From positions 1 through 35,033 of the forward strand of contig JAFDDT010000008.1 of NCBI GenBank assembly GCA_019310725.1: a stretch of DNA of 35,033 nt, written 5' to 3'. Below are positions 1-35,033 of this stretch, one piece after another. This DNA comes from Deltaproteobacteria bacterium. GTDB taxonomy: Bacteria; Desulfobacterota; DSM-4660; Desulfatiglandales; B25-G16. How positions within the stretch are numbered: position 1 is the stretch's first letter; the number at the start of each line of letters is the position of its first letter. Under the pieces are notes generated by a model that worked only from the letters and a program-made list of their open reading frames with translations, made no database searches and was not told the origin of the DNA. Made by a program: the position numbers and the translations under genes.

Positions 1-1
1 G

Positions 2-370
2 CACGGCCACATCATAGTGAAACCTAAGGCTATTGATTTCTAAGCTTCTTGCAGGGTATGGGTATCTTTTTTTTTGGATTATGCCCCACATAGTTTAGAT
101 GAGTGGGCCCGCCCGCCTCGCCTTGCTTGTAGGGCGGGCAGGCGTTTCAAAATGGTTTATATAGATGGAGCCTATAGATTCTAAGGCTTATGGCTCAATA
201 AACCACTTTGAATCAACCCAGTAAGGGGCCATGTCATAGGCCTGCCCTGGCGCGACACGATCGGAATATACAACCGTGTTTACTGCTTATGCATGGATTG
301 CTTTTTATAACCGCAACCTAGCATACCAGGTCTGGGCCAGGGGCATAACCAAAAAAAGGGCATTATCCTG
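2..370 (+). mobile_element. MITE-like repeat, copy 1 (interrupted)
   Basis: This stretch matches, in the opposite orientation, the 250-bp element at 21780..22029. Shared parts include the outer end (2..52), the long terminal arm (53..86), the central segment around 143..236 and the far end (about 343..370, ending TTATCCTG). Two extra segments interrupt it: a GC-rich hairpin of about 34 bp at 109..142, and about 100 bp at 241..342 absent from the other copy. Part of the far terminal arm is deleted. No open reading frame is seen, so it would be non-autonomous. The left flank is outside the window, so a target duplication cannot be checked. Confidence 0.7.
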
Positions 371-688
371 CTCCTTTCTGCTTGACTGATCTTCAGTGCA
401 TGAGATATGTGGTATCGGAAAAGGAGTGGGCTTCGCCCGGAGTGAAACACTGACTTGCCTGGCGTGGGGCGCCATGTATTCTAATAAGCCTGCCAGGTCT
501 AGAGTGTGAGCTATGTGGTTGGAAAAGAAAATCGGGCTTATGGGCCAGGGGAGCGTGGAATGCTGGTATCATGGGTTAGAGGGGGAAGAATGTGTTCCGT
601 CATGCCGTATTAGTTTTCAGCAAAAGAACTTTGTTTTCAATGGCTCGTAAGGATTGCGAGATGTTGCATTATTAAGGGGGATATCATA
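371..688. other. Intergenic region upstream of ndk, with diverged direct repeats
   Basis: No convincing gene is visible. Two related segments at about 396..435 and 504..541 share a GAG-TATGTGGT-GGAAAAG-GGGCTT pattern. There are small inverted repeats at 458..500 (GCCTGGC against GCCAGG). The last 20 bases carry the ribosome binding site of ndk (AAGGGGG). The rest may be decayed repeat sequence or an untranslated leader. Confidence 0.4.
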
Positions 689-1108
689 ATGGAAAGAACA
701 TTGGCTATTATTAAACCAGACGGAGTGAAGAGAGGTCTTATAGGAGAGATAATTAGCCGATTGGAAAGAGAGGGTCTCATCATTGTGGCTCTCAAGATGA
801 TCTGGATGACAAAGGAGCAGGCCAAGGGTTTTTATAAGGTCCATGCAGGTAAGCCATTTTATGAGAGTGTCACAGACTTTATGTCTTCCGGTCCATGTGT
901 GGTTATGGTTTTGGAGGCCAAAAGGGCTATTGATGCCTACAGGAAATTAATGGGGGCTACCGATTATAAGGAGGCCGCTGAAGGCACTCTTAGGCGTGAT
1001 TATGCAACCAATATCGAAAAAAATGTTGTACATGGCTCGGATAGCCCCCAGAGTGCTGCATTTGAGGTAGCTTACTTTTTTAGTGAATTAGAGATCCTGA
1101 AAAGATAA
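689..1108 (+). CDS. ndk: Nucleoside diphosphate kinase
   Basis: Transfers the gamma phosphate from ATP to nucleoside diphosphates through a phosphohistidine, balancing cytoplasmic NTP pools. The 139-residue length is normal for the family. The N-terminus MERTLAIIKPDGVKRG is the typical first strand and nucleotide-binding start. The active-site histidine is His115 in the NVVHGSDSP motif, and Arg/Thr/Asn residues of the nucleotide pocket are in their usual order. An AAGGGGG ribosome binding site sits nine bases before the ATG. It stands alone on the plus strand, facing the convergent small membrane-protein gene about 40 bases downstream. There is no clear hairpin terminator in that gap. Confidence 0.97.
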   Translation: MERTLAIIKPDGVKRGLIGEIISRLEREGLIIVALKMIWMTKEQAKGFYKVHAGKPFYESVTDFMSSGPCVVMVLEAKRAIDAYRKLMGATDYKEAAEGTLRRDYATNIEKNVVHGSDSPQSAAFEVAYFFSELEILKR

Positions 1109-1151
1109 CACCCAAAACAGGTTGTCTTCTTATCCTTACCAGAGAGTCACA

Positions 1152-1418
1152 TTATTCCTCTTTCTTGAGTTCCTCTACCTCCTTCTTGAGGCTTTTTACC
1201 TCTTCCTTAAGCTCACTGGTATCTGGTTCTTCTTCGAGTTTCTCTTCACTTTTCTTGTCTTTCCATTCTTCGATGCCAAGATAGGTGGCTAAGGCACCAC
1301 CTAAGATAAGCAAGACTGGTATCCCAGCAGCCAGGGCTTTAATGAAATATGCCCACCAAATAATAATACCAATTATCCCCAATATGAGAGCAACTACACC
1401 ACCAACTAACGCCGCCAT
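1152..1418 (-). CDS. Small membrane protein with C-terminal coiled coil
   Basis: An 88-residue protein I cannot assign to a named family. Residues 1-25 and about 30-50 form two hydrophobic, glycine-rich membrane helices, with a WWAYFIKA turn between them. Residues 52-88 are highly charged Lys/Glu and contain heptad-like repeats (LKEEVKSLKKEVEELKK), which predicts a coiled coil, probably on one face of the inner membrane. A perfect AGGAGG ribosome binding site lies a few bases before the ATG, which argues strongly that it is real despite its size. It converges with ndk. It may anchor or multimerise a partner, but no partner is evident nearby. Confidence 0.75.
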   Translation of the reverse strand: MAALVGGVVALILGIIGIIIWWAYFIKALAAGIPVLLILGGALATYLGIEEWKDKKSEEKLEEEPDTSELKEEVKSLKKEVEELKKEE

Positions 1419-1649
1419 TTTTTCCTCCTTATGTTTCTGGTTGTATTGGTGAAATTTTGTTCCCTTTTAACACAACAAGAATTGTCATTCAAGAACTTAA
1501 TTTCATTTTTGAACCCTTTTTATGCCGATCAAAAGAGGATTGAACATACCTATGCATTTATTCCCAAAGCCATGTGCTGTGGACAGTGCTCTCAAGATAG
1601 CAAGACCACCATATTTTCTTTGACAAAATAAGCTGGATCAGATAAGAAG

Positions 1650-1859
1650 ATGTACCGTTTCCAAAAGGAGGCCTTGCGATTTAAGGCTGACCAGATATTG
1701 GCGTGTACGCAGGATCTCTCAACGTTATATCTAGTAGAGCGTTTGCTTGGTAACTGCGTATTTTACCACAAAGAAGAATGTCAAATAGGCAATTTCAAGG
1801 TTCAAGTCGTGCCAGACAACCAATGTCAAAACAGAAAGTTAGATTCGAGAAACTGCTGA
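1650..1859 (+). CDS. Possible small Cys-containing hypothetical protein
   Basis: A 69-residue open frame with a protein-like composition. It has an amphipathic N-terminal half (residues 1-35, rich in Leu, Lys, Glu) and a C-terminal half with spaced Cys/His (C36, H40, C44, C58, C69). The ATG is preceded only by a weak AAGAAG. No family is recognised. The region upstream (1419..1649) shows nothing beyond an unconvincing short frame. It could be a real small protein or a chance frame in a decayed intergenic region. Confidence 0.35.
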   Translation: MYRFQKEALRFKADQILACTQDLSTLYLVERLLGNCVFYHKEECQIGNFKVQVVPDNQCQNRKLDSRNC

Positions 1860-2110
1860 ATATGGGAAGAAATTTTGAAATTTAGTCATTTGGATTTGAT
1901 TTGACATTCGGATTTTAGTGTTTGGTATTTTATTCGCCTTCGCCAGAATACCCTGCAGCTTGCTGCAGGGATGATCGGCCTTCGCTAAAAGCTTCGTGAC
2001 GACTGAAGATGGCGGGGCGAACGCGCCGAAGCTCGAATAGCGAAGGCGGGTTGGCTTCGGCGAATTCCGATTTGATACCCCGCAGTTTGCTGCGGGGAGC
2101 TTCATTGAAG
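1860..2110. repeat. REP-like paired hairpins and nested inverted repeats
   Basis: Two 20-base palindromes have the same design, an 8-bp stem and a 4-base loop: CCCTGCAG-CTTG-CTGCAGGG at 1951..1970 and CCCCGCAG-TTTG-CTGCGGGG at 2078..2097. Between them is a second inverted pair, GCCTTCGCTA at 1978..1987 and TAGCGAAGGC at 2038..2047. The stretch 1860..1935 is AT-rich and repetitive (ATTTGG/ATTCGG units). This resembles repetitive extragenic palindromes. No transposase gene of the RAYT type is in the window. Confidence 0.6.
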
Positions 2111-2206
2111 TTTTCTATTTTAGAGCTATTTGCGGAACGGATTACTAGATTCTCAAATGGGGTTTACCCTGTTATAAGGACCAAATATCTCATATTGAGG
2201 GCACTC

Positions 2207-2458
2207 ATGGATAGTGTTAAAGACTATTTTTTGTGTGACGAATGTAAGAATAGAGATTTTGTTCGAATCTACAATTTTTCTGTGCGTTTCCGATCGGTGA
2301 ATTTTTCCGATGATCTAATGTATGATGAGGTCGTAGAGGAGAGATATCAGTGCACACGGTGCCAGAAAATCTTTTCCAAACTCAAGATAGATACAAGGTT
2401 GAGGAAGATGATAGACAAGAAGCGCGAATCGGTGGTTGCAACCACGGAGCGGGACTAG
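2207..2458 (+). CDS. Small zinc-ribbon-like protein
   Basis: An 83-residue protein with two CxxC knuckles (C10/C13 in CDEC and C49/C52 in CTRC), the layout of a single four-cysteine zinc ribbon. Between them lies a beta-rich segment, and a basic helix closes the protein (TRLRKMIDKKRES). The frame stays open upstream to 2009, but that part lies in the REP-like repeat. The ATG at 2207 has a GAGGG ribosome binding site six bases before it, so this start is chosen. It could be a nucleic-acid-binding or protein-interaction module. The specific function is unknown. It converges with the FHA gene on the other strand. Confidence 0.7.
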   Translation: MDSVKDYFLCDECKNRDFVRIYNFSVRFRSVNFSDDLMYDEVVEERYQCTRCQKIFSKLKIDTRLRKMIDKKRESVVATTERD

Positions 2459-2485
2459 CCTTGCGTAATTTCCATCTTTGTTACC

Positions 2486-3205
2486 CTATTTTTCGTCTCC
2501 ACTGCCCTGTGTATAAAACTGAAACTTGTATGACCCTATTTCGATTGTGTCAAAATCATTGAGGATTTGACTCTCTCGTATTACCTGATTATTTACTTTT
2601 ACCTTTGTCCCGCCCGTTGGCGTAATGGCGTAGCCGTTTGGTCTTCGGCTAATAGTAGCCGCAGTAGTGGCCATGAACAAACCGCCGAGTCTTATTTCCG
2701 AGGTTTCCGCTTTGCCGATCTTGGTGAGCTTTTTGCTGAGCTCAATTTCACCTTGATCGGAACCGTCAATAAAGCTTACAACACCAAGTTTTTGTTTTGC
2801 ACCGGTCAAATCAATGCCCTTTCTCCCAGCCTGTTTCGCCAGCAGTTCCTTCTGTCTGGCAGTGTCAAGGACCATCGTCTCATCGAGCTCTCCTTCTCTG
2901 GCCTTGGCCTGTTCAGACTTGGACAGAGCAAAGAATAAAAGGTGCTTACCAATGGTTATTTTGTCCTTGTGTCGTAATCTATAAGAAACTATTTTCTTAT
3001 CATTAACAAAGGTTCCGTTGGTACTCTGTAAATCGGTTAGGATATAGGTGTCCCCAGCCCTATCTATCCTGGCATGATATCCGGACACAGCGAGATTATC
3101 GATTACAATGTCATTTTCGTCAGTCCGCCCGATAGTCATATTCTCCTTGATGAAAGGATAATCTTTGATCACTTGTTTATTGAATACCAAAATAACCCGT
3201 GCCAT
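2486..3205 (-). CDS. Twin FHA-domain protein
   Basis: A 239-residue cytoplasmic protein. The first FHA domain (about residues 1-95) has the phosphothreonine-binding signature: G26-R27, S41-x-x-H44 and the TNG loop at 62-64. The second (about 140-235) keeps the fold pattern (KIGKAETSEIRL, then NNQVI) but has lost the canonical SxxH and NG residues, so it may be structural. The linker holds DETMVLD (Thr110 with Leu at +3), a plausible phosphothreonine target of an FHA domain. That would permit a self-binding switch like the one known for GarA-type proteins; this is inference. It is last in a minus-strand run after the PP2C and receptor-kinase genes, pointing to a role as phosphorylation reader. 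Confidence 0.88.
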   Translation of the reverse strand: MARVILVFNKQVIKDYPFIKENMTIGRTDENDIVIDNLAVSGYHARIDRAGDTYILTDLQSTNGTFVNDKKIVSYRLRHKDKITIGKHLLFFALSKSEQAKAREGELDETMVLDTARQKELLAKQAGRKGIDLTGAKQKLGVVSFIDGSDQGEIELSKKLTKIGKAETSEIRLGGLFMATTAATISRRPNGYAITPTGGTKVKVNNQVIRESQILNDFDTIEIGSYKFQFYTQGSGDEK

Positions 3206-3264
3206 AACGACTGCCCCTTATTTTAGTTGATAGGAAAAGAACACAAATCCCTCACGATTGTTTG

Positions 3265-4083
3265 TTATTTAGAGCGAGACCAGAATTTTTTAACTATTCC
3301 CTGGTTTTCTTGTTCTAGGTTGTGCACAAATACCAGCGAGGCAGTAACATTGTCGTTACCACCCATACCGTTAGCCTTAACGATGAGTTGCCGACACAGG
3401 TGCTCAGGGTCTTCCCCGTTTTGCACGATTTCAAATATCTCCTGATCTGATACAAGGTCGGTTAAGCCATCGGTGCAGAGGAGAAAGCGGTCATTATTCC
3501 TGGGCTCGATTTCAAAAACGTCTACATCAACGGTATCAGATGACCCAAGATTCCTCGTTAGTATATGTCTCAAGGGAGAAACTTCTGCTTCTTCCTCAGA
3601 TATGAGCCCCATTTCCAACTGTTCAGTTACCATATTGTGCTCTTTGGAAAGAGGTTCAATCGTATTTGCCCGTATAAGATAGAGCCTGCTGTCCCCTACG
3701 TTGGCTGCAATTGCAACAGAGGGCATTATGGACAGAGCTACAATTGTTGTTCCCATTCCCTTGTATTCAGAATAAACCTTGGACAACTCGTATATTACCC
3801 TGTTTGCTAATTTTATGCCACTGAGTATGTAATTAGCTCTTTTACTCAAGGTGCTATCGGGATAGTCGAATAGCTCATCATCAGGGACTTGCTGGGCTAT
3901 CCATCGGTTGACGTTCTTGTTGATTACCTCTACAGCAACCTTACTGGCAACCTCTCCAGCGAGATGGCCTCCCATACCATCGGCAACTATATAGAGACCA
4001 AGAGCATTATCTATGGAGAAGTAGTCTTCGTTGCTTTCCCTCTTCAGGCCCACATCAGTAATGCCAGCAGCTTTCAGTTCCAA
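3265..4083 (-). CDS. PP2C-family protein phosphatase (first copy)
   Basis: A 272-residue metal-dependent Ser/Thr phosphatase of the bacterial Stp/PrpC type. The metal-binding motifs are intact: RESNED at 15-20, DGMGGH at 35-40, GDSRLY at 130-135, CTDGLTD with Asp205, and GGNDN at 241-245. It is probably cytoplasmic, since there is no membrane segment. The start is TTG, eight bases after AAAGGAAA. The stop of the kinase gene is only 18 bases upstream, so the two are almost certainly co-transcribed. It should reverse phosphorylation by that kinase and reset the FHA reader downstream, the usual kinase/phosphatase pairing. Confidence 0.95.
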   Translation of the reverse strand: MELKAAGITDVGLKRESNEDYFSIDNALGLYIVADGMGGHLAGEVASKVAVEVINKNVNRWIAQQVPDDELFDYPDSTLSKRANYILSGIKLANRVIYELSKVYSEYKGMGTTIVALSIMPSVAIAANVGDSRLYLIRANTIEPLSKEHNMVTEQLEMGLISEEEAEVSPLRHILTRNLGSSDTVDVDVFEIEPRNNDRFLLCTDGLTDLVSDQEIFEIVQNGEDPEHLCRQLIVKANGMGGNDNVTASLVFVHNLEQENQGIVKKFWSRSK

Positions 4084-4101
4084 TATATTTCCTTTGTTCT
4101 G

Positions 4102-6636
4102 TTAGGTATTATTTTGTTTCTGTTTCTGGGCTCTCAGGGCATCGATTTTATCAGCCAGCATTCTTAAATACCCGACAAGATCCGTAGCGTGCTGGAATCT
4201 GTGATCTGGGTTTTTGGCCAGGGTTTTATCAATAATCTGTTCGCAGGGCTTTATAACCCGAGGGTTTATCTTGCTCGGTGAGGGATGCCGCTGCTGGGTG
4301 ATCTGGTAGAAGAGGTTGTTAAGATTCTCTCCCTTGAATGGCAATTCCCCGGTCACCAACTGGAAGAAAACGACACCAAGTGAGAAGATATCCGATCGCG
4401 CGTCTACCTGCCGACCGATTATCTGTTCCGGTGACATATAGTTCGGGGTCCCAAGGATTATCCCGGTTCTGGTTTTTGAAGCAGAGATAGACTTCGCTAT
4501 TCCAAAATCTGTAACCTTGGTCTTACCGTTTCTTAAAAGCATAATGTTTCCGGGCTTTATGTCTCTGTGGATTACGCCATTGTTGTGTGCATACTCTAAG
4601 GCATCGGCCGTTTCAGCAACAATGTCAAGTACTCTTCTTAAAGGAAGCAGGGATCCTTTGTTGCAATATTCTTCAAGGCTATCGCCCTCCAGAAATTCCA
4701 TGGCCATGTATGTAAGATCATAGTCTTCACCAACATCGTATATGGAAACGATGCCGGGGTGGGAGAGTTTCCCCGCGAGCTCGGCCTCGGTGAAAAAGCG
4801 CTCTTTGATATCTTGTACCTTATCAGGCTCGAATTCATCGGAAAAACGAATGGTCTTTATAGCCAGGAGGCGATTGATCTTAGGGTCTCTCCCCTTATAA
4901 ACTGTACCCATAGCACCCTGACCCAGTTCCATGAGTATCTCATACCTTCCAACAGTAGGCTTAACCTCCAGGTCATCGGCGACAACTATTCGTTCCTCTT
5001 TTTTTCCTTGATGGGCACTAAGTGGTAAGGAACTGAGTACCTTTTTTAAGGTTGGTATTCTTTCATTCAGATCTCTAAAGCCGGTATCTTCCTTATTAAT
5101 GTATTCGTATATCGAAATGGCCTTGTTCATCATTCTCTTGCGTTCGTAATCGAGCCCGAGGTTGTAAATGATATCCCTCATCTCGTCATCAAGGGGGCAT
5201 TTTCTGAATTTTTCAAAGGCCAAATCAAGCAGACCTTGGCTTTGCAAACTAATTCCCAGCATGCGGTTTGTTTCTATAGCATCTTTTGAGACACTCACCT
5301 TGGGCATGAATAGAAAATCTTTTACCAGTATGCTGCCATAGATCGCTGCCAGGGCCAGGATAATATAAATGGTTTTAAACCATATATCAAATCCTATAAA
5401 GAATGTGGCGCTGGTTAGAAAGGTAAGGAAGACCAATCCGAATGTCAGTCCAGTTCGGTCAAGATAGCTGAAACGTGATTGAAAAAATGACGATGCTAGT
5501 CCCAGCAGCAGCAAGATTAGGGCCTCTAAATATATCATGGTGCTTGAGCGTTTCAAAAACCGTCCGTGCAAGAGTCCCTCAACAACATTGGCCATGAACT
5601 CTACCCGCGGCATGTTATGGTCTACCGGTGTGTCAACAGGAAAAACTTCCTGGTCTGCGGTAAAGCCAATGAGCACAATCTTGCCGTCAAACACTGAGGG
5701 AACCTTTTTTACCTTCAGAATATCTACAAAGGAGTAGTAAGGAAAGGATCTTTTGCCACCTTTGAACTTGATAAACATTTCCCCCCTGTTGATAGGAATG
5801 ACTTTTTTCCCGAGTTTAACCCCACTACCATTAATGATAACCTGCGCTGGATGCTTATTGAGATAATCAAGGGCAAGGGACAGGGGCATGGAAGGTATGA
5901 TAATTCCTCTAAAATTGATAAAGGGTATATGAACCCGGCCCTTTGTTATTTTGTTGTGATAGACATTTATATGTCCAAGACTGCGACCACTTTTTGAGAG
6001 TTCATCAAAAGGGGTAATTACTTGTTTGGCAGATATCTGGTTTTCACTGCTAATCCTGTCTTTTCTTAAGATATCTGTAGCAGAGAATGATTCAGGAGGA
6101 ACAGGCAACTCGGTTTCGTACTTGCCAAATTCGCCAACAACCGGAAGCACTGTATTCCCAGAGGCTTCCACAGCTTGAGACAGGGCTCTATCATTATCCA
6201 GGCGTTTTTCAATCTCCTTCAACTCATCGAGTATCCAACTATATTGCTCTCCTCGATTCTGGAGTTCTTCTCGCTCCAGGATTTTGCTGTATAGGCTTTC
6301 TATCTCCTTGATGCTCGCATTCTGTTCTTTTTGGCTAAAGACTATATCAAGGCCGATCAATTTCGCGCGATTATTCTTGAGGATTGTTATCATGTCAGCA
6401 ATGATATGCCTGGGCCACGGCCACTCACCAAGCTTACGTATACTCTTATCGTCAATATCCACTATGGCCACTTTGCTCTCTCCCGGGTTTCGTGGTGTAT
6501 CAAGCCTCATCTCGATCTCGTAAACTACTTTTTCAAGGGATTCGAAGGGAGAGAACTGGGCAAAGGAGAGGTAGCCAAAGATGGCAACAACAATGGCCCC
6601 GATAAGTAGATTTGTCTTCTGATCAGTTTCTTTCAT
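4102..6636 (-). CDS. CHASE2-domain transmembrane Ser/Thr protein kinase
   Basis: An 844-residue receptor kinase. One membrane helix near 9-27 is followed by a large extracytoplasmic CHASE2 sensor (about 30-360, with VAIVDIDDKSIRKLGEWPWP and VLIGFTA signatures). Three more helices follow (about 367-440). A helical linker (about 455-540) could be TPR-like. The C-terminal kinase domain spans about 565-830. Kinase motifs are complete: GQGAMGTVYKG, Lys594, HRDIKPGN with Asp692, DFG at 710-712, and an activation loop with several Ser/Thr before SPEQ. It should be active and is likely to autophosphorylate. It is first in the minus-strand operon with the PP2C and FHA genes and diverges from the PilB-type gene. 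The ligand is unknown. Confidence 0.95.
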   Translation of the reverse strand: MKETDQKTNLLIGAIVVAIFGYLSFAQFSPFESLEKVVYEIEMRLDTPRNPGESKVAIVDIDDKSIRKLGEWPWPRHIIADMITILKNNRAKLIGLDIVFSQKEQNASIKEIESLYSKILEREELQNRGEQYSWILDELKEIEKRLDNDRALSQAVEASGNTVLPVVGEFGKYETELPVPPESFSATDILRKDRISSENQISAKQVITPFDELSKSGRSLGHINVYHNKITKGRVHIPFINFRGIIIPSMPLSLALDYLNKHPAQVIINGSGVKLGKKVIPINRGEMFIKFKGGKRSFPYYSFVDILKVKKVPSVFDGKIVLIGFTADQEVFPVDTPVDHNMPRVEFMANVVEGLLHGRFLKRSSTMIYLEALILLLLGLASSFFQSRFSYLDRTGLTFGLVFLTFLTSATFFIGFDIWFKTIYIILALAAIYGSILVKDFLFMPKVSVSKDAIETNRMLGISLQSQGLLDLAFEKFRKCPLDDEMRDIIYNLGLDYERKRMMNKAISIYEYINKEDTGFRDLNERIPTLKKVLSSLPLSAHQGKKEERIVVADDLEVKPTVGRYEILMELGQGAMGTVYKGRDPKINRLLAIKTIRFSDEFEPDKVQDIKERFFTEAELAGKLSHPGIVSIYDVGEDYDLTYMAMEFLEGDSLEEYCNKGSLLPLRRVLDIVAETADALEYAHNNGVIHRDIKPGNIMLLRNGKTKVTDFGIAKSISASKTRTGIILGTPNYMSPEQIIGRQVDARSDIFSLGVVFFQLVTGELPFKGENLNNLFYQITQQRHPSPSKINPRVIKPCEQIIDKTLAKNPDHRFQHATDLVGYLRMLADKIDALRAQKQKQNNT

Positions 6637-6858
6637 GGACGTAAACGTTAGCCTTGCTTGATATTTCTAATTAATCGCAGCTCATATTAATTTTTTTCGG
6701 CAACTTGCCGATGAACTCTATATATAAGCGTACCCAAAAAAATACTTGAAATCTATAACAAATTAATACCCTTATGTCAAAGAAAAGCCGGTGGTCTGTA
6801 TTGTTAAATATAGAATAGTCATATTGAGTTGAAAACATGTGCAAATGGTGATATTAAG
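6637..6858. promoter_or_regulatory. Divergent intergenic region between receptor kinase and PilB-type ATPase
   Basis: About 220 AT-rich bases between two divergently read genes, so promoters for both should lie here. I see TATAGAAT-like and TTAAAT-like tracts near 6805-6815 but no clear pair of -35/-10 boxes. The kinase gene's ATG at 6636 has no strong ribosome binding site. A GGTGAT at 6847..6852, six bases before the ATG at 6859, matches the 16S tail. It favours that ATG over the in-frame TTG at 6829. Confidence 0.4.
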
Positions 6859-8829
6859 ATGCGACAAAGGAATGTAAGATCTGACATACCAACAGGGCTG
6901 CTACCAATGCCAGATATGGATTTGGAACCAATACAGAACCAGAATAAGAAAAAGAAGGAAAACTTCGTTTCCAAGCGCAAGCTGGGAGAATTGTTAATAG
7001 AATCGGGCCTATTGACTGCTGAACAAATAGAGGGTGCTTTAGAGGTTCAGAAAAGAACAGGGAAGCGTCTGGGCGAGGTTTTGGTTGAGATGAAGGTCAT
7101 CTCAGAAGAAGAAATAGCCTTTGCTCTAGCCATGCAACTGAAGATTCCCTTTGTTGATCTCACAGATTATACCATTCAGGCTAACGTTATCGAGTGTTTG
7201 CCTGAGGAAGTTTGCATGAAATTTGGATGCATCCCTGTTACGGTGAAGGACAATATACTTGACGTTTCTATGGCTGACCCCCTTAATTTGAATATAATAA
7301 AAGATCTTCAGTTTATAACTGGTTACAATATTCAGCCGGCTATATCTACGCAAAGCCAGATAATTGAAAAGCTTCGAAACCACTATTACCCGGAAAAATC
7401 CATTAAAGAGGTCGCTGACGAGTTTGTCGAAGATGTGGGTTTGGAATTCTTGCCTGAAGAAAAGGAAATCGAAGAAGATAATTTTGAATCCTTTAAGGAC
7501 TCACCCTTCATAAAGATGGTTGATCTTATAATAAGGAATGCAATTAAGAGAGGAGCGAGCGATGTTCATATTGAGGCACAGGAGAATCAAGTTAGAGTAA
7601 GAAATCGCGTAGACGGTGTGCTGCAAGATACGATCAAGCTTCCGAAATGGACTCAGCCGATCATTATCTCACGCATAAAGGTCTTAGGCGGTCTGAATAT
7701 AGCAGAGAAGAGGCTACCACAGGATGGGAGGATAAAGGTAAAGGCTAAGAACATGTCTGCAGATCTGAGGGTGTCTACGCTCCCTACCTACTATGGTGAA
7801 AAGGCCGTTATAAGAGTGTTGCGGAAGGAGGCGGCATTTCTCGCCATTGATGATCTCGGGTTTACCGAGGGGAATACGAAAATACTCAGAAATTTCAGTC
7901 AGCGGCCCCAGGGGATGATTTTGATCGTTGGCCCGACGGGCAGTGGGAAAACCTCAACCCTTTATGCCTGTATGCAGGAGATAAAGTCAGATGAGGTTAA
8001 TATCATTACTGTTGAGGATCCTGTGGAATATGAACTGCCGGGTATCAACCAGGTACAGATAAACGAGAAGGTTGGCCTGAGTTTCCCGTTTATTTTGCGC
8101 TCTATTTTGAGACAGGATCCCAATGTGATCATGATCGGAGAGATTAGAGATGAAGAGACGGCTGAGATAGCTGTCCAGTCATCCTTGACCGGACATTTGG
8201 TTCTTTCAACGCTTCATACAAACGATGCTCCTACGGCAATCACCCGTCTCATTGATATCGGTATCCCACCATATATGATTTCTTCGTCTGTCATAGGGGT
8301 CGTTGCCCAGCGCCTCGTACGAGTGATTTGTGCTGAGTGCAAGGAGGAATATGTTCCAACCCAGGATCTTTTGAGCAGAATCAATCTGGATCAGGACGAC
8401 TTGCCCTTCAAGTTCTATCGGGGGGCAGGGTGCCCACATTGCAACCACACGGGCTATAAGGGGCGTACCGCTATTGAAGAGATAATGGTTATGAATGCTA
8501 AGATAAGAGAACTCCTTCAGTCTTCTGCCTCTGTCGATACCGTAAGGGAAGCAGCTATGGCATTGGGCATGACCACTCTGGGTATTAGGGGTCTGGATAA
8601 AATAAAAGAGGGAATAACCACCGTAGAAGAGGTTCTGAAGGCGGTGCACCAGAAGGAGGAATTGACGACCATCTGTGTGAATTGTGGAAAGGCAGTGAGC
8701 TTGGATTTCAAGGACTGCCCTTATTGCAAAAAGCCGTTAGTTCCTTCCTGTAGCTCTTGTAAACGGATAGTGCAGCCAGAGTGGGTGGTATGCCCTTACT
8801 GTAGAAATAATTTAGAGGCTGCCAGTTAG
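6859..8829 (+). CDS. PilB/GspE-type assembly ATPase with extra C-terminal zinc-ribbon tail
   Basis: A 656-residue hexameric AAA-like ATPase that powers assembly of type IV pili or type II secretion pseudopili at the inner membrane. The N-terminal MshEN-like region (about 38-175, KLGELLIESGLL) is followed by the ATPase core. The core has Walker A GPTGSGKTS at 358-366, an Asp box ITVEDPVEY, Walker B NVIMIGEIRDEE, a His box TGHLVLSTLHTNDA, and the usual tetracysteine C491/C494...C525/C528. Unusually, residues 600-656 add eight more cysteines in four CxxC pairs (606/609, 620/623, 631/634, 645/648), a double zinc ribbon not normally present. No pilC, pilT or secretin gene is adjacent; a B-box protein and a pilin-like gene follow. 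The start is chosen by its GGTGAT ribosome binding site. Confidence 0.93.
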   Translation: MRQRNVRSDIPTGLLPMPDMDLEPIQNQNKKKKENFVSKRKLGELLIESGLLTAEQIEGALEVQKRTGKRLGEVLVEMKVISEEEIAFALAMQLKIPFVDLTDYTIQANVIECLPEEVCMKFGCIPVTVKDNILDVSMADPLNLNIIKDLQFITGYNIQPAISTQSQIIEKLRNHYYPEKSIKEVADEFVEDVGLEFLPEEKEIEEDNFESFKDSPFIKMVDLIIRNAIKRGASDVHIEAQENQVRVRNRVDGVLQDTIKLPKWTQPIIISRIKVLGGLNIAEKRLPQDGRIKVKAKNMSADLRVSTLPTYYGEKAVIRVLRKEAAFLAIDDLGFTEGNTKILRNFSQRPQGMILIVGPTGSGKTSTLYACMQEIKSDEVNIITVEDPVEYELPGINQVQINEKVGLSFPFILRSILRQDPNVIMIGEIRDEETAEIAVQSSLTGHLVLSTLHTNDAPTAITRLIDIGIPPYMISSSVIGVVAQRLVRVICAECKEEYVPTQDLLSRINLDQDDLPFKFYRGAGCPHCNHTGYKGRTAIEEIMVMNAKIRELLQSSASVDTVREAAMALGMTTLGIRGLDKIKEGITTVEEVLKAVHQKEELTTICVNCGKAVSLDFKDCPYCKKPLVPSCSSCKRIVQPEWVVCPYCRNNLEAAS

Positions 8830-9177
8830 AGATTTCCCGCCTGAACCAAGAATTTATTTGGTAAATACTCAGGTTCATTGGTTCACGGTTCAGGGTTATG
8901 TCTGAGAAAAAAACAGGTTTTGCGAAAGATTATCGACTACAGAGATAGATAGTAAATGTCTCCGAGTCATCAATGCACAAAATTGCTGAAGGTCTTGAGT
9001 CGGAATTTGATGCAGACAATTGATACGATTTTCACGATATGCCAAATCACTAACAGTGAACGCTGAACCTTGAACCGGACAGCCTGACTGAGTAGTCACT
9101 TTATTTCTTGACTATTCGCTTATCTTCTTTTATTTTTCCCTATAACTTTCACCTCCATCCACAGAAGAGGAATGTAA
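8830..9177. repeat. Inverted GGTTCA tandem repeats around a possible decayed frame
   Basis: Three GGTTCA-like units run from 8872 to 8897. Their inverted counterparts (TGAACGC, TGAACCT, TGAACC) lie at 9054..9078. Between the arms is a frame from ATG 8898, MSEKKTGFAKDYRLQR, then a stop, then SSMHKIAEGLESEF in the same frame. It is reminiscent of, but too short and broken to be, a four-helix-bundle protein. The final 40 bases carry the ribosome binding site of the next gene. No other gene is visible. Confidence 0.5.
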
Positions 9178-9774
9178 ATGCAGTGTAAATACCACCCTGA
9201 GCGTAAGGCAGAGTTTTTCTGTGCCAGCTGTAAGGCTCCTCTGTGCAAAGAATGCGCTGAAGAGGTTGAACCTGGCAAATACCTTTGTTTTCAGTGTGCC
9301 ATGATCCAGTCCGTTTCTGAGATCGGAAGCTCTCTTAAAGAAAAGCGGGAACAGGAGGAGAAGAAGAAAAAGAAGAAATGGAGTCCTTTCCAGTACTTTG
9401 TGATTGTTTCTTCTGTTTTGATCCTGGTGATGTGGGGATATATCATTTTCGGTGGCCAGGAGCTACCAGCTACAATAGCCACGGTGGATTATGGTAAACA
9501 GGGGAGGGTGCTCTTGTTTATGGTTGACGGTGCTGTCAAGCGCTATGCCCATTACGAACGGAATAAGTATCCTGAAAAGCTCACCGATCTCGTCCCCAAG
9601 TATCTATCTCTGGAGGGGGAGCAGATCCTCCACCTGAAGCAATTATTGTATCAATTGGATCCAAAGGTAGGCTACCGTTTGTCTCTTGCGAGTCCCCAGA
9701 CGGGCGAAATGAATGTTATCTTGACCTCAAAGGGTGTTGAGTACACTGCTCCATCAGAGGAAGGCGCCAAATGA
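9178..9774 (+). CDS. B-box zinc-finger membrane protein
   Basis: A 198-residue protein. Residues 1-42 hold a B-box-type zinc site (C3, H6, C15, C18, C23, C26, C37, C40) in MQCKYHPERKAEFFCASC. A Lys/Glu-rich stalk (about 50-68) leads to one membrane helix (about 72-92). The remaining 100 residues probably lie outside the membrane and recall pilin-like globular parts (RYAHYERNKYPEKLTDLVPKY). The zinc module should be cytoplasmic. A GAGGAATG ribosome binding site precedes the ATG. The stop overlaps the pilin-like gene by four bases, so the two are translationally coupled and likely act together. A docking role toward the neighbouring ATPase is inference. Confidence 0.8.
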   Translation: MQCKYHPERKAEFFCASCKAPLCKECAEEVEPGKYLCFQCAMIQSVSEIGSSLKEKREQEEKKKKKKWSPFQYFVIVSSVLILVMWGYIIFGGQELPATIATVDYGKQGRVLLFMVDGAVKRYAHYERNKYPEKLTDLVPKYLSLEGEQILHLKQLLYQLDPKVGYRLSLASPQTGEMNVILTSKGVEYTAPSEEGAK

Positions 9775-10235
9775 AAAAACAGGCCGGGTTCACATTGATA
9801 GAGCTGATGGTGGTGATAGCCATTTTGGGTATTTTGGCTGCCACTGGAGTTGGATTTCTAGCAAAATACCGGCAGCGGACCGTTGGATCTGAAGCCACGG
9901 TAATGATGAAACAGCTTCTTGAGGCACAGATCATCTATTTCCTGGCCCACGACGAATTCTATCCAAAAGCGCTGGAAAATGAAATCCGGGTTTGGAGCAA
10001 TGGTGCTGACCCCTCTGCAGCCGATCAGCAAAGGGCATTGGCTGCACTCAAGGTATCTATTCCGACCGGTCATTCGCTTGACTTTCGGATTTATCGTGAC
10101 CCCGTTGATGGCGCCGGATCACCAGCTACGGTAGAGATAACATCTGCCGGGAACTTTGACCTTTTTCCTGGAGTGCCGCGCATCAAAGGAACGGTTGATA
10201 AAACGGGAAAAATAACGGGCCCAACTCCATTCTAG
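9771..10235 (+). CDS. Type IV pilin-like / pseudopilin protein
   Basis: A 154-residue prepilin. A short basic leader ending in Gly6 precedes Phe+1, and Glu sits at +5 in the cleavage motif AGFTLIELMVV. A hydrophobic helix follows (about 8-30) and then a small globular domain (DEFYPKALENEIRVW, then a Gly/Pro-rich tail). This is a substrate for the PilD/GspO prepilin peptidase, which is not in the window. It shares the ATGA overlap with the B-box gene and has an AGGAAGG ribosome binding site inside that gene. Given the PilB-type ATPase two genes upstream, it is probably assembled by that motor. Major pilin versus minor pseudopilin cannot be told from sequence alone; the size fits either. Confidence 0.92.
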   Translation: MKKQAGFTLIELMVVIAILGILAATGVGFLAKYRQRTVGSEATVMMKQLLEAQIIYFLAHDEFYPKALENEIRVWSNGADPSAADQQRALAALKVSIPTGHSLDFRIYRDPVDGAGSPATVEITSAGNFDLFPGVPRIKGTVDKTGKITGPTPF

Positions 10236-10348
10236 GCATAATTGATTTTTTTTAATGCACGAGGTAGATTCTTATCTTTCCTGATCATTGTATTACCACT
10301 CAGTCACGTTCATCTCCTTAACCATGCGTGTGGTATCCACTGGCGAAC

Positions 10349-11935
10349 ATGGACCTCAAACCTCTCTTTAACAATTTCATTACCAGCGGTATGAAATCTC
10401 AGGATTTAGAAACTGTGAACAGGGTTAAGGTTCTGAATTTATTTCTCCTGATTCTTACCGTTGGGGCACCTCTGTTCGGAATTTTCTATTTTTTCATCGG
10501 GGCTGATTTCCTCTTCTATGCCACCGCTATTGCCGCTGTCTTGTGGGTGTTGGATATTCTTCTTCTCAGATGGACCAAAAATATTAACATTTCTGGAAAT
10601 TTTGCTTTTTTCATTTTTTGGGCCACCCTTTTGGTCATCAAATGGAACACAGGCGGCATGAGCACAGGGAGTTTGATGCTTTTATCCTGGATATGGAATG
10701 CTGTCCTTATCCTGATGGCCGTTTTCATCACAGGCTATCTCGGAGGGACCATCTGGACGACGGTAATATTTATCGAAACAGGCGTGCTAATCCATCTGTT
10801 TAGAATTGGGTACCAGTTTCCAAATCTCATACCGTTTGATATCTCACCCGCCTATTCCCTGGGCGCCTATTTGTCAGGACTTTTGGTGATCCTTGTCATT
10901 GCCTTTGTATACGAAAAGGAAAAAGATGATGTAGCTGATAGGGTGGATGACACATCTCGCGCCCTTGTTGAGTCAAAACGGTATATTGATACCATCATCG
11001 CAGCATCTCCTGTCCCCACCTTTGTGATAGATACGGGACATCGTGTTATCCAATGGAATCGTGCACTGCAAGAGATGACAGGTATCCCGGAAGAAACAAT
11101 GGCTGGCAAAAAGGTCCATAATTCCTTATATGCAGATAATCAGTGGAGTCTGGCTGACATCATTCTGGAGAAGCCAGATTCTATAGAGGAAAGATTCTCT
11201 GAATCTATTGTATCCAAGACTGACAATGGAGCCTTTCAGATGGAAATGCATTTTCCTGCTATTCAAGAAGGTATTCGGGCAATGGTAACAGTCGTCCCTA
11301 TTGTTGGCATAAACGGCTCAATAAAAGGCGCTATAGAGACGATACAGAATGTGAGCAATCTTTCGAGAGAGAAATACACATTGCATGATAGCATCAAACA
11401 GGCAGTTGAACGTTCACCATATCCTATTTTTTCAATTGGTTCCACCGGTAAAATTAACTTTTGGAACAAGGCGTGTGAGAAATATTTTGGCTATTCTTTT
11501 TCTCAGATGGCAGGGAAAAGCCCCTTGACCTTGGTCGCGAAACCTATGAGGAAATCATTTAGGGAGACGGTGATAGAGGTTTTTAGAGGTGCAACACGCA
11601 CGGGAAAAGAGTGGAAATACTATTCAGCCCAAGGGGAGCCGCGCTATGCTCTGGCAAGTGCCTATCCTATCCAGGCCGGCGATAGGAAATCCAAGGAATG
11701 CGTAGTTGTTAATACCGATATAGCAGACTTGAAGTCGAGAATGAATGAATTGGAAAGGAATGAAACAGAGGCCAATGAACGATTAAAAAGCCTGACCGGT
11801 GAATACACCTTATTAAGAAAGAATCTGGCTGCCTATATTCGCGGAAAGAGCGCAGGTGGATTTCACAAAGAACGTGATATAAGCAAGCTTAAGGAAGACA
11901 TGAAGAGCCTCAAGGAGGAGGTAGAAGATCTGTAA
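10349..11935 (+). CDS. Membrane PAS-domain sensor without output domain
   Basis: About 528 residues from the ATG at 10349; the frame is open from a GTG at 10328 but neither start has a strong ribosome binding site. Roughly the first 200 residues are hydrophobic, with about six membrane helices. Two PAS domains follow (IIAASPVPTFVIDTGHRVIQWN and, about 130 residues later, AVERSPYPIFSIGSTGKINFWN; each keeps the W-N and GK signature). The last 75 residues form a charged coiled coil (SKLKEDMKSLKEEVEDL). No kinase, cyclase, GGDEF or receiver module is present, so it may signal through a partner held by the coiled coil. It is the last plus-strand gene of the block and converges with the cyclase. 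Confidence 0.85.
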   Translation: MDLKPLFNNFITSGMKSQDLETVNRVKVLNLFLLILTVGAPLFGIFYFFIGADFLFYATAIAAVLWVLDILLLRWTKNINISGNFAFFIFWATLLVIKWNTGGMSTGSLMLLSWIWNAVLILMAVFITGYLGGTIWTTVIFIETGVLIHLFRIGYQFPNLIPFDISPAYSLGAYLSGLLVILVIAFVYEKEKDDVADRVDDTSRALVESKRYIDTIIAASPVPTFVIDTGHRVIQWNRALQEMTGIPEETMAGKKVHNSLYADNQWSLADIILEKPDSIEERFSESIVSKTDNGAFQMEMHFPAIQEGIRAMVTVVPIVGINGSIKGAIETIQNVSNLSREKYTLHDSIKQAVERSPYPIFSIGSTGKINFWNKACEKYFGYSFSQMAGKSPLTLVAKPMRKSFRETVIEVFRGATRTGKEWKYYSAQGEPRYALASAYPIQAGDRKSKECVVVNTDIADLKSRMNELERNETEANERLKSLTGEYTLLRKNLAAYIRGKSAGGFHKERDISKLKEDMKSLKEEVEDL

Positions 11936-11973
11936 AAGGAATATTGAGATAGGTTCAAGTGAGGTGATGGCAT

Positions 11974-13638
11974 TTATACTACCTCATAAACCATTATCTC
12001 TGCGCTTTTTCCCTTAACCTTCTGTGGGCCGATTTTCCTTATTTCAAATCTGCCTTTGACAGCCTTGTAAGTTTCCTCTCCGATAAGGATCTGATTTGGC
12101 TTTGCAATTGACTCCAATCGTGAGGCAATATTGACGGGGTCTCCGATGACCGTGTAGTCCATCCGTCTGGGTGATCCGATATTTCCTGCAACGACCCGCC
12201 CTGTATTGATTCCTATACGGATGTCGAATTTCCTTGTATGACCCCCTTTTTTGGCCATCATTGCTGCCAGTTTTTCTCTCATTTCTTTGGCTGCCAGGAT
12301 TGCCCTTCCAGCATCATCTTGTTTTTCCATGGGGGCCCCAAAGACCGCCATGAGTCCGTCCCCTATGTATTTGTCAAGGGTACCATCATGCCTGAAAATA
12401 ATGTCTGTTACCATAGAGAAATATTGGTTCAGAATCATATTTGTTTCTCGAGGAGGAATCTGTTCCGCAAGTCGAGTAAAGGCAATGATGTCTGTAAATA
12501 CTATAGTTGCTGTCAACTCCGTGGGCTCCATCACGTTGTCTATGGTCTCTTGGCTTCCTGTTACGATCATTTCTGCTACCTGAGGAGAGAGGAATCTCTC
12601 CAGACGACTTCTCAGGATCTCTTCTTCCCGTATCTGTTCGTTAAGGCTGGCCTGTTCAAGTATCATAGCCGACTGGCTTCCAATAGCCTCAAGGAGCTTG
12701 AGATCATCCTGGGTGAATTGATTATCGAACCTTACACTGTTGAGTCCGATCACACCAATAACGGTATCTTTTCTCCAGAGTGGCGCATACATAGCTGATC
12801 TGATTTTCTGGAGGAAAACACTTTTGGAGCCATCGAATCGGGAATCGGCCATAGCATTTGATGTTAGGATAGCCTCTTTATCATGTATTACTTTATCAAT
12901 GATAGTGCGACTCACCTTTAATGTTTCTCTGTCTTTTTCTTTGTCATCTTTGTGTTTGACTACCACGGGAGTGAGCTGATCTTCTTCTCCATCTCCCGTA
13001 AGAAGCAAAAAACCATAATCAGCATCAATTACCCGAAAGATGTTATCCATCATTCTTTTCAGAAGTTCCCTGAAATCGGTAATGGAGGTCAACTGGCTAC
13101 TGATGTCGTAAAGCACGCGTAGCACCTTATTGCTTCTCTCCAAGATTTTTGAATCGGCCTCGGTTTTTTTGGGTTCTGCAGTGATCATCCCTTCCTTTGC
13201 GAGCTTCATATCCTCAATAGACACTAACAGCTCGTCAGATTCACTAAAACCACTGCCTGAAGGGGTTCTTAGTATTTGGTCATGCTCTTTTTCATACTCA
13301 CTGTTGGTGGTTAGGACAAGAGAATCCTCAGGGGATGCACTTTCTTTTTTCTTAGTCAGGAATATGAGGTTTGTTCGACCGATTCTTATTTTGTCATTGT
13401 GTTTCAAGAAAATAGTCTGAACCAGTTTTTCATTTACCTTTGTGTGATTGTAACTTCCAAGGTCGGTGAGAAGATAACCCTCCTCTGTTTTTTCGATCTG
13501 GGCGTGACGACGGGAGACGGTCTTATCAGAACTGAGCGTAAGGTCACAATCCTCACCGCGCCCAATGGTAATCTTGTCCTTTGAGATTGGGAAGTTAAGA
13601 CTTCGGCCATCATTGGTAATAATATTTAGGCTTGACAT
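11974..13638 (-). CDS. FHA-GAF-class III adenylate cyclase
   Basis: A 554-residue soluble cyclase. An FHA domain (1-95) has GRGED at 26-30 and SRRH at 42-45; TNG is replaced by YNH. A linker is followed by a GAF domain (about 170-335) and the catalytic domain (about 372-554). Metal-binding Asp383 and Asp427, adenine-selecting Lys423 and Thr496, and transition-state Asn503 and Arg507 are all in place, so cAMP rather than cGMP is the predicted product. The FHA domain suggests control by phosphothreonine signals, and GAF by a small ligand or a partner. The ribosome binding site AGAGGT is close to the ATG. The second PP2C gene lies 20 bases upstream on the same strand, implying one operon. Confidence 0.94.
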   Translation of the reverse strand: MSSLNIITNDGRSLNFPISKDKITIGRGEDCDLTLSSDKTVSRRHAQIEKTEEGYLLTDLGSYNHTKVNEKLVQTIFLKHNDKIRIGRTNLIFLTKKKESASPEDSLVLTTNSEYEKEHDQILRTPSGSGFSESDELLVSIEDMKLAKEGMITAEPKKTEADSKILERSNKVLRVLYDISSQLTSITDFRELLKRMMDNIFRVIDADYGFLLLTGDGEEDQLTPVVVKHKDDKEKDRETLKVSRTIIDKVIHDKEAILTSNAMADSRFDGSKSVFLQKIRSAMYAPLWRKDTVIGVIGLNSVRFDNQFTQDDLKLLEAIGSQSAMILEQASLNEQIREEEILRSRLERFLSPQVAEMIVTGSQETIDNVMEPTELTATIVFTDIIAFTRLAEQIPPRETNMILNQYFSMVTDIIFRHDGTLDKYIGDGLMAVFGAPMEKQDDAGRAILAAKEMREKLAAMMAKKGGHTRKFDIRIGINTGRVVAGNIGSPRRMDYTVIGDPVNIASRLESIAKPNQILIGEETYKAVKGRFEIRKIGPQKVKGKSAEIMVYEVV

Positions 13639-13658
13639 TACCTCTTTTCCAAGTTTGT

Positions 13659-14426
13659 TCAGTGAAAAGAAAGCAGAACCACTGTTATATTATCTCTCCC
13701 GCCGGCCCGATTAGCTTCTCGGATCAAGGAAAGTCCTATCTGTTTGAGTGATTTATTTTTGGGAGAAGTAATTTTTTCCACTATTTCCTCATCACTCAAC
13801 ATATCATTTAATCCATCGGAACACATCAGGTATAGGTCTTTTTCACGTATGTCGACGCGGGAGAGATCAATTCTAATGTTTTCGATGAGTTCTATACCGA
13901 GGGCACTCGTGAGAATATGCCTCTGGGGGTGCTGGCAGGCCTCTTCCTTGGTCAAAAGCCCCATCCGTTCCTGTTCCCATGCCAGGTTGTGATCCTGGGT
14001 AATTTGCTCTATCTGTCCATTGCAGATCCTGTATAAGCGGCTGTCCCCTATATTCACAACAGCTAGATGATTTCCTTCAATGATTACTCCAACAAGGGTT
14101 GTTCCCATCCCTTTCATTGAAGGCTTCTCCTTGGAGAGATTGCGTATTCTGTCATTGGCACGGGCAGCAGCAGCAAGCAAACGGTTTTGCTCCAAACTGA
14201 GTTTTTTTCTATACGGGATGGGCCAGGTGATGTCTTCCGCCCGGGAACGTACGACAAAATCTTCCGCACTCTGCACTGCCATCTTACTGGCTATTTCACC
14301 TGAAGCTTGACCCCCCATTCCATCTGCTACCAAAAAAAGATTTTCTTTCGGATTACAAAGATAGCTATCCTCGTTGTTCTTGCGGTGCTGGCCGGTATCG
14401 GAGGTTCCAAAAAATGTAAATTGCAT
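13659..14426 (-). CDS. PP2C-family protein phosphatase (second copy)
   Basis: A 255-residue metal-dependent phosphatase. Motifs are complete: KNNED with Asp20, DGMGGQ at 35-40, IGDSRLYR, CSDGLNDMLS and GGRDN near the end. There is no membrane segment. It shares layout with the first copy at 3265..4083 but differs clearly in sequence, so it is not a recent duplicate. It lies directly upstream of the FHA-cyclase gene (20-base gap), which suggests it controls phosphorylation read by that cyclase's FHA domain. No second kinase is adjacent; the CHASE2 kinase about 7.8 kb away is the only kinase in view. Confidence 0.95.
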   Translation of the reverse strand: MQFTFFGTSDTGQHRKNNEDSYLCNPKENLFLVADGMGGQASGEIASKMAVQSAEDFVVRSRAEDITWPIPYRKKLSLEQNRLLAAAARANDRIRNLSKEKPSMKGMGTTLVGVIIEGNHLAVVNIGDSRLYRICNGQIEQITQDHNLAWEQERMGLLTKEEACQHPQRHILTSALGIELIENIRIDLSRVDIREKDLYLMCSDGLNDMLSDEEIVEKITSPKNKSLKQIGLSLIREANRAGGRDNITVVLLSFH

Positions 14427-14639
14427 ACTAACTAGCTCACCTTGATTCTTGTTGCTGGTACAGGCTATTTTGGTTGCACCATAAGAGATTATAGCGAATT
14501 TACCTGAAAAATGGGCAGTAAGTCAAGAGGTTATCTTACCAGAGGACGCTGGAGTTCTTGCAGATCCTCGGTTTGCTGAGCAGAGATGGGCTGTGAGGGG
14601 AGAGCGGATTGTTGTGGAATGAATAGAACTTTGTGCCTC

Positions 14640-14996
14640 TTACCAGAGCCAATTCCCGTCTTTATCCCATCGGCTATTGTACCGTACACCAAACTTTGAG
14701 AGGATGTACTGGTAAAGAAAGAGCGTGTTGCCCCTAAAGTAACCCAAATCGATGGAAAGCTGGTCTGGCATGAAACCTTTTGCCCGAGCCTCAGAAAGAA
14801 GCATGGTTTTGGCTGTTTTACCAGCAATGACTGAGTAATCAAAGTGAATAGAATGGTAGTGTTTGTCTTCCAAAGTTACGACAACTACCGCATTATCAGG
14901 CATTTTTTCATCAACCGTTATGTAAATACTCAGGAAGAATGCGATAAGAAGGAGACTTATCACTACCACAACAATTATTTTGGATGTTTTTCCCAC
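14640..14996 (-). CDS. Membrane-anchored hypothetical protein
   Basis: A 118-residue protein with no recognised family. Residues 6-27 form one strong hydrophobic helix after a basic start (MGKTSKI), typical of an inner-membrane anchor or uncleaved signal. The remaining 90 residues are predicted to be outside the cytoplasm and contain KHYHSIHFDYSV, an RAKGFMPDQLSIDLGYFRGN segment and an aromatic end (WDKDGNWLW). The start is GTG. An overlapping frame at 14531..14842 on the same strand has poor protein character and is rejected. The gene reads toward the PP2C gene, with about 200 bases between, and may or may not share its transcript. Confidence 0.6.
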   Translation of the reverse strand: MGKTSKIIVVVVISLLLIAFFLSIYITVDEKMPDNAVVVVTLEDKHYHSIHFDYSVIAGKTAKTMLLSEARAKGFMPDQLSIDLGYFRGNTLFLYQYILSKFGVRYNSRWDKDGNWLW

Positions 14997-15427
14997 TTTC
15001 TATTTCACTTGAGCTCTTTCAGCAAGACAGGAGTAAGATAACTTTCAATCAGTAATTTTTCACTCTACCTTCACCACGTACACATTTTGGCTTTTCCTTC
15101 AATAGTGCGCGCAGAAAAACATGCACTGCTGGATTTTTTGGACGAATTGTGATTTTCTACTACCTTTTTCTCAAAAAGTCAAATGAATGATTTGAAAATA
15201 AATGAGAGATAAAAAGTTTCCTCTATTTTGGGTTTATCTGATGGTGTTTCGCAACTCTTAAAAGATTTTGGTCAGCATTGCTATCACGGGATTCTCGTGA
15301 AATTCGAAATAGAACGCTGAATTCGTTTATTATCTATAGGAACAAAGGGTGCTACAGCCATGACCTCATTCAGAACGTCAACGACTACTCACTATGGTTC
15401 ATGCCAACACTTTTGAACGATACCAAA
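14997..15427. other. Gene-free AT-rich interval
   Basis: About 430 AT-rich bases with no convincing open frame on either strand. The only structure seen is a small hairpin TCACG-GGATTCT-CGTGA near 15285. It probably carries the promoter of the hypothetical membrane protein and the untranslated tail of the epimerase gene, but I see no clear boxes. Confidence 0.4.
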
Positions 15428-16396
15428 TTATTTTATCTCATAATAACCCCGATACCAAGCGAGAAATTTTCTGATACCTGCTCTAATTGATGTTTTGGGC
15501 TTAAATCCCAACAACTTCGCTGTCCCCTCTGTGTCGGCATAGGTTTCAGGTACATCGCCAGGCTGAAGGGGGAGGAAATTTTTTTTAGCTCTCACGCCCA
15601 ATTCCTCCTCAATAATTCCAATGAGTTCCATTAATTCTACAGTCTTTGAATTGCCAAGGTTAAATATTTTGTATTTAAAGGGTCTGTTCAGGGCGGAAAT
15701 GGTTCCATCCACAATATCATCTATGTAGGTAAAATCCCTCTTCATTTTCCCAAAATTATAAATATCTATTGGTCTTCCACCCAGAATAGCTTTTGTGAAA
15801 AGGGAAATCGCCATATCAGGCCTTCCCCAAGGCCCATAAACCGTAAAATACCGGAGCCCGGTCAAGGGAATCTCAAAGAGATGGCTGTAAACGTGGGCCA
15901 TCAACTCGTTAGCTTTTTTCGTCGCTGCATAGAGGGAGATCGGTGTATCTACATTGTCTTCAGTACTGAAGGGCAGCTTTTTGTTATTGCCATAGACAGA
16001 CGATGACGAGGCAAAAACGAAATTCTCTGCCGGGAATTTCCGTGCCATTTCCAAGAGATTCAAAAAGCCTTTTAGATTACTCTCTTCGTAGGCGAAGGGA
16101 TTTTGGATCGAGTATCGTACGCCGGCTTGGGCGGCTAGGTTACAGATTCTGTCTATGTGGTGCGCAGAAAAAACCCGTTCAAGGGCATCGATATTATTAA
16201 TATCCTCACGGTAGAAGGTGAAACGGGGATCCGATTTTATCTGTTCTAGCCTGTCCTTTTTGAGTGAAACATCATAGTAAGGGTTGAGGTTGTCTATTCC
16301 AACTATCCTCTCACCCTTTTCAAGGAGTGATTTGGCCACGTGAAAGCCAATAAAACCAGCCGCTCCAGTAACCAACGTTGTCTTTTGACTAGTCAT
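15428..16396 (-). CDS. NAD-dependent nucleotide-sugar epimerase, UDP-glucuronate 4-epimerase-like
   Basis: A 322-residue short-chain dehydrogenase of the extended epimerase type. The Rossmann motif GAAGFIG is at 11-17, an acidic residue for NAD binding is at Asp35, and the catalytic Tyr156-x3-Lys160 pair is present with the SSSSVYG serine region before it. The GIDNLNPYYD segment and the GVRYSIQNP and YGPWGRPDMA motifs are characteristic of UDP-glucuronate 4-epimerases, which supply UDP-galacturonate for surface polysaccharide. UDP-glucose 4-epimerase activity is the main alternative. It lies 32 bases after argJ in the same direction and is the last gene of the long minus-strand run. Confidence 0.9.
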   Translation of the reverse strand: MTSQKTTLVTGAAGFIGFHVAKSLLEKGERIVGIDNLNPYYDVSLKKDRLEQIKSDPRFTFYREDINNIDALERVFSAHHIDRICNLAAQAGVRYSIQNPFAYEESNLKGFLNLLEMARKFPAENFVFASSSSVYGNNKKLPFSTEDNVDTPISLYAATKKANELMAHVYSHLFEIPLTGLRYFTVYGPWGRPDMAISLFTKAILGGRPIDIYNFGKMKRDFTYIDDIVDGTISALNRPFKYKIFNLGNSKTVELMELIGIIEEELGVRAKKNFLPLQPGDVPETYADTEGTAKLLGFKPKTSIRAGIRKFLAWYRGYYEIK

Positions 16397-16428
16397 GATA
16401 CGGTTTTCAAAAGCGGGATAATAATTGC

Positions 16429-17625
16429 TCAGGTCCTATAGTCAGCATTGATCCTAATGTAATCATAGGTCAGGTCACAGGTTAGCATCCTGTCAGTATA
16501 TTTTCCCTGGTTGAGGTGGATGGCTATGGTGATCTGATCCGTTTTTTTCATTTTTTCAGCTGCCTCTTTTTCCTTTTTTTCACTGACCATGACACCGCTT
16601 TCGACTATCCTGGTTCCATTTATCCAGATCTGGACTGTTCTCTCGTCCATTGCTACACCAGATCTACCAAGCGCAGCCATAATTCTTCCCCAATTCGGAT
16701 CCCTGCCAAAAATAGCCGTTTTTACAAGATTAGAGTTGGCAACTGCCCTGGCCGCTGTATGCGCATCGTTTCTTGTTGCGCTGCCATGCACCTCCACAGT
16801 GACTGCCTTTGTGGCACCCTCACCGTCCCGAGCAATCATATATGCCAATTCCCCCATGACATGGGTTAGGCCCCTCTTAAATTGCTGTGTGTCTTTCCTG
16901 TCTAACATTTGGTTTTTGGCAACGCCGTTAGCCATAATCAGAACCATATCATTGGTGCTAGTTTCTCCGTCCACAGTGATTCGATTGTAGGTGGACTCAG
17001 CAGTTGATCGAAAAAGGGGCCATAGGGTACGGTAGTCAATATTGATGTCGGTAACGAGAAACGAGAGCATGGTCGCCATATTTGGCATTATCATACCAGC
17101 CCCTTTAGCTAATCCCAAAAGGTGAAATGACGTCTCCCTGACAGTGCCTTCAAAGTAACTCATCTTTGGAAATGAATCCGTGGTCATCAAGGCTTCTCCA
17201 ACTGCTCGAAATCCATGGGGAGATAGATTTTTGATGAGTTTGGGAATGGCTCTTTTGACCCTATCAAAAGGGAGATAGGCGCCGATAACCCCTGTTGAGG
17301 CAACAAGCACCTCCTCTGGATCAATCTGTAATCCCCGGGAGACTATATCGGCTGTTTGGATGGCATCATTTAATCCCTGCTCTCCTGTACACGCGTTGGC
17401 ATACCCGGTGTTAACAATGACTGCTTTGACAAGACCTCTCTTTATCCTTTTCTGACTCAGTAAAACGGGTGCAGCTTTGACCTTATTTGTTGTGAATATC
17501 CCGGCTGCCACCGCTTCCTTTTGGGAAAAAATAAGAGAAAGATCCAACACGCCTTTTTTCTTTAAACCTGCAGAAACGGCAGAGGCAAGAAAACCCGGAA
17601 CCGAATACTTAATATCTTTTTTCAT
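16429..17625 (-). CDS. argJ: Glutamate N-acetyltransferase / amino-acid acetyltransferase (ArgJ)
   Basis: A 398-residue enzyme of arginine biosynthesis. It moves the acetyl group from N-acetylornithine to glutamate, recycling it, and in bifunctional forms also uses acetyl-CoA. The precursor self-cleaves before a conserved threonine, here Thr185 in [13 protein letters not shown], giving alpha and beta chains. Other family motifs include [11 protein letters not shown] and [17 protein letters not shown]. Whether it is mono- or bifunctional cannot be read from sequence. Its ATG overlaps the secA stop by four bases (ATGA), so translation is coupled to secA; no other arginine gene is nearby. Confidence 0.95.
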
Positions 17626-20456
17626 CTACCACAGCACTGCTTATATTTTTTTCCGCTCCCACAGGGACAGGGATCATTTCTGCCCACCTTTGGTGTCTTC
17701 CGTCTCGTCGGGGACATACCCCCATCGCCGCCATGGCTTAGGACAATTTTCTTTTTCGGGGCTTCAACCGAAGGTCGTTCCTGAGGTGCTATTCTTGTCC
17801 TGAACAGGGTTCTGAGAGTATTTTCTTTGATGCGCTCCACCATTGAGAGAAACATATCGTAACCCTCTTTCTGGTATTCCTTAAGAGGATCCATCTGACC
17901 GTATCCCCTGAGTCCGATGCCTTCTTTGAGCTGGTCCATGCCCAGGAGCTGGTCCATCCAGAGGTCATCAATTGCCTTTAACATGGCAATTTTTTGAAGG
18001 AAGAGGAAAGATGAAGGATCGATCTCTTGCTCTCTCCTCTCATAGGTAGCTACGACCTGTTGTTTCAGTTTCTCAATGAGGCTTTCCTGAGTTAAGTCCT
18101 TTATCTCTGTCTTGGAAAAGGTGGGTACAATCCCAAACACATGATAGATGTAATCCGAAAGCGGGCCCAGGTTCCATTCCTCTGGAAATATATTACTATC
18201 AATGTTCTGTAAGACCGCAGTTTCCACCAGTTCGTCGATCATATCATGAATAGTCTCCTTGAGGTGATCACCCTTTAATATTTCTCGCCTCTGGCCATAT
18301 ATTACCTTTCGTTGCTGGTTCATGACATCGTCATATTCAAGGAGATTTTTTCGGATATTAAAATTGATACCTTCAACCCTTTTTTGGGCGCCCTCTATAG
18401 CCCTGGAGATGATTTGGTGTTCTATTGGCTGGTCTTCTTCCATTCCCAGCCTATCCATGACTGAGGCAATTCTTTCAGACCCAAAGATTCTCATCAGGTC
18501 ATCTTCTAGTGAAAGATAGAATCGTGATGAACCTAGATCACCCTGACGTCCCGAACGGCCCCTGAGCTGATTATCAATCCTCCTGCTTTCATGCCTCTCA
18601 GTGCCCATGATATGCAAACCACCCAGTTCTGGAATGCCATCACCTAAAACTATATCGGTACCCCTTCCAGCCATATTTGTAGATATGGTCACCGTGCCCT
18701 TTTGCCCGGCCATGGCAACAATTTCTGCCTCTCTTTCGTGATTCTTAGCATTTAAGACCTGATGTTTGATTCCCTCTCTCTTGAGCATCTTGCTCAACAT
18801 CTCTGATTTTTCGATTGAAATGGTGCCAACCAGTACGGGCTGACCCTTCCTGTGTAATTCCTTAATTTCTTCCACGACAGCCTTGAATTTTTCCCTTTCG
18901 GTTTTGTAAATTACATCTGGATAATCGAGCCTGATCATTTTCTTGTGGGTTGGTATAACCAGTACGTCAAGATCATAGATCTTCTTAAATTCCGCAGCCT
19001 CCGTATCGGCTGTTCCGGTCATTCCCGCAAGCTTTTCATACATTCTGAAGTAATTTTGAAAGGTAATGGTAGCCAAGGTCTGATTTTCTTCTGCAACGTT
19101 AACACCTTCCTTTGCTTCAATGGCCTGATGCAATCCATCACTCCACCGCCTGCCTGGCATGAGTCTGCCAGTAAATTCATCTACAATGACTACTTGCCCG
19201 TCCTTAACTACATAATCGACATCCTTGCTAAAAAGCCAGTAGGCTTTGATAAGTTGTTGGGAAGCATGCATTCTTTCGGAGGTTTCAGAATATTGTATTT
19301 CTAGTTCTCGCTTTCTCTTTTTCTTTTCCCTAAAGTTCAAACGAGGATCATTATCAATTTCTTGCATTCCCTGTATGATGTCCGGAATAACAAAAGAATC
19401 TGGTTGATCACCCGACAATAGCTTGAGACCTTTGTCTGTCCAGTTTGCACTGTGATCCTGTTCCTCGATGATGCAATACAGCTCTTCATCAAGAAGATTG
19501 AGGGTCTTCTGGGATCTCAGGAGGGATTCCATCCTGTCAATCCGTTTTTTTAGTCCTGGTTCCTGAGCAATAATATCGAGAAACCGTGGATTCTTTGGGG
19601 CACCCCTCTTGACCTGAAGGAGCAATTCGATTGTCTTATCATCATCAAGACCTTTTCTCATCCTTGCTTCAGCGTTATTGAGGATAGATCTAATAATCCT
19701 ATCTTGGTGCTGTTTGAGCTTAATAATCAGGGATTTTTGGCTGGCATAGAAGATATCCTCACCACGCTCGATGGGCCCTGAGATTATAAGAGGAGTTCTG
19801 GCTTCATCAATGAGGATGCTGTCTACCTCGTCAACAATGGCAAAATGGAGATCCCTCTGGACACAGTCCTCAGATGAGTACTTCATATTATCTCTCAGGT
19901 AATCAAAACCGAATTCATTGTTAGTGCCATAGGTTATATCGGAGTTATAGGCGGCCTTCCTCTTTTGATCATCCATATCATGCACGATAACTCCGACAGA
20001 CATCCCTAGGAACGAGTATATTCCTCCCATCCACTCTGCGTCTCTCTTGGCAAGGTAGTCATTAACTGTAACGAGGTGGCACCCGCGTCCTGAAAGAGCA
20101 TTTAAATAGAGGGGCAGTGTAGCAGCTAAGGTTTTTCCTTCCCCTGTTTTCATTTCTGCTATCTTTCCCTGATGGAGGGCAATGCCCCCTACGATTTGCA
20201 CATCAAAGTGCCTCATGCCCAAAACCCTTACTGAAGCTTCTCTCACAGCTGCATAGGCCTCAGGTAAGACGTCATCGAGAGATTCACCCTTTTCGATCCT
20301 CTGCTTGAATTCCTCTGTCTTAGCCCTCAATTGGGTATCGTTCAGGCCCTGAAACTGTGGTTCAAGTTCATTGATTCTTGCTGCCTGAGGCGCGAGTGCT
20401 TTCAGCTCTCTTTCGTTTTTACTTCCAATTAAAGTCTTGAAGACTTTACCTATCAT
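17622..20456 (-). CDS. secA: Protein translocase ATPase SecA
   Basis: The motor of the general secretion pathway, pushing preproteins through SecYEG. At 944 residues it is longer than the roughly 900 of the E. coli protein. Walker A MKTGEGKT is at 102-109, the DEVD box at 209-212, and RGRSGRQGD marks the second nucleotide domain. The C-terminal zinc tail has C930, C932, C941 and C942 and would bind SecB or ribosomes. The extra length sits mainly between about 245 and 400, where a charged helical stretch ([16 protein letters not shown] and neighbours) enlarges the preprotein crosslinking domain. The gene is followed directly by argJ and preceded by the M23 peptidase gene. Confidence 0.98.
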
Positions 20457-20640
20457 AGAACTTTTCCTTTCGTTTATCTCTCTTTCTAATTAAACTTTTG
20501 TGCGGGAAAATTCAAGTAACAATTCAGGATTTTGGATATTTGATGGGGGGTTTAGAAAAGATGTGAGCAGCCTAAAAATCCCATACCCTGGACTTTGACG
20601 TTACTCTGCGAGAAATCCGTCCCAAGTGGATCGGTGGAAC

Positions 20641-21549
20641 TCAATTGAGTATATAACGGAGGGGGTTAACCGGGACACCATTCAAAAGCACCTCATAGTG
20701 AAGGTGTGGGCCAGTGCATCGGCCAGTGTTTCCCACCTCGCCTATTACTTGGCCCCTTTTAACATGTGTCCCCTTTTTCACCCGGAATTTATGCAAATGA
20801 CCATACCTGGTCTTCAGATTATATCCATGATTGATAGTCATCATCTTGCCGTAATTGCCTTCTCTGCCTGCAAATACAACCAATCCATCAGCTGGAGCAA
20901 TGACCGGTGTCCCGATCCTGGTTGCTATGTCAAGTCCCTTATGAAACTCCCTCCTGTTCGTAAAGGGCGAGATTCTGTAACCGAATCCCGAAGACACCCA
21001 CCCCTGGGCTGGCTTGATAGAAGGCGTGCAAGCCAAAAGGGATTTCTGTTTTCTTAGGAAATTGCTCAGTTCTGTCTGCGATATACCCGTCACAGCTATT
21101 TCTGCGTCCAGATTCTCTAAGGATTGATGCATTTGACGGATTAAGCCGCTATGAACCTCCTCCAGTTGATATTCTGGTTTAAGAGTGCTCATATTTGGGC
21201 CGCCCACGCCCAAGAACTGATCTTGTTCTCCGGAGGATTCTAGGTTAGTCATAATCCTCAGTTTGTGATCGAACTTTTGTAATGCAGCGATTTTTTGGTT
21301 GGCGTGGTTGATCTCTTTGCATAGGGCAATGAGTTGGGTCTTTTGCATTGCGTTTTCCCTTTGCAATTGGCGGAGCTCGGGTATGTGGGTTTTTACCTTT
21401 CGGTAGTCGGTGATGAGCCATATGAGGCCGCCAATTATCAAAACCAGGAGAGAAGCCAGGACCAAGATGAGTTTATTGGGGAGGCTGATTCTTCTTACCT
21501 TACTTGATGCTCCAGGAAGGAATAGGATGGTGGATTTTTTGCAAGCCAT
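20641..21549 (-). CDS. M23-family peptidase, membrane anchored
   Basis: About 302 residues from the ATG at 21549. An upstream in-frame ATG would read through the tRNA-Cys gene and is rejected. A basic start is followed by one membrane helix (about 27-46), a coiled-coil region (about 55-100) and a C-terminal LytM domain. Zinc ligands are visible in EFHKGLDIA (His, Asp) and GPHLHYEV (HxH). It should act on periplasmic peptidoglycan cross-links or serve as a regulator of amidases. The motifs are intact, so it is probably active. It sits directly after tRNA-Gly and tRNA-Cys, perhaps on the same transcript, and before secA. Confidence 0.92.
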   Translation of the reverse strand: MACKKSTILFLPGASSKVRRISLPNKLILVLASLLVLIIGGLIWLITDYRKVKTHIPELRQLQRENAMQKTQLIALCKEINHANQKIAALQKFDHKLRIMTNLESSGEQDQFLGVGGPNMSTLKPEYQLEEVHSGLIRQMHQSLENLDAEIAVTGISQTELSNFLRKQKSLLACTPSIKPAQGWVSSGFGYRISPFTNRREFHKGLDIATRIGTPVIAPADGLVVFAGREGNYGKMMTINHGYNLKTRYGHLHKFRVKKGTHVKRGQVIGEVGNTGRCTGPHLHYEVLLNGVPVNPLRYILN

Positions 21550-21573
21550 AAGCAACACTATTAAAATAATGAG

Positions 21574-21649
21574 TGGAGGCGGCAACCGGATTCGAACCGG
21601 TGTCAAACGGTTTTGCAGACCGCTGCCTTAGCCACTTGGCTATGCCGCC
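21574..21649 (-). tRNA. tRNA-Cys (GCA)
   Basis: Read on the minus strand, a full cloverleaf: acceptor GGCGGCA paired with TGCCGCC, anticodon loop CTGCAAA (GCA), T-arm GGTTCGAATCC, discriminator U and an encoded CCA. It lies five bases downstream of tRNA-Gly and just before the M23 peptidase gene. Confidence 0.97.
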
Positions 21650-21654
21650 CTTCC

Positions 21655-21730
21655 TGGAGCGGGAAACCGGACTTGAACCGGCGACCGTCACGTTGGCAAC
21701 GTGATGCTCTACCAACTGAGCTATTCCCGC
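21655..21730 (-). tRNA. tRNA-Gly (GCC)
   Basis: Minus-strand cloverleaf: acceptor GCGGGAA with TTCCCGC, D-arm GCTC...GAGC, anticodon stem TCACG/CGTGA with loop TTGCCAA (GCC), T-arm with TTCAAGT, discriminator U and an encoded CCA. It is first of a two-tRNA unit with tRNA-Cys. Confidence 0.97.
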
Positions 21731-21741
21731 AAATTCTCATT

Positions 21742-21771
21742 GTTCCTACTATTTCCCCAAAGGAATGTCAA
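21742..21771 (-). promoter_or_regulatory. Candidate promoter of the tRNA-Gly/tRNA-Cys unit
   Basis: On the minus strand a perfect TTGACA lies at 21771..21766. About 17 bases on is TAGGAACAAT, a weak -10 element. The tRNA-Gly 5' end follows about 15 bases later. The first two bases of TTGACA belong to the 10-bp duplication flanking the neighbouring mobile element, so the insertion left the box intact. Confidence 0.45.
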
Positions 21772-21779
21772 GGTTTTTT

Positions 21780-22029
21780 CAGGATAACGTCAAAGTCCAG
21801 GGTATGGGTATCTTTTTTTTGGTTATGCCCTATAACATGGCCCCTTGCTGGGTCGATTCAAAATGGTTTATTGAGCCATAAGCCTTAGAATCATACGCTC
21901 TATCTATATAAACCATTTTGAAACGCCCACTGATCTAGACTATGTGGGGCATAATCCAAAAAAAAGATACCCATGCCCTGCAAGAAGCTTAAGAATCAAT
22001 AGGTTAGGTTTCACTATGACGTGGCTCTG
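21780..22029. mobile_element. MITE-like element, copy 2 (complete, 250 bp)
   Basis: The element has long inverted terminal arms, 21799..21830 against 21947..21979, about 32 bp each with few mismatches. The outer ends are also inverted (CAGGATAACGTCAAAGT against CAGAGCCACGTCATAGT, 12 of 17 matching). An internal palindrome lies around ATTCAAAATGGTTTAT. It is flanked by an exact 10-bp direct repeat, AAGGTTTTTT, at 21770..21779 and 22030..22039. It has no coding capacity. The right duplication overlaps the pgsA stop codon, so it inserted directly behind pgsA. A related interrupted copy lies at 2..370. Confidence 0.8.
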
Positions 22030-22037
22030 AAGGTTTT

Positions 22038-22595
22038 TTAGAAGAGAAGGTTTTTAGTTATTCGAAAGTATGTCCAGCCAGACCAGAGCGTCAAAACTAA
22101 AGCCACCCAGAGAAAGACCATTCCAACAACATGGAAGTTGATCTGTAGATATTCGTAATGGAGACAGAGGCATATGAGGGTCACCGATTGGAAAATGAAT
22201 TTGTATTTTCCAAGTGCGCTTGCTTCAATGACCTGCCCCTCAACCGCAGCGATACTCCTCAATCCCGTCACTGCCAATTCCCTTGCAACAATCACCATAA
22301 CCACCCATGCGGGGATCCTGTTGAGAGTCACGAGCATGATCATAGTGGCCGAGACCAGCAATTTGTCTGCCAGCGGATCGAGGAACTTACCGAGGGTAGT
22401 CACTACGCGGTACCTTCGAGCATAAAATCCATCGAGGAGATCTGTTACAGCAGCGAGTCCGAAACATAGGGCAGCTAAGAAACTCCCCGTTCTTCCGGGA
22501 AAATAAAGGCAGATAACCACTAGAGGAATCAACATCAGCCTCAGGGTACTCAAATGATTTGGGAGGTTCGTTGTTTGCCTTTGATTTTCGTCCAT
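22038..22595 (-). CDS. pgsA: CDP-diacylglycerol-glycerol-3-phosphate 3-phosphatidyltransferase
   Basis: An inner-membrane enzyme making phosphatidylglycerol phosphate, the committed step to phosphatidylglycerol and cardiolipin. The 185-residue length is normal. The CDP-alcohol phosphotransferase signature is complete: Asp52, Asp55-Gly56, Ala59-Arg60, Gly69, Asp73 and Asp77 in the DG-x2-AR-x8-G-x3-D-x3-D spacing. About five membrane helices are visible, and GLRSIAAVEG is typical of PgsA. Its stop codon lies inside the 10-bp duplication made by the adjacent mobile element. It starts 11 bases after the lytic transglycosylase stop, in one operon with it. Confidence 0.95.
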   Translation of the reverse strand: MDENQRQTTNLPNHLSTLRLMLIPLVVICLYFPGRTGSFLAALCFGLAAVTDLLDGFYARRYRVVTTLGKFLDPLADKLLVSATMIMLVTLNRIPAWVVMVIVARELAVTGLRSIAAVEGQVIEASALGKYKFIFQSVTLICLCLHYEYLQINFHVVGMVFLWVALVLTLWSGWTYFRITKNLLF

Positions 22596-22606
22596 GATCG
22601 AAGAGT

Positions 22607-23182
22607 TCAGTTAGTCTTTTCGTTGAATTCCCGGTAAAATCTCATAACCTTTTCCACGAATCGTCTTGTCTGGGGTATGGGTGGAACAGCATTATGCCTA
22701 GTGACTGTTGTGGGGCCGACATTGTAAGCAGCTATTGCTAGTCTTTTGTCCTGATTGAACCTTTGCAGGAGCAAGCTCAGGTATCTTGTGCCCCCAAAGA
22801 TATTTTCTTCGGGATCAAAGGGATCATTCACCTTCATGTCATTCGCCGTATCTGGCATTAGCTGCATGAGGCCCTGAGCACCACTTTCAGAGATCGCATC
22901 AGGATCGAAAGACGACTCCGCCTTTATGATGGCCTTTATGAGATTGACCTCTATGCTAAATTGCTCTGCAGCCTTGCGAATGACATCCTCATATTCTTTA
23001 ATGTACTGTTTTCCCCCTATCCCGCGGGTTCTTATGTACAGGCGATACCGTGCATCTGATTGGGTATTGCTAAAATGCCAAACCCCTTCCTTATCTCTGA
23101 ATCGAAAGATATCAGCCTCCGCATTGCTCAAAAAAAAGATGGCAATGAGACCAGCGCATGATATCAATCGAAGGAAAGACAT
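22607..23182 (-). CDS. Lytic transglycosylase (SLT domain), exported
   Basis: A 191-residue peptidoglycan-cleaving enzyme. A signal peptide (about 1-23, ending near SNAEA) is followed by a small DUF4124-like stretch (IFRFRDKEGVWHFSN), then the SLT lysozyme-like domain (about 65-185). The catalytic Glu89 sits in IIKAESSFDP, followed by the family motifs GAQGLMQLMPDTA and AIAAYNVGP. It cuts glycan strands in the periplasm, leaving anhydro-muramic ends. It starts one base after the transaldolase stop and is followed closely by pgsA, so it is part of the compact operon. The class 1 type (Slt/MltC-like) is likely; the exact subfamily is not certain. Confidence 0.93.
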   Translation of the reverse strand: MSFLRLISCAGLIAIFFLSNAEADIFRFRDKEGVWHFSNTQSDARYRLYIRTRGIGGKQYIKEYEDVIRKAAEQFSIEVNLIKAIIKAESSFDPDAISESGAQGLMQLMPDTANDMKVNDPFDPEENIFGGTRYLSLLLQRFNQDKRLAIAAYNVGPTTVTRHNAVPPIPQTRRFVEKVMRFYREFNEKTN

Positions 23183-23183
23183 C

Positions 23184-23828
23184 CTATTTATTTATCTTCT
23201 TCCAATCCGCGAGAAACCTTTCTAAACCAATCTTGGTGAGCGGATGTTCAGTTAATTGGATGAGTACCTTGAATGGAATCGTGGCAATATGGGCACCAAT
23301 CAGTGCTGCATCCAGTACATGTACCGGATTGCGGATGCTTGCCACGATGACCTCTGTGTCAAAACCGTAATTCTCATATATTGTTACGATGTCTTCTACG
23401 ATTCCCATACCAACGGTGCTGATGTCATCAAGTCTCCCAATAAAGGGGCTGACGAAGCTAGCACCTGCTTTGGCTGCTATCAATGCCTGCAAGGGGGAAA
23501 ACACCAGTGTTACATTAGTTCTGATATCTTCCTTTGCAAGTATTCTGGTTGCCTTAATTCCTTCAGCAATCATGGGAATTTTAACAACGATATTATCAGC
23601 GAGGTTCGACAACTGCCTTGCTTCCTTAACCATACCCTCGGCTTCTATGCTTATTACCTCTGCGCTGACGGGACCATCCACTATTTTGCATATTTCCCTA
23701 ACCAAATCTTCAAATTCCCTGTTCTCCTTTGACACAAGTGTGGGGTTTGTGGTTACACCATCGAGGAGACCCAGTTCATTGGCCTTGGCTATTTCTTCGA
23801 GATTTGCAGTATCGATAAAAAATTTCAT
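23184..23828 (-). CDS. Transaldolase-like / fructose-6-phosphate aldolase family protein
   Basis: A 214-residue single-domain aldolase of the small transaldolase (TalC/FSA) subfamily. The Schiff-base lysine is Lys83 in NIVVKIPM. Other motifs are [34 protein letters not shown] and [11 protein letters not shown]. Most members of this size in such bacteria act as transaldolases of the pentose phosphate pathway. Fructose-6-phosphate aldolase activity is possible; the deciding residue cannot be judged safely here. A strong AAAGGAGG precedes the ATG. It overlaps folK by four bases and is followed after one base by the lytic transglycosylase. Confidence 0.93.
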
Positions 23829-24331
23829 GTTTCCTCCTTTAGCACTTCAGCAGAAGATTCTTTTGGCAGTTCATTGAAAAGCTGGCGTATACTTACGTTC
23901 AGAACAGGATGCACGAGATCAGGTGCTAATTGAACGAGGGGCTCCAATACAAACCGTCTTTTATGCAGTAAACGGTGGGGGATTGTCAAATTATCAGATT
24001 CCATGATCGCTTGACCAAACAGCAGTATATCAAGATCAATTATCCTTGACTCCCACCGTTTGGTTCGTACTCTACCCATATCGTATTCAATTGCTAGAAG
24101 ATCTTTTAGGAACTGGAAAGGGGTGCGCGTTGTCTTTATCTCAGCGACACAATTTGCATACCAGTCTTGCCCTGTAACACCTTCTGGCTCAGTTTTGATT
24201 ATGTCTGAACAGGCGGTCACCTCACATCCCGGTAATTGGTTTATTTTTTGTAATGAGGTGGTACAGTTGTGGAGCTTATCCCCCAGGTTTGATCCCACCC
24301 CAACGTATACTGTGGAAAGTTCCACGGTCAT
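23825..24331 (-). CDS. folK: 2-amino-4-hydroxy-6-hydroxymethyldihydropteridine pyrophosphokinase
   Basis: A folate pathway enzyme transferring pyrophosphate from ATP to hydroxymethyl-dihydropterin. The 168-residue length is normal. The start [11 protein letters not shown], the [15 protein letters not shown] region and the signature [16 protein letters not shown], with its metal-binding Asp pair, are all present, as are [16 protein letters not shown] and DLVHPVL. It overlaps the dapL stop by four bases and its own stop overlaps the transaldolase start, so all three are translationally coupled. No other folate gene is adjacent. Confidence 0.95.
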
Positions 24332-25491
24332 AGCCCTATACCCTTTATCCGTTCGGTTGCCTCTAAAAGGCGGTTCTCCTCCTGGGTTAGTGTCAGTCTC
24401 AGGTAACCTTCTCCAGGAGAACCAAAGCCATTGCCCGGTGTAACAACCACACCGGCATCAGTCAAAAGTTTTGTTGCGAGACTCGCTGATGTATAGGGCG
24501 GGGGAACAGGAACCCAGAGATAGAAGGTGGCCCTTGGTGTATCTACTATAAAACCTGCATCCCTCAGCCCTGTCACCATGATATCTCTCCTACTGGTATA
24601 GATTTCCTGTATCTCTTGGATAATTTCCCGATTTTTTCTCATGCCTACGAGACCAGCCCTTTGAATGGCCTGGAAAACACCGGAATCAAGGTTGCTCTTT
24701 ACTGAACCTAAGCCCCCAATAGCCTGCTTGTTTCCCACGGCAAAGCCAATTCGCCATCCCGTCATGTTGAAGGTTTTGGACAGGGAATGAAATTCTATCC
24801 CTATATCCTTGGCTCCTTCAATTTGGAGAAGGCTCATAGGCTGGTAACCATCGAAGGCGATTTCGCTATACGTAAGATCGTTGCATACCATTATGTCATA
24901 CTTGTGTGCAAAGGCTACAACTGCCTCAAAGAAGTCCCTATCAGCCACGGCCGCTGTAGGGTTATTGGGATAATTGATCCAGATCATTTTGGCCTTTCTG
25001 GCAGCCTCTTCTGGTATAGAATCGAGATCGGGCAAAAACCCGTTCTCTTTCAGCAGGGGGACAAAGCAGGACATCCCATCCGCAAAGAGTGTTCCAATGT
25101 TATACACTGGATAGGCAGGAGTAGGGATAAGGGAAAGATCGCCTGGGTTTATAAATGCCAGGTGGATGTGAGCTATTCCCTCCTTTGCACCAATCAGAGA
25201 TATCACTTCACTTTCTGCATCAAGCGCAACCGAGAATCTCTCTTGGTACCAGTCAGCTACTGCTCCTTTGAAATCATCCGATCCGGAATAAGAAGGATAG
25301 TGATGGTTTTCCGGATCCTGAACAGCTCGCATCATTTCCTTAATAATCTTTGGCGGGGTGGGAAGATCAGGGTCTCCGACACCAAGGTCGATTATATCTA
25401 CTCCCTTTGCCTGTAAGTCTCGTTTTTTTTGATCGATCTCCTTAAACAGGTAGGGGGGGAGCTTCTTGAGTCTCTCAGCCAATTCAAACAC
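24328..25491 (-). CDS. dapL: LL-diaminopimelate aminotransferase
   Basis: A 387-residue PLP aminotransferase. It converts tetrahydrodipicolinate directly to LL-diaminopimelate with glutamate as donor, bypassing the DapD/C/E steps. The PLP lysine is Lys239 in HSLSKTFNMTGWRIG. The GDPDLPTP start, GAKEGIAH, WINYPNNPTA and CNDLTYSEIAFDG follow the class I fold. The KKLPPYLFKEIDQKK start is typical of bacterial DapL (DapL2 group). Context supports the call: dapB overlaps it by eight bases upstream and lysA is next. A general aspartate-family aminotransferase is the alternative. The start codon is GTG, with a GGGAG ribosome binding site. Confidence 0.9.
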   Translation of the reverse strand: MFELAERLKKLPPYLFKEIDQKKRDLQAKGVDIIDLGVGDPDLPTPPKIIKEMMRAVQDPENHHYPSYSGSDDFKGAVADWYQERFSVALDAESEVISLIGAKEGIAHIHLAFINPGDLSLIPTPAYPVYNIGTLFADGMSCFVPLLKENGFLPDLDSIPEEAARKAKMIWINYPNNPTAAVADRDFFEAVVAFAHKYDIMVCNDLTYSEIAFDGYQPMSLLQIEGAKDIGIEFHSLSKTFNMTGWRIGFAVGNKQAIGGLGSVKSNLDSGVFQAIQRAGLVGMRKNREIIQEIQEIYTSRRDIMVTGLRDAGFIVDTPRATFYLWVPVPPPYTSASLATKLLTDAGVVVTPGNGFGSPGEGYLRLTLTQEENRLLEATERIKGIGL

Positions 25492-26302
25492 TTTTTCTCT
25501 CCCTCAATCCCAAGACATCTTGCATATCATAAAGACCATTGGGCTGGTTAACAACCCATGTGGCTGCGAGTAAAGCACCTCTTGCAAAGTTGTCCCTGCT
25601 GTGCGCCCTATGAGTGATCTCGACCCTTTCTCCGGGACCGGCAAACATGACGGTATGTTCACCGACGATATCACCAGCCCGTATCGACTGAATACCGATC
25701 TCTTCGTCTCTCCTCACACCAATAAAGCCTCTCCTTTCATAGATGGCGTCTGTCTCCAGGTTCCGGCCCGTTGAATCGGCGAGAATTCTGGCAAGATGCA
25801 TTGCTGTGCCGCTCGGGGCATCTTTTTTGAGCCTGTGATGAGCCTCAATTACCTCCATATCATAATCTTTACCAAGAATTCTCGACACACTTTCAACCAC
25901 CTTAAATAACACATTAACCCCTACACTCATATTAGGGGATTTGACACATCTGATTCCCCGTGCCAGTTGATTGAGCTCTTTTTCATGCTCCCCGGTAATA
26001 CCAGTAGTCCCAATGACCATTGCCTGGCCAGTCTTTGCAATAAACCTAATATGCCGTAAGGTGCTTTCTGGTGTCGTGAAATCAATCAAGACATCCGCAT
26101 CGTTCATCACCTCGCTGATGTCCCCTTTGAAGACAATACCAGTCTTATCGAGACCAGCAATATTGCCTACATCTTGGCCAATTGCCGGATGGTCCGGTTT
26201 TTCAAAGGCACCCCATAGTTTAATTCCTTCACTTTTTTGAATCATCTGGGTAATTTTTTTACCCATCCTGCCGGCTGCACCGGCAACAACAGCATTAACC
26301 AT
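25484..26302 (-). CDS. dapB: 4-hydroxy-tetrahydrodipicolinate reductase
   Basis: A 272-residue NAD(P)H-dependent enzyme that makes tetrahydrodipicolinate for diaminopimelate and lysine. The nucleotide-binding start VAGAAGRMGKKI, the substrate motif EAHHRLKKDAPSGTA and the VGTTG-like VIGTTGITGEH region are all present. The ATG has a strong GGAGGGGGAAGAA ribosome binding site. It overlaps dapL by eight bases and lies 70 bases after lysA. The usual partner dapA is not between them. Confidence 0.96.
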   Translation of the reverse strand: MVNAVVAGAAGRMGKKITQMIQKSEGIKLWGAFEKPDHPAIGQDVGNIAGLDKTGIVFKGDISEVMNDADVLIDFTTPESTLRHIRFIAKTGQAMVIGTTGITGEHEKELNQLARGIRCVKSPNMSVGVNVLFKVVESVSRILGKDYDMEVIEAHHRLKKDAPSGTAMHLARILADSTGRNLETDAIYERRGFIGVRRDEEIGIQSIRAGDIVGEHTVMFAGPGERVEITHRAHSRDNFARGALLAATWVVNQPNGLYDMQDVLGLRERKSV

Positions 26303-26372
26303 TTCTTCCCCCTCCGATTACTGTATAGTTTTTAGAGACACTTCCCCCCACCATTCTTTCCAGAATTTGAGT

Positions 26373-27641
26373 TCAGTCATTGTTTTCACCGATGAATCCA
26401 GGAATTACCTCACCATTTATAAGATCATCAAAGGTTTCTCTTGCTCTGACAATTGAGAAGCGTTTTCCCCTGACCATTACCTCTGTCGGCCTGGGACGGG
26501 AATTGTAATTTGATGCCATGGAAAAACCATAAGCCCCCGCACTCATTATGGCTACCAAATCCCCTGGTTTAAATGAAGGCATTTTTCTATTCATAGCGAA
26601 AAAATCAGCAGTTTCACAGACAGGTCCCACGAGATCAGCTTCAACCATTTGTGAATCGTTCACCCTTACCGGCTGCACAGCATGAAAGGAATCATAGAGG
26701 GCGGGTCGGATCAAATCATTCATCCCTGCATCAACAATGACAAACCGCTTATGTGTTGTGGATTTGGTGTAGAGGACCTTAGTGACCAGAATACCTGCAT
26801 TACCAATGATAACCCTGCCAGGTTCAAGGATGAGGGTGATGTTACTATCTCCCATAGTCTCCTTTAGTGCCCTGGCGTACTCTCCAGGGTGGGGCGGTCT
26901 TTCATCATCATAGGTTATGCCTAAACCACCTCCAATATTGAGGAAATCGATATCAAGGCCCATCCCCTGCAACTCTCTTAAGAGTGCCTTCAGTTTGTTC
27001 AGCGCATCGAGAAAGGGATCAATCTCGGTGAGTTGGCTACCAATGTGGCAGGATATACCCCTTACACGGATATTTTTCAGACCCTTGGCCAAAGTGTAGG
27101 TAACAAGGGAGTCATGTAGTGGTATACCAAATTTATTCTCTTCCAACCCGGTAACAACGTATGGATGTGTTTTCGGCGCTACATTGGGATTTATCCGGAT
27201 GGCTATCCTTGCGTTGCGGCCGATGTCCTGTGCTGTCTTATCTAATAGCCGTAATTCTTGGTCTGATTCTACATTGAACATGAGGATATCTGACTCAAGA
27301 GCCCTCCCCATTTCTTCTGCGGTCTTCCCAACCCCAGAAAAGACAATCTTACCAGGTGGAATTCCTGCTTTGAGCGCCCGAAAGAGTTCTCCTGCTGACA
27401 CGATATCTGCTCCTCCCCCTTGTGAAGCGAGGACCCTTAGTACAGCAAGATTAGGGTTGGATTTTACAGAAAAGCAGGTGAGGTGAGCAAGGTCCTTGAA
27501 GGCATCTTCAAAAACGGAGAAATGTCTGTTTATTGTTGCATGGGAGTAAAGATAAAAAGGTGTTCCAACTTGATCGGCTATTGATGCGACAGATACATCC
27601 TCGCAGTGAAGATCATCTTTTTTGTAAATAAAGTGATTCAT
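26373..27641 (-). CDS. lysA: Diaminopimelate decarboxylase
   Basis: A 422-residue PLP enzyme of the alanine-racemase fold that converts meso-diaminopimelate to lysine, the last step of the pathway. The PLP lysine is Lys60 in CFSVKSNPN. Family motifs include GGGADIVSAGE, HIGSQ, NIGGGLGITY, EPGRVIIGNAG and CETADFFA with its substrate-contact cysteine. It starts 33 bases after the dnaX stop, with no strong ribosome binding site. It is followed by dapB, so these form a lysine/cell-wall cluster embedded in a housekeeping operon. Confidence 0.96.
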   Translation of the reverse strand: MNHFIYKKDDLHCEDVSVASIADQVGTPFYLYSHATINRHFSVFEDAFKDLAHLTCFSVKSNPNLAVLRVLASQGGGADIVSAGELFRALKAGIPPGKIVFSGVGKTAEEMGRALESDILMFNVESDQELRLLDKTAQDIGRNARIAIRINPNVAPKTHPYVVTGLEENKFGIPLHDSLVTYTLAKGLKNIRVRGISCHIGSQLTEIDPFLDALNKLKALLRELQGMGLDIDFLNIGGGLGITYDDERPPHPGEYARALKETMGDSNITLILEPGRVIIGNAGILVTKVLYTKSTTHKRFVIVDAGMNDLIRPALYDSFHAVQPVRVNDSQMVEADLVGPVCETADFFAMNRKMPSFKPGDLVAIMSAGAYGFSMASNYNSRPRPTEVMVRGKRFSIVRARETFDDLINGEVIPGFIGENND

Positions 27642-27674
27642 TTAGGGGTTTCGCCTTAATCGGTTGGTAATATC

Positions 27675-29243
27675 TTAATCTCGGTTCACTATCTTGCCTT
27701 CAAATATTTCGATTATGTCTCTTACCGACGCAGGTAACGCGTCTTCTTTCGGGGTTTTCTTTAAATCTTTTTGTTGGCTTTGCTTTTTGAAAACCACCTT
27801 AAGATCTGACTGGAAGAAATCCTGGGCATACGCACAGAGCTGCTCATAGTGCTCGGGATCATCAAAATAGCCACCTGTAAAAGCCCCTTCTCCGTAAGGT
27901 AACTCCAGTCGGTCTGCAGTCAGTGTGCAAGATTTCCACTCCTTTAATACATTGGCCATAGCCCTATTCCTGGTGACGAGGTAGCGCAGAAATTCATCCC
28001 ATTTCTTGCCATCGTCTAGGTGGTTCGTTCTAGCCGCTGGCTTTTTTTGAGTGAAATTATTTTTGAGATTTTCAGAATGCCCTGCTGGGATAGGCTTATT
28101 GATTCGTTTCTCTATTTGCGCAATTTTTCTAATTAATTCATCAAATGAAAGATAATCCTTGAGTTCTGAGAGTTTAATAAGGATCGCCTCAAGCGCAATT
28201 CGCGGGTTGTTTGTATAACGCAAATCTGCTTCTTTGCTAATGAGGAAATTAAGTGATTGAACAAGCCTTTCCATCCCCGCCTTTCTTGCCAGGTTTTTTG
28301 TTTCTTTCAGTTCATTATCAGGTAGATCAAGAAGATGTGGAGAGTCAGGAGCAACCAGAGAGACGATTAGATTACGGAATTGATTCATTATTTCTCGATA
28401 GAATTCCTTGATCTCGTAGCCATAATTGTATACCTCATCGATTATTTCGAGGCATAATGCGGTGTCAGCGTCAACTATTGACCGGGACATCTTATAGATG
28501 AGATCCCGATCTATTATTCCCAAAACAGCCCCTATTTGGTTATCCTCTACGCTCTGGCCTGTAAAAGAGACAACCTGGTCGAGAAGGCTCTCTGCATCTC
28601 GCATGCTTCCCTCGGCCTCCCTCGCTATAATGGAAATACCGGTATCACTTATAGTTATCTCCTCTGCTGCTATTATGCTTTTAATCTGTTCTACTATTTT
28701 ATTTATGGGTATCCTCTTGAAATCGAATCGTTGACATCGGGACAGTATGGTCACTGGCACCTTGTGCGGTTCTGTAGTAGCAAAGACAAATTTAACATGT
28801 TCTGGTGGCTCTTCCAGGGTTTTCAACAATGCATTGAATGCAGGGAGGGTCAACATGTGTACCTCATCTATTATATAGACTCTGTACTTGCCATGAGAAG
28901 GGAGATACCTGATATTCTCTCGAAGGTTTCTTATCTCATCAATTCCCCTGTTGGAGGCACCATCAATCTCTTGCACATTTACGGATGAGCCATGTGTTAT
29001 CTCAACGCAGGAGGTACATTGGTTACAGGGATTTCCGTCATTGTTGTTTTCGCAATTGAGGGCCTTGGCAAAGATTCGGGCAACCGAAGTCTTGCCGACA
29101 CCCCTTGCGCCGCTAAACAGGTAGGCATGCGCCAATCGGCCAGACAGGAAGGCGTTCCTAAGTGTTCGCGTAATATGCTCCTGACCTAAGACCTCTTCAA
29201 ATAGTTGAGGCCTCCATTTTCTAGCTAAAACTTCGTAGGGCAT
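27675..29243 (-). CDS. dnaX: DNA polymerase III subunits tau/gamma
   Basis: The clamp-loader ATPase of the replicative polymerase, 522 residues in full-length form. The AAA+ domain has Walker A GARGVGKTS at 45-53, zinc ligands in CNQCTSC (73-79) and the sensor region DEVHMLT. Domain III runs to about 370, followed by a Lys/Pro/Asn-rich linker (about 380-410) and a short tau-specific end. At codons 399-401 the linker holds an A AAA AAG heptamer in the E. coli register, which could yield a 404-residue gamma-like form by -1 frameshift. It lies between tRNA-Ser(GGA) and lysA. Confidence 0.96.
   Translation of the reverse strand: MPYEVLARKWRPQLFEEVLGQEHITRTLRNAFLSGRLAHAYLFSGARGVGKTSVARIFAKALNCENNNDGNPCNQCTSCVEITHGSSVNVQEIDGASNRGIDEIRNLRENIRYLPSHGKYRVYIIDEVHMLTLPAFNALLKTLEEPPEHVKFVFATTEPHKVPVTILSRCQRFDFKRIPINKIVEQIKSIIAAEEITISDTGISIIAREAEGSMRDAESLLDQVVSFTGQSVEDNQIGAVLGIIDRDLIYKMSRSIVDADTALCLEIIDEVYNYGYEIKEFYREIMNQFRNLIVSLVAPDSPHLLDLPDNELKETKNLARKAGMERLVQSLNFLISKEADLRYTNNPRIALEAILIKLSELKDYLSFDELIRKIAQIEKRINKPIPAGHSENLKNNFTQKKPAARTNHLDDGKKWDEFLRYLVTRNRAMANVLKEWKSCTLTADRLELPYGEGAFTGGYFDDPEHYEQLCAYAQDFFQSDLKVVFKKQSQQKDLKKTPKEDALPASVRDIIEIFEGKIVNRD
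28009..28049 (-). promoter_or_regulatory. Candidate -1 programmed frameshift site in dnaX
   Basis: Minus-strand codons CAA AAA AAG (28049..28041) contain the slippery heptamer A AAA AAG. After a -1 slip the next codons are GCC AGC GGC and the stop TAG at 28032..28030. Directly downstream an 11-nt arm, CCAGCGGCTAG (28040..28030), can pair with CTAGACGATGG (28019..28009) at nine of eleven positions around a 10-base loop. No upstream ribosome-binding-like booster is seen. The seven-A run could alternatively support transcriptional slippage. Confidence 0.6.
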
Positions 29244-29263
29244 GATGAAATCAAGAATATGGC

Positions 29264-29357
<94 letters not shown>

Positions 29358-29498
29358 TGGATCCCGCTGGGGCGGAATACATCTGGTTTCTGACTTTTGC
29401 TCCATAGTAGAATTTTCTCAGCTTGGCGTAAAATCCAAATAGCTAGCGAAGCGCTGCCTCAAACCGTCGAGACACTGTGTCAGCGAATACGAAATACT

Positions 29499-29633
29499 GG
29501 GTAACGTTTCTGGGTTACGGTGGAGCCTGTCCCGACTATACTGTCGGGGATGGCCGTTTCGTTTTTCGGTAACGTCATTCGTCTTTTTATTTCTACGTTA
29601 CCTTGACCGTTACCGATACGGGCTTCGTTACCC
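29499..29633. repeat. GTAACG/CGTTAC repeat cluster between two tRNA-Ser genes
   Basis: The segment is bounded by GGGTAACG (29499..29506) and its inverse CGTTACCC (29626..29633). It contains further GGTTACGG, GGTAACG and CGTTACC units. A central hairpin CCCGAC-tatact-GTCGGG is at 29531..29548. No open frame is present in the 428 bases between the tRNAs. Confidence 0.55.
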
Positions 29634-29785
29634 TAACAGTTGCCCAGATAAACCAGCAAAAAAATTGACACTAATCCGCCCGAAGTCTGGCGGATAAATT
29701 TTAGGACCTTGGCTTATATAGCTAGTTGCGGTATCCGACTATGTGTCCCAAGCTAGTGGTGAAAGTAAAGCAAGGGTGAATTTCC

Positions 29786-29881
29786 TGGCGGAGAGGGTGG
29801 GATTCGAACCCACGTGCCTCGCTCTTCACGAGACAAATCGATTTCGAGTCGACCCCGTTATGACCACTTCGGTACCTCTCC
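29786..29881 (-). tRNA. tRNA-Ser (CGA)
   Basis: Minus-strand cloverleaf with a long variable arm: acceptor GGAGAGG with CCTCTCC, anticodon loop CTCGAAA (CGA), T-arm GGTTCGAATCC, discriminator G and an encoded CCA. It begins one base after the tadA stop codon, so it is probably processed from the tadA transcript. Confidence 0.97.
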
Positions 29882-29882
29882 A

Positions 29883-30368
29883 CTATTGTCTCCTCACTCG
29901 GAAAAAATCCTGCATAAGTTGTTTGCATTCTTTTTCCATTACGCCAGGAATTACTGTTAATCGGTGATTGAGCCTGCCATCATTAGATAGATTGTAAACT
30001 GAGCCTGCAGCACCGCTCTTTTCATCAAAGACGCCAAAAACGAGGGTCTCTAACCGGGCATTGATAATGGCACCCATGCACATGGGGCAGGGCTCAACCG
30101 TTACGACCATGGTCATCCCATTTAACCGATAGTTGCTGCGCACCTTTGCTCCCTGCCTGATGACCAGTATCTCCGCATGGGCAGTAGGATCATTATCCAA
30201 AATGCATCTGTTGTATGCTCTGGCCACTATCTTATTGGATTGGTCTAAGAGGATGGCACCAACAGGAACCTCTCCGGCCACCCATGCCTCTTTGGCCTCT
30301 CTCATGGCCTCTCGCATAAAATGGGAGAGGTCCAAGCGGGCTTGTATCCCTTGTAGCAGTGGTAACAT
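29883..30368 (-). CDS. tadA: tRNA-specific adenosine deaminase
   Basis: A zinc enzyme that converts the wobble adenosine of tRNA-Arg(ACG) to inosine. Zinc and catalytic motifs are complete: HAE in PTAHAEILVIR and PCPMCMGA. The length is 161 residues from the ATG at 30368, which lacks a ribosome binding site. An in-frame TTG at 30335 (giving LDLSHFMREAMREA, where most family members begin) is a reasonable alternative. The gene ends one base before tRNA-Ser(CGA). The order tadA-tRNA-tRNA-dnaX resembles the tadA/dnaX neighbourhood of other bacteria, where an SRP RNA often lies between; none is seen here. Confidence 0.95.
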   Translation of the reverse strand: MLPLLQGIQARLDLSHFMREAMREAKEAWVAGEVPVGAILLDQSNKIVARAYNRCILDNDPTAHAEILVIRQGAKVRSNYRLNGMTMVVTVEPCPMCMGAIINARLETLVFGVFDEKSGAAGSVYNLSNDGRLNHRLTVIPGVMEKECKQLMQDFFRVRRQ

Positions 30369-30759
30369 CTAACCAAAAATCGTAGAATTTTTTCGATTCT
30401 TGTTAATTTTTCTTTGGTATGTGCCCTGTTTGGTTATCATTTAACATGTACCTATCAGTGAGTCAACTTGATATTGATTCCCTAAACCGTGGTAAAATAC
30501 GCCATGGGGAAAACTGTGTCGTCTTTTCACTTGAAAGTGTGTTAGGGTTACCACAAATGGTAGTGGGGGTGGACGAGGAACTTTATAATCCATTGTAATT
30601 TCATGATAAATTTACCCAATGCTGTCTGGCATAATCGTTGCTATATTAAAACGGCGTCTGGGATGATCGCCCTTCAAAATGAGGGTTTTTCCTTAAGAGA
30701 AATGTGAGGAGAAAAGAGTGAATAAACCTAAGGGGACGGCATCTCAGGACAAAAGACAG
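30369..30759 (+). ncRNA. Gene-free interval, possible small RNA ending at a strong terminator
   Basis: There is no long open frame here. On the plus strand a TTGATA/TAAAAT pair near 30469..30499 could start transcription (spacer about 19 bases, slightly long). A hairpin CCCTTcaaaatGAGGG followed by TTTTT lies at about 30670..30691. A ribosome-site-like GAGGAG precedes GTG at 30718. The plus-strand terminator at 30760 implies something is transcribed rightward. I do not recognise a known RNA family. Confidence 0.3.
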
Positions 30760-30789
30760 AGCCCTGGGCTTAGAGCCCGGGGCTTTTTG
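30760..30789 (+). terminator. Rho-independent terminator
   Basis: A perfect 11-pair stem (with one T-G pair), AGCCCTGGGCT (30760..30770) against AGCCCGGGGCT (30774..30784), has a three-base loop and is followed by a T run on the plus strand. It overlaps the kdsB stop codon on the other strand, which lacks an equally good T run. It may still act on kdsB transcripts. Confidence 0.8.
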
Positions 30790-31522
30790 ATTGGGAAAGT
30801 TTTTTTTCGACAACCTCCACATCTTGTGGTAAATCTACCTCGATAGAATCAAATTGGGTCTCTACAACCTTTATTTTAAAGCCATGCTCTAAGGCCCGAA
30901 GCTGCTCCAGTTTCTCAGCTCCCTCCAGTGAACCGTAAGGAAGCTTTGTGAAGGTCAACAAGAATTCTCTACGATAAGCGTAAAAACCCAAATGCCTATA
31001 GTGAGCAACCTTTGATTCTTGATCCCGACAAAATGGGATCGGTAGACGGGAAAAATACAAAGCATACCCATTGTTATCGACAGCTACCTGTACGCTATTC
31101 ATGTCTTGTAGCTCTCGATCCTCGGTTATCTTGTAAACGAGGGTAGACATCGGGATTGTCGGGTCTTTTGTCAGGGGTCGTATAAGGTCAGGGAGTATTG
31201 ATGGGTGAAAAATAGGTTGATCACCCTGAATATTTACTACGATATCTTCAGGGTCGAGACTAAGCTTTTCCGCTGCCTCAGCAATCCGATCGGTGCCTGA
31301 TCGGTGACCCTCTGATGTCATGATTGCCTGGCCACCGAATTGCTTCACACAGTTATAAATCCTCAGATCATCGGTTGCCACATATGTCTCATCCAGTTCT
31401 GGGCATGCCCTGGATCTCTGGTAAACATGTTGAATCATTGGTTTTCCAGAAATCAGGGCGAGCGGCTTTCCTGGAAAACGTTTTGATAGGTATCGTGCAG
31501 GTATAAGGGCGACTGTTTTCAA
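30770..31522 (-). CDS. kdsB: 3-deoxy-manno-octulosonate cytidylyltransferase
   Basis: Activates KDO to CMP-KDO for the lipopolysaccharide inner core, in the cytoplasm. The 250-residue length is normal. The nucleotide-binding start VALIPARYLSKRFPGKPL, the ATDD metal site, HRSGTDRIAEAA and VVNIQGDQP are all present. The start is a TTG (31522..31520) with only a weak ribosome binding site. No better start exists because the conserved N-terminus begins there. The C-terminal codons lie inside a terminator hairpin. It diverges from the iron-sulfur flavoprotein gene and stands apart from other LPS genes. It marks the organism as having an LPS-bearing outer membrane. Confidence 0.95.
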   Translation of the reverse strand: MKTVALIPARYLSKRFPGKPLALISGKPMIQHVYQRSRACPELDETYVATDDLRIYNCVKQFGGQAIMTSEGHRSGTDRIAEAAEKLSLDPEDIVVNIQGDQPIFHPSILPDLIRPLTKDPTIPMSTLVYKITEDRELQDMNSVQVAVDNNGYALYFSRLPIPFCRDQESKVAHYRHLGFYAYRREFLLTFTKLPYGSLEGAEKLEQLRALEHGFKIKVVETQFDSIEVDLPQDVEVVEKKLSQSKSPGL

Positions 31523-31656
31523 GCTGCATCCGATTGGTTTGAGCTTTTGGTTTGGTTTTTTGTAACTCAGTGTAGATTGATATTAAGAAGGGTATATAGC
31601 AAGCAAGAGGGCTCAAGGCAAATAATTTATTAAAGTTTGATAAAGGGGAGATAAAG

Positions 31657-32223
31657 GTGAAGGTTATTGGGATATATGGGAGCCCCAGGAAAGGGGGTAA
31701 CAGCGATTTGCTTCTTGATAGTGCCCTCAGAGGAGCTCACGAAAAAGGGATTGAAGTTGAGAGAATATACGTTCGGGATTTGGATATTTCAGGTTGTATA
31801 GAGTGTGGTGCATGTGAGAAGACCGGCGCATGTGCCATTGATGATGATATGCAAGATGTCTACCGCCTCCTAGATAGTGCAGATGTAATTATCCTTTGCT
31901 CTCCGATCTTTTTTTATGGTCTGACTTCCCAGGTAAAGGCCCTGATTGACAGGGGCCAGGCTATGTGGTCGAGGAAAAAGTTAGACAATGGTAAAAGTGG
32001 TGAAAAAAATGCATCCCGGGGTAGAGGATATCTGATTGCCGTAGGAGCAACGAGCGGTGGAAACCTCTTCAAAGGTGCCCAGATGATAGCCAGATATTTT
32101 TTTGATACCTTAAATATTGAGTATTCAGGGGGTCTTTTTTTTCCAGGGATAGAATCTAAACGCGCGGTAGAAGAACACCCTGAAGCCCTTGAGAAGGCCT
32201 ATGATTTGGGAAAAGCTTTGTGA
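31657..32223 (+). CDS. NADPH-dependent FMN reductase / iron-sulfur flavoprotein
   Basis: A 188-residue flavodoxin-fold protein. The FMN phosphate loop GSPRKGGNSD is at 8-17. A compact cysteine cluster, C47-x2-C50-x2-C53-x5-C59 in CIECGACEKTGAC, is the spacing known for iron-sulfur flavoproteins that bind a 4Fe-4S cluster next to FMN. SPIFFYGLTSQVKALIDR forms the flavin isoalloxazine loop. It would act as a cytoplasmic electron carrier or reductase in an anaerobe; the partner is unknown. The start is GTG with an AGGGGAG ribosome binding site six bases before it. It is followed by a structured intergenic region and the cyclic-nucleotide-binding-domain gene. Confidence 0.9.
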   Translation: MKVIGIYGSPRKGGNSDLLLDSALRGAHEKGIEVERIYVRDLDISGCIECGACEKTGACAIDDDMQDVYRLLDSADVIILCSPIFFYGLTSQVKALIDRGQAMWSRKKLDNGKSGEKNASRGRGYLIAVGATSGGNLFKGAQMIARYFFDTLNIEYSGGLFFPGIESKRAVEEHPEALEKAYDLGKAL

Positions 32224-32243
32224 TTCCCTTTCATAGCTAAAAG

Positions 32244-32328
32244 ATGGGGGTTAACTTATTTCAAGCCTCGGCTTATAGCGAGAGCCGAGATTATTTCTTT
32301 TCCATTGACATTTTTTTACAACCCCCAT
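32244..32328 (+). promoter_or_regulatory. Nested hairpins upstream of the cyclic-nucleotide-binding-domain gene
   Basis: An outer 9-bp pair, ATGGGGGTT (32244..32252) and AACCCCCAT (32320..32328), encloses an inner 7-bp hairpin, CTCGGCT (32267..32273) and AGCCGAG (32283..32289). T-rich runs follow each arm. It could be a terminator for the flavoprotein gene, a leader element for the next gene, or both. No known riboswitch consensus is recognised. Confidence 0.5.
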
Positions 32329-32368
32329 AGAAGGTGAAAGTAAATAAGCAGTTTTTGGGGGTAGCATT

Positions 32369-32836
32369 ATGGATATGCCAAAGATTGTGGACGTCTTAGA
32401 GAATTGTGAGCTCTTCAGGAGCTTAGAGAGGGATGAGATTGAAAAGATAGCAAGCCTTGGTCACGTGGAAACATACGAGGCTGGAGAGAATATGCTTCAA
32501 CAGGGAGATTTCGGGGATAACCTTTATGTAATCGCTGAAGGGCATGTGTTCTTAGAGAGATCCATTGATTTAGGCACACGTAAGGGGAGTGCAATTATCA
32601 GCCTCCTGGGCAGAGGAAGGGCATTGGGCTGCTGGTCGACCCTGCTTGGAGAAACTCATACCTTATTGTCATCTGCAAGGTGCAGAAAAGCCACCAAGGT
32701 AGTTGTAATTAAGGGTCCAGCACTAAGAGAGATAATGCTGTGTAATTTTCAACTCGGATTTAAGATTCTGGAGAGGCTCTGTTCTGTACTTCGAGACAGA
32801 ATCCAGGGCGCATATGGGGCTATGGAAAACATCTAG
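32369..32836 (+). CDS. Cyclic-nucleotide-binding-domain protein
   Basis: A 155-residue single-domain protein of the CRP/cNMP-binding fold, without a DNA-binding or catalytic domain. The start LENCELFRSLERDEIEKIASLG and the beta-barrel segment GENMLQQGDFGDNLYVIAEGHVFLER are typical. In the phosphate-binding cassette the usual GE is GCWS and the following GETHTLLSSARC departs from the RxA consensus, so cyclic nucleotide binding is doubtful. A C-terminal helix (LGFKILERLCSVLRDRIQG) closes the domain. The ATG follows a GGGGG ribosome binding site. The adenylate cyclase at 11974..13638 makes a functional link possible but unproven. Confidence 0.85.
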   Translation: MDMPKIVDVLENCELFRSLERDEIEKIASLGHVETYEAGENMLQQGDFGDNLYVIAEGHVFLERSIDLGTRKGSAIISLLGRGRALGCWSTLLGETHTLLSSARCRKATKVVVIKGPALREIMLCNFQLGFKILERLCSVLRDRIQGAYGAMENI

Positions 32837-33015
32837 GCTCAGCCTATTGATTTTCATAAGTGCTGACTTGTAGCCCCCTGTGTGGTTTTGGATCATCAAT
32901 TCTATTAAGAGGTCTTTCGAGTTGCCAGCGTCTGGTTGTCGTAAGTAATTCATATTACTTTTGGGTGCCCTCAATCCTCTTGCCTAATGAATCTAGTTTT
33001 TCAAAAATTCCCTCC

Positions 33016-33317
33016 ATCAGAAATTTACAAACTCAATACCATGGTAGGGCTGGAGAAATTTCCTCAAAGCAATATCTATTGATTTCAGTAGAGTGTGGCC
33101 AAATATTTCGGGTTTAACAATGTTCAAGAGGGTTTAACAATGTTCAAGAGGTGATTCCCATTAGCTCCCAGGAGTAAACCCCAATATTTGGCCACTTGAA
33201 AGTGCTGTGGAATCTTTTTTAAGATATTGCTTTTCGGAAACATCCCCAGCCCCGGCTAAAATGAGACTTCTATATTAAAGGTGGTATGCATATAAAAAGA
33301 GTTTGTAAATTTCTGAT
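33016..33317. repeat. 302-bp foldback element with 19-bp perfect ends
   Basis: The ends are exact inverted copies: ATCAGAAATTTACAAACTC at 33016..33034 and its reverse complement at 33299..33317. Two inner pairs are also perfect: 33066..33077 with 33222..33233 (12 bp) and 33095..33107 with 33183..33195 (13 bp). A 20-bp tandem duplication, GGTTTAACAATGTTCAAGAG, lies at the centre (33111..33130 and 33131..33150). No flanking duplication is seen. The right end covers the first codons of the following large gene. The preceding 32837..33015 holds no convincing gene. Confidence 0.75.
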
Positions 33318-35033
33318 AGATATCGAGCGTGACATAGGGCCTTTGTCTGAACTGCGCAAAACAGACTGGAGAAATACTGATAAGAAGGTGCCTTCTCATG
33401 GCCGCGAGCGACGTCGCGCCTTTTTTCAACATCTCATGCATGATCCACGATCCGTTGAGAAATATTCCTCTGCGGTAACCCTTTCAGATATGGAGGTATT
33501 TATCTTTCCCGAGTTGATGCTCTCTCTGGTGCTTGCAAATATCATGTCTCCCCGTCTTTGGGAATGGCGTGACGATCCCTGGTTTAGGAAGATCCACAGG
33601 ATCACCCCCTATCGGAGAATCCTGCGCCTCAAGCAGTACATTATGGATAACTTCGCCTTTAACCTCGATTTAGATACGTGGGGGCTAACCACCAAGCAAA
33701 CCGAACTTGAGCGTTTCTCAGATTTCATCGACGAAACAGTTCTAAAACACAGCAACGCCCTCTTCGGTTATGAAGGTGACAGGTATTATTTCGACATCGA
33801 TATACGAAGGCATTTTGGCCTGGATAAATATGACTCAGATGTCATTCCTTACTGGAAGACCGAAACTCTGGAGGCCATGGAGGCCTTTCGGCATAAAGAG
33901 GGATACCTGACCGGTGCAGGCGAATGCGTTTCCCTGTCGTCTTTGTACGCAAGTGCCCTCTTTGTTGTTGCTGGCATACCGTTAGGCGATATTTATATGA
34001 TGGCCACACCATTACATTCACAAAATTTTATAGATATAGGCGCTGGAATTATCACTAATAACCGGCGGATCATAACAAAAAATATGTGGTTTAACGGGGC
34101 AGAACTTTCAGCGAAAGCACGGCGTGCCATTGAAAATGAGCGGGTGACAATCGTAGCCCATAATACCGGCTATGTGCATACCATGTATGACGAGGCCACG
34201 ATAGATCCTGATATTTATAGAAAGTTTCGCGATAAGCTCAAGGCCTTCCTCACAACCGATATTAGTTTCGAAATTCTTGGCAATTTTCTTCGGCAAAAAC
34301 GAGAGTTACAGAAATGCTTTCAAATTGTTCACAGTTGCTGCGGAAAGCCGCGGTATATTGAGGCCGAAAAGGTTTACCATTACGAGCACAGCAGCAAATT
34401 CAAAGTAAGTGACAATACCCGAACAATGCTTATCCATGAGATTGATGAAGACGAATTCTATACCAGTCCCCTTCCAGACAGGATAATCTTTGACGAAATA
34501 GAGGCATTTTTCAAGGAAAACCGGATAGCTATAGATGACACGTGCGATCTCGAAAAACTAAAAAAACACCTCCATCACTGTTTTTGGAACATAGAGGAGG
34601 TGATTGGCGAGTTACTAAAGTTTTGTAAGACTGTCCCAATACTGCCCGAGGAGAACAAAAAGTGGATACCATCAGAACCAATCCAGATAGATGGATGCTC
34701 ATCCAGAGAACACGTTATTGATTATCTAGATTCATTCAGAAACAAAAATAAAACGGCTGATCTTGCCTTCATGGCATATAGAGATATGTCAAAAGCGCCA
34801 TGGAAGCCGTTTGTTAAAGCGGCCTTAGAGCGAAATCCCGTCTGTATTGAAGACTCCCGCACCATGGACATATCCGAAGTTTTTGAGAAACTTCGTGTGA
34901 TGGAAAATGTTTCCATATACGATGGCACCCGTTTAGCCCAACCCGATGAAATATGGAACTACGGACGCGGAGATGGATTGGAAAAGGCACTTTGCATGAT
35001 GAATATCATAAGAAATAGACATCCCCAGGAAAA
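33286..35033 (+). CDS. Large unrecognised protein with possible transglutaminase-like core (3' end outside window)
   Basis: The frame is open from the ATG at 33286 to the window end, at least 582 codons with no stop; an in-frame TGA lies at 33262. AAAGG precedes the ATG by four bases. No named family is recognised. Residues 209-259 read TGAGECVSLSSLYASALFVVAGIP, then ATPLHSQNFIDIGAG and ITNNRR. A Cys at a helix start (Cys214), a GIP turn, and His244 followed by a beta-rich stretch recall transglutaminase-like thiol folds, although the expected Asp would be Asn258/259. A cysteine- and His-rich middle (HSCCGKPRY, HLHHCFWN) and a C-terminal part from about 465 are unassigned. No membrane segment or signal peptide is evident. 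The first ten codons overlap the end of a foldback repeat, so the true start is uncertain; ATG 33436 is an alternative. Confidence 0.7.
   Translation, partial: MHIKRVCKFLIDIERDIGPLSELRKTDWRNTDKKVPSHGRERRRAFFQHLMHDPRSVEKYSSAVTLSDMEVFIFPELMLSLVLANIMSPRLWEWRDDPWFRKIHRITPYRRILRLKQYIMDNFAFNLDLDTWGLTTKQTELERFSDFIDETVLKHSNALFGYEGDRYYFDIDIRRHFGLDKYDSDVIPYWKTETLEAMEAFRHKEGYLTGAGECVSLSSLYASALFVVAGIPLGDIYMMATPLHSQNFIDIGAGIITNNRRIITKNMWFNGAELSAKARRAIENERVTIVAHNTGYVHTMYDEATIDPDIYRKFRDKLKAFLTTDISFEILGNFLRQKRELQKCFQIVHSCCGKPRYIEAEKVYHYEHSSKFKVSDNTRTMLIHEIDEDEFYTSPLPDRIIFDEIEAFFKENRIAIDDTCDLEKLKKHLHHCFWNIEEVIGELLKFCKTVPILPEENKKWIPSEPIQIDGCSSREHVIDYLDSFRNKNKTADLAFMAYRDMSKAPWKPFVKAALERNPVCIEDSRTMDISEVFEKLRVMENVSIYDGTRLAQPDEIWNYGRGDGLEKALCMMNIIRNRHPQE

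Follow-up and report, generated by a model that had tools for sequence, protein, structure and literature searches.

The 250-bp feature that adjoins pgsA in the window (the whole 35,033-nucleotide stretch of the deltaproteobacterial contig JAFDDT010000008.1 that was analysed) is confirmed as a mini-transposon that has no genes and many relatives, and -35 boxes tend to be found at a fixed spacing beyond the L ends of its family, which is new here. The tendency of this MITE family to insert at a constant distance upstream of promoters suggests guidance by the transcription machinery. It is likely that the copy at pgsA was in place before the closest relatives split and that insertion of the family is promoter-directed and oriented, probably with RNA polymerase as the guide.

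The element and its insertion site

The element occupies positions 21780-22029 (plus strand), with its L end (21780) toward the promoter of a tRNA unit and its R end (22029) toward pgsA. Its ends carry CAG-N4-ACGTCA and are flanked by exact 10-bp copies of AAGGTTTTTT, at 21770-21779 on the tRNA side and at 22030-22039 on the pgsA side. The terminal repeats are CAGGATAACGTCA on the left (21780-21792, plus strand; family consensus CAGGGTAACGTCAAAGTCC) and CAGAGCCACGTCA on the right (22017-22029, minus strand; family consensus CAGGGCCACGTCATAGTGAAACC), and their tips read CAGGA and CAGAG compared to CAGGGTAACGTCA and CAGGGCCACGTCA in the consensus of the family. Further inward, two outer hairpin arms (21798-21822 and 21956-21980, plus strand) are complementary at 24 of 25 positions, and two complementary inner arms (21851-21871 and 21908-21928, plus strand) belong to a centre that is inverted in some copies. 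A long hairpin is predicted for the 250 bp, with -106.7 kcal/mol on the plus strand (z -10; 0 of 200 shuffles as good) and z -8.7 on the minus strand. The exact duplication at both borders, the long inverted arms and the inverted outer ends (CAGGATAACGTCA against the complement of CAGAGCCACGTCA) had all been described in an earlier note on this DNA and were recovered. Being 250 bp long with no internal ORF of at least 80 aa, the element lies within the size of a MITE (below 500 bp, without a transposase gene), and terminal inverted repeats and target duplications are present in dispersed copies as well.

On the R side, pgsA (CDP-diacylglycerol--glycerol-3-phosphate 3-phosphatidyltransferase; 22038-22595, minus strand; TIGR00560, 161 bits against a cut-off of 109) ends in a minus-strand TAA that takes the first two bases of one AAGGTTTTTT copy. 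On the L side, the genes for tRNA-Gly(gcc) (21655-21730, minus strand) and tRNA-Cys(gca) (21574-21649, minus strand) are preceded by a TTGACA box at 21771-21766 (minus strand), located 8 bp beyond the L end, that takes the last two bases of the other copy. A -10-like TAGGAA follows 17 bp on (21748-21743). This -35/-10 pair was missed by a generic promoter scan; the promoter of the unit reads TTGACA-17-TAGGGA and TTGACA-17-TAGGAA in two relatives with an empty site (L067 and L068, respectively). The duplication thus feeds both the stop codon and the promoter, as claimed earlier, and both are unbroken. The intact neighbourhood, taken earlier as a lucky fit, in part reflects a habit of the family, whose L ends tend to favour a fixed spacing upstream of -35 boxes, although the window copy lies about one helical turn nearer than most. 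Another trace of the family, a solo 29-bp L end, is located at 20580-20608 (minus strand), between secA and an M23 peptidase gene, with no evident promoter on its outward side.

The history of the site can be followed in the closest pgsA relatives, which are metagenome-assembled genomes labelled Deltaproteobacteria, Desulfobacteraceae, Desulfobacterales or Pseudomonadota. The empty site that the earlier note proposed to look for is found in L067 and L068 (pgsA identity 76% and 74%), in which the stop codon TAA is followed by a single AAAAAACCTT and then GACA, with no insert. In L051-L053 (pgsA identity 92-94%), the R end of the element lies behind pgsA at the same place as in the window, and the insertion therefore predates the divergence of these relatives. 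L052 matches the window at both borders and has a further insert inside the element; a run of N follows the R end in L051, so that the far side is unseen; and in L053, where the centre is inverted compared to the window copy and the L end is next to other DNA, the copy may be rearranged. The site is also empty in L054-L056, where TTGACA lies 11-12 bp past the position that corresponds to the duplication; which promoter the window insertion met is therefore not certain.

A dispersed family of mosaic elements

The earlier note had suggested a search for further copies, and these are abundant in the source genome (a 3.9-Mb draft in 343 contigs). Used as a query, the element gave 116 matching pieces, and the exact end pattern CAGGGNNACGTCA occurs 94 times compared to 2 times for the reversed control, so that a few of the 94 may be due to chance. 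The boundaries of copies elsewhere are unchanged from those in the window; together with the empty sites, this means that neither outcome named as refuting in the earlier note was seen. A strict two-ended set comprises 39 copies of 44-469 bp (40 before a double pair, C232:6257-6609, was dropped); it replaced a looser first pairing of 118 pairs, many of them spurious. At a fixed length of 10 bp and with at most one mismatch, a duplication flanks 18 of the 39 copies and 0 of 1482 mismatched flank pairs. When the best-fitting length of 9-11 bp is taken, the duplication is identical in 13 of 39 copies and has at most one mismatch in 23 of 39; it is mostly 10 bp long in the family, with 11 bp (L005) and 9 bp (L072) also seen. 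The duplicated sequence varies by copy (AATATTGCAT, GGAGTGGTTC and CGTGAATAGT among others), and since the same anatomy recurs with different duplicated 10-mers, the duplication in the window is not a chance repeat. The ends of the family can be written as CAGGGNNACGTCAWAG. In a sample of 99 genomes that includes the source genome, a match was found in 20, including 16 of the 18 genomes that belong to the taxonomic family of the source genome. Plasmids and phages contained no DNA relative of the 250-bp element. In viral contigs, a 17-mer gave 0 matches and two 16-mers gave 8 and 16 matches, without partner end or duplication, which were judged by eye to be chance.

The elements are mosaics. 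Beside the 250-bp form, there are 151-152-bp copies without part of the centre, end-only copies of 66 bp and 44 bp, and copies with extra modules. The end-only copies carry 10-bp duplications with 0 or 1 mismatch (L167 1603-1646; L075, L085, L091) and are near the shortest length able to hold both ends. Among 63 distinct complete copies in the examined stretches, the centre is as in the window in 28, inverted in 10 (e.g., L028, L011, L115, L018, L072 and L053) and lost or different in 12; in the other 13 it was judged on one half only (10 as in the window, 3 inverted). Given that the centre is inverted in 10 of 63 copies, the hairpin arms may allow inversion or exchange between copies. Internal modules, namely a CGCCTGCCCGCC hairpin and a CTGGCCCAGACCTGG block, recur in many copies (L071, L102, L083, L104, L155, L157 and L163) as elements nested in elements. 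Some copies (L071, L101, L102, L161 and L166) are apparently inserted in another dispersed repeat (GCCCTAAGGGC ... TTTTGACATCGCC), which has its own TTGACA-like box inside.

Spacing between L ends and promoters

Spacing was expressed as an offset, the number of bases between the element end and the first T of TTGACA, read outward. A total of 285 end flanks was collected, 127 from the source genome (13 of 140 had been dropped earlier) and 158 from other genomes. Regions of the other genomes were selected by their end sequence and by the space left up to the contig end, before inspection of the flanks, and sample part of the exact end sites (20 regions for 48 sites in G003, 10 for 33 in G002 and 10 for 30 in G001). 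After removal of 56 flanks that shared a 13-mer with a kept flank and of 2 with N, 227 flanks were kept, 124 of L type and 103 of R type; the R set takes in a few internal look-alike ends (type R2, e.g., C115:55168).

An exact TTGACA within 30 bp outward was found in 12 of 78 flanks, compared to 1% at random positions and 1 of 78 in the opposite reading; 3 of these 12 flanks (C12, C49 and C220) sit in another repeat family. At offset 18, at least five of six TTGACA positions are matched in 31 of 124 L flanks (15 of 64 in the source genome and 16 of 60 in other genomes), with a tail probability of 3.5e-37 at a background of 0.0078 per offset; 2 of the 31 (C12 and L219) lie in another repeat family holding a TTGACA-like box. 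Offsets 17 and 19 account for 11 and 5 flanks, and other offsets below 60 for 0-4 each. The position logo of the L flanks shows T65 T65 G52 (percent) at 18-20 and an A/T-rich, TATAAT-like block at 41-47. Where a good -35 box is present, a -10 box (at least four of six) follows 16-18 bp past it in 34 of 47 cases, compared to 251 of 1222 at other positions of these flanks. The majority of L flanks (77 of 124) stay below five of six at 17-19 and have no good -35 box there; in 49 L flanks with a poor -35 box, the count of TATAAT-like sequences peaks at offset 41 (12 of 49), modestly above the next offset (9).

The spacing is biased towards the L end. A -35 box (at least five of six) at 17-19 is found in 47 of 124 L flanks and in 6 of 103 R flanks (Fisher p 4e-9). 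Among the 39 two-ended copies of the source genome, 12 L flanks and 3 R flanks have such a box, and among the source-genome copies with a duplication of at most one mismatch the numbers are 8 of 23 and 2 of 23. With a 12-point -35 score of at least 8, a weak R peak can be seen at offset 18 (9 of 103, with 5 at the next offsets, compared to 42 of 124 for L). As a negative control, 17 distinct flanks from viral contigs were read, and none has a -35 box at 17-19.

The window copy has the usual orientation, with its L end toward the tRNA promoter, but its -35 box is at offset 8 instead of 18, about one helical turn nearer than in most copies of the family. Exact TTGACA boxes at offsets of about 7-11 are found in 4 of 124 L flanks, the window copy included (0.57 expected, p 0.003), and these few cases suggest a minor spacing class near 7-11. 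In all genomes, a TTGACG lies 8 bp inside the tip of the L end, and TTGACA in the target is likewise 8 bp away from the duplication; after insertion, the two form a direct repeat at 32 bp, which may or may not be relevant to how the target is read.

A second family of the order

In genomes of a second family of the order (G049 and G076, with single cases in G083 and G047), elements have the ends CAGGGAAACGTCAAAG and interiors that do not resemble those of the first family. A total of 41 ends was sampled (20 regions for 44 matches in G049 and 19 for 28 in G076), one of which (L321) is of the first type. An exact 10-bp duplication flanks 12 elements (7 in G049, 4 in G076 and 1 in G083) and a duplication with one mismatch another 5; several of the G049 copies are 195 bp long. 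The spacing recurs here: after one of the 41 flanks was dropped, 14 of 40 non-redundant flanks have a -35 box at 17-19, and 9 of 40 have it at offset 18 (p 2e-13). Because little beyond the end sequence is common to both sets, the spacing follows the ends and, most simply, the transposase. Taken together, the L-end spacing, the bias between L and R ends and the repeat in a second family make insertion look oriented and promoter-directed.

Search for the transposase

The transposase sharing CAG-N4-ACGTCA ends, which the earlier note had proposed to search for, did not turn up. The stretches surrounding most of the 94 end occurrences yielded no autonomous copy, in draft genomes in which many interiors are cut by contig ends (the search left out ends on C105, C146, C155, C240, C278, C298 and C305). 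The longest two-ended copy has 469 bp at a limit of 600 bp, and the examined stretches contained no family copy of 600-6000 bp with a duplication. Candidates in this range were rejected, four rows of L099 being locus-edge artefacts and two others the ISAs1 element of L130/L137. A 1478-bp stretch with both ends (G004:254104-255581), which resembled an insertion sequence, was likewise discarded, since it contains a host-like ORF flanked by two separate copies and lacks a duplication. The ISAs1 transposase (NF033564) was found in 0 of 18 genomes of the family, the source genome included, many of which are incomplete drafts, and 14 DDE_Tnp_1 loci of the genus gave scattered single near-matches and no paired ends with a duplication.

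Comparison with known systems

In their ends, the MITEs resemble ISAs1 elements, for which CAGGG ends and a 10-bp duplication are described (PMC11946415). The consensus tips CAGGGTAACGTCA / CAGGGCCACGTCA start with CAGGG and the target duplication is 10 bp, as in an ISAs1 element of the same order (L130) that has 15-bp ends CAGGGCAATCGCATG and an exact 10-bp duplication ACTGGGAAGT. Ends of CAGGG, CAGGA or CACGG type together with an exact 10-bp duplication were seen at 8 of 15 ISAs1 loci (7 of 14 plasmid loci, these being 14 of 60 listed among 865 records); one plasmid locus (L348) has a shifted, low-complexity duplication. The inner terminal sequence is ATCGCAT in ISAs1 elements compared to ACGTCA in the MITE family, and a -35 box at 17-19 is present in 0 of 16 flanks of 8 bounded ISAs1 elements, a small and partly GC-rich sample.

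In its target choice, the family resembles certain Mutator-like elements, whose promoter-directed transposition is presented as an unusual property in the sections of PMC3942029 used here. TnGBS/ISLre2 (p-MULT 3) and the ISKra4 group (p-MULT 4) insert at a fixed distance upstream of sigmaA promoters, with an orientation set by the asymmetry of both ends, and contact with the RNA polymerase initiation complex was proposed for TnGBS/ISLre2 by analogy with Ty3 (PMC3942029). By this account, they carry a transposase, have 8-9-bp duplications and lie 13-17 bp upstream, whereas the MITE family is gene-less, has a mostly 10-bp duplication and lies at 17-19 bp. The distance from the promoter-proximal cut to the -35 box is 8 bp in the MITE family (18 minus 10) and 7-8 bp in TnGBS/ISLre2 (16 minus 8-9; subtraction made here from the figures in PMC3942029), and this shared geometry suggests the same kind of guide. 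The family thus behaves as promoter-targeting transposons such as TnGBS/ISLre2 do and has ends like ISAs1; membership in either is not claimed. Literature searches, judged mostly by title, returned no paper title on a promoter-spaced MITE or ISAs1 element.

Among prokaryotic MITEs, the Correia elements of Neisseria have ends that differ from those of the present family and a TA target duplication. They are described as MITEs near genes that are reported to invert, and fixed spacing to -35 boxes is not mentioned for them in the consulted part of a review that also covers MITEs of about the size of the 250-bp element (PMC10969869). Chunjie of Geobacter uraniireducens, a 235-bp MITE with many full and partial copies and size variation (PMC10969869), is like the present family by description only, and the same part of the review does not mention fixed promoter spacing for it.

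Proposed mechanism of insertion

Ends, duplications, copy number, empty sites, fixed spacing and orientation bias can be read from the sequences themselves; we infer that targeting rather than selection causes the spacing, that RNA polymerase would be the guide and that the transposase would be supplied in trans. In the proposed course of events, a non-autonomous DNA transposon would have entered between pgsA and the tRNA-Gly promoter by a 10-bp staggered cut. The machinery would tend to leave about 18 bp between the L end and a downstream sigma70 -35 hexamer, with the promoter-proximal cut 8 bp upstream of this hexamer. With the alpha C-terminal domains of RNA polymerase positioned near -43 and -53, the cut would fall between these domains. 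Most likely the transposase, or a complex formed by it, contacts promoter-bound RNA polymerase. The asymmetry between L and R ends would set the orientation of insertion, and the transposase would act in trans on the gene-less copies.

Several other explanations have to be weighed against this one. That the 10-bp repeat arose by chance around a structured intergenic region has practically no probability and is already refuted; the duplication does hold a low-complexity T-run, but dispersed copies, independent 10-bp duplications and empty sites bear out the transposon-like insertion between the pgsA stop codon and the tRNA promoter that had been proposed from the window. It is quite improbable that an ordinary MITE with random target choice acquired its spacing by selection, insertions between or inside promoter boxes being lost as lethal to the genes. 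The data contain no unselected insertions, and solo L ends facing promoters are expected if promoter-ward deletions were lost; purging, however, predicts a broad range upstream of the -35 box and not a peak of 1-3 bases around 18, this narrow peak is present in two sets with different interiors, and the bias between L and R ends is left without a reason. It also seems unlikely that the L end is a binding site for a regulator and that copies were kept where they lie just upstream of a promoter and aid transcription, as a mobile regulon. Solo L ends of about 29 bp located 17-19 bp upstream of promoters (C47, C64:26481 and C291:8317) would fit this explanation, and a fixed helical phase is typical of activator sites, but R ends have a weak peak at the same spacing though R differs beyond the first bases, and the second-family MITEs have little in common with the first family apart from the end sequence. 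The weak R peak at offset 18 favours cutting geometry over a binding site in the L end.

A further question within promoter-directed insertion concerns the mobilising enzyme, which could be a Mutator-like transposase (p-MULT 3 or 4: ISLre2, TnGBS, ISKra4) and not an ISAs1 relative, a possibility that falls somewhat short of even. Promoter-directed, oriented insertion is described for exactly these elements, with a cut-to--35 distance close to the 8 bp found here (PMC3942029). Fixed, oriented spacing upstream of -35 boxes is indeed found family-wide, at 17-19 instead of 13-17; but the duplication is 10 bp in most copies and not 8 or 9 bp as described for these elements in the same paper, and a CAGGG start with a 10-bp duplication matches ISAs1 elements, whose transposase (NF033564) is absent from the genomes of the family that were searched.

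Implications

It is conceivable, though held tentatively, that an ISAs1-type lineage (CAGGG ends, 10-bp duplication) gained RNA polymerase-guided, oriented integration by itself, convergent with the Mutator-like TnGBS/ISLre2. Such a lineage would drive several MITE families with unlike interiors to sites immediately upstream of many promoters (some two dozen can be detected in the source genome), in at least two families of the order. The present results place a mini-transposon family in sulfate reducers. If promoter-directed insertion is true, a gene-less family with other ends and another duplication length would offer an independent system for how a transposase reads a bound promoter, and it would explain how a genome can carry many insertions beside its promoters without losing them.
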